Origin: Alphaproteobacteria bacterium
GTDB taxonomy: Bacteria; Pseudomonadota; Alphaproteobacteria; DSM-16000; Inquilinaceae
Reading direction: 5' to 3'
Assembly (NCBI GenBank): GCA_028281265.1
Contig: JANQKE010000054.1
Location: 1-54,516, forward strand
DNA: 54,516 nt
Part shown: positions 1 through 54,516 of the stretch, one piece after another
How positions within the stretch are numbered: the first letter of the stretch is position 1
How the letters are laid out: each line of letters starts with the position of its first letter
The notes under the pieces: generated by a model
The model's database searches: none
Told to the model about the DNA's origin: nothing
Seen by the model: only the letters and a program-made list of their open reading frames with translations
Program-made: the position numbers and the translations under genes

Positions 1-2
1 CT

Positions 3-218
3 CCGGCCCGGCGGGTGCGGAGCCGACGACACGATCGGCCGGTGTCTCGGAGGCGCTGCCGTGCCGATGCACGGCTCGGCCATGGGTACTACCATGGCGC
101 GTCCGGGCGTCCTGCGAGGCGAGCCATGGTAGTACCCATCGCCGAGCCGTGCATCGGCACGGCACCGCCTCCGAGACACCGGCCGATCGTGTCGTCGGCT
201 CCGCACCGGCCGGGCCGG
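3..218. repeat. Very long inverted repeat (about 100-bp arms)
   Basis: Positions 3-103 are complementary to 118-218, with pairs summing to 221. Only four mismatches are seen (pairs 13/208, 56/165, 81/140, 99/122), around a loop of about 14 bases. The arms are GC-rich, with no obvious coding frame or transposase. The element lies upstream of lpxC, where ftsZ is usually found in alphaproteobacteria (ftsZ itself is outside the window). It could be a small non-autonomous element, a giant terminator-like hairpin, or a fold-back assembly artefact; the four mismatches argue mildly against an exact artefact. Confidence 0.85.
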
Positions 219-441
219 TGCGGATGGTGGCATAGCCTGTCAGGACACCGCGCCCGATCCGCAGGTAACAAACGGCAATAAAGCGTGACTTGTCCGGATT
301 CCGTGGGGTTGATAGTGCACCCCCTCATCCCGGCGCCGCACGACCATAGGCAAGCGACCGCCGCAACCGACGACACCGCCGGGATCACAGGGTCCGCGAT
401 AGAGACCCGTCCGGCGTCCGTTGTTGTGGTTCTGAGGCTCC
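219..441. other. lpxC upstream region
   Basis: About 220 bases between the long inverted repeat and lpxC. An A-rich patch lies near 265-285, followed by a TTGATAGT-like stretch near 308 that could be part of a promoter. I cannot define a convincing -35/-10 pair. No gene is supported here; the open frames are GC-rich shadows. Confidence 0.4.
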
Positions 442-1365
442 ATGTCCGCTCTCCCCCCGTTTCCCCAATCCGTCGGCCAGCGTACGCTGAAGTCGGCCAT
501 CCACTGCGCCGGAATCGGTCTGCATACGGGCCGAGCGGTGCGGATGACGTTGCGTCCGGGCGATACCGACACCGGCATCGTCTTCATGCGGACCGACGTT
601 CCGGAAGCCAGCGGGCTGGTGCGGGCGCGGCACAGCGCTGTCGTGGATACCCGGCTATGCACGGTGATCGGCAACGAGGCGGGCACCACCATCGGGACCA
701 TCGAGCATCTGATGGCTGCCTTCCGGGCTGCCGACGTCGACAACGCGATCGTCGAGCTGGACGGCCCGGAAGTGCCGATCATGGATGGATCATCGGCCCC
801 GTTCGTCTTTCTGGTCGATTGTGCCGGCACGGCGGACCAGGGGGTGCCGCGGCGGCACTTGCGCATCCTGCATCCGGTCCAGGTCGACGATGGCGATAAA
901 TCGGCCCGGTTGATCCCGGCCGACGGTGCCTATTTCGGCTTCGAGATCGACTTTCCCAGCCGCGCGATCGGCCGGCAGACATTCGCCTGCACCCTGACCG
1001 CGGGAACCTTCAAGCAGTCGATCGCCCGGGCCCGCACCTTCGGCTTCCTCAACGAGGTCGAGACCTTGCGCAAGCACGGCCTCGCCCTGGGCGGCTCGCT
1101 GGACAACGCCATCGTGGTCGATGGCAACAGGGTCGTGAACCCCGACGGCTTGCGCTTCGCCGACGAGTTCGTGCGTCACAAGACGCTGGACGCGATCGGC
1201 GATCTCTATCTGTCCGGCGCGCCGATCGTCGGTCGGTATGTCGGCGTAAAAGCCGGGCACGATCTCAACAGCCGTCTGCTGGCTGCCTTGTTCTCGACCC
1301 CGTCGGCATGGACCTGGGAAACCGCCGACACCGCCGTTACGGCACCGTTGGCGATGCTGGCCTGA
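442..1365 (+). CDS. lpxC: UDP-3-O-acyl-N-acetylglucosamine deacetylase LpxC
   Basis: Zinc hydrolase of the cytoplasm that commits UDP-3-O-acyl-GlcNAc to lipid A synthesis by removing the N-acetyl group. The 307-residue protein has the family's usual length and covers both beta-alpha-alpha-beta domains. Visible landmarks are the zinc-binding TIGTIEHLMAA segment (His89), RTFGFLNE near 199-205, DEFVRHKTLDAIGDLYLSG with His246 and Asp250 as further zinc ligands, and GHDLNSRLL with the catalytic His273. The ATG is preceded by a weak GAGG. In alphaproteobacteria lpxC normally follows ftsZ and precedes bamD; the latter holds here, although a repeat cluster lies in between. Identity is secure. Confidence 0.97.
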   Translation: MSALPPFPQSVGQRTLKSAIHCAGIGLHTGRAVRMTLRPGDTDTGIVFMRTDVPEASGLVRARHSAVVDTRLCTVIGNEAGTTIGTIEHLMAAFRAADVDNAIVELDGPEVPIMDGSSAPFVFLVDCAGTADQGVPRRHLRILHPVQVDDGDKSARLIPADGAYFGFEIDFPSRAIGRQTFACTLTAGTFKQSIARARTFGFLNEVETLRKHGLALGGSLDNAIVVDGNRVVNPDGLRFADEFVRHKTLDAIGDLYLSGAPIVGRYVGVKAGHDLNSRLLAALFSTPSAWTWETADTAVTAPLAMLA

Positions 1366-1375
1366 GCGACCGACG

Positions 1376-1480
1376 CTAGATCATCCTGCGTTCAGATGGA
1401 CTCATCTGAACGCAGATAAGATGATCTATTTCAAAGAGTTAGAGCATCTTATCTGCGTCCGTTCGGACGCAGGATGCTCT
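1376..1480 (+). repeat. Family A two-hairpin repeat, copy A1
   Basis: Reference copy of family A. It begins and ends with CTAG. Hairpin 1 (1378-1427) has an outer stem AGATCATC/GATGATCT and an inner 13-bp stem CTGCGTTCAGATG/CATCTGAACGCAG around a GACT loop. A linker containing TTCAAAGAGTT follows. Hairpin 2 (1441-1480) has AGAGCATC/GATGCTCT and CTGCGTCC/GGACGCAG around GTTC. It lies between lpxC and bamD, directly abutting a second copy. Confidence 0.9.
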
Positions 1481-1552
1481 AGATCAACCTTGCGTTCAGA
1501 TATCCTCATCTGAACGCAGATAAGCTGATCGACCTTAAGGAGTTGGAGCATC
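1481..1552 (+). repeat. Family A repeat, truncated tandem copy A1b
   Basis: A second copy begins immediately after A1. Hairpin 1 is present at 1482-1530 with a slightly altered loop, then the linker CTTAAGGAGTTGGAGCATCC. The copy breaks off before the second hairpin forms. This shows that the unit can be tandem and can decay. Confidence 0.8.
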
Positions 1553-1706
1553 CAGCGAAGCGGGGCATCCGGGCGGCCGGTACCCGTCATCCCTCATGAC
1601 GGCGTCGACCATGACGATTTCGTGGCGGCTTCTGCACGAAGGCCTTTATGGGCTATATTAAGAGGGTGCGAACCCGCTTCCTCGTGCAAGGCTCCGGCGA
1701 CCGTCG

Positions 1707-2564
1707 ATGGTGTTCTCCCGCTCGTTCCTTCGTGCCCGATCCCCCGACGGGACGCCGTATGCCGGCTCCCGGATACTGGCGGGTACGGCGCTGCTGCTCT
1801 TTGTGACTGCCTGCGCCGGTCCCACGGACGGGATCGACTATGTCGAACGTCCGCCGGAGACGATCTACACTCTGGCGCTCGATGCCCTCGAAGCTGGCGA
1901 CCAGACCGAAGCCGCGGCCCTGTTCGACGAGGTCGAACGCCAGCACCCGTACTCGCAATGGGCGACCCGGGCTCAAGTGATGGCGGCGTTCGCGCATTAT
2001 CAGGCCGAGGAGTACGATCAGGCGATCGTTACGCTGGAGCGGTTCATCAGGCTGAACCCGGGCAACGACCAGATTGCATACGCATACTATCTTCTGGCGC
2101 TGAGCTACTACGATCGCATCAGCGATGTGGAGCGCGATCAGCGGATGACCGAACTGGCCCGCAACAGCCTCGAAGAGGTGGTCCGCCGGTTCCCCGAGAC
2201 CGACTACGCCCGGGATGCGCGGCTGAAGCTCGACCTGACGCTGGACCAATTGGCCGGCAAGGATATGGAGATCGGCCGCTGGTATCTGCGCCAGGGTCAC
2301 TATCAGGCCGCGATCGGCCGCTTCCAGCGTGTGGTTGACGAATACGAGACTACGACCCACGTTCCCGAGGCATTACATCGTCTGGTGGAAAGCTATCTCT
2401 CCTTGGGATTAAGAAGCGAAGCCGAACGGGTTGCCGCAGTCCTCGGGTACAACTACCCGGGCAGCGACTGGTACCAGGACAGCTATGCCGTGCTGGTCGA
2501 CCCCCAATGGCGGGTCGATCAACCTCGCGGCATCATTGGGCAAGCAATCGACCAGATCCTCTGA
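1707..2564 (+). CDS. bamD: Outer membrane assembly lipoprotein BamD
   Basis: Periplasm-facing lipoprotein of the BAM complex, which folds beta-barrel proteins into the outer membrane. The 285-residue product has an N-terminal signal with lipobox LFVTAC, so the mature protein would start at lipidated Cys36. Tetratricopeptide-like helices follow, including HPYSQWATRAQVM, EYDQAIVTLERFIRLNPGN and GHYQAAIGRFQRVVDEY. Length and architecture fit BamD. It follows lpxC, as is usual, but the next gene is not recN, so the conserved order breaks here. The ATG at 1707 is taken because it gives a complete lipoprotein signal. Confidence 0.95.
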   Translation: MVFSRSFLRARSPDGTPYAGSRILAGTALLLFVTACAGPTDGIDYVERPPETIYTLALDALEAGDQTEAAALFDEVERQHPYSQWATRAQVMAAFAHYQAEEYDQAIVTLERFIRLNPGNDQIAYAYYLLALSYYDRISDVERDQRMTELARNSLEEVVRRFPETDYARDARLKLDLTLDQLAGKDMEIGRWYLRQGHYQAAIGRFQRVVDEYETTTHVPEALHRLVESYLSLGLRSEAERVAAVLGYNYPGSDWYQDSYAVLVDPQWRVDQPRGIIGQAIDQIL

Positions 2565-2750
2565 TGCCTTTGGGATGTACTTACCGGATGAGTTCAACGG
2601 TCACACGCACCGCATGATCCCTTGACAACTTCTGGGTTTTTCCGCTCTGCGTGTCTAGATCATCCGTCCGGACACTTATCGGTCGGATATGGGCCACGTA
2701 CTAAGGCGTGTGTTTCCCAGAGTTGCGGCATCGCGGTGGGATCTTAGCAT

Positions 2751-3749
2751 ATGACATCCGGTGAGGACGGCGCAGGCAGACATCAAAGCGCTGTCAGCCG
2801 CCTGGCGCCGGCTGACATGCCAATGCCTTGCTGGGTGCTGATACCGTCGACCGGCAGACTGGTCTGGGCGAATGCCGCCGGCCGGGCCGTCTGGCAACGG
2901 GGCGATGGACGCGGGGGGCCACAGGACGAGGTCGGCGTTCGCGACAGCCAACGGACCGATCTTGTGGCGATCGCCGATCGGCTGCGCAGCGGTAAGATGG
3001 AGTTGACCGATTGGACGATCGTCAAGGACGGGATCGCGGTCACCTATTCGTGCTGCACCTGGTCAGTCGGCTGGTACGAACAACCGGCCGTGGCCTTCAT
3101 CGCGCTACCCGACCCGATCACGCCGGCGACCGCCGCACAGTTGCAGCGGGACCGCATTCTGGCGGCCGTGGCGACCAGCGCGGATCGCCTGCTGGCGCAG
3201 CCCGGAGGGCTGGTTCAGGCCGGTGATCTGGTCGCCGCCTTGGGCCAGGCCGCCGATGTGGACCGCAGCTACCTGTTCCATTTCATCCAGCGGCCGGACG
3301 GCGCGGACGACAGCACGCTCGGCATGCCCCGAATCGGGGAGTGGATCGCACGCCAGGCGTTCGAATGGTGCGCCCCCGGCATCCCGCCGGTAATCGACAA
3401 CCCCGAGCTGCAGGCCATGGACATGGTGGCGGGCGGTTTCGTGCGCTGGGTCAGCCGGTTCCGCGTCGGCCTGCCGATCGTCAGCAGCGGAGAACAGGAT
3501 ATGCCGGCCTCGGAATGGGAATTCCTGTCCGAACAGGGGATCACGGCCATCTGCGTCCAGCCGATCCGCATCGACAACCGCCTGATCGGCTTCCTGGGCT
3601 TCGACGTCGTCGCGGCCAATCGAAGCCGCCCCTTCTACGGCTGGACCGCCCATACCGTGGACGCGCTGTCGACCGGGGCCCATCTGCTGGGCGCCGCCTT
3701 CCGGATGGCTGAGCTGGACGGCCTGACCCCACTGTCGAAAGCACGATGA
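2751..3749 (+). CDS. PAS/GAF sensory protein without output domain
   Basis: A 332-residue cytoplasmic protein. Residues ~20-120 look PAS-like (WVLIPSTGRLVWANAAGRAVW). Residues ~140-325 form a GAF domain with landmarks RDRILAAVATSADRLL, VDRSYLFHF, a conserved PVIDNPELQ segment, GITAICVQPIRIDNRLIGFLGFD and a terminal helix. In other proteins this GAF type sits in front of histidine kinase, GGDEF or EAL domains; none is present, and the gene stops shortly after the GAF helix. It may act in trans or be a truncated sensor. A family B repeat begins right at its stop codon, so loss of a 3' portion is possible. Ligand unknown. Confidence 0.75.
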   Translation: MTSGEDGAGRHQSAVSRLAPADMPMPCWVLIPSTGRLVWANAAGRAVWQRGDGRGGPQDEVGVRDSQRTDLVAIADRLRSGKMELTDWTIVKDGIAVTYSCCTWSVGWYEQPAVAFIALPDPITPATAAQLQRDRILAAVATSADRLLAQPGGLVQAGDLVAALGQAADVDRSYLFHFIQRPDGADDSTLGMPRIGEWIARQAFEWCAPGIPPVIDNPELQAMDMVAGGFVRWVSRFRVGLPIVSSGEQDMPASEWEFLSEQGITAICVQPIRIDNRLIGFLGFDVVAANRSRPFYGWTAHTVDALSTGAHLLGAAFRMAELDGLTPLSKAR

Positions 3750-3866
3750 CATGACGGTGGCTCACCCTCATGTCCGAACCTTGCTCTCAAAGGTTGGGTG
3801 TCAGAGCGGGATGCAGACGCCACCCGGGGATCGTAAGAGCGATCGCGGCCAAACGCCATCGCACCC
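3747..3866 (-). repeat. Family B palindromic repeat, copy B3 (reverse, decayed)
   Basis: On the minus strand this copy contains CATCCCGCTCTG, a variable spacer, then CGGACATGAGGGTGAG and a CATGTCATC end. These match copies B1 and B2. The distal AGCGGGAT arm has changed to GTGCGATG, so the outer stem is decayed. It starts at the stop codon of the PAS/GAF gene. Confidence 0.7.
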
Positions 3867-3970
3867 CAAGCGCGTTGCGCCGCCGCCGTAACCTCCGACG
3901 GGAGCAGCGCAGCCCGCGCCGAACCAGGGCCGGTCACCAAGACGGCCCATGACGAAACCGTGGGCCCGAC

Positions 3971-4004
3971 CGGTCCGGGGATCACGGCGGCGATCCCCGG
4001 ACCG
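3971..4004 (-). terminator. Strong hairpin downstream of the TAXI gene
   Basis: A perfect 13-bp stem, CGGTCCGGGGATC paired with GATCCCCGGACCG, around an 8-base loop. It lies just beyond the stop codon of the minus-strand TAXI gene. It lacks a clear T-tract on that strand, so it may be a Rho-aided terminator or an mRNA 3'-end stabiliser rather than a classical intrinsic terminator. Confidence 0.5.
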
Positions 4005-4020
4005 ACGGAACCAAGACCGA

Positions 4021-5013
4021 TCAGCCCTTCAACGCGTCCGGAACATCGAACCCGTTGTCTTCGTACCATTTCCACGCGCCGGGGTGGAACGGGATGAAGG
4101 TGTTGCGGTCCCAGAACTCCGGCAAAGTGGAACGGGCGGCGCGGTGGATCTGCACCATCCGCTCGTTGTTGCCGAGCACGATCTCCATGACATGGTAGAC
4201 CAGGGTCTCCGGCACATCGGCATTGGCGATGGCGAAGTTCCACATGGACACCGCCATCTGGTCTTCGCTCAGGCTCTGGTAGGTCTCCGCCGGGATCACG
4301 AACTCGGCGACCGGGAAGGCATCCAGGATGGTGGCGCGCTCGTCATCGCTGAACGGGATGATGTGGATCTCGGTCTGCGCTTCCAATTGGCTGACGGCCG
4401 GGATCGGAATGCCGGCGGCAAACGCGATCACGTCGATCAGGCCGTCCTGCATCTGGCCGACCAGATCCGACCAGCCGCCGTTGCGCTTGTCGAACTCGAC
4501 GCCCAACGTCTCCAGCATCGCCGGGAAATAGGTGTCGGAGGTCGAGCCCGCCGGCCCGAAGCCGACCACCGAGCCGTCCGGAATCTCGCCGATCCCCCCG
4601 ATGCCCGACGAGGCGAGCACGGTGATCGAGAACGGCGTCTGATACATCGGGAACATCGCCCGGACGTTCTCGTGCATCAGACCCGGGGCCAGCGGGCTGT
4701 TGCCGTCCATGGCTTCCCGCGCCGGGCCCATGGTGGTCATGCCGAACTCGACGTCGCCAGTGTGCACCAGCGCCATGTTCTGCACCGGACCGCCGGTCAC
4801 CTGACCGCCACCGGACAGGCCGAGCTCCTCGGCCACCAGGTTCCCCCAGCCGGAGCCATAGGTGAAATAGGTGCCGCCCTGACTGGCGGTGCCGACGGTG
4901 AAGCTGTCCGGCCAGCCGGTGCGGTCGTCGACATCGACCGACTGGGCATGGGCCATGGTGCTGGCCAGCATCAGGCCGGCGGCGGCGGCGGAAATCCTTG
5001 TCATGGTCGACAT
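4021..5013 (-). CDS. TAXI-family TRAP transporter substrate-binding protein
   Basis: Periplasmic solute receptor of the TRAP-TAXI type, which delivers small organic acids or amino acids to a DctM/DctQ-like permease. The 330-residue product starts with a signal peptide (MSTMTRISAAAAGLMLAS, cleavage after AHAQ). Family landmarks follow: TVGTASQGGTYFTYGSGWG, GGPVQNMALVHTGDVEFGMTT, and VVGFGPAGSTSDTYFPAML. A GGAGGGA ribosome site precedes the chosen ATG; a longer upstream frame is not needed. No TRAP permease is nearby, so it must use a permease encoded elsewhere. The substrate cannot be inferred. Confidence 0.85.
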   Translation of the reverse strand: MSTMTRISAAAAGLMLASTMAHAQSVDVDDRTGWPDSFTVGTASQGGTYFTYGSGWGNLVAEELGLSGGGQVTGGPVQNMALVHTGDVEFGMTTMGPAREAMDGNSPLAPGLMHENVRAMFPMYQTPFSITVLASSGIGGIGEIPDGSVVGFGPAGSTSDTYFPAMLETLGVEFDKRNGGWSDLVGQMQDGLIDVIAFAAGIPIPAVSQLEAQTEIHIIPFSDDERATILDAFPVAEFVIPAETYQSLSEDQMAVSMWNFAIANADVPETLVYHVMEIVLGNNERMVQIHRAARSTLPEFWDRNTFIPFHPGAWKWYEDNGFDVPDALKG

Positions 5014-5387
5014 GCGGTCGATCCCTCCTCCCTGGATGTTGGTCCCGCCGGCCAGGGCGGCCGGTTGGGATAACGATCCGGCCCGGAAACATGGGCCGAT
5101 TGTCGTGGCGTCGCGGCGATGCAGACGATTGCCGACGGCCCCCGGAACCGGGCGGGCGGCCTGGCCCCTCCACCACGGCCCGCCCGATCGGTGGCCGGTA
5201 ACATAGTGACCCCGGAACGGACGGCAACAGGAAATGCCGGTATCCTGTAAATGGTCCAGCCGCAAGACCCTGTCGCGTAGGCGTTGCCGACGCCCCCGCG
5301 CGACACATCCGATCGCAACCGTCATGTCGCATCGGAACGAGGGCTTGGCGCGGACGGACCACCATGCTTGGGTGGCGCATGTGTCTG
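5014..5387. other. Intergenic region upstream of the TAXI gene
   Basis: About 370 bases between the divergent TAXI and soxB genes, before the family A copy. It should hold the TAXI promoter. I see no convincing -35/-10 pair, riboswitch or coding frame. Confidence 0.4.
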
Positions 5388-5501
5388 CTGGAGCCTCCTG
5401 CGCCCGAACGGACGCAGATAAGGTCCTCCAGCTCTTTAAAGTAGATCAACAAAGTAGATCGACCCGCGTTCAGATGAGTCCATACTGAACGCGGGTCGAT
5501 C
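5388..5501 (-). repeat. Family A two-hairpin repeat, copy A2 (reverse)
   Basis: Inverted copy upstream of soxB. Hairpin 1 (5457-5501) has a perfect 17-bp stem, GATCGACCCGCGTTCAG with CTGAACGCGGGTCGATC. Compared with A1, both sides of the stem have changed together. Hairpin 2 (5388-5431) closes with CTGGAG/CTCCAG instead of AGAGCATC/GATGCTCT, again with paired changes. The linker contains a duplicated GTAGATC segment. Confidence 0.85.
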
Positions 5502-5567
5502 CGGCACCCGATCCGCGTCGCGGCCTCCCCGGCCGCGCTCCCGTCCGTTGGCACGACCTGCCGCCCG

Positions 5568-6824
5568 ATGCAGCTGTTCTCAGCCCTTGCGGTCTTGCGG
5601 GAAGGCCTCACCGGCCAGACCGGCTGGCGCCGCCATTGGCGCAAAGCCACCCCCAAGCCGCGCTACGATACCGTGATCGTCGGCGGCGGTGGCCACGGCC
5701 TGGCGACGGCGTACTATCTGGCCAAACGCCACGGGATCACCGATGTGGCGGTGCTGGAGCGCGGATGGATCGGCGGCGGCAACACCGGCCGCAACACCAC
5801 CATCGTCCGCTCGAACTACCGGGTCGGGGCGAACCCACCCTTCTACGAACACGCCCTGAAGCTGTGGGAGGGGTTGAGCCGGGAGCTCAACTTCAACGTC
5901 ATGTTCTCCCAGCGCGGGGTGCTCAACCTGGCCCATAGCCCGGGTCAGCTCGACGGCTATGCCGAACGCGGCAACGCCATGCGGCTGCACGGGATCGATG
6001 CGGAGCTGCTGGATCGGGACGGGGTGGCCGAACGGGCGCCGATGCTGGACTTCGGCCGCGACGCCCGGTTCCCGATCGAAGGCGGGCTGCTGCAGCCGCG
6101 CGCCGGTACCGCCCGGCACGATGCCGTCGCCTGGGGGTACGCCCGCGCCGCCGATGCCTTGGGCGTCGACATCGTCGAAGACTGCGCGGTGACGGGCCTG
6201 TCGATCGACCGCGGGCGGATCCGTGGCGTCGACACCACCCGGGGGCTGATCGCCGCCGACAAGGTCGGCGTCGCCGTCGCGGGGCATTCGAGCCAGGTCA
6301 TGACGATGGCCGGCATTCGCCTGCCGATCGAAAGCCATGTGCTACAGGCGTTCGTCACCGAAGGACTGAAGCCGATGCTCGACACGGTCGTCACCTTCGG
6401 TGCCGGGCATTTCTACATCAGCCAGTCCGACAAGGGCGGGTTGGTGTTCGGCGGCGATCTCGACGGCTACAACAGCTACGCAAGCCGTGGGAACCTGCCG
6501 CTGGCCAGCGACGTCGCCGGCAACGCCATGGCGATGATGCCGTGCGTCGGCCGGCTGAAGGTCCTGCGCAGTTGGGGCGGGGTGATGGACATGACCATGG
6601 ACGGCTCCCCCATCATCGCCAAGACGCCGGTGACGGGGCTCTACCTCAACGGCGGCTGGTGCTATGGCGGCTTCAAGGCGACGCCCGGCAGCGGCTGGAC
6701 CTTCGCCCACACCATCGCCCAGGACGCCCCGCACTCGCTGAACGCGGCCTTCAACCTGGAGCGCTTTGCCACCGGCCACCTGATCGATGAGCGCGGAGCC
6801 GGGCCGGTCCCCGGGCACCAGTGA
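5568..6824 (+). CDS. soxB: Sarcosine oxidase beta subunit SoxB
   Basis: FAD-binding catalytic subunit of heterotetrameric sarcosine oxidase, which oxidatively demethylates sarcosine to glycine with transfer of the methyl-derived carbon to tetrahydrofolate. The 418-residue protein has the typical beta-subunit start (LREGLTGQTGW), then the dinucleotide-binding motif IVGGGGHGLATAYYLAKRHG and the flavin-site segment GWIGGGNTGRNTTIVRSNY. The C-terminal part contains MDGSPIIAKTPVTGLYLNGGW, as in DAO-type oxidases. It is the first gene of a compact soxB-D-A-G operon with a 22-base gap to soxD. A family A repeat lies about 65 bases upstream. Confidence 0.95.
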   Translation: MQLFSALAVLREGLTGQTGWRRHWRKATPKPRYDTVIVGGGGHGLATAYYLAKRHGITDVAVLERGWIGGGNTGRNTTIVRSNYRVGANPPFYEHALKLWEGLSRELNFNVMFSQRGVLNLAHSPGQLDGYAERGNAMRLHGIDAELLDRDGVAERAPMLDFGRDARFPIEGGLLQPRAGTARHDAVAWGYARAADALGVDIVEDCAVTGLSIDRGRIRGVDTTRGLIAADKVGVAVAGHSSQVMTMAGIRLPIESHVLQAFVTEGLKPMLDTVVTFGAGHFYISQSDKGGLVFGGDLDGYNSYASRGNLPLASDVAGNAMAMMPCVGRLKVLRSWGGVMDMTMDGSPIIAKTPVTGLYLNGGWCYGGFKATPGSGWTFAHTIAQDAPHSLNAAFNLERFATGHLIDERGAGPVPGHQ

Positions 6825-6846
6825 CCGGACGGCCGGAGCCGAGGCG

Positions 6847-7152
6847 ATGCTGCTGATCCCCTGCCCCTGGTGCGGCCCGCGCGCCCAGACCGAGTTCCAC
6901 TACGGCGGCGATGCCAGCCTTCGTCGCCCGGCCCTGTCGACAGCCCGAACACCGGCCGATCCCGCCCTGGTCGACTATGTCTACCTGCGGGACAATCCCA
7001 AGGGTCTGCATCAGGAGCATTGGCAGCACGCGGCCGGCTGCGGGCAGTGGCTGGTGGTCGCCCGTGATACCCGCAGCCATGCGATCCTGGGCAGCGCGCC
7101 GCCGGGCGGCGATCCGCTGAGCCCCCCCGGCACCGACGACCCGGCCGCATGA
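6847..7152 (+). CDS. soxD: Sarcosine oxidase delta subunit SoxD
   Basis: Small zinc-binding subunit of heterotetrameric sarcosine oxidase. The product is 101 residues long, the family's usual size, when started at the ATG giving MLLIPCPWCGPRAQTEF. An upstream ATG at 6787 lies inside soxB and only adds a non-conserved extension. Zinc-ligand candidates are the CPWCG pair near the N-terminus and the HAAGCGQW segment near 70-76. The middle YLRDNPKGLHQEHW is a family signature. Its TGA overlaps the ATG of soxA by four bases, which implies translational coupling. Confidence 0.93.
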   Translation: MLLIPCPWCGPRAQTEFHYGGDASLRRPALSTARTPADPALVDYVYLRDNPKGLHQEHWQHAAGCGQWLVVARDTRSHAILGSAPPGGDPLSPPGTDDPAA

Positions 7153-10100
7153 CCGACACCCCCTTGCGCCTGCCGACCGGCGGACTGATCGACCGCTCCG
7201 CCCCGGTGCGGATGACCGTCGACGGCCTGCCGGTCGAAGGCTTCGCCGGCGACACCCTGGCCTCGGCCCTGCTGGCCGCCGGCATCAAGCTGACCGGCCG
7301 CAGCTTCAAGTACCATCGGCCGCGCGGCACGCTGAGCGCGGGGCCGGAGGAACCCAACAGCCTGTTCACCATCGGCACCGGCGATCGGGCTACGCCCAAC
7401 GTCCGGGCGACCCTCGTGGAGGCGGCCGACGGGCTGGTAGCCGAGAGCCAGAACGCCTGGCCGTCCTTGGCCCTTGACGTCCAAGGCCTGCTGACGGCCC
7501 CGGCCGGCCGGTTCCTGTCGGCCGGGTTCTACTACAAGACGTTCATGGGCGGGCCCGGCTGGCGGGTGTGGGAGCCACTGATCCGCCGGGCGGCCGGTCT
7601 CGGCCCACCCCCGCAAGCGCCGGATCCGGACGCCTACGACCATCGCTACGACCATTGCGACCTGCTGGTCGTCGGCGGGGGAGCGGCCGGGCTGGCGGCA
7701 GCCTTGTCGGCTGCCGAGACCGGGGCCCGGGTCATCCTGTGCGATGAGCGGGCGCAGCTCGGCGGCCGTCTTCTGGCCGAGGGCGATCTTGCGATCGACG
7801 GCCGGCCGGCGCACCGGTGGACGGCGGAGGCAGCGGCCCTGCTCGACCGCGCGGACACCGTTACGGTCCTGCCGCGCACGACCGCCTTCGGCTTCTATGA
7901 CGACCGCCTGGTCGGTCTGCTGGAACGGGTCGCCGATCACGACCCGGCTCCGCCGCCCCATCGCCCCCGGTTGCGGCTGCGCCTGGTGCGGACCGGAGCG
8001 CTGGTGCTCGCCACCGGCGCGATCGAGCAGCCGGTCGTCTTCCCCGGCAACGACCGGCCCGGGGTGATGCTGGCGGGGGCGGTGCGCACCTATCTCCATC
8101 AATACGCCGTATTGGGTGGCCGGCGCGCGGTGATCGTCGCCGGCTGTGATGACGCTTACCGCACGGCCGTCAGCCTGGCCGATGCCGGGGCGGCGGTCGC
8201 CGCGGTGGTCGACCCGCGCGGCCGCCCCAACCCGGCCGTCGCCGGCCCGCTCGCCGACCGCGACATCCCGCTGTTCGCCGGCTGGCAGGTCCGCCGCACC
8301 ATCGGCGGGCAAGCCGTCCGGGCGGTGGAGATCGGGCGCGGCGACGCTGCGGAGGCGGTCGACGACGGCCCCGGGCGCCGGCGGATCGCCTGCGACCTCG
8401 TCGCCCTGTCGGCGGGTTGGGCGCCGGCGATCCACCTGACGAGCCATCTGGGCGTCAAGCCGCGCTGGGATGCGGGCCTGGGGACCTTCGTTGCCGGCGA
8501 TCAACCGCCGTGGCTTCAGCTCGCCGGTACGGCCGCCGGCCGGTGCAGACTGGCCGACGCGCTCGCCGGCGGGCGCGAGGCCGCCCGGCTGGCGCTGGAA
8601 GGCGCGGGCCGGGACATGGCCATCGGCTGGCTGCCGCCGCGGACGGCGGGACCGGCGGTCGACCCGCGCCAGCCCCTGGTTTCCCCCCTGCCGGTGCCGC
8701 TGCGCGGCAAGGCCTTCGTCGATTTTCAGAACGACGTGACCGTGGGCGACATCGGCCAGGCGGCCCGGGAAGGGTATGAGAGCGTCGAACATCTCAAGCG
8801 CTACACCACGCTCGGCATGGGCACCGACCAGGGCAAGACGGCCAATCCGATCGGCCTCACCCTGCTCGGCGCGCAGCTCGGCAAGGACCCCGCGGCGACC
8901 GGCATCACCACCTTCCGGCCACCCTATACGCCGGTGGAGGTCGGGGCCCTGGCCGGCCGCACCGCGGGCGCGCATTTCCGGCCCGAACGGTGGAGCCCGA
9001 TCCACCCCTGGCACGCCGCCGCCGGGGCGGTGATGACCGATGCGGGGCTGTGGAAACGCCCCTGGTACTACCCGCACGACGGTGACGATCTGGCGGCGGC
9101 CAGCCATCGCGAGGTGCGCGCGGTCCGTACCGGGGTGGGCCTGTGCGACGTCACCACCTTGGGCAAGATCGACATCCAGGGCCCCGATGCGGCCGAGCTG
9201 CTGAACCGGCTCTACATCAACGGCTGGTCGGCCTTGCCGGTCGGTCGCGCCCGCTACGGCGTCATGCTGCGGGAGGACGGGCTGGTCTGGGATGACGGCA
9301 CGACCACCCGGCTGGGTGACCAGCACTATCTGATGACCACGACGACGGCCCATGCGGTGCCGGTGATGAGCTGGCTTGACTACGCCTGCCAGGTGCTGTG
9401 GCCGGAGCTGCAGGTCCACGTCACCTCCGTCACCGAAAGCTGGGCGGCGATCGCGGTGGCCGGGCCGAAGAGCCGCCGCCTGCTGGCCCGGGTGGTGGAC
9501 GGCCTGGACCTGTCGACCCGGGCCTTCCCGTTCATGGCGGCGGGCGTCTGCCGCGTCGCCGGCGTGCCGGCGCGGCTGTTCCGCATCTCCTTTTCCGGGG
9601 AGCTCGCCTATGAGGTCGCCGTGCCGTCCACCGAGGGTTTACGGGTGTGGGAGGCGCTGATGGCCGCCGGCGCCGCAGACGGGGCCGTGGCCTACGGCCT
9701 GGAGGCGCTGGCCATCATGCGCATCGAAAAGGGCCATGTGGCGGGACCGGAGCTGAACGGCCGGACCACGGCCGACGATCTCGGCCTGGGCCGCCTGATG
9801 TCGGGCAAGAAGGATTTCGTCGGCCGCTGGCTGGCCGGCCGCGCCGCCTTCACCGACCCCGGCCGGCCGAAGCTGGTCGGCCTCACGCCGGTGGACGGCC
9901 GGACCCCGATCCCGGCCGGCGCCCATCTGGTCGACGATCCTCGGGCGCCGCCGCCGATCCCGTCTCTGGGCCCGGTCACGTCGGTCTGCACCTCACCGAC
10001 CCTGGGGCACCCGATCGCGCTCGGCTTTCTGGAGCGCGGGCGGGATCGGATGGGACATCGGCTGCACGCCCATGATCCGCTGCGGGGACGCACGGTCGCG

Positions 10101-10157
10101 GTCGAGATCGTCTCGCCGCATTTCTACGATCCGGCCGGGGAGCGTATGCGTGTCTGA
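7149..10157 (+). CDS. soxA: Sarcosine oxidase alpha subunit SoxA
   Basis: Large subunit (1002 residues) that binds NAD+ and tetrahydrofolate and receives the methylene group from the beta subunit. Domains in order: a 2Fe-2S-like fold without cluster cysteines (~10-100, GRSFKYHRPRG); a dinucleotide-binding domain with VVGGGAAGLAAALSAAETG near 175; a second nucleotide segment with LATGAIEQPVVFPGNDRPG; a short FCDC-like bridge (TVGDIGQAAREGYESVEHLKR); and a C-terminal aminomethyltransferase (GCV_T) module from ~600 that binds THF. It is coupled to soxD by an ATGA overlap and overlaps soxG by eight bases. Confidence 0.96.
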   Translation: MTDTPLRLPTGGLIDRSAPVRMTVDGLPVEGFAGDTLASALLAAGIKLTGRSFKYHRPRGTLSAGPEEPNSLFTIGTGDRATPNVRATLVEAADGLVAESQNAWPSLALDVQGLLTAPAGRFLSAGFYYKTFMGGPGWRVWEPLIRRAAGLGPPPQAPDPDAYDHRYDHCDLLVVGGGAAGLAAALSAAETGARVILCDERAQLGGRLLAEGDLAIDGRPAHRWTAEAAALLDRADTVTVLPRTTAFGFYDDRLVGLLERVADHDPAPPPHRPRLRLRLVRTGALVLATGAIEQPVVFPGNDRPGVMLAGAVRTYLHQYAVLGGRRAVIVAGCDDAYRTAVSLADAGAAVAAVVDPRGRPNPAVAGPLADRDIPLFAGWQVRRTIGGQAVRAVEIGRGDAAEAVDDGPGRRRIACDLVALSAGWAPAIHLTSHLGVKPRWDAGLGTFVAGDQPPWLQLAGTAAGRCRLADALAGGREAARLALEGAGRDMAIGWLPPRTAGPAVDPRQPLVSPLPVPLRGKAFVDFQNDVTVGDIGQAAREGYESVEHLKRYTTLGMGTDQGKTANPIGLTLLGAQLGKDPAATGITTFRPPYTPVEVGALAGRTAGAHFRPERWSPIHPWHAAAGAVMTDAGLWKRPWYYPHDGDDLAAASHREVRAVRTGVGLCDVTTLGKIDIQGPDAAELLNRLYINGWSALPVGRARYGVMLREDGLVWDDGTTTRLGDQHYLMTTTTAHAVPVMSWLDYACQVLWPELQVHVTSVTESWAAIAVAGPKSRRLLARVVDGLDLSTRAFPFMAAGVCRVAGVPARLFRISFSGELAYEVAVPSTEGLRVWEALMAAGAADGAVAYGLEALAIMRIEKGHVAGPELNGRTTADDLGLGRLMSGKKDFVGRWLAGRAAFTDPGRPKLVGLTPVDGRTPIPAGAHLVDDPRAPPPIPSLGPVTSVCTSPTLGHPIALGFLERGRDRMGHRLHAHDPLRGRTVAVEIVSPHFYDPAGERMRV

Positions 10158-10773
10158 TCCGCTGATCGACCCCACGGCGATCCATCCCGCCACCGGCCTG
10201 CCGGTCGGCACCGTCACCCTGGGCCCCACCCCGGCGCAGGTGACCCTGGCCGATGGCGGACCGCAGCGGATCGTCCAGATCGCAGCCTGGCCCGATACGG
10301 CGGCGGCGGTATCCCGCCGGTTGCGCGAGGCCGTGGGCGTCGCCCCACCGGCGCTCGCCAACCGGTGGACCGGATTCGGGGATGGGGTGCGGCTGATCTG
10401 GAACGGGCCGTACCGCTGGTGGCTGGTCGGCACCGACCCGGCCCGGACGGACGCCGTCATGGCCGCCCTGCCGCCCGACCAGGCCGCCGTGACCGAACAG
10501 GGGGCAGGTCGATCGGTGTTGCGGGCGACGGGACCGAATGTCCGGGACCTGCTGGCGAAGCTCTGCCCTCTCGACCTCCATCCCGGCGTGTTCCCGGCCG
10601 ATGGTGCTGCGGGCACGGTGGTGCACCACGTCTCCGTCCGGCTCGTCACCGCCGAGACCGGACAGGCGGTCGAGCTTTGGCTGCCCCGCAGCTCTGCCCC
10701 GTCGACACTCGCGGTGCTGCTCCGGGCCGGGGCGGAGTACGGGGTCACCTACGCACCCCTTTCGTCTTTCTGA
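10150..10773 (+). CDS. soxG: Sarcosine oxidase gamma subunit SoxG
   Basis: Fourth subunit of the sarcosine oxidase complex, structurally a degenerate aminomethyltransferase-like fold that supports assembly. The best start is the GTG giving [13 protein letters not shown], which overlaps the end of soxA by eight bases and yields 207 residues. The ATG-initiated longer frame would reach 78 bases into soxA. Recognisable segments are the [18 protein letters not shown] region, [11 protein letters not shown] and [30 protein letters not shown]. The gap to the next frame is 30 bases, so the operon continues. Confidence 0.9.
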
Positions 10774-10803
10774 ACCGATCACCCTCCACAGACCTCCGTT
10801 GCC

Positions 10804-11079
10804 ATGATCGCACCGCCTCCCCGCTTCATCCCGACCCTCGACGGCGAGGATCGGCCCGGCATCGTCGCCGCGATCACCGGCATGCCGGCCGAGATGGGCT
10901 CTGCCGTCGAGGAAAGCGCCTGGTACGGCGACCCGGTCGGCGGGTGGTTCCGCATGCGGATCGCCTTCGGCTCCCTCGACGGGCGGGACGTCGAAGCCCG
11001 GATGCAGGCCCGGGCGGTCAAGGTCCCTCTCGGACGGCGGGTGCCGCTCGACGGGCACCGGACGGTGGCGTTCCGATGA
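10804..11079 (+). pseudogene. purU: purU remnant with large in-frame internal deletion
   Basis: Formyltetrahydrofolate deformylase (PurU) is commonly encoded at the end of soxBDAG operons and is normally about 285 residues. Here only 91 residues remain. Residues 1-~58 match the N-terminal ACT domain ([29 protein letters not shown]). Residues ~60-91 ([14 protein letters not shown], then [14 protein letters not shown]) resemble the extreme C-terminal tail of the family. The central formyl-hydrolase domain of roughly 190-200 residues is missing, yet the frame is open and the ATGA overlap with folD is preserved. It cannot be an active hydrolase; it may persist for coupling or as a tiny ACT protein. 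Confidence 0.8.
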
Positions 11080-11981
11080 CCGCCGACCTGATCGACGGCA
11101 AGGCGCTGGCGGCCGACTTGCGGGCCCGTGTGGCGGACGCCGCCGCGGCGTTCGAGACCGCCTGCGGACGCAAGCCCTGTTTGCGCGTGCTGCTGGTCGG
11201 GGATCACCCCGCCTCGCAGGCCTATGTGCGATCCAAGGAACGGGCGGCGCACCGCTCGGGCCTCGACAGCACGGTCGAGCGGCTCTCGGCGGAGACCGGC
11301 CAAGCTGCCCTGCTGGCCCGGATCGCCGCGCTCAATGCCGATGGGGGTGTCGACGGCATCCTGGTCCAGCTTCCGCTGCCCGCCCGGATCGACCCCGAAG
11401 CGGTCATCGCCGCCATCGATCCGGCCAAGGACGTCGACGGCTTCCACCCGGTCAATGCCGGCCGGCTGATGACGGGACTGGGCACGCCGCTGGTGCCGTG
11501 CACGCCCTATGGCTGTCTGCTGCTGATCCGCAAGGCGCTCGGAACGGCGTCTCTGGCCGGCAGGACGGCCTTTGTCCTCGGCCGCTCCAACATCGTCGGC
11601 AAGCCGCTCGCCCTGCTGCTGCTGGCGGCCGACGCCACAGTGACCATCGGCCACAGCCGTACGGCGGACCCGGCCTGCCTGGCACGGCGGGCCGACATCC
11701 TGGTAGCCGCCGCCGGCCGCCCCCACCTGGTCGGCGCGGATTGGGTGAAACCGGGGGCGGTGATCATCGATGTCGGCATCAACCGGATACCGACCGAAGA
11801 CGGCAAGGGCAGGCTGGTCGGCGATGTCGACATCGCGTCGGTCCGACCGATCGCCGGGTCGGTCACCCCGGTGCCGGGCGGCGTCGGCCCGATGACCATT
11901 GCGGTGCTGTTGCGCAACACCGTGCTGGCCGCCGCGGCCCGGAACGGCGTGTCGATCGCCGACCCGGCCGAGGGGCTGTGA
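11076..11981 (+). CDS. folD: Bifunctional methylene-THF dehydrogenase/methenyl-THF cyclohydrolase FolD
   Basis: Cytoplasmic one-carbon enzyme converting 5,10-methylene-THF to 10-formyl-THF with NADP+. The 301-residue protein carries the catalytic YVRSKERA (Tyr50, Lys54), VQLPLP with Gln98, [13 protein letters not shown] with Asp121, the nucleotide-binding [15 protein letters not shown], and the C-terminal [15 protein letters not shown]. It overlaps the purU remnant by ATGA and ends the sarcosine operon. This fits its job: it oxidises the methylene-THF made by SoxBDAG. Downstream it converges with a methyltransferase gene after nine bases. Confidence 0.96.
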
Positions 11982-11990
11982 CCGGCTGCC

Positions 11991-12977
11991 CTATTCCCCC
12001 ATGAACAGGGCGTGGAAGCGGTAGACCCGCAGGGCACCGGCCTGCAGGGCGGCCACCCGGCGCATCCACAGTTCGGCCTCCCGGATCAGTACCTCCTGGG
12101 TCTCGGGATCGGCGCGCTTCTCCTTGGGGATCTTGTCCTTCATGTCGGCCCAGCTCTGCTGGATCAGCGTCCGGGTCTGATCGCTGACATCCTCGCAGAT
12201 CCGGACATCGAACGACAGCTTCGCCAGAGTCTGCTTGTAGCGGGTCACGCTCCAGGGCACCGGGCGGACCGGTTCCTTGTCGACCCAGCCGGCCAGGCCC
12301 GGGTCGGGCCGTTCGTCGTTGGCGACGACGTAGTCGGTGAACAGGATCTGCCCGCGCGGCTTCATCGCGGTGCGGACGGCGTCGAGCAGCCCGTCCTTGT
12401 CCTTGACGGTGAAGAAATGCTCCTTGGCGACGATGGCGTCGAAGCGCTTGGTAAAGGCGGGCTGCTCGGGATCGTAATGGTGGATGGGCGCGCGCCGCTC
12501 CATCCCGGCCCTTTTGGACCGTTGCATCCCCTCGACCGTCAGCAACCTGTCGGACTCGAGCCCGCTGATCCACGCACCGGTGGCCTTGGCCATGTGGCGG
12601 GTGATCCCGCCGAGGCCGGCACCGAGTTCGAGCACGCTCATACTCTCGTTGAGCCCAAGCGGCTTGATCATCACGGGGATGTTCTCGTCTCCGCCCGGCA
12701 GGTGGAAACCCGCTCCCCAGACCATCTCGACGATTTCGATCCGGGTCGCCGACCACAGGTCGAACCGGCTGGCCAGGACCGAGTCCGGTGCGATCTCCTC
12801 GCCTTCGGGCTCGCTCTCGCCTGGCAAGTGATCCGGCAGGGCCTTGAGGTCGCGCCCCTCCCACCAGGCCCGCAATCGGGTCTTCCAGGGAACCGAAATC
12901 TTGTCGGGGGCTTGGCTGGGCACGGCCGGCAGCATGCTGTCACGATCGGAGAAGAGGCACCCGGCCTCGGCAACCAT
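11991..12977 (-). CDS. SAM-dependent methyltransferase, function unknown
   Basis: A 328-residue class I methyltransferase. Motif I is VLELGAGLGGITRHMAKATG at ~115-134, followed by an acidic motif II (ISGLESDRLL) and a post-motif region FDAIVAKEHFF and GQILFTDYVVANDERPDPGL. An N-terminal extension of about 60 residues and a C-terminal helical region (QEVLIREAELWMRRVAALQAG) flank the Rossmann fold. The order of motifs resembles small-molecule methyltransferases rather than RNA or protein enzymes, but the substrate is unclear. It is transcribed towards folD and away from the LuxR gene; two dyad operator-like sites lie in the divergent upstream region. Confidence 0.75.
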   Translation of the reverse strand: MVAEAGCLFSDRDSMLPAVPSQAPDKISVPWKTRLRAWWEGRDLKALPDHLPGESEPEGEEIAPDSVLASRFDLWSATRIEIVEMVWGAGFHLPGGDENIPVMIKPLGLNESMSVLELGAGLGGITRHMAKATGAWISGLESDRLLTVEGMQRSKRAGMERRAPIHHYDPEQPAFTKRFDAIVAKEHFFTVKDKDGLLDAVRTAMKPRGQILFTDYVVANDERPDPGLAGWVDKEPVRPVPWSVTRYKQTLAKLSFDVRICEDVSDQTRTLIQQSWADMKDKIPKEKRADPETQEVLIREAELWMRRVAALQAGALRVYRFHALFMGE

Positions 12978-13331
12978 CTTAGGCCGAGACTTCTTGCGTC
13001 TTGGTTAACGCCGTTCACGGACCCTTGCGTTCGGCATCCACAATCGCCGGCTGTGACGGCCGTCACGGTGTCGTCCGACACCGGTTTGCAGAATGCAATT
13101 CAATCCGGGGCGGACTCGCGGTTTGCGACTCTATCCGGATGGGTATGGCCGTCCCGCTACCTCCCCTATCCGTTCGCACATGGCTATGAAGTCTTTCAAA
13201 TTCAGCACGTTATGTGCCGGTCGGGCGCTGCCGCTCCGATGTGGTCCCCTGCTTGCTGTCCAGGGCGGTGCGAGGCGATGACGGATCCGTCCCCTCGCGG
13301 CCCGCAACCGCCAGCGCAAGGGGGACAACCC
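12978..13331. other. Divergent control region between methyltransferase and LuxR genes
   Basis: About 350 bases. It contains the tandem dyads at 13053-13081 and no convincing gene. Open frames crossing it lack family similarity and a good ribosome site. An alternative in-frame start of the LuxR gene at 13278 lies inside it. Confidence 0.5.
13053..13081. promoter_or_regulatory. Tandem pair of matching 14-bp dyad operators
   Basis: GTGACGGCCGTCAC at 13053-13066 is a perfect palindrome. GTGTCGTCCGACAC at 13068-13081 has six-base perfect arms around TC. Both fit GTG[A/T]CG[G/T]CCG[T/A]CAC, and their centres are 15 bp apart. Two matching sites in a divergent intergenic region suggest a specific dimeric regulator. 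The adjacent LuxR protein is an obvious candidate, but this is inference. Confidence 0.6.
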
Positions 13332-14051
13332 ATGCTGCACGCCAACACCGTCATCCCGGCTCCCAGAGCCGACCGCCGCGGCAGTACCGCATTCGATCAA
13401 CGGCCCGGAGCGATCGCGCAGCGCCGCGTCGCCGTCGTTTCCGGCCGGCCCGCCTCGACCGACCGGATCACCTGGGAGATCCGGCGCCACCTCAACCACA
13501 CCGCCGTCACCGTCATGACGGGTCTGGAACGGCTGTGGGCGACCGCTGCCAGCGACCATCACGGCTTCGATCTGGTGTTGATCGACGCGACCCTGCCGGG
13601 CTTCGATCCGATCGCGACCCTGGGTCGGCTGCGCCACGAGATGCCGGACGCCATCATCATCGTCCTGGTCCACGCCACGACCCGCGACCATGTGGTCCGT
13701 CTGCTGCAATGCGGTGCGAGTGCGGTCATCCCCCTCAGCCTGCGCGACCGCGGGTTTCACGCAGCCATCGATCTGGCGATGGCGGGGGAGCGCTTCGCCC
13801 CGGCGGAACTGCTCGTCGACCTCGACCGCACCGACAGCATCGGCGAAGGCGAAAGCGAAATCACCCTGTCCCCGCGGGAGATGGAAGTGGCCAGCTATCT
13901 CGCCCAAGGGCTGTCCAACAAGGAGATCGCCCGCCGCCTCGGCCTGCAGGAAGTGACCATCAAGGTCTACGCGACCGCGATCTTCCGCAAGCTCGGCGTC
14001 CGCAACCGCACCCAGGCAGCGGCCCGTCTGCTCGCCGAAGGGATCGTCTGA
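13332..14051 (+). CDS. LuxR-family response regulator with degenerate receiver
   Basis: A 239-residue DNA-binding regulator. Residues ~32-155 form a receiver-like fold with the phosphoacceptor-like Asp85 in LVLIDATLPG. The acidic pair expected after the first strand is replaced by SG, and the usual Lys-Pro by Pro-Leu-Ser, so normal phosphorylation is doubtful. Residues ~178-235 are a LuxR helix-turn-helix (LSPREMEVASYLAQGLSNKE, VTIKVYATAIFRKLGVRNRT). The chosen ATG has AAGGGGGA just upstream; an alternative ATG at 13278 would add 18 residues. No histidine kinase is adjacent. An intrinsic terminator follows. Confidence 0.85.
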   Translation: MLHANTVIPAPRADRRGSTAFDQRPGAIAQRRVAVVSGRPASTDRITWEIRRHLNHTAVTVMTGLERLWATAASDHHGFDLVLIDATLPGFDPIATLGRLRHEMPDAIIIVLVHATTRDHVVRLLQCGASAVIPLSLRDRGFHAAIDLAMAGERFAPAELLVDLDRTDSIGEGESEITLSPREMEVASYLAQGLSNKEIARRLGLQEVTIKVYATAIFRKLGVRNRTQAAARLLAEGIV

Positions 14052-14150
14052 CCGGTCGTCCCGGCCGGCGGGATATGGGCCGCGATCCCGCCGGTCTTGC
14101 CTCTCGCCCGTTTTCGTCACCGGACGACGGCGAGCCCTCAGGCCGATTCC

Positions 14151-14179
14151 AAGGCGGCTGGAGCCGCCTTTCCCTTTTC
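14151..14179 (+). terminator. Intrinsic terminator of the LuxR gene
   Basis: A perfect 9-bp GC-rich stem (AAGGCGGCT/AGCCGCCTT) with a two-base apex region is followed by TCCCTTTTC. It lies 100 bases after the LuxR stop codon and just before the end of the convergent FAH gene. Confidence 0.75.
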
Positions 14180-14186
14180 AGCCGGA

Positions 14187-15032
14187 TCAGGCGTCGGCGA
14201 CGACGTCCTGCCGCTGGGTGCCCAGGCCTTCGATGCCCAGGGTCACGACGTGACCGGGCTTCAGATAGGCCGGGGGATCGAGGCCCATGCCCACCCCCGG
14301 CGGTGTCCCGGTCGAGATGATGTCGCCCGGCTGCAGGGACATGAACTCGCTGAGATGCGCGATCAGCCGCGCCACCCCATACACCATCGTCCGCGTGTTG
14401 CCGTCCTGGTAGCGATGGCCGTCGACCTCCAGCCACATCGCCAGATCGTGGGGGTCGTCGATCTCGTCCGGCGTGACCAGCCAGGGTCCGATCGGGCCGA
14501 AATTGTCGGCTGACTTGCCTTTCACCCACTGGCCGACGCGGTTCATCTGGAAGTCCCGCTCGGACACGTCGTTGACGACGCAGTACCCGGCGACATGGTC
14601 GAGCGCCGCGTCCTCGGCGATGTATTTGCCCGGCTTGCCGACGACGACGCCGAGTTCGACTTCCCAATCGGTCTTGGTCGATCCGCGGGGGATCAGGATC
14701 GGATCGTTCGGCCCGCAGATCGCACTGGTCGCCTTCATGAAGATCAGCGGTTCCGGGGGCACGGGATTGCCGGTCTCCGCCGCATGGTCGGAATAGTTGA
14801 GACCGATGCAGACGAACTTGCCGACCCCGGCCACACACGGGCCCAGCCGCGGCTCCCCCGGAACCCTCGGCAGGGTCATCGGGTCGATGGCCGCCACCGC
14901 CGCCAGGCCCGCCGGCGTCAGCACGGCGTCCGAGAGATCGCCGACCACGCCCGACAAGTCCCGGACCGTCCTGTCAGCCGCCAGCAGGCCCGGCTTCTCC
15001 TGACCCGCGGGGCCATAGCGCAACAGCTTCAT
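14187..15032 (-). CDS. Fumarylacetoacetate hydrolase (FAH) family protein
   Basis: Metal-dependent hydrolase, isomerase or decarboxylase of the FAH superfamily, whose members cleave or isomerise beta-keto acids from aromatic or sugar-acid catabolism. The 281-residue protein starts at MKLLRYGPAGQEKPG, a typical family beginning; a longer upstream frame adds non-conserved sequence. Landmarks are FVCIGLNYSDHAAE, DWEVELGVVVGK (metal Glu ligands), GYCVVNDVSERDFQ, GKSADNFGPIGPW and ISTGTPPGVGMG. The length fits YcgM/ureidoglycolate lyase-like members. Its substrate is not defined by context; the neighbouring aminotransferase is separated by a family B repeat. Confidence 0.88.
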   Translation of the reverse strand: MKLLRYGPAGQEKPGLLAADRTVRDLSGVVGDLSDAVLTPAGLAAVAAIDPMTLPRVPGEPRLGPCVAGVGKFVCIGLNYSDHAAETGNPVPPEPLIFMKATSAICGPNDPILIPRGSTKTDWEVELGVVVGKPGKYIAEDAALDHVAGYCVVNDVSERDFQMNRVGQWVKGKSADNFGPIGPWLVTPDEIDDPHDLAMWLEVDGHRYQDGNTRTMVYGVARLIAHLSEFMSLQPGDIISTGTPPGVGMGLDPPAYLKPGHVVTLGIEGLGTQRQDVVADA

Positions 15033-15111
15033 CCTTCGTCCCAATTCGCTTCGGCAGACAAAGGCCGGCTGGGCACAAGCCAGCCGGCCGCATAGACCGC
15101 AATCACCCTGA

Positions 15112-15238
15112 AGCGGGATGGCGCCGGGGCGATCGCGTTCGCGATCGCGCGTGACGTCCGGCATCCCGCTCCGCCTCTCGCCTTTGACAGCAGGATTGAG
15201 ACAGAAGGGCAAGTCACCCTCATGTCATCTTGCCCTGG
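15112..15238 (+). repeat. Family B palindromic repeat, copy B2
   Basis: Forward copy between the FAH and aminotransferase genes. Outer arms AGCGGGATGGCG and CATCCCGCT enclose an inner GCGATCGCG/CGCGATCGC stem-loop and CGTGACGTCCG. After a variable spacer, the 3' part carries TCACCCTCATGTCATCTTGCCC, with GGGCAAG pairing to CTTGCCC. In this copy the ACATGAGGGT arm has been replaced, leaving only its partner. Confidence 0.75.
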
Positions 15239-15310
15239 TCCAGGGGCGGCCCCACCGCCGGACGGGCGCCAAGGCGGCCATGATCGATGGTGGCAGGCCG
15301 ACAGGCCGCG

Positions 15311-16684
15311 CTATTCGGCGGCGGCTTGGGTCGATCGGGTCGCCATCTCCCGCAAGGTTGCCCGGATGGTGTCGACGGTCTCGTCGATCTCCGCCTTGTC
15401 GATGATCAGCGGCGGCGTCAGGGCGAGAATGTCGCCGGTGGTGCGGATGTGGATCCCCTTGTCGTAGCAGCGCAGGAACACCTCGAACGCCCGCTTGGTC
15501 GGCTTGCCGGGGATCCCTTCCAGCTCGATGCCGGCGACCAGGCCGAGATTGCGGATGTCGATCACCCAGGGCTCGCCCTTGAGGCTGTGCACCGCCTCCT
15601 CCCAATAGGGGGCGAGGGCCGCACACCGGTCGAACAACCCTTCCTCCTGATAGACGTCCAGGGTGGCGTGGGAAGCGGCACAGGCCAGCGGATGGGCCGA
15701 GTAGGTGTAGCCGTGGAACAGCTCGATCGTCCCCTCCGGCGCGGAATCGATGATCTGGCGATAGATGTCCTTGGAGGCGAACACCGCCCCCATCGGCACG
15801 GCCCCGTTGGTGATGCCCTTGGCGGTGGTCATCATGTCCGGAACGACACCGAAATAGTCCCCGGCGAACGGGGTGCCGAGCCGGCCGAACCCGGTGATCA
15901 CCTCATCGAAGATGAGCAGGAAGCCGTGCGTGTCGCAGATCTGCCGCAGACGCTCGAGATAGCCCTTGGGCGGCAGCAACACCCCGGCGGACCCGGCGAA
16001 CGGCTCGACGATGACGGCGGCGATGGTGGAAGGGTCGTGCAGCGCCGCGATCCGCTCGAGATCCTCGGCCAGATGGGCCCCCCATTCCGGCTGCCCCTTG
16101 CTGTAGGCGTTGTGCTCCAGGCTGTGGGTGGCGGGCAGGTGGTCGGTGCCGCTCAGCATCGTGCCGAAGGCCTTGCGGTTGGCCGACATGCCGCCGACCG
16201 AAATGCCGCCGAAGCCGACCCCGTGATAGCCCCGCTCCCGCCCGATCAGCCGGGTCCGGTGCCCCTCCCCGCGGGAGCGATGGTAGGCCAGAGCGATCTT
16301 GAGCGCCGTGTCGACCGATTCCGAACCCGAATTGGTGAAGAACACGTGGTCGAGGTGACCGGGCGCCATCGCCGCCAGCCGGGCGGCCAGATCGAACGCG
16401 TAGGGCGTGCCCATCTGGAAGGCCGGGGAGTAGTCCAACGTCGCGGCCTGGCGCTGGATCGCCTCGACGATCCTGGGGTGCTTGTGGCCGGCGTTCACAC
16501 ACCACAGCCCCGCCGTCGCATCGAGGATCCTGCGGCCTTCGATGGTGGTGTAGTGCATCCGCTCCGCCGAGACGATCAGGCGCGGATTCGACTTGAACTG
16601 GCGGTTTGCGGTGAACGGCATCCAGAACGCATCCAGATTGTTCGGCCGCGGCATCGCCTCGGTGTGCGGCTGCGTATGGTCCAT
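15311..16684 (-). CDS. Class III aminotransferase (omega-amino acid:pyruvate type)
   Basis: PLP-dependent transaminase moving the omega-amino group of beta-alanine, taurine, a polyamine or a similar donor to pyruvate. The 457-residue protein has the family's HPRIVEAI region, the phosphate-binding FFTNSGSESVDTALKIA near 115-131, YHG near 153, the cofactor-contacting FDEVITGFGR at 259-268, and the Schiff-base Lys289 in MTTAKGITNGAVPMGAV. The N-terminal LDAFWMPFTANRQFK is typical of beta-alanine:pyruvate transaminases. It diverges from a cupin-XRE regulator gene, an arrangement common for amine or amino acid catabolic genes. The exact substrate remains open. Confidence 0.9.
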   Translation of the reverse strand: MDHTQPHTEAMPRPNNLDAFWMPFTANRQFKSNPRLIVSAERMHYTTIEGRRILDATAGLWCVNAGHKHPRIVEAIQRQAATLDYSPAFQMGTPYAFDLAARLAAMAPGHLDHVFFTNSGSESVDTALKIALAYHRSRGEGHRTRLIGRERGYHGVGFGGISVGGMSANRKAFGTMLSGTDHLPATHSLEHNAYSKGQPEWGAHLAEDLERIAALHDPSTIAAVIVEPFAGSAGVLLPPKGYLERLRQICDTHGFLLIFDEVITGFGRLGTPFAGDYFGVVPDMMTTAKGITNGAVPMGAVFASKDIYRQIIDSAPEGTIELFHGYTYSAHPLACAASHATLDVYQEEGLFDRCAALAPYWEEAVHSLKGEPWVIDIRNLGLVAGIELEGIPGKPTKRAFEVFLRCYDKGIHIRTTGDILALTPPLIIDKAEIDETVDTIRATLREMATRSTQAAAE

Positions 16685-16813
16685 GGTCGGCGCCCCCCGA
16701 TTGGTCTGTGATTGCGTATGATTGCCGACGGTACGGGTGAAGCATGGCCGGAACAAGCGGATTCCGGCCGGGGTGGAAAACGTGATCGCAAGGTGGACGG
16801 TGCCGGCTTCAGT

Positions 16814-16832
16814 TGTGCAGTATTCCGCACGA
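16814..16832. promoter_or_regulatory. Operator-like dyad in the aminotransferase/regulator divergent region
   Basis: TTGTGC and GCACGA lie as near-inverted halves around AGTATTCC, in an AT-richer patch about 25 bases upstream of the regulator's ATG. The position suits autoregulation by the cupin-XRE protein and control of the divergent aminotransferase. One mismatch in the dyad keeps confidence moderate. Confidence 0.35.
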
Positions 16833-16857
16833 TTGCACGCCCGAGGAAGCCGATCCC

Positions 16858-17442
16858 ATGCCCGACCCGACCGATCCCGATCCCGATCCCCGCCCGCCGC
16901 CGGACATCGGTCTACGCCTGCGGCGGCTGCGGGAACGGCATGGCCTGAGCCAACGGGCCCTGGCCCGCCGGGCCGGGGTCTCCAACGCCACCGTCTCGGC
17001 GATCGAGCAGAACCGGGCCAGCCCCTCGGTGGGCAAGCTGAAGCGCGTGCTCGACGGCATTCCGGTCAGCCTGTCGGCGTTCTTCGCCGACGAACACGAG
17101 GCGGAGCCGCCGGTATTCTTCGGCGCCGGGGAGTTGACGGACATCGTTTCCGGCCCGGTCTCCTACCGGCAGGTCGGTGGCGATCTCACCGGCAAGGCGC
17201 TGCAGATGCTGGCCGAACGCTATCTGCCCGGGGCCGACACGGGCGAGACGTTGCTGTCCCATGACGGTGAAGAGGTCGGCATCGTCATCGCCGGTCGGAT
17301 CGAGGTGACGGTCGGCGACCGCCGCCGGGTCCTCGGCCCGGGGGACGCGTATCACTTTCCGTCCCGCCTGCCGCACCGGTTCCGGCAGGTCGGCGACGCC
17401 CCGGCCGAACTGATCAGCGCCTGCACCCCGCCGAGCTTCTGA
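16858..17442 (+). CDS. XRE-type regulator with C-terminal cupin domain
   Basis: Transcription factor of 194 residues. Residues ~18-75 hold the helix-turn-helix (LRRLRERHGLSQRALARRAG, VSNATVSAIEQNRASPSVGKL). Residues ~110-190 form a cupin sensor with HDGEEVGIVIAGRIEVTVG and LGPGDAYHFPSRLPHRFRQVG. This architecture matches PuuR/SutR-like repressors that sense amines, amino acids or related metabolites. A GAGGAA ribosome site precedes the ATG. It is divergent from a class III aminotransferase, which it probably controls. Confidence 0.9.
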   Translation: MPDPTDPDPDPRPPPDIGLRLRRLRERHGLSQRALARRAGVSNATVSAIEQNRASPSVGKLKRVLDGIPVSLSAFFADEHEAEPPVFFGAGELTDIVSGPVSYRQVGGDLTGKALQMLAERYLPGADTGETLLSHDGEEVGIVIAGRIEVTVGDRRRVLGPGDAYHFPSRLPHRFRQVGDAPAELISACTPPSF

Positions 17443-17550
17443 CGCGATAGAGCGTTCTCAGGGAATACCGGGTCGATCCGACAGGCCGTCTATCCGGAGA
17501 AGGGCCCCCGTAAGGAGACGCCCTTCGCCGTTGCGGCAACGGGACGGCGA

Positions 17551-18705
17551 TCAGCCCTTGACCGATCCGCCCAGAAGGCCGCGGACGAAGTAGCGTTGCA
17601 GGGCCAGGAACACCAGCAGCGGCACGATGATGGTGATGAAGGCCGAGCTGGTCAGGATCTCCCAATTGTCGCCGCGCGATCCCAGCAGCTCCCGCAGCCG
17701 TGACGTCAGCACGATCTGATCGTCGCGCTTGCCCAGGAACACCAGCGCCACCAGCAGATCGTTCCACACCCACAGGAACTGGAAGATCGCGAACGACGCC
17801 AGGGCCGGCACCGACAAGGGGGCGACCAGCTTGCGGAAGATGTCGAAATGGGAGGCGCCGTCGACCTTGGCGCTTTCGATGATCTCCCGCGGCAGCGAGC
17901 CGATATAGTTGCGCAGCAGGTAGATCGCCAGCGGCAGCCCGAAGCCGGTATGGGCCAGCCAGATCCCCAGATAGCTCTTGGCATCGACCCCCAACGCCGC
18001 CCCGATCTCATTGTACATCCGAAGCAGCGGGATCAGCGACATCTGCAGCGGCACGACCAGCAGGCCGACCACGATCGCAAACAGCACCTGCCGGCCGGGG
18101 AACTGCATCCAGGCAAAGGTGTAGGCCGCAAACGCCGCCATCATGATCGGGATGATGGTCGCCGGCACGGTGACCGTCAGCGTGTTGATGAAGGACTGGC
18201 CGATCCCCTCCGACGCCAAGACCTCACGGTAGTTGGCCAGGGCGAAGATCGGCGGCACCTCGACGACGTAGAAGATCCGGTCGCCGCGCCTGAGGTCGAA
18301 GGGCTGGTCCGATATCCACTCGTAGCGGCCGTCGGCATACAGGGTGAAGCGCGACCCGTCGTCGTGGATCAGCGTCTGCCCGGCCTGGTACGCTGTCAGA
18401 TCGCGCTGGTTGTCGGAGAAGGTGAGGATCCGGGCATCGCTGTCGGGATCGAGGAAATCGCCCTCGATCACCCACTGTCCGCCGCGCTGGACCTGATCGT
18501 CGGTGTCGCCGGTCCGGCCGAAGGCGGTCTGTTCGGTGGTGGTCAGGCTTTCCCACCAGCCGGAGACGATCAGCTGATCCTTGTCCCGGAAGGACGATAC
18601 GAACAGCCCGAAGGTCGGCACCGTCCACAGCAGGACCAGAAAGACGAGGGTCAGATGGGTCGCCAAGCGACCGACCCGACCGGATCTGCCCATCACCATG
18701 GCCAT
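17551..18705 (-). CDS. Sugar ABC transporter permease, AglG-like
   Basis: Inner-membrane permease of the MalG family, 384 residues. One membrane segment near the N-terminus (THLTLVFLVLLWTVPTFGLF) is followed by an unusually large predicted periplasmic insert of about 125 residues. A five-segment core with the EAA loop ESAKVDGASHFDIFRKLVAP comes next. The extra domain and length fit alpha-glucoside permeases of the AglG type. The gene starts one base after the AglF-like gene ends, so they are co-transcribed. It would pair with the AglF-like permease, the upstream binding protein and the ATPase encoded at 23.6 kb. The substrate is a glucoside or related oligosaccharide by inference. Confidence 0.88.
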   Translation of the reverse strand: MAMVMGRSGRVGRLATHLTLVFLVLLWTVPTFGLFVSSFRDKDQLIVSGWWESLTTTEQTAFGRTGDTDDQVQRGGQWVIEGDFLDPDSDARILTFSDNQRDLTAYQAGQTLIHDDGSRFTLYADGRYEWISDQPFDLRRGDRIFYVVEVPPIFALANYREVLASEGIGQSFINTLTVTVPATIIPIMMAAFAAYTFAWMQFPGRQVLFAIVVGLLVVPLQMSLIPLLRMYNEIGAALGVDAKSYLGIWLAHTGFGLPLAIYLLRNYIGSLPREIIESAKVDGASHFDIFRKLVAPLSVPALASFAIFQFLWVWNDLLVALVFLGKRDDQIVLTSRLRELLGSRGDNWEILTSSAFITIIVPLLVFLALQRYFVRGLLGGSVKG

Positions 18706-18706
18706 G

Positions 18707-19720
18707 TCAGCGCATCCCCTCTTCGGCTTGGAATCGCCTTATGTTCCAGATCATGATCGGGATGACGGCGATCATGATGACCAGCGCGATCGTCGAGCCA
18801 CGGCCGAAATCGCCACCGCCGCGGAACATCCAGTCGAACATCAGGTTCGCCAGCACCTCGGTATCCCACTGCCCGTTGGTCATGGCGAGCACGATGTCGA
18901 AGATCTTCAGCACGATGATGGTGATCGTGGTCCAGACCACGACCACGGTGCTCATGATCTGCGGCAGCATGATCTTGAAGAAGAGCTGGAACTCGTTCGC
19001 CCCGTCGATGCGGGCGGCCTCCAGGGTCTCCGACGGCAAGCCGCGCAAGGCGGCGGAGAAGATCACCATCGCAAACGGGGTCTGGATCCAGACCAGGATC
19101 ACCATCAGGAAGAAGTTGTTCCAGAACGGGATGGTGATCCAGGCCTGCGGATCGCCGCCGAACGCCATCACCAGCGCGTTCAGCACCCCGATCTGCTCGG
19201 AATCGGGCCCGCGGAAATCGTACACGAACTTCCAGATCACCGACGCGCCGACGAAGGAGATCGCCATCGGCAGGAAGATGAAGGTCTTGGCGATCGTCCC
19301 CCAGGCGACCTTGTCGGCCAGCACGGCCACCATCAGACCGAACGCACAGGCCGCCGCCGGCACGACGATCAGCCACATCAGATTGTTGCCGACCGACTGC
19401 AGGAACTCCGGATCCCGGAACATCCAGATGTAGTTGCCAAAACCGACGAAGGTGTTCGCGTCGGCGTCGAAGAAGCTCAACCGCAGGGTCTCGACCACCG
19501 GGTAGATCAGATAGATCGTCAGCACCAGCAAGGCCGGGGCGATGAACAGCCAGGGTCGGATCGATTCCCGAAGATTGTTGCGGATGATGACGGTTCCGTC
19601 CGGCCGACGGGTGTTGGCGAGGAACCGGTCCAGCGCCCAGTTGGTGCCGGCGAAGTAGAAGGCACTTATCCCCACCGCCAGCACGATGGCGATGATCGCC
19701 CCGATGACCTGATCGACCAC
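18707..19720 (-). CDS. Sugar ABC transporter permease, AglF-like
   Basis: MalF-type inner-membrane permease of 337 residues. An extra N-terminal membrane segment (IGAIIAIVLAVGISAFYFAG) is followed by a core starting WLFIAPALLVLTIYLIYPVV. The ATPase-contacting EAA loop is LEAARIDGANEFQLFFKIML. Length and the extra N-terminal helix agree with alpha-glucoside permease AglF. It is immediately upstream of the AglG-like gene in transcription order. A gap of about 440 bases separates it from the binding-protein gene, and a perfect 18-bp dyad lies in that gap. Confidence 0.88.
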   Translation of the reverse strand: MVDQVIGAIIAIVLAVGISAFYFAGTNWALDRFLANTRRPDGTVIIRNNLRESIRPWLFIAPALLVLTIYLIYPVVETLRLSFFDADANTFVGFGNYIWMFRDPEFLQSVGNNLMWLIVVPAAACAFGLMVAVLADKVAWGTIAKTFIFLPMAISFVGASVIWKFVYDFRGPDSEQIGVLNALVMAFGGDPQAWITIPFWNNFFLMVILVWIQTPFAMVIFSAALRGLPSETLEAARIDGANEFQLFFKIMLPQIMSTVVVVWTTITIIVLKIFDIVLAMTNGQWDTEVLANLMFDWMFRGGGDFGRGSTIALVIMIAVIPIMIWNIRRFQAEEGMR

Positions 19721-20059
19721 GCGTCTCCTCCCTGTCCGAACGGGGCATCGTTCCCGTCTCCGGAGATGCCCGAGACCGCTTTGCCAGCGGCTCTTGCCTT
19801 GATCCCGTCCCGGCCCCGGGCGACCCCGGGGCGAAGCCGCCGACGCCCGCCACCGACCGGCGCCGACCCTTCAGATCACGGGCAGGTGCGGGCCCGCGGC
19901 GATCCCGCGGACCGGCACCCGCCAACCGCTTATACCGGCTTGCGCTGAGGTGACCTCACCTCAAACCGTCTTCCGCGTCCAAGCGCCACGCGAGGCTTTG
20001 CCGCGCACGCACCCTTGCCAAGACGCAAATGAGCCTCACTCCTCGCTAACCCGGTACTC
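19721..20059. other. Gap between binding-protein and permease genes
   Basis: With the adjoining family A copy, this forms a gap of about 440 bases inside an otherwise collinear transporter operon. It contains the dyad at 19946-19963 and no supported gene. It could hold a separate promoter or a processing region setting different levels of receptor and permeases. Confidence 0.5.
19946..19963. promoter_or_regulatory. Perfect 18-bp dyad, possible operator
   Basis: TGAGGTGA and TCACCTCA form perfect 8-base arms around CC. It lies 226 bases upstream of the AglF-like start. A TTATACC stretch 14 bases before it could be part of a promoter. Its symmetry suggests a GntR- or LacI-size dimer site, but the regulator is unknown. 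Confidence 0.4.
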
Positions 20060-20163
20060 GATCAACCTGCGTTCAGATGGACTCATCCGAACGCAGGCAA
20101 GGTGATCCACTTCAAAAAGTTCGAGCATCTTATCCGCGTCGCTCCGGACGCAGGATGCTCTAG
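20060..20163 (+). repeat. Family A two-hairpin repeat, copy A3
   Basis: Hairpin 1 (20060-20107) closes with GATCAACCTGCG at one side and CGCAGG then GTGATC at the other. Hairpin 2 (20123-20160) closes GAGCATC/GATGCTC. The terminal CTAG of the repeat supplies the TAG stop codon of the minus-strand binding-protein gene (complement of 20160-20162). Confidence 0.88.
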
Positions 20164-21530
20164 AGGGCGTCCCAGGCCCGCTGGATGGCGGCGGTGACGT
20201 CCTCGGCACTTTCGCCGGAGACGTAGTCGACCATGCCGGTCCAGAACGCGCCCGCACCGATCGCCCCCGGCATCAGGTCCGACGCATCGAACCGGAAGGT
20301 GGTGGCGGCCTGCAGGATCTCCCCTTGCTTGCGCAGGGTGTCGTTGGCGTAGGCTTCGAGATTGACGTCGAGATGCGGGGTCAGGAAGCCGGACTGGGCC
20401 ATCCAGAGTTCATGGGCCAGCGGCGTGGTCAGGAACTCGAACAGCGCGCGGGTCGCTTCGCTTTCCGCGGTCATCGCCCACAGGGTGCCGGCCCCCAAGA
20501 CCGGATTGCCGAGATCTTCCCCGGCGAACGGCGGGAAGTAGAAGAAGTCGACGTCCACGCCGAGCTCCGTGCCTTCGGGGAAGAAGGACGGAATGAAGCT
20601 CGCCTGGCGGTGGAAGTAGCAGCCCGCCGGGATCTCGAACAGGCCTTGGGGGCTGTCGCGGAAGTCGATCGCGCCGACCGCCGCCCGGCCGCCATCGACG
20701 AAATCGTCGTTGCGGGCGAAGAACCCGAAGGTCTCGATCGCGTTGATCACCGCCGGATCGTTGAACGGGATCTCGTTGGCGACCCAGGCGTCGTAGACGC
20801 TCGGCGCCTGGGTGCGGAGCATGATGTCCTCGACCCAGTCGGTCGCCGGCCAGCCGGTGGCATCGCCCGAGGCGATGCCGATGCACCATGGCGTCTCGCC
20901 GTCGGCGGCGATCTCCTCGGTGACGGCGATCAGCTCTTCCATCGTGGTCGGGATGTCGTAGCCGGCGTCTTCGAGGTTCTCCGGCACGAACCAGACCAGC
21001 GATTTCAGGTCGACCTTGTAGAAGAAGCCGTAGAACGCCTCTTCGCCATCGGGGCCGGCATAGGTGCCCAGATCGACCCAGGACTGGCCGGCGGCGTAGT
21101 TGTCGAGCGTCCAGTCGCGCAGCGCGTCGCCCAGCGGCACCAGACCGCCGCGGCGCGCCTGGTCCGCGGCCAGGCCCGGCTGCGGGAACACCGCGATGTT
21201 CGGCGGCGACCCGGCCTGGATGTCGATGACGATCTGCTGCTCGAAGGAGTCGGAACCGGCGTAGTTCACGTCGGCGCCGGTGGCCGCTTCGAAATAGGCC
21301 ATCACCGAGTTGACCAGATCCCGGTCGACCCCGAGCCAGGGACCGAGGACGGAGACCTCCTCGCCGCTGAAGTCCATCTCGGTGAAGCGATCGAGATCGG
21401 ACCAGTTGAACAGGTCGCTCTCACCGATCGGGAACACCAGGTTGCCGGCATCCTGAGCCAGCGCCGGTGCGCCGGCGGCCAGGCTCAACGCCACCGCCGA
21501 AGCCAGGGTGGGAAGCTTCAACTTGATCAT
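20160..21530 (-). CDS. Sugar ABC transporter substrate-binding protein, AglE-like
   Basis: Periplasmic receptor of a carbohydrate ABC importer, 456 residues. It starts with a signal peptide (LASAVALSLAAGAPALAQ) after a strong AAGGAGGA ribosome site. The mature protein shows the family-1 solute receptor pattern VMAYFEAATGADVNYAGSDS, GSPPNIAVFPQPGLAADQAR, a GFFYKVDLKSLVWF hinge and PTTMEELIAVTEEIAADGE. Length and order fit AglE-type alpha-glucoside receptors. Its final TAG lies in a family A repeat, and another copy lies upstream, so the gene is bracketed by direct repeats about 1.75 kb apart. It is first in the minus-strand arm, before the two permeases. Confidence 0.88.
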   Translation of the reverse strand: MIKLKLPTLASAVALSLAAGAPALAQDAGNLVFPIGESDLFNWSDLDRFTEMDFSGEEVSVLGPWLGVDRDLVNSVMAYFEAATGADVNYAGSDSFEQQIVIDIQAGSPPNIAVFPQPGLAADQARRGGLVPLGDALRDWTLDNYAAGQSWVDLGTYAGPDGEEAFYGFFYKVDLKSLVWFVPENLEDAGYDIPTTMEELIAVTEEIAADGETPWCIGIASGDATGWPATDWVEDIMLRTQAPSVYDAWVANEIPFNDPAVINAIETFGFFARNDDFVDGGRAAVGAIDFRDSPQGLFEIPAGCYFHRQASFIPSFFPEGTELGVDVDFFYFPPFAGEDLGNPVLGAGTLWAMTAESEATRALFEFLTTPLAHELWMAQSGFLTPHLDVNLEAYANDTLRKQGEILQAATTFRFDASDLMPGAIGAGAFWTGMVDYVSGESAEDVTAAIQRAWDAL

Positions 21531-21911
21531 GGGATGGGGTCCTCCTTGTCGGTCTTTGCCGGGCCGCACGATGCCCTTTGGTTATGGCCGCCACCGCCGG
21601 AACCACGGGTCCCTTGCGGAGCAGCCGGGTATTTTCGTGCCATCAACCGCAGTTCCGCCCCGGTGCTCGGGACGGGGCGAGGTGCTGCCTACGATTGCCC
21701 GTCAACGGGGGAGATCGCAAGCCTCCACTGCACGGAGTAAACCGCGTGTTGACGGCATGGCAACCCGTTCGTTTCCGAAAAGCTCGTGGCACGTTTTTTT
21801 TCGTATGAAAGCCCAAGCGTTTCGGCAACGCACAATCGACGGCGCGGGCGGCGATCGCCACAAGACCCTTGACGCCCCGGATGACGGACCCCAAACGGTG
21901 CGGCGTGGCTA
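21531..21911. other. Divergent region between binding protein and beta-glucosidase
   Basis: With the following family A copy this forms a 520-base divergent region. It should contain promoters for both arms of the sugar-uptake locus. A T8 run at 21795-21802 and a TTGACG at about 21749 are visible, but no -10 of good quality accompanies the latter. No gene is supported. Confidence 0.45.
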
Positions 21912-22016
21912 AGATCAACCTGCGTTCAGATGGACTCAATCCGAACGCAGGTCAGTTGATCTCCTTCTAAAGAGTTAGAGCATCCTGCGTCCGTTCGGAC
22001 GCAGGATGCTCTCTAG
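21912..22016 (+). repeat. Family A two-hairpin repeat, copy A4
   Basis: Hairpin 1 (21912-21962) closes AGATCAAC/GTTGATCT, a paired change relative to AGATCATC/GATGATCT in A1. Hairpin 2 (21977-22012) is a perfect 16-bp stem around GTTC. CTAG ends the copy at 22013-22016, 34 bases before the beta-glucosidase start, so the hairpins would lie in its 5' leader. Confidence 0.9.
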
Positions 22017-22050
22017 GGTCGCCGCGGCTCGCGGGGAAAGATCGCCGATT

Positions 22051-23385
22051 ATGTCGACTGTCCGGTTCGGTCCCGACTTCGTCTGGGGTGCTGCAACCTC
22101 GTGCTATCAGATCGAGGGGGCCGCCACCGAGGACGGCCGCGGTCCCAGCATCTGGGATCGGTTCGCGCGCCTGCCGGGCAAGGTGCTCAACGGCGATACC
22201 GGCGACGTCGCCTGCGACCACTATCACCGGTATCGTGACGACGTCCGGCTGATGCGGGAGCTCGGGCTGGATGCCTACCGGTTCTCGATCGCCTGGCCGC
22301 GCGTGCTGCCGGAGGGGCGTGGCCGGGCCAATGCTGCCGGGCTCGATTTCTACGACCGGCTGGTCGATACCCTGCTGGAAGCGGGTATCGCCCCATGGGC
22401 GTGCCTGCACCATTGGGACCTGCCGGTGGCCCTGTCCGACCGCGGCGGCTGGGAGAGCCGGGACATCGCCGGCTGGTTCGCCGACTACGCTCATCTGATG
22501 GCCGGCCGGCTCGCCGACCGGGCCCGGCATTGGTTCACCTTCAACGAGCCGAACGTCCTGGCCTGGCTGGGCCATGCGACCGGAGTACACGCCCCCGGCA
22601 TCCGCAGCCGGGACGCGACCCTGGCGGCCGTGCACCACATCAACCTGTCCCACGGCAAGGCGGTGGAGGCGATCCGCGACGCCGCCCCCGCCGGCACGCA
22701 GATCGGGGTGATCGCCAGCCTGCAGCCGATCCACCCGGCGCGGGAGGACGAAGCCCACGCCCGGGCGGCTGAGACGATCGACCTGTTCTGGAACCTGGCG
22801 ATGGTCGACCCGCTGCTGCTGGGCCATTACCCCGATGCCCTGGCGGCGATGCTGGGCGACCGGGTGCAGTCCGGTGACCTGGAGACGATCGCAGCACCGC
22901 TCGATCTGTTCGGGCTCAACCATTACTGCCGTCAATACGCCGTCCCCGACCCCGACAACCCGTTCGGCGCCGGTCTGACCGCCCCGCCGGACGACCGGCC
23001 GGTCACCGATGTCGGCTGGCGGATCGACGGCAGCGGCCTGGCCGATCAGGTGGCCCGGATCGTCGAACGCTATCCCAAGCTGCCGATCTACATCACCGAA
23101 AACGGGGCGGCGTTCCCGGACGGCCCGGACGCCGCCGGCGCCGTGCACGACCCCGACCGGATCGCGTTCCTGGACGAGTATCTCGACGCGGTCGCCCGGG
23201 CACGGGACGCTGGCGCCGATATCCGCGGCTACTTCGTGTGGTCGCTGATGGACAATTACGAGTGGGAGCTCGGCTACTCCAAGCGCTTCGGCATCGTCTA
23301 TGTCGATTATCGGACCCAGGATCGGATCCCCAAATCCTCCTACCGCTTCTATCAGGAACTGATCGACCGGCACCGATCCGGCTGA
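22051..23385 (+). CDS. GH1 beta-glucosidase
   Basis: Retaining glycoside hydrolase of family 1, 444 residues, the usual size, with no signal peptide and hence cytoplasmic. The family N-terminus FVWGAATSCYQIEGAATEDGR is clear. The acid/base is Glu166 in TFNEPN and the nucleophile is Glu350 in YITENG. FVWSLMDNYEWELGYSKRFG near the C-terminus forms the aglycone/glycone site. The ATG at 22051 is preferred over one at 22006, which lies inside the repeat; GGGGAAAG precedes it. It probably hydrolyses beta-glucosides brought in by the neighbouring ABC importer, whose ATPase is encoded 178 bases downstream. Confidence 0.95.
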   Translation: MSTVRFGPDFVWGAATSCYQIEGAATEDGRGPSIWDRFARLPGKVLNGDTGDVACDHYHRYRDDVRLMRELGLDAYRFSIAWPRVLPEGRGRANAAGLDFYDRLVDTLLEAGIAPWACLHHWDLPVALSDRGGWESRDIAGWFADYAHLMAGRLADRARHWFTFNEPNVLAWLGHATGVHAPGIRSRDATLAAVHHINLSHGKAVEAIRDAAPAGTQIGVIASLQPIHPAREDEAHARAAETIDLFWNLAMVDPLLLGHYPDALAAMLGDRVQSGDLETIAAPLDLFGLNHYCRQYAVPDPDNPFGAGLTAPPDDRPVTDVGWRIDGSGLADQVARIVERYPKLPIYITENGAAFPDGPDAAGAVHDPDRIAFLDEYLDAVARARDAGADIRGYFVWSLMDNYEWELGYSKRFGIVYVDYRTQDRIPKSSYRFYQELIDRHRSG

Positions 23386-23562
23386 CCCGCACGGCCGGGC
23401 CGGTGACGACCGGTACCCGGCGGCACCGCAGCATGGGTTGACGAACCCCGCCGTCGCGCGGCCGAATGGCCGATACCGTGTCGGATCGACAACCACACCA
23501 ACCGCCGGCCACCGGTTCAACGGGGCGGCACCCGGACACACGGGAGGTACAGGAGAGCGCAC

Positions 23563-24726
<1,164 letters not shown>

Positions 24727-24751
24727 CCCGCCCCTTGCCGGGATCGGATGC

Positions 24752-24791
24752 GGGGGCGCAGCCGTCCGGCGGCTGCGCCCCCTCTTCGTTC
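24752..24791 (+). terminator. Intrinsic terminator after the sugar ATPase gene
   Basis: A perfect 13-bp stem (GGGGGCGCAGCCG/CGGCTGCGCCCCC, 24752-24764 with 24770-24782) with a five-base loop, followed by TCTTCGTTC. It begins 26 bases after the stop codon and separates the sugar locus from dcd. Confidence 0.75.
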
Positions 24792-24888
24792 AAGCCGGGC
24801 GGCACCGTCCGAGGATTGCTCTTGCGGCCGGCTGTGCTTAAGCGGTGACCGACCGTCCCCGCCCCGGTTCGCGAAGGTTCCCGCCCCG

Positions 24889-25443
24889 ATGGCCATCCTG
24901 TCCGACACGTGGATCCGTACCCAGGCGCTCGAACACGGCATGATCGAGCCGTTCGAGGAACGCCAGCGCCGGCACGACACCATTTCCTACGGCCTGTCGT
25001 CCTACGGCTACGATGCCCGGGTCAGCGACGAGTTCCTGATCTTCACCAATGTCGACAACGATGTCGTCGACCCCAAGATGTTCTCCGAGACCAGTTTCGT
25101 GCGCCGCAAGGGTCCGGTCTGCGTGATCCCGCCGAACAGCTTCGCCCTGGCTTCGACGGTCGAGTATTTCCGCATCCCCAAGGATGTGCTGGTGATCTGC
25201 GTGGGCAAGAGCACCTATGCCCGCTGCGGGATCATCGTCAACGTCACCCCGTTGGAGCCGGGCTGGGAAGGGCATGTGACGCTCGAATTCTCCAACACCA
25301 CGCCGCTGCCCGCGCGCATCTACGCCCAGGAGGGTGCGTGCCAGTTCCTGTTCCTCCAGGGCAACGAGCCCTGCGAGATCAGCTACGCCGACCGCCAGGG
25401 CAAATACATGGGTCAGCGCGGCGTCACCCTGCCCAAATTGTAG
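24889..25443 (+). CDS. dcd: dCTP deaminase Dcd
   Basis: Converts dCTP to dUTP in pyrimidine deoxynucleotide synthesis. The 184-residue protein is of standard length and is a trimeric dUTPase-like fold. Landmarks: [16 protein letters not shown] near the N-terminus, the [32 protein letters not shown] block containing the catalytic Glu and substrate-contacting Ser/Arg, and [15 protein letters not shown] at the C-terminus. It precedes murA by 137 bases on the same strand, a common neighbour in alphaproteobacteria. Confidence 0.97.
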
Positions 25444-25580
25444 CGGTCGCCGCCTGCAAACCGCCACGGTTCGTCCCTAGCCAGGGCCGGTGGCCGGCCG
25501 CCCGAGTCGGGTGTCCGGCCCCTCCGCCCCGCTTGCGGGCCGCCCCCGCCATTCGTCCCGCAACCTGCCCGCCCTGCTCC

Positions 25581-26867
25581 ATGGATCGTATCCGCATCGT
25601 CGGGGGCCGCCCGCTGAAGGGCCGCATCCCGATCTCCGGCGCCAAGAACGCCGCCTTGCCGCTGATGACCGCGGCACTGTTGACCGACCAGCCGCTGACG
25701 CTGACCAACCTGCCGCATCTCCGGGACATCCAGACCCTGTGCCAACTGCTGGCCCAGCACGGCGTGGACATCCAGTTCGACGGCACCGGCAACTCCGCCT
25801 TCAGCACGCAAGCCCGGCGGATCGTGCTGACCGCCAAGGACATCACCAACACCACCGCACCCTACGACCTGGTCCGCAAGATGCGGGCGAGCGTGCTGGT
25901 CCTGGGCCCCCTGCTGGCCCGGTGCGGGGAAGCGCGGGTGTCCCTGCCGGGGGGCTGTGCGATCGGCACCCGGCCGGTGGATCTGCATATCGGCGCGCTG
26001 GAACAGCTCGGCGCGCACATCGCCATCGACGGCGGCTACATCGTGGCCAGCGCGCCCGGCGGGCTGACCGGCGACCGGGTGGTGTTCCCGAAGGTGTCGG
26101 TCGGGGCGACCGAGAACCTGCTGATGGCCGCCAGCCTGGCCAAGGGGGAGACCGTGCTGGTCAACGCCGCGCGGGAGCCCGAGGTGGTCGACCTGGCCAA
26201 CTGCCTGGTCGCCCTGGGGGTGGAGATCGCCGGTATCGGTACCGATACCCTGACCATTCAGGGCCGGCAGAGCCTGCGCGCGACCGAACACGAGATCGTC
26301 CCCGACCGGATCGAGACCGGCACCTACGCCATGGCCGCCGGGATCACCGACGGTGATCTGGAGCTGGTCGGCGCCCGGAGCGACCTTCTGGAATCGGTGT
26401 TCAAGACCCTGCGCCGGGCCGGTCTGGAGGTCGCCGATACGGCCCAGGGGGTACGGGTCCGGCGGATCAACGGCTTTCACGGCACGGATGTGATGACCGA
26501 GCCGTTCCCCGGCTTTCCGACCGACCTGCAAGCCCAGATGATGGCGGTGATGACCCGGGCTTCCGGGGCGGCGATGATCACCGAGACGATCTTCGAGAAC
26601 CGCTTCATGCATGTGCCCGAACTGATGCGCATGGGGGCGGACATCACCATCCACGGCGCTTCGGCCCTGGTACGGGGGGTGCCGACGCTGACCGGCGCCC
26701 CGGTCATGGCGACCGATCTGCGGGCGAGTGTCTCTTTGGTGCTCGCAGGTCTGGCAGCCGAAGGCGAAACCCTCTTAAATCGGGTCTATCACCTGGATCG
26801 GGGGTACGAACGGGTGGAGGAGAAGCTCGCCGCCTGCGGGGCGGAGATCGAGCGTCTCAGGGACTGA
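25581..26867 (+). CDS. murA: UDP-N-acetylglucosamine 1-carboxyvinyltransferase MurA
   Basis: First committed step of peptidoglycan synthesis: transfers enolpyruvate from PEP to UDP-GlcNAc. The 428-residue protein contains [12 protein letters not shown] with Lys22, the [18 protein letters not shown] segment, and the fosfomycin-target Cys126 in [16 protein letters not shown]. The C-terminal [18 protein letters not shown] and [18 protein letters not shown] are also typical. Cys (not Asp) at the active site predicts ordinary fosfomycin sensitivity of the enzyme. It heads a tightly packed run DUF2948-hisG-hisD-UPF0262-phosphatase typical of Rhodospirillales-like genomes. Confidence 0.97.
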
Positions 26868-26903
26868 CGCCCGGCGTGGCGGCGGTGACGGCGCGGACCG
26901 GGC

Positions 26904-27428
26904 ATGGCGATGATACACGGCGACGACATGATGATGCCCAAAGGGCTGCGGCTGCTGGCCCGCGATCCGGAGGATCTGTCCGTTCTCTCGGCGGCCTTGC
27001 AGGATGGCCTGGTGCCGCCGGCGGACCTGGCCTATCTGGCGGACGATCAGACCTTCGTGGGCGTCTTCAACCGGTTCATGTGGGAGGCGCCGCCGGTGGT
27101 GCTGCCGGCCGAGGGGTCCCCGGCCGACGACGAACCGGCCGGCGGGCCTGCCGCGCACCATTTCCGCACCCACAGCGCCTTGGTGTTCCGCCATGTCGCC
27201 CGGGTCCAGACGAAAGGGCTCGCGGAATGCCCCGGTCGGCCGTTCCTGTGCTTGCTGGCCGTCCGATCCACGGACGAGGGTCGGACCATCCAGCTCGACT
27301 TCGCCGATGACGCGTCGATCCGGCTGACGGTGGCGGAGATCTACGTCCAGTTGGAAGACAAGGGCGAGCCGTGGGCGACGGTCAACCGCCCCCGCCACCC
27401 GTTTGCGGAAACGCCGCCGACGCCGTAA
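26904..27428 (+). CDS. DUF2948 family protein
   Basis: A 174-residue conserved alphaproteobacterial protein of unknown function, usually encoded between murA and hisG, exactly as here. Recognisable stretches are [20 protein letters not shown], the VFNRFMWE segment and the C-terminal [18 protein letters not shown]. No catalytic motif, signal or membrane segment is visible. The start has several nearby Met codons (26904, 26910, 26928), so it is uncertain by a few residues. Confidence 0.85.
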
Positions 27429-27519
27429 GGTCCGCCCCCCGCCGACGGCCGGCCCCACCGGCCCGATGCCCCTGCCCTGCCGGCCGCCCGTCCGTTTCGA
27501 TCCCCGCGACCAGGTTCCG

Positions 27520-28218
27520 ATGCCGATGCCGCCCCCCCCGCCGCCCGCGCCCGCCGGCGGCAACGAGCCGCTGGTGATCGCCGTGCCGAAGGGCCGGATC
27601 CTGGACGAGTTGCGGCCGATCCTGCTCCGCGTGGGGCTGGAGCCGGAGGCCGCGTTCGACGACGGCGCACATCGGGGTCTGCGGTTCCGCACCCGCGACC
27701 AGGAGCGCATCGACCTGATCCGGGTGCGCTCGTTCGACGTGGCGACGTTCGTCGCCTTCGGTGCCGCCCATCTGGGCGTCGCCGGCAACGATGTGCTGAT
27801 GGAGTTCGACTATCCGGAGATCTACTCGCCGGTCGACCTGCGCATCGGCGTGTGCCGGCTGTCCGTGGCCGCCCCGGCGGATTTCGCCAGGACCGACGAT
27901 CCCAGCCGGTGGAGCCATATTCGGGTCGCCACCAAGTATCCCAACGTCACCCGCGGGCATTTCGCCCGTCGCGGCGTGCAGGCGGAGTGCATCAAGCTCA
28001 ACGGCGCGATGGAGCTGGCGCCGACCCTGGGGCTGTGCCGCCGGATCGTCGATCTGGTGTCGTCGGGCGGCACCCTGAAGGCGAACGGGCTGGTCGAGGT
28101 CGAAACGATCGCCCATGTCACCAGTCGGTTGATCGTCAATCGGGCGGCTCTGAAGACCCGTCCCGCCGACGTGACCCCGTGGATCTCCGCAATCGCCGAT
28201 GCCGTCGATGCCGCCTGA
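27520..28218 (+). CDS. hisG: ATP phosphoribosyltransferase HisG (short form)
   Basis: First enzyme of histidine synthesis, condensing ATP with PRPP. From the ATG at 27520 the product has 232 residues. An upstream in-frame ATG at 27466 would add a Pro/Arg-rich tail with no family match. Landmarks: [40 protein letters not shown], and the PRPP-binding [27 protein letters not shown] region (positions ~165-195). It lacks the C-terminal regulatory domain of long HisG, so it should need a HisZ partner; hisZ is not in this window. Its end overlaps hisD by 20 bases. Confidence 0.94.
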
Positions 28219-29575
28219 CGCCGCCGCCCCCGCCTTCGACCCCGATCGCCTGGCCCGATCGGTCCGTCGCCTGACCGCCGCCGATCCCGGTTTTGCGACA
28301 GCCTTCGGTGCGTTCCGCTCGCTCCAGCGGGACAAGGTGGCCGACGTGCAGGGCGCCGTCGCCGCGATCGTCGCCGATGTCAGGCGGCGCGGCGACGCGG
28401 CCGTCATCGACTGCACGGCGACGTTCGACCGGCTGACGCTGACGCCGGACACGTTTGCGTTCACCGCCGCGGAGATCGACGCGGCCGCAGCCCGGGTCGA
28501 CCGGTCGGTGATCGCCGCGCTGGAACTGGCCGCCGAGCGGATCGACGCCTATCACCGTCGGCAACCGGTCGAGCACACCCGCTGGACCGATGCGGCCGGC
28601 ATCACCCTGGGCGCGCGCTGGACCCCGATCGATGCGGTGGGCCTCTACGTGCCCGGCGGGCGGGCGGCCTATCCCAGCTCGGTGCTGATGAACGCCGTCC
28701 CGGCTCGGGTCGCCGGGGTGGGCCGGCTCGCCGTCACGGTGCCGACCCCCGGCGGGGCGGTGAACGATGCCGTCCTGGCGGCGGCCAAGATCGCCGGCGT
28801 ATCCGAGATCTATCGGATCGGCGGCGCCCAGGCGGTCGCCGCCCTCGCCTACGGCACCGCCACCATCGCCCCGGTCGACAAGATCACCGGTCCCGGCAAC
28901 GTCTACGTCACCGAAGCCAAGCGGCAGGTGTTCGGGACGGTCGGCATCGACTCCACGGCCGGCCCGTCGGAGATCCTGGTGGTGGCCGACCGGGACAACG
29001 ATCCGGTCTGGATCGCGGCCGACCTGTTGTCGCAGGCCGAGCATGGCGAGGACAGCCAGGCCGTGCTGATCACCGACGATCCAGGCTTCGCCGAGGCCGT
29101 GATCGAGGCCGTGGCCGATCACTTGCGCACCCTGCCGCGCGCGGCGACGGCCGGGGCCGCATGGCGGGACAACAGCGCGGTCATCCTGGTCCGGGATCTG
29201 GCCGCCGAGGCGCCGGCCCTGGTCGATGCGCTGGCACCGGAACATCTGGAACTGTCCGTGGCGGACCCCGACGCGCTGGCCGATCGCGTCCGCCACGCCG
29301 GGGCGATCTTCCTGGGCCGGCATACGCCCGAGGCCGTCGGCGACTATGTCGCCGGGCCCGACCATGTGCTGCCGACCGCCCGGAGCGCGCGCTTCTCTTC
29401 GGGGCTCAACGTTCTCGACTTCATGAAGCGAACGACGCTGCTGCGCTGCGATGCCGACGGTCTGGGCCGGATCGGCCCGGCCGCGATGACCCTGGCCAAG
29501 GCCGAAGGCCTCGACGCCCACGCCCTGTCGGTCAGCCTGCGCCTGGCCGATCGCGCCTGCGGTGATGCGGTCTGA
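28199..29575 (+). CDS. hisD: Histidinol dehydrogenase HisD
   Basis: Zinc-dependent, NAD-linked enzyme for the last two oxidations of histidine synthesis. The 458-residue protein is slightly long because of a non-conserved start; two Met codons (residues 1 and 4) are possible. Landmarks are the [23 protein letters not shown] block, the [15 protein letters not shown] segment, the zinc-binding [12 protein letters not shown], the catalytic LAPEHLEL and a final [12 protein letters not shown]. It overlaps hisG and is followed by UPF0262 after three bases, which implies one transcript. Confidence 0.97.
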
Positions 29576-29578
29576 GCC

Positions 29579-30070
29579 ATGGCCGACGATGCGCCCGGCC
29601 CCGGCAGCAGCCGCATCATCGCGCTGGAACTCGATCAGCGAACCATCCGCCGCTGGTCGCCCGAGGTCGACCACGAGCGCAAGGTCGCGATCTACGATCT
29701 GTTGGAGGAGAACCGGTTCGAACCGGTGGGCTGCGGCGCCGGGCCGTATCGGGTGGTCCTGTCGATCGAGGACAACCGGCTGATCTTCGACATCCGCGAC
29801 GAGGGCGACCGGCCGCTGGGTCGCGTACCTCTGCCGGTCAAGGGCTTCCGCCGGATCGTCAAGGAGTACTTCCTGATCTGCGAAAGCTATTACGACGCGA
29901 TCAGAACCGCGGCCCCGTCGAAGATCGAGGCGATCGATATGGGCCGGCGCGGGGTGCACAACGAAGGCTCGGTGATGCTGCGCGACGCGCTGGCCGGCAA
30001 GATCGACATCGATCACCAGACCGCCCGGCGGCTGTTCACCTTGCTGTGCGTGCTGCACATCCGCGGCTGA
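29579..30070 (+). CDS. UPF0262 family protein
   Basis: A 163-residue conserved alphaproteobacterial protein of unknown function, typically found between hisD and a phosphatase gene as here. Distinct stretches: IIALELDQRTIRRWSPEVDH, the ERKVAIYDLLEENRFEPVG segment, FRRIVKEYFLICESYYDAI and the DMGRRGVHNEGSVMLRDAL block. No signal peptide, membrane segment or known catalytic motif is visible. It is read through from hisD with a three-base gap. Confidence 0.92.
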   Translation: MADDAPGPGSSRIIALELDQRTIRRWSPEVDHERKVAIYDLLEENRFEPVGCGAGPYRVVLSIEDNRLIFDIRDEGDRPLGRVPLPVKGFRRIVKEYFLICESYYDAIRTAAPSKIEAIDMGRRGVHNEGSVMLRDALAGKIDIDHQTARRLFTLLCVLHIRG

Positions 30071-30136
30071 CCGGATCATCACACCGATGGCACGGTGCCG
30101 CGCCGACCGATTCCCGCGCCCCAGCGCCGCCTGCGC

Positions 30137-30583
30137 ATGACCCCGCCGCGCCCGACCAGCGTGCTGTTCGCCTGCACCTACAACGCCATTCGCTCGCCGA
30201 TGGCCGAGGCGATGCTCAAGCATCTGTTCCCCAAGCGGATCTTCGTCGACTCCGTCGGCGTGCGGACGGGCGACCTCGACCCGTTCGCCGTCGGCGTCAT
30301 GGGGGAGATCGGCATCGACCTGTCGCGCCATCGTCCGAAGACCTTCGATCAACTCGAGGACGAGAGCTTCGATCTGGTGATCACCCTGTCCCCGGAGGCC
30401 CATCACCGGGCGCTGGAGATGACCCGGACCACCGCATGCGAGGTCGAGTTCTGGAAGACCATGGACCCGACCCTGGTCGACGGCAGCCGCGACACCCTGC
30501 TGGCCGCCTTCCGGGACACCCGCGACGCGCTGAAAGCCGGGATCGAGCGCCGCTTCGGTACCGAGGAGCAGGCGGGCACGTGA
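30137..30583 (+). CDS. Low-molecular-weight protein tyrosine phosphatase family protein
   Basis: A 148-residue cytoplasmic phosphatase/arsenate-reductase fold. The P-loop CTYNAIRS gives Cys13-X5-Arg19, and DLVITLSPEAHH and FWKTMDPT (general-acid Asp) follow. The ATG at 30137 is favoured over one at 30095, which adds a basic, non-conserved tail. In related genomes this gene follows UPF0262 and precedes infA-maf; here the order is broken immediately downstream. Protein phosphatase is more likely than arsenate reductase, as no ars genes are near. Confidence 0.85.
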   Translation: MTPPRPTSVLFACTYNAIRSPMAEAMLKHLFPKRIFVDSVGVRTGDLDPFAVGVMGEIGIDLSRHRPKTFDQLEDESFDLVITLSPEAHHRALEMTRTTACEVEFWKTMDPTLVDGSRDTLLAAFRDTRDALKAGIERRFGTEEQAGT

Positions 30584-30763
30584 CGGCCCCGGGAGCCGGC
30601 TCGCGATCCTTGCCGCCGTCCGTCTCCCCCCTCGGTCACGGTGCCACGGCACACCCATAGGACGATCGGCCCCGCTCTCGGCACAGCAATTCGGCTTCCC
30701 CCTCGGCGGGCAGACAGGTAGTCTCACCGGTGCCTGGCTGATCGATCTTGGGGAGCTTGCATT

Positions 30764-32344
30764 GTGGCACCGCGCCCTTGCTATCGCCGTTCTTTCCGGC
30801 TCGCCTCGGTGGCGGTCGCGTGCGGTGTTTTGAGTTCACCGGCCGCCGCACAGCCGGACGCGGTGGACGCGGTGGACGCGGTGGACGCGGTGGACGCGGT
30901 GCGGATAGCGGACATCCTGCAAAGCCAATACCCCCGCATCTTGCGGTACGTCGTCCCCAGAGGCGGGCTGTCGGTGATACGGCAGATCAGGGTGGTGGAG
31001 CAGGACGAAGCCTTCGTCGCCTCGATCCCGCATCTGGTCTTCCGTGACCCTGACCCGAGCCTCGCACGCCAACTGCCGGTCCTGTCGTTGGACCCTTTTC
31101 AGGCCGTGGCGGAAACTGAGGGCGACGATCTGGTGCTGACCTATCAAGGACCTCTTGACGCCCATCTGTTGTGGCGAATGCCAGACCCTGAGAGGCTGGA
31201 CGGGCGATCGGTCAGCATCGATATCGACGTTGCCCACAGTGATGGAATCCAGCGTTTTGGACTTCAGGGCCGCGAGGCGATCAGCCTCTCGGTTGCCATG
31301 CACGATGTGGAGGTTCTCACCACCCGTCCTTTCGACGTCAATATCGGCGCCAATCTAAACCGGATCGACGTCCGAGCGGAGCATCGGGAAGTGGCCCCGG
31401 GAGTGATCGACGGATCGATCACCTACGAGTTCGCCGATATTGTCATCGCCGCCCAATGGCTGCTGCACGCCATAAGGGAACAGGATCCAACACCGGAGGA
31501 TCTGATCAGCCAGGTGCCGCTAGCGATCGACCGTATCGTGCTCGAAAGCCAGGCAAATAGACAGCATGACGATTGGCTGGATGTGTTTCGACCCTTATTG
31601 GACAGTCGGGGTAATACCTCCTTCAATCTGAATGAATTCACACCCGATATGGCGTTCGCAATGTTCGGCGACCCACCCCTTATCCGGGATGGACAGGCGA
31701 CATTGCAGATTGAAGGCCTGCGATTGCGCGACGGCGTCGCTCTGTCGACGATAGAGAGTGCGTTCGCAATAAGCGACGCCGGCACCGATGCCGTCGGGAT
31801 CGAGATAGAGGCAAGTTACAACGGGCTGCAACTGGCCTCAGACGCGGACGCCCTATCCGTCTTGCTGGCACCGCGTTCGTTTTCACTCGATTACGGCATC
31901 CGCGACCTCCCCGGCCGAAGCATGGCATCCCTGGTGGAACGGCTCGACGAAACCGGTTCGATCGACTGGGCCGAACTGACCGACAGCTTCGACTGGGCCG
32001 AGACGACAATCTTCCTCGAGGATTTTCAGATCGTCGCGCCGGGGTACACCGTGACCGGATTTGGGCAGTTTGTCGCTGACGGCCGATCGCCGACCGGGTT
32101 TTCCGGGCAGGCCGCGTTCGCCATGTCAGGACTCGACACCGTTACTCAAGCCCTTGCCGGCCATCCCGATCAGACGGAAGTCGTCGGCATGCTCACGATG
32201 ATGCAGGCGCTGGGGGATCGAACGGCCGCGGCCGAAGACGGCTCGCCGCTATGGAGCTACAGCTTCGTCTTTCAGCCCGACGGGTCGGTCACCCTCAACG
32301 GCTCCGACATCACCGCCCTGATCGGCTCCATGGTTCCGGCCTGA
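30764..32344 (+). CDS. Secreted protein of unknown function with (DAV)5 repeat
   Basis: A 526-residue protein with a GTG start behind GGGGAG and a signal peptide cleaved near AAAQ (residue ~30). Immediately after cleavage it carries five tandem Asp-Ala-Val units. The rest is rich in beta-strand-like alternation (LSLDPFQAVAETEGDDLVLTY, SVSIDIDVAHSDGIQRFGL, EDFQIVAPGYTVTGFGQFVAD), which suggests a periplasmic beta-rich protein, perhaps DUF2125-like, but I do not recognise it firmly. Base composition is visibly less GC-rich and codon use less biased than in the his block. It sits where infA/maf would be expected, so recent acquisition or rapid evolution is plausible. Confidence 0.7.
   Translation: MAPRPCYRRSFRLASVAVACGVLSSPAAAQPDAVDAVDAVDAVDAVRIADILQSQYPRILRYVVPRGGLSVIRQIRVVEQDEAFVASIPHLVFRDPDPSLARQLPVLSLDPFQAVAETEGDDLVLTYQGPLDAHLLWRMPDPERLDGRSVSIDIDVAHSDGIQRFGLQGREAISLSVAMHDVEVLTTRPFDVNIGANLNRIDVRAEHREVAPGVIDGSITYEFADIVIAAQWLLHAIREQDPTPEDLISQVPLAIDRIVLESQANRQHDDWLDVFRPLLDSRGNTSFNLNEFTPDMAFAMFGDPPLIRDGQATLQIEGLRLRDGVALSTIESAFAISDAGTDAVGIEIEASYNGLQLASDADALSVLLAPRSFSLDYGIRDLPGRSMASLVERLDETGSIDWAELTDSFDWAETTIFLEDFQIVAPGYTVTGFGQFVADGRSPTGFSGQAAFAMSGLDTVTQALAGHPDQTEVVGMLTMMQALGDRTAAAEDGSPLWSYSFVFQPDGSVTLNGSDITALIGSMVPA
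30857..30901 (+). repeat. In-frame 9-bp tandem repeat (five units)
   Basis: GACGCGGTG occurs five times in perfect tandem and encodes DAV x5 just after the signal peptide. Because the unit is nine bases, gain or loss of copies would change length without shifting the frame. Confidence 0.95.
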
Positions 32345-32515
32345 CGGCGCGCAAAGCGCCCCGGCCGGTCAGGCATCGGGGCTGCGGCCCGGCACTCGGA
32401 GCGATGCCCGCACCGATCGTCGCTCGAGGGAGCGCGCGGTGGCCTCCGCACGCTCTCCGACCGGTGCGGCGTGTGCGGTCCCCCGACCTGCCGCCGTCCC
32501 GCCGAGCCGATCGCC

Positions 32516-33787
32516 CTACGCGGCGGCTGCGGCGGGGCGTGCGATCAGGCTATCGCCCGTGCTGGCGTCGATCACCACTTGCCGCAGGACGCCCGCAGGC
32601 ACGGGGTCGATGAACCGGACCGGGGCGAAGGTCCGGGTGTGACCGGTGTTGCCCCGTTCGGTCAGCACCTCCTCGGTCCGGCCGACGCGGTCGGCGAGAT
32701 AGGCCTGCCGGCGGCGGTCCCCGGCCGCGCGCAACCGCACCGCACGTTCCTTGCGGACGCCCGGGTCGACCGCAGGCATGCGGGCCGCCGGGGTGCCCGG
32801 CCGTTCCGAATAGGGGAAGACGTGCAGATAGGTGAGCTCGCACGCATCGACGATCGACAGGGTGTTGTCGAACATCGCCTCGGTCTCGGTCGGAAAGCCG
32901 GCGATCAGATCGGCGCCGAAGACGATGTCCGGGCGCAGCCGCCGTGCCCGCTTCGTCAGGGCGATCGCGTCGGCGCGCAGATGCCGCCGCTTCATGCGCT
33001 TGAGGATCAGGTCGTCGCCCGCTTGCAAGGACAGGTGCAGGTGCGGCATCAGCCGCTCCTCCTCGGCGATCAGACGCCACAGATCGGCATCGATCTCCAC
33101 CACATCGATCGAGGACAGGCGCAGCCGCGGCAGCTCCGGCACCTGGGCCAGGAGCCGCCGCATCATCTGCCCCAGGGTCGGCCGGCCCGGCAGGTCCGGC
33201 CCGTAGGCGGTCAGATCGACCCCGGTCAGCACCACTTCCCGGGTGCCGGCCGCGACCAGGCCGCGGACCTGGCGGACGATCTCCCCGATCGGCACCGACC
33301 GGCTGTTCCCGCGACCGTAGGGGATGATGCAGAAGGTGCAGCGGTGGTCGCAGCCGTTCTGGACCTGCAGGAAGGCGCGGGTACGCTGTTCGAACCCCGG
33401 CAGCAGGTGGGCCGCGGTCTCCCGCACCGCCATGATGTCGTCGACGGCCACCCTTTCGGTGCGGTCCGGAGCCCACGCCGCCGGCGTCATCTTCTCCGCA
33501 TTGCCGACGACCCGGTCGACCTCGTCCATGGCGGCGAAGCCGTCCGGATCGATCTGGGCGGCACAGCCGGTGACGACGATGCGAGCCTCCGGCCGATCCC
33601 GGCGCAGCCTGCGGATTGCCCGCCGGGCGGTCCGCTCGGCCTCCTTGGTCACGGCACAGGTGTTGACGATCACCGTATCGGTATGGCCGGCGCGGCGGGC
33701 GAGATCGGCCATCACCTCGCTTTCGTAAGCGTTGAGGCGGCAGCCGAAGGTGACGGCGGTCGGGCCGGCCGGGACGGGATCGGGCAT
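32516..33787 (-). CDS. mtaB: tRNA t6A37 methylthiotransferase MtaB
   Basis: Radical-SAM enzyme that methylthiolates N6-threonylcarbamoyladenosine-37 of ANN-decoding tRNAs. The 423-residue protein has the N-terminal UPF0004 domain with Cys16, Cys44 and Cys75 (FGCRLN, NTCAVT, TGCAAQ), and the radical-SAM CDHRCTFC cluster motif (Cys146, Cys150, Cys153). HLHLSLQAGDDLILKRMKR, ADLIAGFPTET and a C-terminal TRAM-like tail follow. The FGCRLN and ERTARRAIRR pattern fits MtaB rather than MiaB. It follows the DoxX terminator on the same strand and stands alone. Confidence 0.94.
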   Translation of the reverse strand: MPDPVPAGPTAVTFGCRLNAYESEVMADLARRAGHTDTVIVNTCAVTKEAERTARRAIRRLRRDRPEARIVVTGCAAQIDPDGFAAMDEVDRVVGNAEKMTPAAWAPDRTERVAVDDIMAVRETAAHLLPGFEQRTRAFLQVQNGCDHRCTFCIIPYGRGNSRSVPIGEIVRQVRGLVAAGTREVVLTGVDLTAYGPDLPGRPTLGQMMRRLLAQVPELPRLRLSSIDVVEIDADLWRLIAEEERLMPHLHLSLQAGDDLILKRMKRRHLRADAIALTKRARRLRPDIVFGADLIAGFPTETEAMFDNTLSIVDACELTYLHVFPYSERPGTPAARMPAVDPGVRKERAVRLRAAGDRRRQAYLADRVGRTEEVLTERGNTGHTRTFAPVRFIDPVPAGVLRQVVIDASTGDSLIARPAAAAA

Positions 33788-33818
33788 GGCCGGAGATATA
33801 GCCGCCGACGGGCACCCC

Positions 33819-33857
33819 AAAAAAGCGGGGCGGCATGCCCGTTTGGCATACCACCCC
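33819..33857 (-). terminator. Intrinsic terminator of the DUF2282-DUF692-DUF2063-DoxX operon
   Basis: Read on the minus strand, a 13-bp stem (GGGGTGGTATGCC with GGCATGCCGCCCC, including two G-U pairs) is followed by GC and six T. The G-U pairs exist only on that strand, so the hairpin is specific to minus-strand transcripts. It lies between the doxX stop and the mtaB start. Confidence 0.85.
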
Positions 33858-33882
33858 AAGGTCGAGGGATCAGGAAAACGGA

Positions 33883-34383
33883 TCAGCGCAGGAGCCGGCC
33901 GATCCCGTAATCGGCGCTCAGCCGGCCCGGACCCAGCAGCAGGATGGCGAGGCCGACCAGCATCCAGGGCACCTGTTCGGCCGCGATGGCGTAGGCCCCA
34001 CCGATCACGAAGAAGATCGTCGCCGCCATGAGGCCGAGGCCGAGGCCGGCCAGCCGGCCGAACAGCCCGAGGATCAGGAGCACCGGCAGCACCAGCTCCG
34101 CCGTGGTGGTGACGACGGCCGCCTGGCCGGGGCTGAGCAACGGCAGCGGGTGCTCGTACTGGAACAGGAAGGACTGGCTGCCCCAGTTCTCCAGCCGCGC
34201 CTGGCCCGCATTCCAGAACGGCAGGGCGAGGAAGAACCGGGCCAGCAGCATCACGCCGGCCCCGATCCAGGCGACGGTGGTGCCGTACATCTCCCACGGC
34301 GTGGGCAGGTTGAGGTAGCGCTTGTACAGGCTGACGATCGGGTTGCCGCCGGATGGGCCGGCGGTGGTGGTCGAAGCGGCCAT
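33883..34383 (-). CDS. DoxX-family membrane protein of the bufferin-type operon
   Basis: A 166-residue inner-membrane protein with about four hydrophobic segments: GAGVMLLARFFLALPFW, TTTAELVLPVLLILGLFGRLA, LGLMAATIFFVIGGAYAIAA and VPWMLVGLAILLLGPGRL. DoxX-like proteins are commonly the last gene of DUF2282/DUF692/DUF2063 clusters, and the gene follows the DUF2063 gene with a 29-base gap. Its role there is not established; an oxidoreductase-linked or membrane-anchoring function is possible. A terminator ends the operon. Confidence 0.85.
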   Translation of the reverse strand: MAASTTTAGPSGGNPIVSLYKRYLNLPTPWEMYGTTVAWIGAGVMLLARFFLALPFWNAGQARLENWGSQSFLFQYEHPLPLLSPGQAAVVTTTAELVLPVLLILGLFGRLAGLGLGLMAATIFFVIGGAYAIAAEQVPWMLVGLAILLLGPGRLSADYGIGRLLR

Positions 34384-34412
34384 GGGTCTGAGCCTCCTTG
34401 AGGGTCTGCGGA

Positions 34413-35219
34413 TCAGGGGGCGGGCGGCGTCAGCGTCGCGAACAGCCCGCGGGCCAGCGCCGTGGTCAGCCCGCCTTGCAGGTCGAAGCCGGTATCGGCC
34501 TCGACGGCGGTCTGCGCCGCTTCGGCCAAGGTCAGGCCTTGGTCGAGGGCGGTCAGGAAGGCGAACAGGCCGAGCCCGATCGCCTCGACGCGGACGTGGC
34601 TCCCGGTGCGGAAGATCAAGGTGTAGTCCGGCCCCGACAGCCCCTTGAAGGACGGGGCCTCACTGCCCTGATGGGCGTTCCAGATCCGGAAGACCGGATG
34701 GGCGGAACCGACCAGCCGCACCGAGGGGCCGAGGCCGAACTGCACGGCCGACAGGTCCTGGGCCGGAACGGCGGCCAGTCTCCCGGCGGCGACGGGCTCG
34801 GCATCCGGGGCGAAGTAGCTCTGCGTCCGGGCCCATTCGAGCCGCGCCATGTCCGGCAGGTACGGTACCGACTGCGCCGGCGGGAAATGCGCCAGGAACG
34901 TCGACATCTCCCCGCCATAGGCCAGCAGTTGCGGCACCATCGGGGGATGGATCTGGATGTACTGCCGGGCGGCGAACCGGAAGAACTCCTCCCCCACCAG
35001 CCGTTGGATCACCGGGTAGGTGGTCGCCAGGGCCTGCGCCAGGGAGGCGCGGGTGTTGTTGCGGTAGATCTCGAACCGGTCGTTCGGTTCCACCGCCCCG
35101 CCCAGGATCAACGCCGTCGCATCGACGATGTCGCCGGTCAACAGGCCGCGCTTGAACCGGGCCTGCAGGTCGGCGAGGGGCGGGGTGCCCCGGGTGCCGG
35201 GGGCGGCTTTCTCGGTCAT
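34413..35219 (-). CDS. DUF2063 protein, partner of the DUF692 enzyme (BufC-like)
   Basis: A 268-residue protein. Its N-terminal ~100 residues match the DUF2063 DNA-binding-like fold ([51 protein letters not shown]). The C-terminal half is a second alpha/beta domain. In characterised systems such proteins bind the precursor peptide and deliver it to the multinuclear iron oxidase (DUF692). The start overlaps the end of the DUF692 gene by ATGA, which implies coupled translation of the two partners. No signal peptide, so it is cytoplasmic. Confidence 0.88.
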
Positions 35220-36223
35220 CGCATCACCTCCTGCACGTCCGGCACCGGCACGTCCGGCACGCCTGGTACCGGGCGTGCCGGCACGGCGGCCTGCCTGGCC
35301 AGCAGCCGGTCGGCGATCGCCGCCTCGGCCAACAGGACGGGCAGGTCGGGGACGTTGGTATCCCATTCCATCAGCGTCGGCACCGGGCCGAGCCGTGCGA
35401 GCACCCGGGTGAACAGGTCCCACACCGCCTGGTCGACCTGGGCGCCGTGATCGTCGATCAGGATCGTCCGCGCCTCCCCCCGGACGTCGAGGAAAGTGCG
35501 CACGAAATGTCCGGCGACATGCACCTCCTCGACCCGATCGAGCGGCAGCGCCGCGACATAGGCGTCGGCGTCGAAGGCATGGTTGTGGGCGCTGACATGG
35601 ATGTTGTTGACGTCGAGCAGAAGCGCGCAGCCGGTGCGCCGGGCGGCCTCGGCCATGAACTCCCATTCCGGCATCTCCGAATGGGCGAAGGCGACGTAGC
35701 TCGACGGATTCTCGATCAGCATCTGCCGGCCGAACACGCTTTGCGCGTGATCGATGTTCCGGCACAGGATCGCCAGCGCCTCTTCGGTGTAGGGCAGCGG
35801 CAGCAGATCGTTGAGATAGACCCCCTCGGCCACCGACCAGGACACGTGCTCGGAGATCAGGCCCGGCTCGATCCGGTCGAACAGCGCCTTGAGCCGGGCC
35901 AGATGGTCGCGGTCGAGCCCTTCGGCCGAACCCAGGGACAGACCGACGCCGTGGCAACTCAGCGGATAGTCCCTGCGGACCAGCTCCAGCGCGCGCAGCC
36001 GCGGTCCGCCGGGGGCGAGATAGTTTTCGGAGTGGATCTCCAGCCAGCCGACATCCGGAGCCTCCAACAGCACCTGGTCGATATGCGGCTGGCGCAGACC
36101 GATGCCCGCCCGGGCCGGGATCGCATGCCGGCCGAACCGGGCATGGCTGGCCGGATAGGGGGGCGGCTCGATCACCGCCCGTTCGGTCGCGGCCGGGACC
36201 GCGCTGTCGATCGGGACGGGCAT
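35216..36223 (-). CDS. Multinuclear non-heme iron oxidase (DUF692/MNIO, BufB-like)
   Basis: Putative peptide-modifying oxidase of the TIM-barrel DUF692 family, 335 residues. Candidate metal ligands lie in [68 protein letters not shown] and MEWDTNVPD. This is the full set of His/Asp/Glu blocks seen in MNIO enzymes. Known members convert Cys of precursor peptides to oxazolone/thioamide or thiooxazole groups. The likely substrate is the DUF2282 peptide encoded upstream, and the partner is DUF2063, coupled by ATGA. The last ~25 residues are a Pro/Val/Asp-rich tail ([13 protein letters not shown]). Confidence 0.92.
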
Positions 36224-36306
36224 GGGACCGTTCCTTGAACCGGTGTGGACGGGGTGGGCGGCCGGAGCGGGGCGCAGGGCGCGCGCCGCTCCGGCTCGAT
36301 CCGACC

Positions 36307-36600
36307 TTAGGACGCGAAGGCCGGGTTCACGCCCTCGAACGGCTCCAGCGAGCCGCTTTCGGCCGCGCAAGTGCCGGCCGGGACCAGCTTCCACTCGCCG
36401 CCATCATAGTCGGTGGTCGACTGACCGGCGCAGGAATGGGTACCGGCGGCGTTGGCGCAGTCGTTTTCGCCGGCCAGGGAGATACCGTAGCACTTCTCCA
36501 TGTCCTGGGCGACGGCGTCGACCGGGGCCAGGACGGCGGCGGCGGAGACGGCACCGGCGACGGCAGCGGCGACGGTCAAAGCGGTCGTGGTGTTGGTCAT
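36307..36600 (-). CDS. DUF2282 secreted Cys-containing peptide, bufferin-like precursor
   Basis: A 97-residue protein with an N-terminal signal peptide ([19 protein letters not shown], cleaved near AVAQ). The mature part has four cysteines at 37, 48, 57 and 78 in the family pattern [23 protein letters not shown] and [13 protein letters not shown]2282 peptides are the substrates of DUF692/DUF2063 enzymes and, after modification, bind copper (bufferins). The start is set by a good AGAGGAA ribosome site eight bases upstream; a longer frame starts inside the control region. It is first in the four-gene operon. Function here is inferred from family and context. Confidence 0.9.
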
Positions 36601-37015
36601 CGTCTGTTTCCTCTGAAGCTCGAGTGGGCCCCCGTGCCCGAGGGCTGAGCGAGAGGTAACGAGCCGCCCGATCAAACGGAAATAACGGTCCCGTCAGGCG
36701 CAGTCACACTGGCGTGACAGCGGCGAGAGCACCGGTGGCGCAAGTGCGGCCACCCGTCCGACGCAACGATCGGTCCCGCTTCGACCGGCGGCGTGGAACC
36801 GATGGGTCGATCCGCCTGCATTCGGCGTATGTCACTTGCGCCCCGGCGGACGGGTGGAAATGCTGGACCTCAGACCGTATAGCGGCTTGCATGGGATCGG
36901 TTGGGGCCGGGTCTGGCGATCGCGCGGCGGCGGCGCTGCCCCCGGTATCAAGGCGGATCCCCCCAAAGGACCGCATCAGGGGCGGTGGCAACGCGTTTTA
37001 GGAAGGGATCGACCC
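36601..37015. other. Divergent region between bufferin-like operon and class II DAHP synthase
   Basis: A 415-base region that must hold both promoters. It contains two complementary pairs in interlocked order: 36737-36746 with 36833-36842, and 36750-36760 with 36847-36857. A small GTCAC/GTGAC hairpin is at 36703-36718. I found no coding frame with family support. Confidence 0.55.
36737..36857 (+). promoter_or_regulatory. Interlocked complementary segments in the aroG leader
   Basis: GGCGCAAGTG (36737-36746) complements CACTTGCGCC (36833-36842). CCACCCGTCCG (36750-36760) complements CGGACGGGTGG (36847-36857). The order is A-B-A'-B', so an RNA could form a pseudoknot or two mutually exclusive hairpins. 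It lies about 160 bases before the DAHP synthase start. Whether it is transcribed is unknown. Confidence 0.4.
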
Positions 37016-38404
37016 ATGGCGAATGGCTGGACGCCCGATAGCTGGCGCACCCGACCGGCCAAGCAGATGCCGGCCTATCCGGATCACGCGGCCCTGGCGA
37101 CCGCCGAGGCGCAGCTGACCGCCTACCCGCCACTGGTCTTCGCCGGAGAGGCCCGCTCCCTCACGCAGCAGCTCGCCAAGGTCGCTTCGGGGGAAGCGTT
37201 CCTGCTTCAGGGCGGCGACTGCGCCGAGAGCTTCCAGGAGTTTCACCCCGACAAGATCCGCGATACCTTCCGCGTGCTGCTGCAGATGGCGATCGTGCTG
37301 ACCTTCGGCGGCCACATGCCGGTGGTCAAGGTCGGCCGGATGGCCGGTCAGTTCGCCAAGCCGCGATCGTCGGATGACGAAACCATCGACGGGGTGACCC
37401 TGCCATCCTACCGCGGCGACATCGTCAACGGCTTCGAGTTCGACGAAGGGTCGCGGGTGCCGGACCCCGGGCGGATGGTGCAAGCCTACAATCAGGCGGC
37501 CGCGACGCTGAACCTGCTGCGGGCCTTCGCGCAGGGCGGTTACGCCGATCTGCATCAGGTGCATCAGTGGAATCTCGGCTTCGTCGGCACCAACGGCAAG
37601 GGCTCGGACTACGAGGATCTGGCCAACCGGCTGGACGAGAGCCTGCAGTTCATGGCCGCCTGCGGCATCACCGCGGAGACCACGCCATCGATCCGGGAGA
37701 CCGATTTCTTCACCTCCCACGAGGCGCTGCTGCTGCCCTATGAACAGGCGCTGACCCGCATCGACAGCACCTCGGGCGACTGGTACGACGTCTCCGCCCA
37801 CATGCTGTGGATCGGCGACCGCACCCGCCAGCCCGACCACGCCCATATCGAGTTTCTGCGCGGGGTGAAGAACCCGATCGGGCTGAAATGCGGGCCGACG
37901 CTCGACGGCGGCGATCTCTTGCGTCTGATCGACATCCTGAACCCGGCCAACGAGCCCGGGCGGCTGACCCTGATCGCGCGCATGGGCTCGGACAAGGTGG
38001 AGAGCCATCTGCCGGCCCTGATCCGGGCGGTGCAGCGGGAAGGGCGGACGGTGGTCTGGTCCTGCGATCCCATGCACGGCAACACGATCAAGTCGTCGAC
38101 CGGGTTCAAGACCCGGCCGTTCGACCGGATCCTGACGGAAGTCTCGCGCTTCTTCGACGTGCATCGGGCGGAAGGCACGCATCCGGGGGGGGTGCATTTC
38201 GAGCTGACCGGCCAGGACGTGACCGAATGCACCGGCGGCGCCCAGGCGATCACCGACGACGCGCTGAGCCTGCGCTACCACACCGCCTGCGACCCGCGTC
38301 TAAACGCCAACCAGGCGCTGGAGCTAGCCTTCCTGCTGGCCAACAATCTGCGGAACAGCCGGGCCGACCTCGACCGCCAGCGCCGCGCCGCGGCGGCCGA
38401 GTGA
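37016..38404 (+). CDS. aroG: Class II 3-deoxy-7-phosphoheptulonate synthase
   Basis: First enzyme of the shikimate pathway: PEP plus erythrose 4-phosphate to DAHP. The 462-residue protein is the plant/Mycobacterium-like class II (AroA-II) type. Landmarks: [12 protein letters not shown] with metal-ligand Cys69, [58 protein letters not shown] and [15 protein letters not shown] with further metal ligands. A GGAAGGG ribosome site precedes the ATG at 37016. An upstream in-frame ATG at 36836 would put the interlocked repeats into the coding region and adds non-conserved sequence. The nicotinate phosphoribosyltransferase gene follows after 64 bases. Confidence 0.96.
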
Positions 38405-38468
38405 CGCTCGGACACGGCCGGGGCGGGCGTCGCGCGATCCTTCGTACGCAGTCCAAGGGTAGGACGCG

Positions 38469-39671
38469 ATGACCGTGAAACCCTCCGACGCCGCGCCGTT
38501 CGGCGCCGGTCCGATGCCGATCGGCGGGCGTGAGCCGACCGATGCCAGCCTGCCCGCGTGGACCGACAAGTACTTCCTGCGCACCAAGCAGACGGTCGGC
38601 CGGTTCGGCGATTGCCCGGCGACATACGCCATCTTCCTGCGCCGGCCCGTGGTCTCCGCCCCGCGGCTGGCGATCGAGTGGCTCGAATCGATCGCCGAGG
38701 CCCGCGGCGTCGCGTTCGACATCGAGCTGCTGCGCAAGGAGGGCAAGCGCGTCGGCGCCGGCGAGCCCCTGATGTACGTGACCGGGCCGCTCTATCACCT
38801 GGTCGATACCGAGACGCTCCTCCTGCAGAAGCTCGGGCCGGCCTGCGTGGCCGCCTACAACGCCTATGCGATGTGTGTGGAGCTGCCGCGGACCGCGTTT
38901 CTCGCCATGGATGCCCGCCATTGTGCCGGGCGGGAGATGGCCGAACTGATGGCCTACGCCGCTTCGGTCGGATCGCGCCGGGCGCAGGAGAAGATCGGCG
39001 CCAAGGGCTTCATCGGCAATGCTACCGACGCGACGGCCCATTTCTTCGGCCAGACCGCCGGCTACGGGACCATGCCGCACGCCCTGATCGGCTATGCCGG
39101 CTCCACCGTGCGGGCGGCCGAGATGTTCCACGAGGCCAACCCGGACGTGCCGCTGACGGTGCTGGTCGACTATTTCGGCCTGGAGGTGACGGACTCAATC
39201 GCGGTGTGCCGGCGCTTCCGCAAGATGGCCGAGGCCGGGACGCTGTCGCTCCGGCTCGACACCGGCGGCGGCCGCTATGTCGAGGGGCTCGACCCCGCCC
39301 GCAGCTACGACGTGCTCGACCGGCACGTGCCAGAGGCGATCCGCGGCTATCGGGACGAGACCGAACTGAGGCATCTGATCGGCACCGGCGTTTCGGCCGC
39401 GGCCATCCACCATGTGCGCGATGCCCTCGACCAGGCCGGGTTCGACAAGGTGCGGATCGTCGCCTCGTCCGGCTTCTCGCCGGCCAAGTGCCGGGTGATG
39501 GCTCTGGCCAAGGCGCCGATCGACGTCGTCGGCACCGGCAGCTATCTGCCGGACAAATGGTCGGAGACCTATGCCACCGCCGACATCGTCGCCTATGGCG
39601 GCAAGCCTCTGGTCAAGGTCGGCCGGGAATGGCTGCTCAGGGACCGGCCAGGCCCCTATCCGGGGGAGTAG
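38469..39671 (+). CDS. pncB: Nicotinate phosphoribosyltransferase
   Basis: NAD salvage enzyme converting nicotinate and PRPP to nicotinate mononucleotide. The 400-residue protein has the type II PRTase fold: TDKYFLRTKQTVGRFGD at the N-terminus, GPLYHLVDTETLLLQKLGP, MDARHCAGREMAELMAYAASVG, the GFIGNATDATAHFFG region, and the PRPP/phosphate site IVASSGFSPAKC with DVVGTGSYLP. It is the QPRTase-like branch of NAPRTase; quinolinate phosphoribosyltransferase is the main alternative, but length and TDKYFLRT favour nicotinate. It follows aroG on the same strand. A family A repeat lies 60 bases downstream. Confidence 0.88.
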   Translation: MTVKPSDAAPFGAGPMPIGGREPTDASLPAWTDKYFLRTKQTVGRFGDCPATYAIFLRRPVVSAPRLAIEWLESIAEARGVAFDIELLRKEGKRVGAGEPLMYVTGPLYHLVDTETLLLQKLGPACVAAYNAYAMCVELPRTAFLAMDARHCAGREMAELMAYAASVGSRRAQEKIGAKGFIGNATDATAHFFGQTAGYGTMPHALIGYAGSTVRAAEMFHEANPDVPLTVLVDYFGLEVTDSIAVCRRFRKMAEAGTLSLRLDTGGGRYVEGLDPARSYDVLDRHVPEAIRGYRDETELRHLIGTGVSAAAIHHVRDALDQAGFDKVRIVASSGFSPAKCRVMALAKAPIDVVGTGSYLPDKWSETYATADIVAYGGKPLVKVGREWLLRDRPGPYPGE

Positions 39672-39732
39672 CGGCACACGGGCGCGGTGGCGAAGCCTCA
39701 TACCACGTCGCACCCGCGCGCCCGAGCATATG

Positions 39733-39836
39733 CTAGATCATCCTGCGTTCAGATGGACTCATCTGAACGCAGATAAGATGATCTAGTTTAAAGAGTTAGA
39801 TCATCCTGCGTCCGTTCGGACGCAGGATGATCTAGG
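39733..39836 (+). repeat. Family A two-hairpin repeat, copy A5
   Basis: Hairpin 1 (39735-39784) is nearly identical to A1. Hairpin 2 (39798-39833) closes AGATCATC/GATGATCT instead of AGAGCATC/GATGCTCT, both strands changed, and forms a perfect 16-bp stem. CTAG occurs at the start, between the hairpins (39783-39786), and at the end. It lies downstream of pncB and the convergent lysE. Confidence 0.9.
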
Positions 39837-39906
39837 CAAGGCTCGCGGGACGCGCTTGACCGCGAGGACGACGTCAGATGAGGTCACCCCCCAGCCAACA
39901 CCGCTG

Positions 39907-40536
39907 TCAGTTGCGGCCGGCGGTCGTCAGCATCGCGCCGATGCCGATGAAGGCGGTACCGGTCGCCCGGTTGAACCAGCGGCCGAACCGCGCCAGCCAC
40001 GGGGCGATGCGCTGAGCGGTCCCCGCCAGCACCAGCTCGTAGATCAGCTCGACCAGGGCGAAGGTGCCGCCCAGGATCAGGAACTGCTGCCATAGCGGCA
40101 TGCCGTCGACCATGAATTGCGGCAGGAAGGCGGCGAAGAAGATCAGCGCCTTGGGGTTCGATACCGCGACCAGGAAGCCTTGCCGGAACAGCCGGTTGCC
40201 CAGACGCGGCCGGCCATGGCCCCGGGCGGCCCGCTCCAATGCCGTCACCGGCGGCGGCGACCGCCACAGCCGCACGCCGAGATAGACCAGATAGGCCGCC
40301 CCGAGCCATTTGACGATCGTGAACGCCTGCTCGGACGCGGCGAGCAAGGCGCCCAGCCCCGCCAGGGATCCCGCGATCAGTACGAGAAACCCCAGCACCC
40401 CGCCCAGGATGGTCGCCATCGTCCGCCTGAGGCCGTATTGCGCGCCATGGGTCAGCGACAGCAAGCCGTTCGGTCCCGGCGTCAGCGACAGCCCGACCGC
40501 CGCGGCCAGGTAGATCAGCCAAAGCTCCCAGGGCAT
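39907..40536 (-). CDS. LysE-family amino acid exporter
   Basis: A 209-residue inner-membrane exporter of the LysE/RhtB family, expelling amino acids or related metabolites. Six hydrophobic segments are visible. The family N-terminus LAAAVGLSLTPGPNGLLSL (Pro-Gly-Pro-Asn) is clear, as are GAAYLVYLGVRLWRSPP, FRQGFLVAVSNPKALIFFAAFLPQF and a C-terminal RATGTAFIGIGAML. The substrate cannot be told from sequence. It is convergent with pncB and lies just downstream of the PodJ-like gene on the same strand. Confidence 0.9.
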   Translation of the reverse strand: MPWELWLIYLAAAVGLSLTPGPNGLLSLTHGAQYGLRRTMATILGGVLGFLVLIAGSLAGLGALLAASEQAFTIVKWLGAAYLVYLGVRLWRSPPPVTALERAARGHGRPRLGNRLFRQGFLVAVSNPKALIFFAAFLPQFMVDGMPLWQQFLILGGTFALVELIYELVLAGTAQRIAPWLARFGRWFNRATGTAFIGIGAMLTTAGRN

Positions 40537-40584
40537 GGCGATGGTCCCCCTCTTCGGTGCCCGGCGGGCCCGCGCCGTGCGGGC

Positions 40585-43242
40585 TTATCCGCTGACGCTG
40601 GCGATCCGCAACCGATCGATCAACTGCCGGGTCGGCACGCCGGTGACAGTCAGCCCCTGATCCTGCTGGAAGCCGCGAATGGCCTGCTCGGTCTGCCGGC
40701 CCAGGACACCGTCGATCGGCCCCGGCTGATAGCCCAGAATGGTGAGCAGCAACTGGACCTCGCGGACCTCCGACGCGGTCAGGCTGACCGCCGGCGCCGG
40801 CGCGGCGGGCGCGGATGCCTGGCCGGCCGAGGCCTGGGGCGCGGCGGCCGTGGGCGATGGTTCCGGGGCGGGCCGGGGCGGCGACGCCGTACCCAGGCGT
40901 TCGAGCGCCGCAACCGCATCCTGGCTGCCGAGATCGGCCGCGACGCGGTACCAGCCCCGGGCCGCCTCCAGATCGGGCGGGCCGTTCAATCCCCCCTCGA
41001 AAAGCTGGCCCAGATTGAAGGCCCCCCGAGGATTGCCGCTGTCATAGGCGGCCTGGAACCACTGCGCCGCCTGGATCGGGTTGGCCGCGGTGCCCCGGCC
41101 CAGCGCATAGGCCACGCCGACCGCGTTCTGGGCATCGGGATGCCCACCTTGCGCAGCGTCGAGGAACAGATCGAAGGCACGGACGGAGTTCTGGGCGACA
41201 CCGAGCCCACGCTGGGTCAGAACGCCGAGGTTGTACGCCCCCGCAGACGAACCGTTGATGGCGGCACGCTCGAACCAGAACGCCGCCAGTTCGTAGTCCT
41301 GCTGTACCTGTTGCCCCTCGGCGTACAGCGCACCGAGCTGGAACTGCGCCTCGGGATCGCCTGCCTGGGCCCGGGCGGCGGTGTCCCGCACGGCCTGAGA
41401 GACGGTCGACGGCAGGGGCGCCCGGTCGGCCAAAGCCGGGCGGCGCGGCACGGTCAGGCTCTCCGGTTCCGGCTGGCGGGGGGGCAGCGCCGACGGGATG
41501 GGCGGTACTTCGGAGATCGCCGGGGGGGCGGACGGGGTGACGATCTCGACGTCACCGGGCGGCGGCGGGACGGCGACGTCCTCGGCATCTCCGACAGCGG
41601 CGACGTCGGCGTCGTCACGGTCGAACACCGCCCGCACCGCTTCCGGCAGCAGCGGCGGTGCCCCCAGGAACTGCCACACCGTATAGACCCCGTAACCCAA
41701 AAGGCCGAGCAGCAGTGCTGCGACCATCGCCCCGGCGATCATGCTGCTGCGCCGATGCACCTCCCGAGCGTCGCGATCCGTCGGTGCGTCGGTATCGTTG
41801 GGCAGGGAATCGCCATAGCGGCTGCGATGATCCTCGGCCTCGAGTTCCGCTTGCGACAGTCGCGATCGCTGATTGAGCGCCCGGAGCCCCGCGCCCAGAC
41901 GGCTGCCGGCCGACCGCGCGGTCTCCGGCCCGGGCGATGCCGGGGCCGGTGTCGCCTTGGGCTCGGGCAGGTCTTCCGCGGGCACCCCGTCGGCGGCGTC
42001 GACCCGTGCGCCCTTGGTCTCCAGCTCCGCTTCCCAATCCTCATCCATCTGGCGGCGCCGGCGCCGGCGGAAGCGCCGCCGCGCGCTCTCCCGCGGGCCG
42101 GCATCGTCCACATCGGCACCGTCACCGTCACCGTCATCCGCCGACGCGGCCTCCGGCGGGTCGGCCGGCAGCGGGTCGGCCCCGGGCCGAGCCGGCGGCT
42201 CCATGACGTCCGGCGCGGTGTCGGCGTCGGCGAGGTGGCTGTCGTCCGGTCGCCACGGGGGATGCACATCCTCGGCCGCAGGTTCCGCAGCGCCGATGGC
42301 ATCGGTGTCGAGGGCTTCCGACCCGGTGACCGGTTCGAGGATCTCCGCCTCGACGCCCAGCGTCCGCTCCGCTCCGGCGGCGGACGGGGCTGAAGCCGGA
42401 GCCGAACCGCCGATCCCGTCGTCGGCGTCTTCGCCCATCGCCGGCGGTGCCGGCCCGTCGGTCCCGAGCCGGTCCGTCGACCGCTGAGCAGACGGTGCGG
42501 GCACGGCGGGCTGCAAGGACGGCCACCCGAGATCCACCGATTCCTCGATATACGGATCCGGCTCGTCCGGCATCATCGGCGGCGGCAGAACCGAGCCTTC
42601 GCGATCGGGTTCCGGCGTGTCCGATGGTGCTTGCGCCCCGGCAACCGGGCCGGCCCCCAGCGCGATACGCGCCGGCTGCGCCGATCCGGCCGGCGACGGA
42701 CCGTCGGAGCGGGGCACCGGATCCCGCTCGGCCCCCGGGCCGGGCGACGGGATCGCCGCCGCGGCAGCGCCGGCATCGGCTGCGGCCTGCCGCACCCGTG
42801 ACGGTGACGGGGTCGGCTCAGGCGCCGGTTCCGACCGGACGGCTGCCGGTGCCGGCTCGGGTGCCGGCGGGACACCGGCCGTCGCGGAGACCGATACGCC
42901 GCCGAACGGTGCGAAGGTCGCCATCCCGCCGGACCTGCCCGGGCCAGGAATGGTCGGGATCGGGGCGCCGGACCGGGCCGGCGGCGCATTTTGCGGTTCC
43001 GCTGCCGGCCCGTCCCGGTCGGATGCGGGCGCCGGTCCGGGCGGGGCGAGGCGCAGATGTGCGGCATCCCGCTGCCGGGCTTCCAGCAGGGCCTGGCCAT
43101 CGCGGAGATCGTCGACCGAACGTTCCAGCCGGTCGAGCCGGGAGCCGATCTGGTTGATCGCAACCAGGAGATCCGCCGCCCGCACCGTGCTGCGCGACCG
43201 CCGTCCTCGTGCCTCCGACTGATCCCCGTTCTCCGCGGCCAT
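40585..43242 (-). CDS. PodJ-like Sel1-repeat and peptidoglycan-binding membrane protein
   Basis: An 885-residue single-pass protein. Residues ~20-65 are a short coiled coil (INQIGSRLDRLERSVDDLRDGQALLEARQRD). A very long Pro/Ala/Asp-rich, probably disordered region runs to ~490. A membrane segment follows (MIAGAMVAALLLGLLGYGVYTVW, ~505-527). The periplasmic part contains about five Sel1/TPR repeats (GDPEAQFQLGALYAEG, SAGAYNLGVLTQRGLGVAQN, HPDAQNAVGVAYALGRGTAAN). It ends in a PG_binding_1 domain (VQLLLTILGYQPGPIDGVLG, TEQAIRGFQQDQGL). This order resembles PodJ-type polar organisers of Caulobacter; a cell-pole or division role is inferred. Confidence 0.85.
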   Translation of the reverse strand: MAAENGDQSEARGRRSRSTVRAADLLVAINQIGSRLDRLERSVDDLRDGQALLEARQRDAAHLRLAPPGPAPASDRDGPAAEPQNAPPARSGAPIPTIPGPGRSGGMATFAPFGGVSVSATAGVPPAPEPAPAAVRSEPAPEPTPSPSRVRQAAADAGAAAAAIPSPGPGAERDPVPRSDGPSPAGSAQPARIALGAGPVAGAQAPSDTPEPDREGSVLPPPMMPDEPDPYIEESVDLGWPSLQPAVPAPSAQRSTDRLGTDGPAPPAMGEDADDGIGGSAPASAPSAAGAERTLGVEAEILEPVTGSEALDTDAIGAAEPAAEDVHPPWRPDDSHLADADTAPDVMEPPARPGADPLPADPPEAASADDGDGDGADVDDAGPRESARRRFRRRRRRQMDEDWEAELETKGARVDAADGVPAEDLPEPKATPAPASPGPETARSAGSRLGAGLRALNQRSRLSQAELEAEDHRSRYGDSLPNDTDAPTDRDAREVHRRSSMIAGAMVAALLLGLLGYGVYTVWQFLGAPPLLPEAVRAVFDRDDADVAAVGDAEDVAVPPPPGDVEIVTPSAPPAISEVPPIPSALPPRQPEPESLTVPRRPALADRAPLPSTVSQAVRDTAARAQAGDPEAQFQLGALYAEGQQVQQDYELAAFWFERAAINGSSAGAYNLGVLTQRGLGVAQNSVRAFDLFLDAAQGGHPDAQNAVGVAYALGRGTAANPIQAAQWFQAAYDSGNPRGAFNLGQLFEGGLNGPPDLEAARGWYRVAADLGSQDAVAALERLGTASPPRPAPEPSPTAAAPQASAGQASAPAAPAPAVSLTASEVREVQLLLTILGYQPGPIDGVLGRQTEQAIRGFQQDQGLTVTGVPTRQLIDRLRIASVSG

Positions 43243-43373
43243 CCCTCTATTCCGCAAGGAAACAAGTCGAGCGGGCGGGTGCTCCCGCTCGCCTCTCGTT
43301 CCGACCACGAAAGATCGAGCCGGTCAACTGCTGGAGTTTAGCCTGATTCGTTCGGGTATTCAGCGATGTAGGT

Positions 43374-43387
43374 TTCTTGATCAAGAA
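43374..43387. promoter_or_regulatory. Perfect 14-bp palindrome upstream of the PodJ-like gene
   Basis: TTCTTGATCAAGAA is perfectly symmetric and sits in an unusually AT-rich stretch (about 43330-43410), 132 bases upstream of the PodJ-like start and upstream of the tRNA promoter. It could be an operator for either side; the regulator is unknown. Confidence 0.4.
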
Positions 43388-43430
43388 CAATTAAAATACA
43401 ACATATCCCGGTCCGACCGCATCGACGCGA

Positions 43431-43460
43431 TCGATATCCATCGATATCCATCGATATCCT
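43431..43460. repeat. Three tandem 10-bp units
   Basis: TCGATATCC followed by A, A and T gives three consecutive 10-base units. Each unit includes the palindromic core GATATC, so the array has a strong helical-phase symmetry. It lies 30 bases before the tRNA -35 element. Confidence 0.8.
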
Positions 43461-43489
43461 CGGTGTGCGGGGCGTGATCGAGGCACGGG

Positions 43490-43518
43490 TTGCACGGTGG
43501 GGTCGGTTCGCCTATACG
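43490..43518 (+). promoter_or_regulatory. Sigma-70-type promoter of tRNA-Gln
   Basis: TTGCAC (43490-43495) and TATACG (43513-43518) are separated by exactly 17 bases. The tRNA begins 15 bases after the -10 element, so transcription would start about seven bases before the mature 5' end. Confidence 0.7.
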
Positions 43519-43532
43519 AGCTGTCCGATCGT

Positions 43533-43607
43533 TGGGGCGTAGCCAAGCGGTAAGGCAGCGGTTTTTGGTACCGCCATGCGCTGGTTCGAATCCAGCCGCC
43601 CCAGCCA
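43533..43607 (+). tRNA. tRNA-Gln (anticodon TTG)
   Basis: A complete 75-base cloverleaf. The acceptor TGGGGCG (43533-43539) pairs with CGCCCCA (43597-43603), followed by G73 and an encoded CCA. The anticodon arm has a GCGGT/ACCGC stem around TTTTGGT, giving anticodon TTG (decodes CAA/CAG glutamine). The T arm contains GGTTCGAATCC. The gene stands alone, opposite in direction to the peroxiredoxin-like gene. Confidence 0.97.
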
Positions 43608-43736
43608 TTCTGCCGTCTGTCTCCCCATATCCGCCGATCCTCCCGCTTCCCCGGGCTTTGCCCGCGCCTGCGGTTGGGAGGGGTTGCCGGACGACCGCCC
43701 TGCCCCTCCGGACAGGACGGCCCACCGGTTCCCGGA

Positions 43737-44294
43737 TCACGCGGTGGTGTGATCGACGACCTCGCCGCGAGCCGGGTAATCGTTGGCCAGCACGAAATCC
43801 AAGGCCTTGAGGATGTCGCCGAACTGCGGCCGCGCGAACGGCATGGTCTGCACGGTCCCGAAATAGAGCGTGCCGTCCGGTCGGATCAGGAACAGGCCCG
43901 GCTCGACGAACAAGTCGGGTTCGACGACGCCGGTGCTGGTCTTGCCCCGCGACGTCGAGATGTAAAGCCCCCACTCGCGCGCCTGGTCCAGGCCGAGACC
44001 GTAGCCGATGGTAAGCTGGTCGAGCCCCCACTTCGCCTTGGCTTCGGCCGCCCGGTCGGCCGTGTCGCTGGACACCGCGATGACCGACACCCCGCGCTCG
44101 GCGAACGGGGCGAGCTTGCGGTTGAGGTCGCCGAGATAGCCGGAGCAGATCGGGCAATGCAGGCCGCGATAGACGACCAGCAGGGTGAAGGCCTGGGGCG
44201 TCTGATCGGACAGGGTCCAGAGCGGGCCGTCGACCGTCGGCACGGACAGGGCCGGTACGGGTTGGCGGGGGATCAACGGAGTGATCGCGGGCAT
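43737..44294 (-). CDS. Peroxiredoxin-like (AhpC/TSA) protein
   Basis: A 185-residue thioredoxin-fold protein. The redox motif is CPICSGYLGDLN with Cys47 and Cys50, at the place of the peroxidatic cysteine after LLVVYRGLH. VSVIAVSSDTADRAAEAKAKWG and FLIRPDGTLYFGTVQ complete the AhpC/TSA pattern. It probably reduces peroxides or acts as a thiol oxidoreductase in the cytoplasm; there is no signal peptide. The ATG at 44294 starts the conserved region; upstream in-frame Met codons add sequence that includes a family B remnant. Confidence 0.87.
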   Translation of the reverse strand: MPAITPLIPRQPVPALSVPTVDGPLWTLSDQTPQAFTLLVVYRGLHCPICSGYLGDLNRKLAPFAERGVSVIAVSSDTADRAAEAKAKWGLDQLTIGYGLGLDQAREWGLYISTSRGKTSTGVVEPDLFVEPGLFLIRPDGTLYFGTVQTMPFARPQFGDILKALDFVLANDYPARGEVVDHTTA

Positions 44295-44469
44295 GATATC
44301 AGGGTCCTTCGAAGTAAGGTGTGGCCGCTTCGGGCCGCACGACAGGTCGGGCTCCGCTGCGATCGCTTCCAGGCCGCAGGGCATCACGCTTTGCTGATCT
44401 CCCGAGACGGCGGCGTGAAGACGGGCTCCGCTGCGCATCCGGGTTTCGCCAAGCCCGGGGCTGTGAGAC

Positions 44470-44506
44470 GCTAGAGCGATCGCCTCCAACGCCATCCCGC
44501 TCTCGC
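44470..44506 (-). repeat. Family B repeat remnant, copy B4 (reverse)
   Basis: On the minus strand: GAGAGCGGGATGGCGTT, GGAGGCGATCGCTCTAG. This matches the first 40 bases of B1 and then stops. The distal arm and the ACATGAGGGT part are missing. It lies in the 240-base divergent gap before the ATP-grasp fusion gene. Confidence 0.65.
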
Positions 44507-44534
44507 ACAGGCACAGCAGATCGACGGCCTATCC

Positions 44535-47132
44535 ATGGACGAACCCGGCCGGACGGCGGCCCCTTCTCGGGTCTCGGAAACCTCGTCGCCGGACGGTCTG
44601 GCGCTGCTGGGTCGCTACCATCCATTGCCCGGCGTACCCGATGAGATGATGGACGGCGACGGCCGGATCCGGGACCACTGGCAACCTTTGCTGGACTGCA
44701 TGGCGGGTTTGAGTGCGGCGGAACGCGACCGGCGCCGGCGCGAGGCCCAGCAGCTCATCCACGACCATGGCGTCACCTACAACGTCTACGGCGATCCGCA
44801 AGGCTTCGACCGGCCGTGGAAGCTGGACCTCACCCCCTTGATCCTGCCCGCCGAGGAATGGTCGGTGCTGTCCCGCGGCCTGATCCAGCGTGCCCATCTG
44901 CTCAATGCGGTGCTGGCCGACCTCTACGGACCGCGCGCCTTGCTCGCGGGCGGCGCCCTCGCACCGGAGATCCTGTTCGCGAACCCGCAATATCTGCGGC
45001 CGCTTTCCGGTCACCGCCCGCCGGGCGACCGCTGGCTGCACCTGATGGCGGTGGATCTGGCCCGCGGTCCCGACGGCCGATGGTGGGTGCTTTCGGACCG
45101 CACCCAGGCACCGTCAGGCGCGGGATACGCGCTGGAAAACCGGGTGATCGCCGCGCGCACCTGGCCCGAACCGTTCCGCCGGATGCCCGTTGCCCGGCTG
45201 GCCGGCTTCTTCGAAGCCTGGCGGGCAGGACTGTCCCGGCTGTCCGGCAAGGACGAGCCGCGGTTGGTGTTGCTGACCCCGGGGCCCTACAACGAAACCT
45301 ATTTCGAGCACGCCTATCTGGCTCGTCATCTCGGCGTCCCGCTGGTCGAGGGAGCCGATCTCACCGTCCGCGACGGCCGGGTGTTCCTGAAGGCGGTCGA
45401 CGGGCTGAAGCCGGTCGACGTCGTCATCCGGCGCCTGGACAGCGAGTGGTGCGACCCGCTGGAGCTGCGCAACGACAGCAGCCTGGGCATCCCGGGGCTG
45501 CTGGAGGCCGTGCGCGGCGGCACCGTCGTGGTGGCCAATGCGCTGGGCAGCGGCGTCGTCGAGGCCGCGGCCCTGCTGGCCTTCCTGCCCGGCCTGTGCC
45601 GAGCGGTGCTGGGGCAGGACCTGCTGCTGCCCAGCACCGCCACCTGGTGGTGCGGAGACCCGGCCGTGCGGTCCGAGATGCTGGCCAAGCTCGACCGGAT
45701 GGTGCTGCAGCCGGCGTTCTCCCCACGCCGGATGCCCGGTGCCGGAACGGCCGGTCCGGCGATCGGCAGCAGCCTTGATCCGGCGGCGCGGACGCGGCTG
45801 GAACGGGACTTGGTGCAGCGCGGCTGGGACCGGGTCGGCCAGGAGCTGGTGGCGCTGTCGACCGCCCCGAGCTGGGCCGACGACCGGATGCGACCGGCAC
45901 CGATGAGCCTGCGCGTCTTCATCGCCTGGGACGGGGACGGCTATCGCGTCATGCCCGGGGGTCTGACCCGGGTATCGGCGTCGCACGACACCCGGGCGGT
46001 ATCGATGCAGCGGGGGGACGGCAGCAAGGACACCTGGGTGCTGGCCGACGACGACGCCCGATACCGACCGCCACGGAAGGCCACCGACATGCGCCTGGCG
46101 GTCCGCCGGACGATGGACACGCTGCCCAGCCGTTCGGCCGACGATCTGTTCTGGCTGGGCCGCTATGCCGAGCGGGCCGAGACCCGCATTCGGCTGTTTC
46201 GCGCCGTCATCGCCCGTCTCACGGGGGAGGCCTGGCACCCCCGGGGCAGCCCGGTCCTGGCGCGGCTGATCGATCGGCTGGTCTTGCGTCTGCCGGACGG
46301 CCTCGCCGCAGACAGCACGGCCCGCTTCGAAGCGGCGGTGCCGGCGCTGCTGTTCGACCGGACCGATCCTTCGAGCCTGGCCTTCACCCAGCGGCAGCTG
46401 CAGCACACCGCGCGGAATTGCCGGGATCGGCTGGGCACGGATGCCTGGCGGCTGTTGACCGACCTGCAACCGGGCGACACGCCGGAGGTCGGCATCACGC
46501 TGGACGGCGCCCTGCTGCACCTCAAGCATCGGCAGGATCATCTGGTGGCGCTGGCCGGCCTGCAACAGGAAGCCACCAGCCGCGGACATGGCTGGCGGTT
46601 CACCGATCTGGGCCGCCGCCTGGAACGGATCGTGTCGACGGCCGAGTTGCTGGCCGCCCTGGCGACCGAACCAGACGGGGAGATCGATGGCGGCCTGGAG
46701 ACGGCGCTGGAACTCGGCGTGTGCGCGATGACCTACCGCACGCGCTATGGCGCGAGGCTGCAGCAGGCCCCGGTGGTCGACCTGTTGCTGGCCGACCCCG
46801 GCAATCCGCGGTCGATCGCCTTTCAGCTCACCCGGACGGTCGATCACATCGACTCGCTGCCGCGGGACGATGCCCGCGGACTTCCCGGTCCCGATCAGCG
46901 GTTGGCCCGCGGTCTGCTGGCCGACGTGACGCTGTGCGACATCGAGCACATGCTGGCGGCGCGGCACGGCGGCGACGGTCCGACGCTCCGGGGATTGCTC
47001 GACCATCTGCTCGAGGCGGTTCCCCGGCTCAGCGACATAATCGGCGGCCGGTATTTCCTGCACAGCGACCCCCGGCAGGTGCGGCGGCCGAACGGGGCGG
47101 ACGGGATCACCGACATGCTGGCGGCGGTGTGA
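44535..47132 (+). CDS. Circularly permuted ATP-grasp / alpha-E fusion protein
   Basis: An 865-residue fusion. The N-terminal ~490 residues are the DUF404/DUF407 circularly permuted ATP-grasp (LIHDHGVTYNVYGDPQG, ILFANPQYLRPLSG, WWVLSDRTQAPSGAGYALEN, NALGSGVVEAAALLAFLPGL, MSLRVFIAWDGDGYRVMPGG). From ~530 the alpha-E domain (DUF403) begins with SADDLFWLGRYAERAETRIR and ends with AFQLTRTVDHIDSLP. The two halves are separate genes in many bacteria. Such enzymes are predicted to ligate amino acids or build small peptides and are linked to a transglutaminase-like protease, as here: the next gene overlaps by one base (TGATG). Substrate unknown. Confidence 0.92.
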   Translation: MDEPGRTAAPSRVSETSSPDGLALLGRYHPLPGVPDEMMDGDGRIRDHWQPLLDCMAGLSAAERDRRRREAQQLIHDHGVTYNVYGDPQGFDRPWKLDLTPLILPAEEWSVLSRGLIQRAHLLNAVLADLYGPRALLAGGALAPEILFANPQYLRPLSGHRPPGDRWLHLMAVDLARGPDGRWWVLSDRTQAPSGAGYALENRVIAARTWPEPFRRMPVARLAGFFEAWRAGLSRLSGKDEPRLVLLTPGPYNETYFEHAYLARHLGVPLVEGADLTVRDGRVFLKAVDGLKPVDVVIRRLDSEWCDPLELRNDSSLGIPGLLEAVRGGTVVVANALGSGVVEAAALLAFLPGLCRAVLGQDLLLPSTATWWCGDPAVRSEMLAKLDRMVLQPAFSPRRMPGAGTAGPAIGSSLDPAARTRLERDLVQRGWDRVGQELVALSTAPSWADDRMRPAPMSLRVFIAWDGDGYRVMPGGLTRVSASHDTRAVSMQRGDGSKDTWVLADDDARYRPPRKATDMRLAVRRTMDTLPSRSADDLFWLGRYAERAETRIRLFRAVIARLTGEAWHPRGSPVLARLIDRLVLRLPDGLAADSTARFEAAVPALLFDRTDPSSLAFTQRQLQHTARNCRDRLGTDAWRLLTDLQPGDTPEVGITLDGALLHLKHRQDHLVALAGLQQEATSRGHGWRFTDLGRRLERIVSTAELLAALATEPDGEIDGGLETALELGVCAMTYRTRYGARLQQAPVVDLLLADPGNPRSIAFQLTRTVDHIDSLPRDDARGLPGPDQRLARGLLADVTLCDIEHMLAARHGGDGPTLRGLLDHLLEAVPRLSDIIGGRYFLHSDPRQVRRPNGADGITDMLAAV

Positions 47133-48100
47133 TGTCGACCCCCGCCCCCGCCACCGGGGTCGATCCGACGGGCGCACGGGTGCGCCGCTTCCGCGTCCGC
47201 CACCGCACGGCCTATCGCTACACCGTGCCGGCCAGCCTGTCCCGGCAGATCCTGCGGCTCGGCCCCAGGGCGGTCCGAGACCGGCAATGGATCGAAGACA
47301 GCACCCTCACGATAACGCCGCCGCCGACGGTCGAGCACCGGCGTCGGGACGCTTTCGGCAATCCGAGCGTCAGCGTGACCCTGGAGGCGCCGCATACCGA
47401 ACTCAGATTGGAGAGCACCACCGGCGTGACGGTGCGCCGTCCGGCACCGCCGCGAGCGCCCGAAACGATGCCATGGGACACCGTGTTCGACCGGGTCCGC
47501 CAGATCCGCAGCCACGCCGATCTGGAGGCGATGGACGTGGCGTTCCCGACCGGCTTCACGGATCGGACCGACGCGCTCATCGCCTATGCGGCAGGCTGCT
47601 TTGCGCCCGGCGGGTCCGTTCTCGACGGTGCGATCGCGCTGTGCACGCGGATCTTCGAGGACTTCTCCTATGACGGCAGTGCCACGACCGTCTCCACGCC
47701 GGCCTCGATGGCCTTCGAGCGCCGGCGGGGCGTCTGCCAGGACTTCGCCCATGTGATGCTGGCGGGCCTGCGGGGTCTGGGACTGCCGGCGCGGTATGTC
47801 AGCGGCTATCTGCTGACCCACCCGCCGCCGGGGGAACCGAAGCTGCGGGGGGTCGATGCCAGTCATGCCTGGGTATCGGTCTACGTGCCCGCGGCCGCCC
47901 CGTCCGACAGCGGTATCTGGGTCGATCTCGACCCCACCAACGGCATGGTCGTGGGCGACGAGCATATCACCGCCGCCTGGGGCCGAGACTATGCCGATGT
48001 GGCACCGGTCACCGGCGTGGTCACCGGGGGCGGCATGCAGACCGTCGATGTCGACGTCGACGTCGAGGAAGTCGTCGACCGAACCGGTCCGCCGGTGTAG
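47132..48100 (+). CDS. Transglutaminase-like protease, ATP-grasp partner
   Basis: A 322-residue protein with an N-terminal beta-rich domain (FRVRHRTAYRYTVPASLSRQ) and a transglutaminase core. The catalytic Cys lies in RRGVCQDFAHVMLAGLRGLG, the His in DASHAWVSVYVP and the Asp in WVDLDPTNG. No signal peptide. It is translationally coupled to the ATP-grasp/alpha-E fusion and is its standard partner. The pair is thought to make and cleave a peptide-like product, a prediction of the family literature and not shown by this sequence. A proteasome-like peptidase sometimes found third in the cluster is absent. Confidence 0.92.
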   Translation: MSTPAPATGVDPTGARVRRFRVRHRTAYRYTVPASLSRQILRLGPRAVRDRQWIEDSTLTITPPPTVEHRRRDAFGNPSVSVTLEAPHTELRLESTTGVTVRRPAPPRAPETMPWDTVFDRVRQIRSHADLEAMDVAFPTGFTDRTDALIAYAAGCFAPGGSVLDGAIALCTRIFEDFSYDGSATTVSTPASMAFERRRGVCQDFAHVMLAGLRGLGLPARYVSGYLLTHPPPGEPKLRGVDASHAWVSVYVPAAAPSDSGIWVDLDPTNGMVVGDEHITAAWGRDYADVAPVTGVVTGGGMQTVDVDVDVEEVVDRTGPPV

Positions 48101-48340
48101 CGGCAGCACCTCGCCCGGGGTCGCCCGGGCTTCGCTCAGCGGCCGGTTTATCGTTCACTTTCATGCGTTTATATCCAGCCGGTGCGGGCGCTGACGCTTG
48201 ATCTTCGGTCCAAGCTCTGCCACCGTCTTGCCCGCGCTGCAGGCAGCCGGATCGGGGCCGGGGTGAGGTCTCCCGCAACACGCCGAACCCGGCGAACACC
48301 AATCAGAACCGCCGGCAGCGGGGAGGATGGGATAAGAGCA

Positions 48341-48622
48341 ATGACCAAATCGGAACTGATCGCCCGGCTGGCCGAGCAGAACCCGCACCTGTACCACCGC
48401 GATATCGAGCGGATCGTCAGCACGCTGTTCGACACGATCGCCGACGCCCTGGCGGACGGCAAACGCGTCGAACTCCGGGGGTTCGGGGCGTTCTCCGTCA
48501 AGGAGCGGGAAGCCCGGGTCGGCCGCAATCCGCGGACCGGCGAGGCCGTTGCGGTGGATGCCAAGCGGGTCCCGTTCTTCAAGACCGGCAAGCAGCTTCG
48601 CGAACGGCTCAACGAGATCTGA
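48341..48622 (+). CDS. ihfB: Integration host factor beta subunit IhfB
   Basis: DNA-bending nucleoid protein, half of the IHF heterodimer. The 93-residue product is of standard length. The dimerisation helices are [19 protein letters not shown] and [21 protein letters not shown], and the DNA-intercalating Pro64 lies in [10 protein letters not shown], followed by the basic [27 protein letters not shown] is typical of the beta rather than alpha subunit. The ATG at 48341 is the conserved start; the open frame extends upstream without support. The usual upstream neighbour rpsA is absent, but lapA follows as usual. Confidence 0.95.
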
Positions 48623-48841
48623 ACCCGACCCCCGGACCGGGATGTCGGCCGGCCGGCCCCACACCGCCATGGCTTGCACCCGCCCGACGGATGAGGGATG
48701 TGTTCGACGACTGACGCAGAGCAATGACCGCTCTGCCGTGCTGGTCTGGCATGTGGCGCTGCGGCCGGGCTCGAGGCCTCGAACCCACCGCCGGCCGATG
48801 ACGGATATGCAACGGAACACCGACGATACGGGGTCTGGCAG

Positions 48842-49276
48842 GTGCGCTACGTCTCTTGGATCATCACGGTCCCCATCATCCTGGTGATCGTTCTGTTCGC
48901 CCTGTCGAACCGGGAGACGGTGACGCTGGCCCTGTGGCCGCTGCCGTTCGTGCTCGACCTGCCGGTCTATCTCGCGGTTCTGGTCCCGGCAGCGGTCGGG
49001 TTCGTGATCGGCGGGTCCGTCGCCTGGGCGAGCGCCGCCAGAGCCCGTAAGGAGGTCAAGCGCCGCCGCAGCCAGGTCGCGGAACTCAGCGAGGAAGTGG
49101 TCAGGGCCCGCAAGCGGGACCGTGCGCTCAAGGACCGCGAGGTACGCGAGGCCGAGGCCGAGCGGCTGGCGGCCGCCAACCGCGCCGCCGCAAGCGCGGC
49201 GGCGCGCGAAGTCGTCCCCGTTCTGGACCCGTCGGATACGACGGCCGGGGAACCCGCCACGGCCGACAACCGATAG
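48842..49276 (+). CDS. lapA: LapA-family inner-membrane protein
   Basis: A small DUF1049/LapA protein (144 residues, GTG start) with two membrane segments (WIITVPIILVIVLFALSNRE and LAVLVPAAVGFVIGGSVAWAS) and a cytoplasmic, highly charged coiled coil (KEVKRRRSQVAELSEEVV and following). Relatives help lipopolysaccharide assembly or its regulation in the inner membrane. The ihfB-lapA pairing is conserved in alphaproteobacteria. Its TAG stop overlaps the TAGATC at the start of a decayed family A repeat. Confidence 0.87.
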   Translation: MRYVSWIITVPIILVIVLFALSNRETVTLALWPLPFVLDLPVYLAVLVPAAVGFVIGGSVAWASAARARKEVKRRRSQVAELSEEVVRARKRDRALKDREVREAEAERLAAANRAAASAAAREVVPVLDPSDTTAGEPATADNR

Positions 49277-49310
49277 ATCGACCTGCATTTTCAAAGAGGG
49301 AGAGCATCCC
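49274..49310 (+). repeat. Family A repeat remnant, copy A7
   Basis: TAGATCGACCTGCA matches the first arm of hairpin 1, and TTTTCAAAGAGGGAGAGCATCC matches the linker and the first arm of hairpin 2. The right half of hairpin 1 and most of hairpin 2 are deleted. The TAG is also the stop codon of lapA. Confidence 0.7.
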
Positions 49311-49341
49311 GGGACACCCTGGTGAAGCTCCACACCCGGCC

Positions 49342-49386
49342 CCTGGTTCCTGGCTCCTGGTTCCCGGTTCCTGATACCTGGCTCCC
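49342..49386. repeat. Degenerate short tandem repeat at the photolyase 3' end
   Basis: Variants of CCTGGTTC, CTGGCTC, CTGGTTCC and CGGTTCCTG follow each other for about 45 bases just downstream of the photolyase stop codon. The units are imperfect and 7-10 bases long. Function unknown. Confidence 0.55.
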
Positions 49387-49390
49387 GTCT

Positions 49391-50941
49391 TCAGAGCCGG
49401 GAGAGGAACGCCCGGGCGTCGCGTCGCAGGGCGGCGACGCGGTCGGGCTTCATCTTGTCGAGGGTCCGGTACACCATGCCCATACGCGGATTGCCGGACA
49501 GCCGGTCCCGGTTCTCGATCAGGAAATGCCAGTAGAGATAGTTGAACGGGCACGCGTCCGGGCCGGTCCTGTCCTTCACCTTGAACCGGCAGGACCGGCA
49601 ATAGTCCGACATCCGGTCGATATAGGCCCCCGAGGCCGCATAGGGCTTGGAGGCCAGCAGACCGCCGTCGGCGTACAGGGCCATGCCGTGGGTGTTCGGC
49701 AACTCCACCCATTCGAACGCATCGGCGTAGACCGCCAGATACCAGGTATTGACCTCCACCGGGTCGATCCCGGCCAACAGCGCGAAGGTCCCGGTCACCA
49801 TCAGCCGCTGGATATGGTGAGCGTAGGCCTGGCGCCTGGTCTGCCCGATCACCTGGGCGAGACAGTTCAGATCCGTCTCCCCGGTCCAGTAGAACGCCGG
49901 CAGCGGGCGGGTGTGGCCGAAGGTGTTGGTCTCGGCATAGTCCGGCATTTTCAGCCAGTAGAGGCCGCGGACATATTCCCGCCAGCCGATGATTTGCCGG
50001 ATGAAGCCCTCGACCGCGTTGAGGGGCGCGCGACCGGCGCCCCACGCCGCCTCGGCGGCCGCGCAGACCTCGCGCGGGTCGAGCAGGCCGACATTGAGAT
50101 AGAGGCTGATGACGCTGTGGAACAGCCAGTCGTCGCCCTGGCGCATGGCGTCCTGATAGTCGCCGAACTGCGGCAGGGCCCGGTCGATGAAGCGGTCGAG
50201 CGCGCGCAGCGCGTCGTCACGGGTCGTCCCGAACACGAACGGGTGCAAGTCCCCGAAATGCGGTCGGCTGCTGCCCGGCGCGCAGAACCGGGCTTCGACC
50301 ATCGCCAGCACCTCTTCGGTAATCGTATCGGGGGCGACGGCGTGGATCGGCGGCGGGGCCAGATCGGCCGGCAGCGGCTTGCGGTTGTCGGCGTCGTAGT
50401 TCCATCGGCCGCCGACCGGCTCGCCCCCCTCGGTCATCAAGAGACCGGTCTTGCGCCGCATCTCCCGATAGAAATACTCCATGCGGAGCTGCTTGCGGCC
50501 TTCGGCCCAGGCCGCGAACTCGGCCCGGCTGGCCAGGAAGCGATCATCCTCCCGCACCTCGACCGGGACGCCCGTCGCCGCCTGCCATCCCCGGATATCG
50601 GCCCACACCCGCCATTCGCCGGGGAAGGTGACGACGATCCGGGCCGGGCGGTGTGCGGCGGCGGCCTCGGCGACCGCTTGCCACAGGCTCGGGCAGGGAC
50701 CGCCGGGTGCATCGAGCCGGCGATAGGTGACGGGGACGCCCCCGTCCCGCAGCGTGTCGGCGAAGTGCCGCATGGCCGACAGGACGAAGGCGATCTTCTT
50801 GGGGTGATGTGGGACGTAAGCGGTCTCAGCAACCACCTCGGCCATCAGCACCCGGTCTTGAGCGGGATCGCAATCCCTGAGGCTGGCGAGGGTAGGGGTG
50901 AGCTGATCGCCCAGGACGACGATCAGGCTGCGACAGGCCAT
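49391..50941 (-). CDS. FeS-containing bacterial photolyase/cryptochrome (PhrB-like)
   Basis: A 516-residue flavoprotein of the FeS-BCP class, whose characterised members repair (6-4) photoproducts or act as cryptochromes. The N-terminus LIVVLGDQLTPTLASLRDCDP is the class signature. The flavin region contains LNAVEGFIRQIIGWREYVRG and RRQAYAHHIQRLMVTGTFALLAG. The 4Fe-4S cysteines are visible as one near residue 360 (LNCLAQ) and Cys448, Cys451 and Cys464 (YCRSCRFKVKD, DACPFN). The start at 50941 begins the conserved region; an in-frame ATG four codons upstream is also possible. Repair versus signalling cannot be told from sequence alone. Confidence 0.93.
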   Translation of the reverse strand: MACRSLIVVLGDQLTPTLASLRDCDPAQDRVLMAEVVAETAYVPHHPKKIAFVLSAMRHFADTLRDGGVPVTYRRLDAPGGPCPSLWQAVAEAAAAHRPARIVVTFPGEWRVWADIRGWQAATGVPVEVREDDRFLASRAEFAAWAEGRKQLRMEYFYREMRRKTGLLMTEGGEPVGGRWNYDADNRKPLPADLAPPPIHAVAPDTITEEVLAMVEARFCAPGSSRPHFGDLHPFVFGTTRDDALRALDRFIDRALPQFGDYQDAMRQGDDWLFHSVISLYLNVGLLDPREVCAAAEAAWGAGRAPLNAVEGFIRQIIGWREYVRGLYWLKMPDYAETNTFGHTRPLPAFYWTGETDLNCLAQVIGQTRRQAYAHHIQRLMVTGTFALLAGIDPVEVNTWYLAVYADAFEWVELPNTHGMALYADGGLLASKPYAASGAYIDRMSDYCRSCRFKVKDRTGPDACPFNYLYWHFLIENRDRLSGNPRMGMVYRTLDKMKPDRVAALRRDARAFLSRL

Positions 50942-51066
50942 GGCCACTTCCACCGGGAGCGAGGGAGATCACCGGTCGCGGCGGAGAGCGCGCGGCGCCG
51001 GCTCACACCCTGCGACCGCCGGTGTCGACGCTCGGCGGTGGCGGTCCCGGCACCGGCCTCGCACCG

Positions 51067-51831
51067 TCACCCGAGATCGGCCACGAAAGCGGCGATCGGC
51101 CGGGCCGGATTGGCCGCGACCGCGCCGTCGAGCGCATAGGAAATGTCGACCCCCCGGGCGGAGAAGGCGAGCTTCACCCATTGCCCGGCTTGGCTGTACC
51201 ACAGATCCAGATCCAGCGCCCCCGCCATCCGGTAGCGGGTGGCGGCGACCGGCCGGCCGTCGACGCTGACGGTCTCCTCGGCCACCGGCGTGGTCGCAAC
51301 CTCCCGGAACACGCCGCGCTGGGTGTCGAGCAGCCGGGTCGCCGACACCGTCTCCGCCCGCCAGTAGGAGGTGGGCAGGATCGGGCCCTCCGCCCGCTCC
51401 TGATCGCCGTTGCGGCGGATCAGATAGCCACCGCCGGTGCGGTCGACCCGGACCCGATAGTCGTCGCCATTATCGTCGGTCGTCGACTGCAGGGACTGAA
51501 GGACCTCCCCCCGCCAGACCTCCCGGTTGGTGTGGCGGTAGCGGAAGACCGGGATGAAGCCGATCCGGATATCGAGCTCGATCTCGACGTCCACCAGGGT
51601 CTCGTCGCCCTGACGGTCGAAGCGCAGGCGGTGAAAGCCGATCTCGCTCCGCCGGTCCTTGTAGACCCGAAACGGGATCTCCGACGCGTCGGGGATGGCC
51701 GCCGCCCGGGCGGTGGACGGCGTCCAGGCGGGCAAGCTGCACAGGACCGTGCCCATCAGGCCCGCCGATAGCACCGACCGGCGTGTAGCGGACTGCCGCG
51801 CGGCGCGTGTTGCGCTGGTCAAACCCGTCAT
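51067..51831 (-). CDS. Exported DUF6134-like protein
   Basis: A 254-residue protein with an N-terminal export signal. It resembles a Tat signal: twin arginine in ATRRSVLSAG, then GTVLCSLPAW and cleavage near ARAA. The mature part is beta-rich, with paired-strand segments EIPFRVYKDRRSEIGFHRLRF, DVEIELDIRIGFIPVFRYRHTNREVWRGE and RYRMAGALDLDLWYSQAGQWVKLAF. The pattern fits the DUF6134 family of unknown function. It is transcribed in the same direction as the photolyase and lies upstream of it after a 125-base gap. Confidence 0.75.
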   Translation of the reverse strand: MTGLTSATRAARQSATRRSVLSAGLMGTVLCSLPAWTPSTARAAAIPDASEIPFRVYKDRRSEIGFHRLRFDRQGDETLVDVEIELDIRIGFIPVFRYRHTNREVWRGEVLQSLQSTTDDNGDDYRVRVDRTGGGYLIRRNGDQERAEGPILPTSYWRAETVSATRLLDTQRGVFREVATTPVAEETVSVDGRPVAATRYRMAGALDLDLWYSQAGQWVKLAFSARGVDISYALDGAVAANPARPIAAFVADLG

Positions 51832-52152
51832 GATCTGTCGTCTCCGGCATAGAGGGTGCCGTCGGTGCGATGGCGGAACGTCGCGTCCCTTCGGCGATGA
51901 TATCCTAGCATAGGGCCGGCGGGTGAGGGACGTTCACCGGGCCGATCCTCAAGCGGGTCATCTGCCGCACGACCCCGAAGCGGTCGACCGTCCGGATCCT
52001 CCGCCCGACATATCTGTGCTTACGTACGACCCCCGCAGGTGGATGTGTTGCCGGTCCGCCGACGGGGCCGCCCGGCGGGATCTGTCCCTCCGCTGTCAGC
52101 GACGCTTGCCCCGTCCCCGAGCTTTGCATCTGCCGGGTGCCCGGCCGCCGGC
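51832..52152. other. Gap between EAL-like and DUF6134 genes
   Basis: About 320 bases, GC-rich, with the upstream region of the DUF6134-like gene. I see no repeat copy, RNA gene, convincing terminator or coding frame here. Confidence 0.45.
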
Positions 52153-53763
52153 TCAGACGGTGTCGAACACCAGCGTCTCCATCTCCTGGATCTTGTTGCG
52201 CAGCCGGATCACGGCGCGCAGCTCCTCGACCGTGTTGGACTGCGGTTCGATCGCTTCGAGCTGTTTCTTGAGGTCCAGGATCTTGGCATCGGCCTCCCGC
52301 ACCTCTTCGGCGCCCTGGATCTTGCCGTTGACCTTGACGACGTTGAGCATGTCCTCGATCCGCGCGATCACCCCGTCGAGACCGTGCCAGAAGACGGGAT
52401 TGTCGGTGTTGCGGGCGGCCTTGAGCAACTCGTCGACCCGGAAGCCCTGGAACAGCTTGATGCCGAGCGACTGGCCGACGCGGAACGCCTCGTCATCCTC
52501 CACCCGGGTCAGGGCGAAGACGATCCCCTTGGCCTGAAGCCGGGCGATCTCCGCCCGCTTTGCCGTCAGCACGGCCTCCGCCCCCGGCCGCCAGTGGATC
52601 TTGGCCAGGCCGGCGCCGAGCGCACCGATATCGACCATACCCAGCATCTCCGGCACCAGCCCGTCGATGGCGATGCTGGCCCGGCGGCGGAAGAGCATGT
52701 CCCGCGCCACACCGAATTCGTCGAAGTTGCCCAGGATGTCGGAGATCAGCAGTTCGATCGAGGTACTGGAAAGCCGCTCCAGCACCGATTTCTCGAACGT
52801 CTCGAACTCCCGGCTGAAGACCGATTCGATGTTGAGATTGATCGAGCTGCTGATCGACAGGCGTTCGGGGTTCTGGTTGATCACCGTCAGCATCAGCCGG
52901 TCGAGCCGGGTGGTCAGATGGTGGAACAGCTTGCGGTGCCGGGTGAGGTCGATCTCGTTGAGAATGTGCCGTTTGATCGCCTGGGTGGAGCAGTAGATCT
53001 CGGTGATCATCGGCTGGGGGGCCGCGTTCGGCGTCACCAGGGAGAGTTGCTGGTGACGGATGAACACATCGGCGAAGTTGCCGGGACCGATCCGCCGGAA
53101 CGTCTCTTCCACCATGCCGATATGCTCGGGCAGCAGATGGGTGGCGTTGGCGATATCGGGGGCCGGCAGGGCCACGGTCCCGGCATCGCCGTCCGGCTGC
53201 CGCGATTGCGTCGGCGCGGCATCGGTTTCCAGCAGCCGCTCGACCCGCCTCAGCGCCACCTTCCGGTGCCGGCTCAGATCGTAGGTCTGGACGAGCTTGG
53301 CCTGGTTGACCTGCCCGAAGCTGCTGGGCAGGTAGCGTTCCAGCATCCGCAGCAGCAGCAGCTTGATCTCGTTGGTGATGCTGATGATGCGGTATTCGTT
53401 GGTGGTGATCAGCAGCACGAAGTCGAACTTCGAAGCTTCGTGGATCTGCAGTTCCCGCCGTTCGGAGGCGAAATCATCGTCGAAGGAGTAGATGTCGTCG
53501 GGCATGCCGCCGTCACGGCTGTTGACCAGGGCATGCAGCTTCTGCCGCACGTCCCGGATCATCGGCACGACTTCCTTGCGCCCGGCGAACTCCCGAAAGC
53601 TGACGATGACGGTGTAGTTCAGCTCGTTGCGCGACGGCGTCATCAGCCGGATCTGCTCGAGCAGTTCGCGGCCGGCCAGCGCCGGGTCGGTGAGATAGTC
53701 GAAACTGGGTGCGGGCACGGGGGCAGGCTCCCTGTCGTCACGCGCGGGCGGGGCTGACTCCAC
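52153..53763 (-). CDS. Large protein with degenerate EAL-like C-terminal domain
   Basis: A 536-residue protein from a GTG start. Residues ~310-480 have the strand-helix order of an EAL barrel (ASIAIDGLVPEMLGMVDIGAL, LAKIHWRPGAEAVL, KGIVFALTRVEDDEAFRVGQ, LGIKLFQGFRVDELL). The Glu-Ala-Leu, DDFG-like and other metal-binding residues of active c-di-GMP phosphodiesterases are not apparent. The N-terminal ~250 residues have no domain I recognise. The last ~60 residues are a coiled coil (EVREADAKILDLKKQLEAIE, VEELRAVIRLRNKIQEMETL). No signal or membrane segment is visible. It may bind a nucleotide or a partner protein. Confidence 0.65.
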   Translation of the reverse strand: MESAPPARDDREPAPVPAPSFDYLTDPALAGRELLEQIRLMTPSRNELNYTVIVSFREFAGRKEVVPMIRDVRQKLHALVNSRDGGMPDDIYSFDDDFASERRELQIHEASKFDFVLLITTNEYRIISITNEIKLLLLRMLERYLPSSFGQVNQAKLVQTYDLSRHRKVALRRVERLLETDAAPTQSRQPDGDAGTVALPAPDIANATHLLPEHIGMVEETFRRIGPGNFADVFIRHQQLSLVTPNAAPQPMITEIYCSTQAIKRHILNEIDLTRHRKLFHHLTTRLDRLMLTVINQNPERLSISSSINLNIESVFSREFETFEKSVLERLSSTSIELLISDILGNFDEFGVARDMLFRRRASIAIDGLVPEMLGMVDIGALGAGLAKIHWRPGAEAVLTAKRAEIARLQAKGIVFALTRVEDDEAFRVGQSLGIKLFQGFRVDELLKAARNTDNPVFWHGLDGVIARIEDMLNVVKVNGKIQGAEEVREADAKILDLKKQLEAIEPQSNTVEELRAVIRLRNKIQEMETLVFDTV

Positions 53764-53784
53764 AGGCGAGCCGACGCACCCAAG

Positions 53785-53912
53785 AGCGGGATGGCGTTAG
53801 GTGCGATCGCTCTCGCTGATCGCACGTGACGTCCGAATCCCGCTCTTACCGTAATCTTGGAGAGTAGGACTCGGACATGAGGGTGAGTAACCCTCATGTC
53901 ATCTTGCTCTAG
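53785..53912 (+). repeat. Family B palindromic repeat, copy B1 (best preserved)
   Basis: Outer arms AGCGGGAT (53785-53792) and ATCCCGCT enclose GTGCGATC/GATCGCAC and CGTGACGTCCG. After a ~30-base spacer with AATCTTGGAGAG comes a second hairpin, ACATGAGGGT/ACCCTCATGT, then CATCTTGCTCTAG. The end CTCTAG is shared with family A, which may reflect a common target preference. Confidence 0.85.
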
Positions 53913-54145
53913 AGGCGGATGCGTAACGGCTTGGTTAACCGGACCTGCATCCAGTCGGTCGGTCTTGGCGCCGGGGACGCCTGCGGGCCGTCGCCACAGC
54001 CGGCGGGCGGGGGCGGACACGCCGGATCCGCGACGCCCCGGGCCCCCGGAGCCGACCTCGAGACCGGGAGACGCCGGATCCGAACCTCGGGATGATTCAC
54101 GGTCCATCCGCCACCCCGGCAAGCCGCGGCGGCGCTGCGCCTTAA

Positions 54146-54249
54146 AGCCTCTTATCTGCGTCCGACCGGACGCAGGATGCTCTCACTCTTTGAAGTCGAT
54201 CAACTCATCTGCATTCAGATGAGTCCATCTGAACGCAAGGACGCTCTAG
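54146..54249 (-). repeat. Family A two-hairpin repeat, copy A6 (reverse), IS481 target
   Basis: Inverted copy. Hairpin 2 is at 54146-54183 (CTGCGTCC/GGACGCAG core with loop GACC). Hairpin 1 is at 54198-54249 with an AGTC loop on the plus strand. Its terminal CTAG (54246-54249) is the junction with the IS481 end, which starts at 54251. Confidence 0.85.
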
Positions 54250-54516
54250 GTGTGGAGCCTCAACAGGTTGTCTTCGGCTAGCCCGAGTTGGCTGATGGGT
54301 GTTTTAGCTTTCAGACTGCCATGAGGTCTATGCCAGTTGTATTGGTGGAGCCAGCCTGGCAGATGGCGGGCACGCTGATGTGAGTTTTGATAGGCGCGGG
54401 CGTAGGCCCATTCGCGCAAGGCAGTCTGTATGAAGCGCTCGGCTTTGCCATTGGTTTTCGGGGTGTAGGGCTTGGTACGCCTGTGTTTGAGTTTGAGCCT
54501 CCGGCAGGCCTTGGCG
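54246..54516 (-). CDS. IS481-family transposase, C-terminal part (cut by window edge)
   Basis: The last 89 residues of a DDE transposase run off the right edge. The reading is TKPYTPKTNGKAERFIQTAL, REWAYARAYQNSH, then PGWLHQYNWHRPHGSLKAKT and a Leu-rich end. The Glu of GKAERF is the third acidic catalytic residue. This closely matches the C-terminus of IS481 transposases. The TAG stop codon (complement of 54246-54248) lies outside the IS end, in the CTAG of the target site, as in the Bordetella IS481. Confidence 0.9.
   Translation of the reverse strand, partial: AKACRRLKLKHRRTKPYTPKTNGKAERFIQTALREWAYARAYQNSHQRARHLPGWLHQYNWHRPHGSLKAKTPISQLGLAEDNLLRLHT
54250..54516 (-). mobile_element. IS481-family insertion sequence, one end only
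   Basis: The element end TGTGGAGCCTCAACAGGTTG (from 54251) resembles the IS481 terminal repeat TGTGAAGATTCAATAGGTTG. It abuts TCTAGG, which fits the NCTAGN target known for IS481. The other end is beyond the window, so completeness cannot be judged. Confidence 0.85.

Follow-up and report, generated by a model that had tools for sequence, protein, structure and literature searches.

We find that the two-hairpin repeat dispersed through a 54,516-nt window (the whole stretch of DNA that we analyzed) is probably a non-autonomous, hairpin-forming mobile element of the CIR/RIME kind, moved by an IS630-family transposase acting in trans, with duplication of the TA of a CTAG or YTAR target. According to this model, the transposase would cut the element's ends, and the element would insert into the target's TA and thereby duplicate it. 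Because the element starts with G and ends with C, its insertion would recreate CTAG at both ends; consequently, a TAG stop codon at the target would be preserved, and the recreated ends would provide fresh targets from which tandem copies can arise. CTAG is rare in this G+C-rich genome and survives outside genes or on stop codons, and so copies would gather there harmlessly. The stems would be kept palindromic, at least in part, by template-switch correction within extruded hairpins.

The copies in the window and the parts of its first copy are collected in Table 1. All copies listed by the initial annotation (six full copies, a truncated tandem copy and a probable remnant) are present, the stem variants that it quoted occur in the sequence, and the genome-wide covariance-model search that it proposed, run with a model trained on 20 copies from the same genome, recovers the six full copies of the window at E-values of 4.8e-25 to 8.2e-11. 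The remnant at 49274 is plausible by its sequence, but its model score is non-significant (13.9 bits, on the opposite strand). The element is ~103–107 bp long in the window, and its copies fold as single-stranded DNA with z-scores of -4.7 to -13.5 versus dinucleotide shuffles; the copies at 20057 and 54142 have mismatched stems, and their pairing is imperfect. The truncated tandem copy has lost its GANTC and reads ATATCCTCATC. The right CTAG of the 20057 copy (20160–20163) contains the TAG stop of a minus-strand gene (20160–21530), and the TAG of the remnant (49274–49276) is the stop codon of a predicted gene (48842–49276).

Table 1. Positions of the two-hairpin element and its parts in the window
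Feature	Position	Strand	Evidence and context
Full copy, 107 bp	1376..1482	+	127.9 bits, E 4.8e-25; 11 bp after lpxC, upstream of bamD
Arm 1 hairpin of the 1376 copy, stem GATCATC + CTGCGTTCAGATG	1377..1428	+	DNA fold
GACTC = GANTC (CcrM site) in the arm 1 loop of the 1376 copy	1399..1403	+	Sequence; conserved at +24 in other genera
ATAA bulge on the 3′ side of arm 1, 1376 copy	1416..1419	+	DNA fold
Linker TTTCAAAGAGT of the 1376 copy	1429..1439	+	DNA fold; conserved to Rhizobium
Arm 2 hairpin of the 1376 copy, with 5′ TTAT bulge at 1449–1452	1440..1481	+	DNA fold
Truncated tandem copy, CTAG 1479–1482 in common with the 1376 copy	1479..1557	+	Model match 1483–1555, E 1.7e-5
Full diverged copy between divergent genes	5388..5504	-	60 bits, E 8.2e-11
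Full copy	20057..20163	+	96.4 bits
Full copy between divergent genes (solute-binding protein, GH1)	21910..22014	+	86.2 bits
Full copy between convergent genes (nicotinate phosphoribosyltransferase-like, LysE family)	39733..39835	+	123.4 bits
Probable decayed remnant	49274..49318	+	Sequence only (TAGATCGACCTGC ... TTCAAAGAG..GAGAGCATCC)
Full diverged copy	54142..54249	-	61.3 bits, E 4.3e-11

Within this genome the consensus of the element is CTAG-ATCAWC-CTGCGTTCAGATG-GACTC-ATCTGAACGCAG-ATAA-GWTGAT-CTA.TTYAAAGAKT-TAGAGCATC-TTAT-CTGCGTCCGTTCGGACGCAG-GATGCTCTAG. GACTC forms the tip of arm 1, and 4 nt (ATAA) bulge out of its 3′ strand; about half of the copies have a TTAT bulge on the 5′ side of arm 2. 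With the bulge of each arm turned to the linker, the element approximates its own reverse complement. The initial annotation had overlooked the GANTC in loop 1, the linker and the 4-nt bulge, as well as the overlap with stop codons.

One protein of the window has Inquilinus and other Rhodospirillales as its best named relatives, and the host, an alphaproteobacterium, probably belongs to a lineage close to Inquilinus. Its draft genome (4.33 Mb in 232 contigs, 99.4% complete) contains at least 150 near-full copies, all of them good matches and many of them near-identical. Many copies lie at contig ends, indicating that the assembly broke on them. In a 454.5 kb sample, composed of the window and 20 blocks of larger contigs and not chosen for the element, we counted 42 copies, decayed ones among them; at this density of 1 per 10.8 kb the whole genome would hold roughly 400. 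The sample bears out two earlier observations, that copies are intergenic (38 of the 42) and that CTAG is rare (~12-fold depleted, with 112 observed versus 1305 expected from base composition). The sister genus has about 15 close copies; other genera of the family have divergent copies, or none in several of them. The near-identity of many copies, the copies in the sister genus and the absence from several genera together point to lineage-specific amplification.

With a model that includes Rhizobiales copies, and among the best 13 candidates per genome, elements are found in at least 25 of 289 sampled alphaproteobacterial genomes, from at least 22 genera. There are 74 matches in Insolitispirillum peregrinum and 13 in Thalassobaculum litoreum, with others in Azospirillum, and plasmids yield 79 in Sinorhizobium terangae, 42 in S. 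fredii NGR234, 8 in Martelella and 6 in Rhizobium laguerreae, where some matches, on plasmids and elsewhere, are one copy matched on both strands. The stems of these other lineages are wholly different in sequence and keep the same register: a CTAG start, GANTC at +24, the linker, arm 2 and a TAR end. Alignment with the R. laguerreae, Martelella and Allorhizobium copies is nearly gap-free, and the linker and the arm register are homologous.

The window contains further repeats. A second two-arm repeat, ~130–140 bp long with CTAGAGC ends, occupies 53783–53913, and parts of it occur at 3735–3795, 15163–15236 and 44470–44503; it is laid out as CTAGAGCGGGATGGCGTT...CCGAATCCCGCTCT, a linker and GGACTCGGACATGAGGGTGA..TCATCTTGCTCTAG. 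Its bulges contain GANTC, and at its left end it is similar to the inverted repeat of IS630 elements from rhizobia. The contig opens (window 3–218) with two inverted 99-nt arms, 96% complementary and separated by 18 nt; this structure may be an assembly artefact or a further palindromic repeat. Elsewhere in the genome, another CTAG-ended repeat, starting CTAGAGCGTTTTCAGGGA, is seen at four loci (L276, L277, L281 and L283), where copies of the two-hairpin element adjoin it.

The bases of the stems change in pairs, which the initial annotation had read as selection for structure and not just copying. Between lineages, the structure is indeed conserved. When copies from Rhodospirillales-like genomes and Rhizobiales are taken together, the covariation test proposed at that stage has 0 of 500 shuffles reaching the covariation score; 93.9% of cells are paired, versus 28–35% in slid controls, and 18 pairs show two-sided changes. 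The copies in the window do not by themselves imply such selection, and template switching within hairpins partly explains the paired changes within this genome. Nine of its copies have the 4-nt bulge on both stem strands, and in all nine the two strands are exact complements, variant bases included (TCAT/ATGA, CTAT/ATAG); some other copies have no bulge on either strand. Copying of bulges as exact complements points to intra-hairpin template switching, by which paired changes arise in one mutational step. Stem mismatches show no bias of G.T over A.C (24 versus 32 cells), and hence no sign of selection on an RNA strand. As a caution for high-copy palindromes in general, paired changes in their stems can have a mutational origin.

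We examined gene context with a codon-usage gene finder, using the 58 copies with both flanks. These well-flanked copies lie between tandem (27), convergent (21) or divergent (9) genes, and next to tandem genes the two orientations occur 13 and 14 times, with no strand preference. Around them, 23 gene ends (about 40%) overlap the element by exactly 4 nt, such that the TAG stop lies in the element's CTAG, and 8 of 13 copies in the sister genus likewise share 4 nt with a TAG stop. NCBI annotations provide six plasmid cases of this overlap (4 of 4 examined in Martelella, kdpB in R. laguerreae, and Azospirillum B510) and place no stop codon over two other R. laguerreae plasmid copies. Within the 454 kb sample, an element adjoins 8 of the 21 genes that end in CTAG, versus 9 of about 353 other stops (p = 4e-7), and stop codons are no commoner at the copies (8 of 42) than at the free non-coding CTAGs (13 of 60). 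Consequently, docking at stop codons follows from CTAG targeting combined with selection against insertions in genes, and not from a preference for stop codons. Our literature search found nothing on MITE insertion at stop codons.

Strong hairpins, often located at gene 3′ ends, and the over-representation of convergent intergenic regions (21 of 57) would also be expected of an RNA-level regulatory or 3′ UTR element, a terminator or mRNA stabilizer selected as a transcript structure. We consider this explanation unlikely. The copy at 1376, where a T-run terminator was looked for, has none; the orientations near tandem genes are equal, and nine copies separate divergent genes; the stem mismatches lack an excess of G.U over A.C; and the bias towards 3′ ends follows from CTAG at stop codons.

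GANTC occupies loop 1 in 69 of 84 copies from this genome (N is C in 63 and T in 6), and in about 27 of 33 genera at least one copy has GANTC at the tip, at offset +24, where N is A, C or G. The model used to search these genera is mildly biased towards GANTC; copies without it (GGAAAC, GGGAACC, GGATC) were found freely, and the bias thus does not account for the pattern. The genome sample has 358 GANTC sites where 1305 are expected, a 3.6-fold depletion, but the elements hold 24 in ~4.4 kb, a 3-fold excess over other intergenic DNA. A CcrM-type methylase that includes a RAMA domain is encoded in this genome, and a RAMA-domain CcrM is present in 31 of 35 element-bearing or related genomes. CcrM presence does not predict GANTC retention among them, as all four genomes without CcrM (G127, G071, G198 and G049) have at least one GANTC loop. 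Among recent copies within the element's own genome, the GANTC letters are kept no better than neighboring letters.

A host-domesticated, CcrM-dependent site, whose loop GANTC reports the methylation state to neighboring genes or to the nucleoid, would fit the depletion of GANTC in the genome sample and its density in elements, and its persistence across about 27 genera despite the turnover of the stems. Such domestication is nevertheless quite unlikely, since subfamilies with a GCCTC loop amplify (6–7 copies in this genome), several lineages lost GANTC (GGAAAC, GGGAACC) and retained CcrM, and copies have been amplified separately in each lineage. For the mobile element that we favor, GANTC is presumably kept at the family level because its methylation state affects mobility or tolerance, the least certain step of our account. 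A stronger form of this idea, which we regard as rather doubtful, is that the loop GANTC acts as a switch: hairpin extrusion or transposase access would be gated by CcrM methylation, whether full or in the hemimethylated state that immediately follows replication, so that elements move only within a cell-cycle window, and CTAG/TAG targeting lets them land harmlessly on stop codons, a strategy that alphaproteobacteria would share. If true, the combination would constitute a cell-cycle-gated, gene-sparing strategy of transposition.

Two variants of the GANTC positions were also seen in other genera. The loop has turned into GGAAAC or GGGAACC at L327–L330 (genome G279), L335–L339 (Insolitispirillum) and L315–L319 (genome G127), and a CcrM-type methylase is found in two of these three. 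At L130, L133, L237 and L232, a TGAA bulge replaces ATAA, and the stem bulges thereby gain two further GANTC sites (TGAATC/GATTCA).

An anatomy of bulged inverted arms could also be that of a REP/REPIN-type repeat, in which REP-like units are moved by a RAYT (Y1 transposase) without target duplication. As in REPINs, a bulged hairpin lies on either side and the sequence nearly equals its own reverse complement, such that the model matches both strands, and CTAG could be taken for the short foot sequence. We judge this origin distinctly improbable: a search for Y1_Tnp returned 0 matches in the 99.4% complete genome, with E. coli and Caulobacter controls positive, and the YTA/TAR variation of the ends fits a TA duplication.

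The ends of the element indicate how it may be inserted. Nearly all readable copies have YTA-G at the left end and C-TAR at the right end, with TA at the termini. Both ends are CTAG in 79 copies; those departing from CTAG are mostly YTAG on the left and CTAA or CTAT on the right. The copies with a non-CTAG end give 44 differing pairs of 4-mers and 0 identical pairs, which fits a 2-bp duplication of TA within CTAG/YTAR and not a 4-bp duplication, although plain mutation of the element-borne CTAG may lie behind the differing ends. Tandem copies have one CTAG in common. A MITE of an IS5-family transposase with a 4-bp CTAG/YTAR duplication, after the example of MITEPsy1, which is about 100 bp long and duplicates CTAG or YTAA (PMC3189936), is very improbable, as the identical 4-mers required by a 4-bp duplication occur in 0 of 44 such copies and the few DDE_Tnp_1 genes, five in the genome and rejected as parents, have no flanking inverted repeats like the element's.

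The link to IS630 rests on the target and on the outermost nucleotides. IS630 is reported to transpose preferentially to the TA in CTAG (Tenzen and Ohtsubo 1991, cited in PMC2170065). The element's own genome has two IS630-family (DDE_3) gene ends, both incomplete and at contig starts; one IS630 end reads CTA-GAGCGTTGTGATTTTAGG, and one DDE_3 gene is followed by ...CACAACGCTC-TA-G. The protein fragment of this gene matches the NCBI IS630 model, with a score that stays below the cut-off because it is a fragment, and it also matches IS630 proteins on plasmids. Where IS630 is complete, in another genome that bears the element and in Rhizobium, its ends are TTA-GAGCATGATG.. and TTA-GAGCGGGATTG.., of the TA-GAGC type. 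The right end of the element is also TA-GAGC, but beyond TA+GAGC the element and IS630 ends differ, and for that reason the IS630 helper is one that we infer. Against the IS630 model, no autonomous parent with the element's inner inverted repeat was found. A search for empty sites at orthologous genes of this genome and the sister genus recovered none, the sample containing no usable orthologue pair. Four other element-bearing genomes (G006, G009, G095 and G138) showed no DDE_3 gene, and in these the helper may differ or have been lost.

For decades, repeats of the CIR and RIME kinds have figured as elements whose mobility is unknown; CIR stands for CcrM-associated intergenic repeats (reviewed in PMC2229807; Chen and Shapiro are reported to have described them in 2003), and RIME1 is said to consist of two large palindromes in ~108 bp (by report, from Osteras in 1995). 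The initial annotation knew of no named family with this sequence, and Rfam gives no match to the element above the gathering threshold and only one tRNA in the window. Its anatomy, GANTC included, nonetheless matches the published CIR class (PMC2229807), and Rhizobiaceae commonly carry a homologue whose linker is almost identical. CIRs are ~110 bp intergenic repeats with two inverted-repeat arms, a linker, GANTC at a terminal loop, TA at their termini and an open reading frame in none of the frames (PMC2229807). The element, alphaproteobacterial like them, has every CIR feature that we tested (length, two arms with a linker, GANTC at one terminal loop, intergenic location and TA at the termini), and it belongs to the CIR kind, an assignment made on anatomy, by the published description. 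It differs from CIRs in its inferred TA duplication within CTAG and its partly inverted-repeated ends, whereas for CIRs the review gives the target duplication as unknown and reports that terminal inverted repeats are absent (PMC2229807).

The rhizobial homologues belong with the RIME-type repeats. The RIME-type repeats of Rhizobiaceae have two palindromes, and homologues among them have the linker in common with the element and, in the L214 type, GAATC in the loop; their stem sequences are wholly unlike the element's. A plasmid search with a putatively RIME1-like query gave 1307 matching places on 449 plasmids. By description, Bru-RS1/2 of Brucella are similar intergenic palindromic repeats of 103–106 bp (Halling and Bricker 1994; PMC2267715, PMC10800456).

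More distant systems share part of this design. RUP of pneumococcus resembles the element in length (107 bp), intergenic location, TA target and proposed IS630-type mobilization (PMC2229807), but forms one long stem from its two ends, lacks GANTC and is found in Firmicutes. IS630 and Tc1-mariner elements (PMC2170065) have the TA duplication proposed here for the element, the CTAG preference (IS630) and, in alphaproteobacterial copies, TA-GAGC ends, whereas the element is too short to encode a transposase and its inner end sequence is unlike theirs. REPINs and BIMEs (PMC3116915) have two inverted bulged hairpins as well, but the element's genome has no RAYT. Our analysis adds four points: a fold that is one and the same throughout the alphaproteobacteria, a TA-in-CTAG rule for the ends, the overlap with stop codons, and evidence for template switching. 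Scattered families are thereby united into one alphaproteobacterial architecture with a fixed GANTC position, and the IS630-type, TA-in-CTAG model of their mobility is testable and accounts for the copies on stop codons.

Follow-up and report, generated by a model that had tools for sequence, protein, structure and literature searches.

A bufferin-1 operon and its upstream palindrome in an alphaproteobacterial contig

The window analysed here, the whole 54,516-nucleotide stretch of contig JANQKE010000054.1 from an alphaproteobacterium of the Inquilinaceae, carries a four-gene unit that is assigned, from its gene content and family scores and with a probability of about 0.88, to the bufferin-1 (GIG-type) operons. 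As such it is an ordinary locus, one more member of a large and already described class. The sole novel reading of the locus is that of a regulon marked by a palindrome upstream of the precursor gene; this palindrome and a hairpin behind the same gene are modest additions.

Operon layout and identity

The unit lies on the minus strand and is transcribed in the order bufA, bufB, bufC and doxX. Its components are:

36307..36600, minus strand: bufA, 97 aa, predicted DUF2282 bufferin-1 precursor
35216..36223, minus strand: bufB, 335 aa, predicted MNIO (DUF692) bufferin maturase
34413..35219, minus strand: bufC, 268 aa, DUF2063 partner protein of the MNIO (PME type 1)
33883..34383, minus strand: doxX, 166 aa, DoxX-family membrane protein
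33826..33858, minus strand: intrinsic terminator, 14-pair stem followed by the T-run CTTTTTTGGG, preceding a further minus-strand gene

A sequence-only reading of this DNA had proposed a unit of DUF2282, DUF692, DUF2063 and DoxX genes, and all four are present, each above its Pfam cut-off: bufA matches DUF2282 with 88 bits (cut-off 22.4), bufB matches MbnB_TglH_ChrH (DUF692) with 352.6 bits (cut-off 25), bufC matches DUF2063 with 77.4 bits (cut-off 27.2) and doxX matches DoxX with 45.1 bits (cut-off 23.6). The name of bufferin-type operon, given in the same reading, also holds, as BufB scores 378 bits against the NCBIfam model NF050167, ‘MNIO family bufferin maturase’ (cut-off 310), and the four genes correspond to the core of bufferin clusters described in PMC12452194, namely those for a precursor, an MNIO, a DUF2063 protein and a DoxX protein. 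The expected ATGA coupling of the DUF2063 gene is seen in the overlap of the bufB stop with the bufC start, and the terminator, read from 33858 to 33826, is one-sided as had been noted, its 14 pairs and T-run serving the minus strand only. The extent first given for the unit, 33883-36600, is right for the genes and leaves the terminator outside its bounds; with the terminator included the unit spans 33826-36600.

The scores for related classes fall below their cut-offs. BufA reaches 27.3 of the 60 bits set for the BufA2 equivalog NF050166 and has four cysteines, not the 6 or 12 of a bufferin-2 precursor. Against the oxazolin (hvf) equivalogs, the window proteins reach 230.2 of 360 bits for HvfB, 45.2 of 142 for HvfC and 33.4 of 80 for HvfX, the last of these being the score of DoxX, and EGKCG is absent from BufA. 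The shortfall for HvfC and HvfX is as expected of a different subclass. A search of the organism's own genome returned a single match each for MNIO and DUF2282, and no second bufferin cluster was found there.

A profile search of genome contigs provided a sample of at least 80 BufB loci. Beside BufB in 91 loci, same-strand genes were found for BufA in 88, BufC in 90 and DoxX in 75, some of the missing partners being accounted for by contig ends. Within the same taxonomic family, 10 of 17 genomes have a BufB match. Among the 75 DoxX sequences, R49 (75/75), E96 (74), R110 (73) and D158 (73) are conserved; the DoxX of the window has S59, K63 and P129 where A, R and G, respectively, are usual. The part played by DoxX had been described as still open, with which the literature agrees, HvfX being termed ‘yet uncharacterized’ in PMC13419390. 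In Marinicella sp. W31 (locus L081, 4877-6232) DUF2063 and DoxX share one open frame, a fusion that would fit DoxX acting next to the maturation proteins; this is a weak hint, since it is a single case and no such fusion was found in the other 32 genomes of that taxonomic family.

The precursor and its proposed maturation

BufA carries cysteines at positions 37, 48, 57 and 78, and the four columns are cysteine in 85 of 88 aligned BufA sequences, in agreement with the DUF2282 peptide with four cysteines that had been read from the DNA. As to the signal peptide claimed for this protein, approximately residues 1-32 resemble one by eye, with a hydrophobic stretch and an AVA-Q site. The first ten residues contain no Lys or Arg, as in 6 of 86 BufA sequences, a point that weighs against the bufferin-1 reading. 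A ribosome site, AGAGGA, lies ahead of the ATG.

Buf1 precursors are described as retaining four cysteines, of which the central two are modified and the outer two form a disulphide (PMC12452194), and thiooxazoles and a link to copper are reported for the bufferin class (PMC12668002). By analogy, BufA would be made with a Sec signal peptide and would be acted upon in the cytoplasm by BufB, the MNIO iron enzyme, and its partner BufC. The central Cys48 and Cys57 would be converted to 5-thiooxazoles, and Cys37 and Cys78 would remain available for a disulphide. After modification the peptide would be exported and would chelate excess periplasmic copper, with DoxX occupying a supporting role in the inner membrane.

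A hairpin behind bufA

The space between the first two genes contains a further element:

36259..36298, minus strand: stem-loop between bufA and bufB, z -2.39, no T-run behind it

Across 86 loci, the mean fold z is -1.51 for the 90 nt that surround the bufA stop, with values below -2 in 31 and below -3 in 15, compared with a mean of -0.18, three values below -2 and none below -3 in 86 control windows placed further downstream, mostly inside bufB. The letters of the hairpin vary between loci, such that it is the fold that recurs and not the sequence. Loci of the same family are mixed: four, among them that of the window, have z between -2.4 and -2.9, and five others lie between -0.9 and 1.0. 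Other peptide operons show comparable behaviour and, by analogy with these, the hairpin may limit read-through or protect the bufA mRNA. In the proposed scheme it probably causes precursor to be produced in excess of enzyme, which suggests a simple means of keeping the amounts of the two apart.

The maturase and its C-terminal tail

The BufB barrel aligns to the di-iron MNIO structure 3bww (E 1e-36), and also to MbnB and to 8hci, which we take to be a TglH-type entry. The AlphaFold2 model has a mean pLDDT of 85.4. Forty-two columns are invariant across 35 MNIOs, including (in BufB numbering) H91, H126, E171, N207, H235, D257, H259 and E286; in line with the full metal-ligand blocks ascribed earlier to the DUF692 protein, the catalytic residues are kept. 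Aligned through 3bww, D257 and H259 appear to correspond to D242 and H244 of the HvfB D-x-H motif (PMC13419390).

Beyond the barrel, BufB ends in a tail that had been singled out as rich in Pro, Val and Asp and unexpected for the fold:

35219..35299, minus strand: BufB variable tail, residues 309-335, P/V/D-rich, coinciding with a tandem DNA repeat

The tail is present, and its composition is as claimed; its standing as something special did not survive comparison, given that it is repeat-derived, variable and modelled with low pLDDT. A functional module, for example an arm that docks BufC or the membrane, is very unlikely. In its favour, the 27 residues past residue 308 compare with a median of 13 in 90 complete relatives (one truncated locus was set aside), and among these 90 tails that of the window ranks sixth in length and first in P+V+D fraction (0.56). 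Against it, the underlying DNA is imperfectly repeated in tandem (35225-35285, 24-nt unit, 2.5 copies, 78% matches), its modelled pLDDT is 53-68 compared with at least 86 in most blocks of the barrel, same-family relatives of 50-72% identity have unrelated endings of 13-19 residues, and five longer tails of 65-67 aa from Mesorhizobium and Ensifer share no kinship with it. Its absence in relatives, the repeat and the low pLDDT likewise rule out a conserved feature of BufB. The tail is a lineage-specific extension and not a domain, and the simplest reading is that it arose from the repeat and has no special role. Its last codons carry the ribosome site of bufC (start region GGAGGTGATGCGATGA).

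The five longer tails (L026, L030, L038, L041 and L046) are related to each other through a PVLAAF/PALAAI core. Elsewhere in the window, at 30764-30900 on the plus strand, another short-repeat expansion in coding DNA forms a repeated AVD stretch that opens a 526 aa ORF, predicted to encode an exported protein.

A palindrome upstream of bufA

The region ahead of the operon contains a candidate regulatory element:

36703..36718, no strand assigned: palindrome GTCAC-N6-GTGAC, GTCACGCCAGTGTGAC, candidate operator, 118 nt before the bufA ATG

With up to two mismatches and at -160 to -60 from start codons chosen by script, this palindrome is found in 25 of 84 bufA upstream regions compared with 2.2 expected, the maximum in 60 dinucleotide shuffles being 8; two control patterns gave 2 and 4 in the same regions. 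Two loci (L011 and L018) were left out of this test as near-copies of L006. The motif was first noticed in same-family loci, which provide six of the 27 palindrome sites listed, and the remaining 21 come from loci that were not used to see it; one of the 27 (L028) is a GTAACC box.

Known promoter types were also sought. In the window, the sigma-F promoter (GTAACC-N16-CGAA, up to two mismatches) gave 35 matches compared with 27.5 expected, and the candidate near bufA, at 36656, was rejected as it lies on the other strand; on the bufA strand, the best sigma-F box within 250 nt has three mismatches. A sigma-70 scan of 33000-37500 returned no promoter, and NrsF was not found in the organism's own genome. 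Sigma-F/NrsF control, an optional trait that occurs in a portion of Buf1 clusters and is known from Caulobacter, is not seen at this locus, which weighs against the bufferin-1 reading. In six other loci (L051, L070, L077, L085, L094 and L097) the palindrome lies 4-11 bp before a GTAAC box, and NrsF genes occur near some palindrome loci, so its presence does not exclude control by sigma-F elsewhere.

In the search for a cognate regulator, 44 of the 86 ORFs flanking 16 palindrome loci were scanned, among which HSP20 (5), NrsF (4), SDR (3) and sigma-70 region 2 (2) were commonest and no shared regulator was found. The own genome has 31 matches to CopR-type response regulators, none over the cut-off (best 252.5 of 279.2 bits), and the exact palindrome was present at none of eight CopR-type regulator loci examined; a one-mismatch copy in L102 is 870 nt away from the regulator gene and was taken as chance. 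In one same-family genome (G013, L154, 848-2184), a palindrome core lies between genes for a TetR-type protein, a possible regulator, and a DUF417 protein. The consulted portion of PMC5413113, which deals with related operons, contains no mention of a palindrome or inverted repeat.

Possible links to methionine repair

The exact 16-mer occurs five times in the 4.33 Mb of the own genome, compared with once for a reversed control. In addition to the copy before bufA, one lies 117 nt ahead of an msrB-msrA pair (SelR and PMSR domains), one lies 100 nt before a DUF3179 gene and is overlapped by a second copy with one mismatch, one lies about 125 nt before cysS, and the fifth is in or close to an ORF that has no Pfam match. 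The chance that three of the four other exact sites would fall near a gene start is estimated at 0.0004 to 0.003, for the chosen start codons and an assumed 4000 genes. In G007, which belongs to another genus, the palindrome again precedes bufA (-118, two mismatches), msrB (-82, one mismatch) and the DUF3179 ortholog (-93, exact). The DUF3179 ortholog of G013 has a copy at -52 with two mismatches and its msrB has none, and that of G010 has only a two-mismatch match at about -180. Within the taxonomic family the msr link is confined to these two genera, a site with at most one mismatch preceding msrB in 2 of the 16 same-family genomes with an msrB match.

These observations are consistent with a tentative but possible model in which the bufferin-1 operons of lineages lacking sigma-F and NrsF belong to a separate regulon, marked by GTCAC-N6-GTGAC about 80-118 nt before the start and shared with the cytoplasmic methionine sulfoxide reductases (msrB-msrA) and a DUF3179 gene. 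The palindrome would also occur in some sigma-F-type promoters, 4-11 bp before GTAAC, and two unrelated regulators would have converged on the same wiring of bufferins to methionine repair. Such wiring has parallels. YedY is a subunit of a methionine sulfoxide reductase. In Caulobacter, sigma-F is reported to control two bufferin operons together with CC2748, annotated as YedY (PMC3511200). RpoE2 of Haemophilus is reported to control msrAB and an operon for DoxX, COG3767, COG3220 and DUF2063 proteins, a similar SigE regulon being described in Neisseria (PMC7907618), and in E. coli one palindromic box ahead of hiuH-msrPQ serves both CusR and HprR (PMC9302797). In the light of these regulons, a palindrome linking bufferin and msr genes makes sense.

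An alternative scenario is that the palindrome is a chance or housekeeping feature and that the operon is driven by an unrecognised promoter. The failure of the CopR-type and neighbourhood scans to name a regulator would agree with this, as would the behaviour of a looser form of the motif, which in three genomes has 6, 7 and 11 sites compared with 2, 1 and 5 for the reversed pattern, such that many sites must be due to chance, several of them lying inside ORFs. However, neither the excess over expectation and shuffles upstream of bufA nor the 21 sites from loci outside the discovery set is readily explained in this way, and chance is considered somewhat unlikely. A further scenario accepts the regulon and proposes that bufferin mainly defends against hypochlorite and similar oxidants, copper binding being one aspect of its function, and that the operon belongs to an envelope methionine-repair regulon. 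The palindrome common to bufA and msrB-msrA in two genera points in this direction, as do the Haemophilus RpoE2 (PMC7907618) and Caulobacter sigma-F (PMC3511200) regulons, in which such operons and methionine sulfoxide reductase genes are controlled together. Nevertheless, the sparse occurrence of the site before msrB within the family and the copper response measured for related operons in Legionella (PMC5413113) render this scenario unlikely. Should the palindrome be an operator, it would offer a starting point for understanding how bufferins are switched on in the absence of sigma-F, would make DUF3179 a likely stress protein and would lend weight to a role for bufferins in combined copper and oxidant stress.

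Comparison with known systems

The bufferin-1 operon CC3254-CC3257 of Caulobacter has the same order of DUF2282, DUF692, DUF2063 and DoxX genes and is described as controlled by sigma-F and an NrsF-type antagonist from a GTAACC-N16-CGAA promoter (PMC3511200). The window operon has the palindrome instead: a box of this type is missing from the bufA strand, and the genome yielded no NrsF. The GIG operons of Cupriavidus and Legionella (lpg2105-2108) contain the same four families; their response to gold and copper has been measured (PMC5413113).

The palindrome shares the 14-bp T-x-ACA-N4-TGT-x-A layout of the E. coli CusR/HprR box (PMC9302797), reading TCACA-N4-TGTGA here, with the window copy departing at one more base (TCACG). 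This likeness is a resemblance only, as no response regulator of the genome reaches the copR-type cut-off. The hvf (oxazolin) operon of Haemophilus differs in the EGKCG repeats of its precursor and in its HvfB, HvfC and HvfX equivalogs, below whose cut-offs the window proteins fall. Despite these differences, it has, as here, an MNIO, a DUF2063 partner and a DoxX-like protein, HvfX (PMC13419390), and is co-regulated with msrAB by RpoE2 (PMC7907618).
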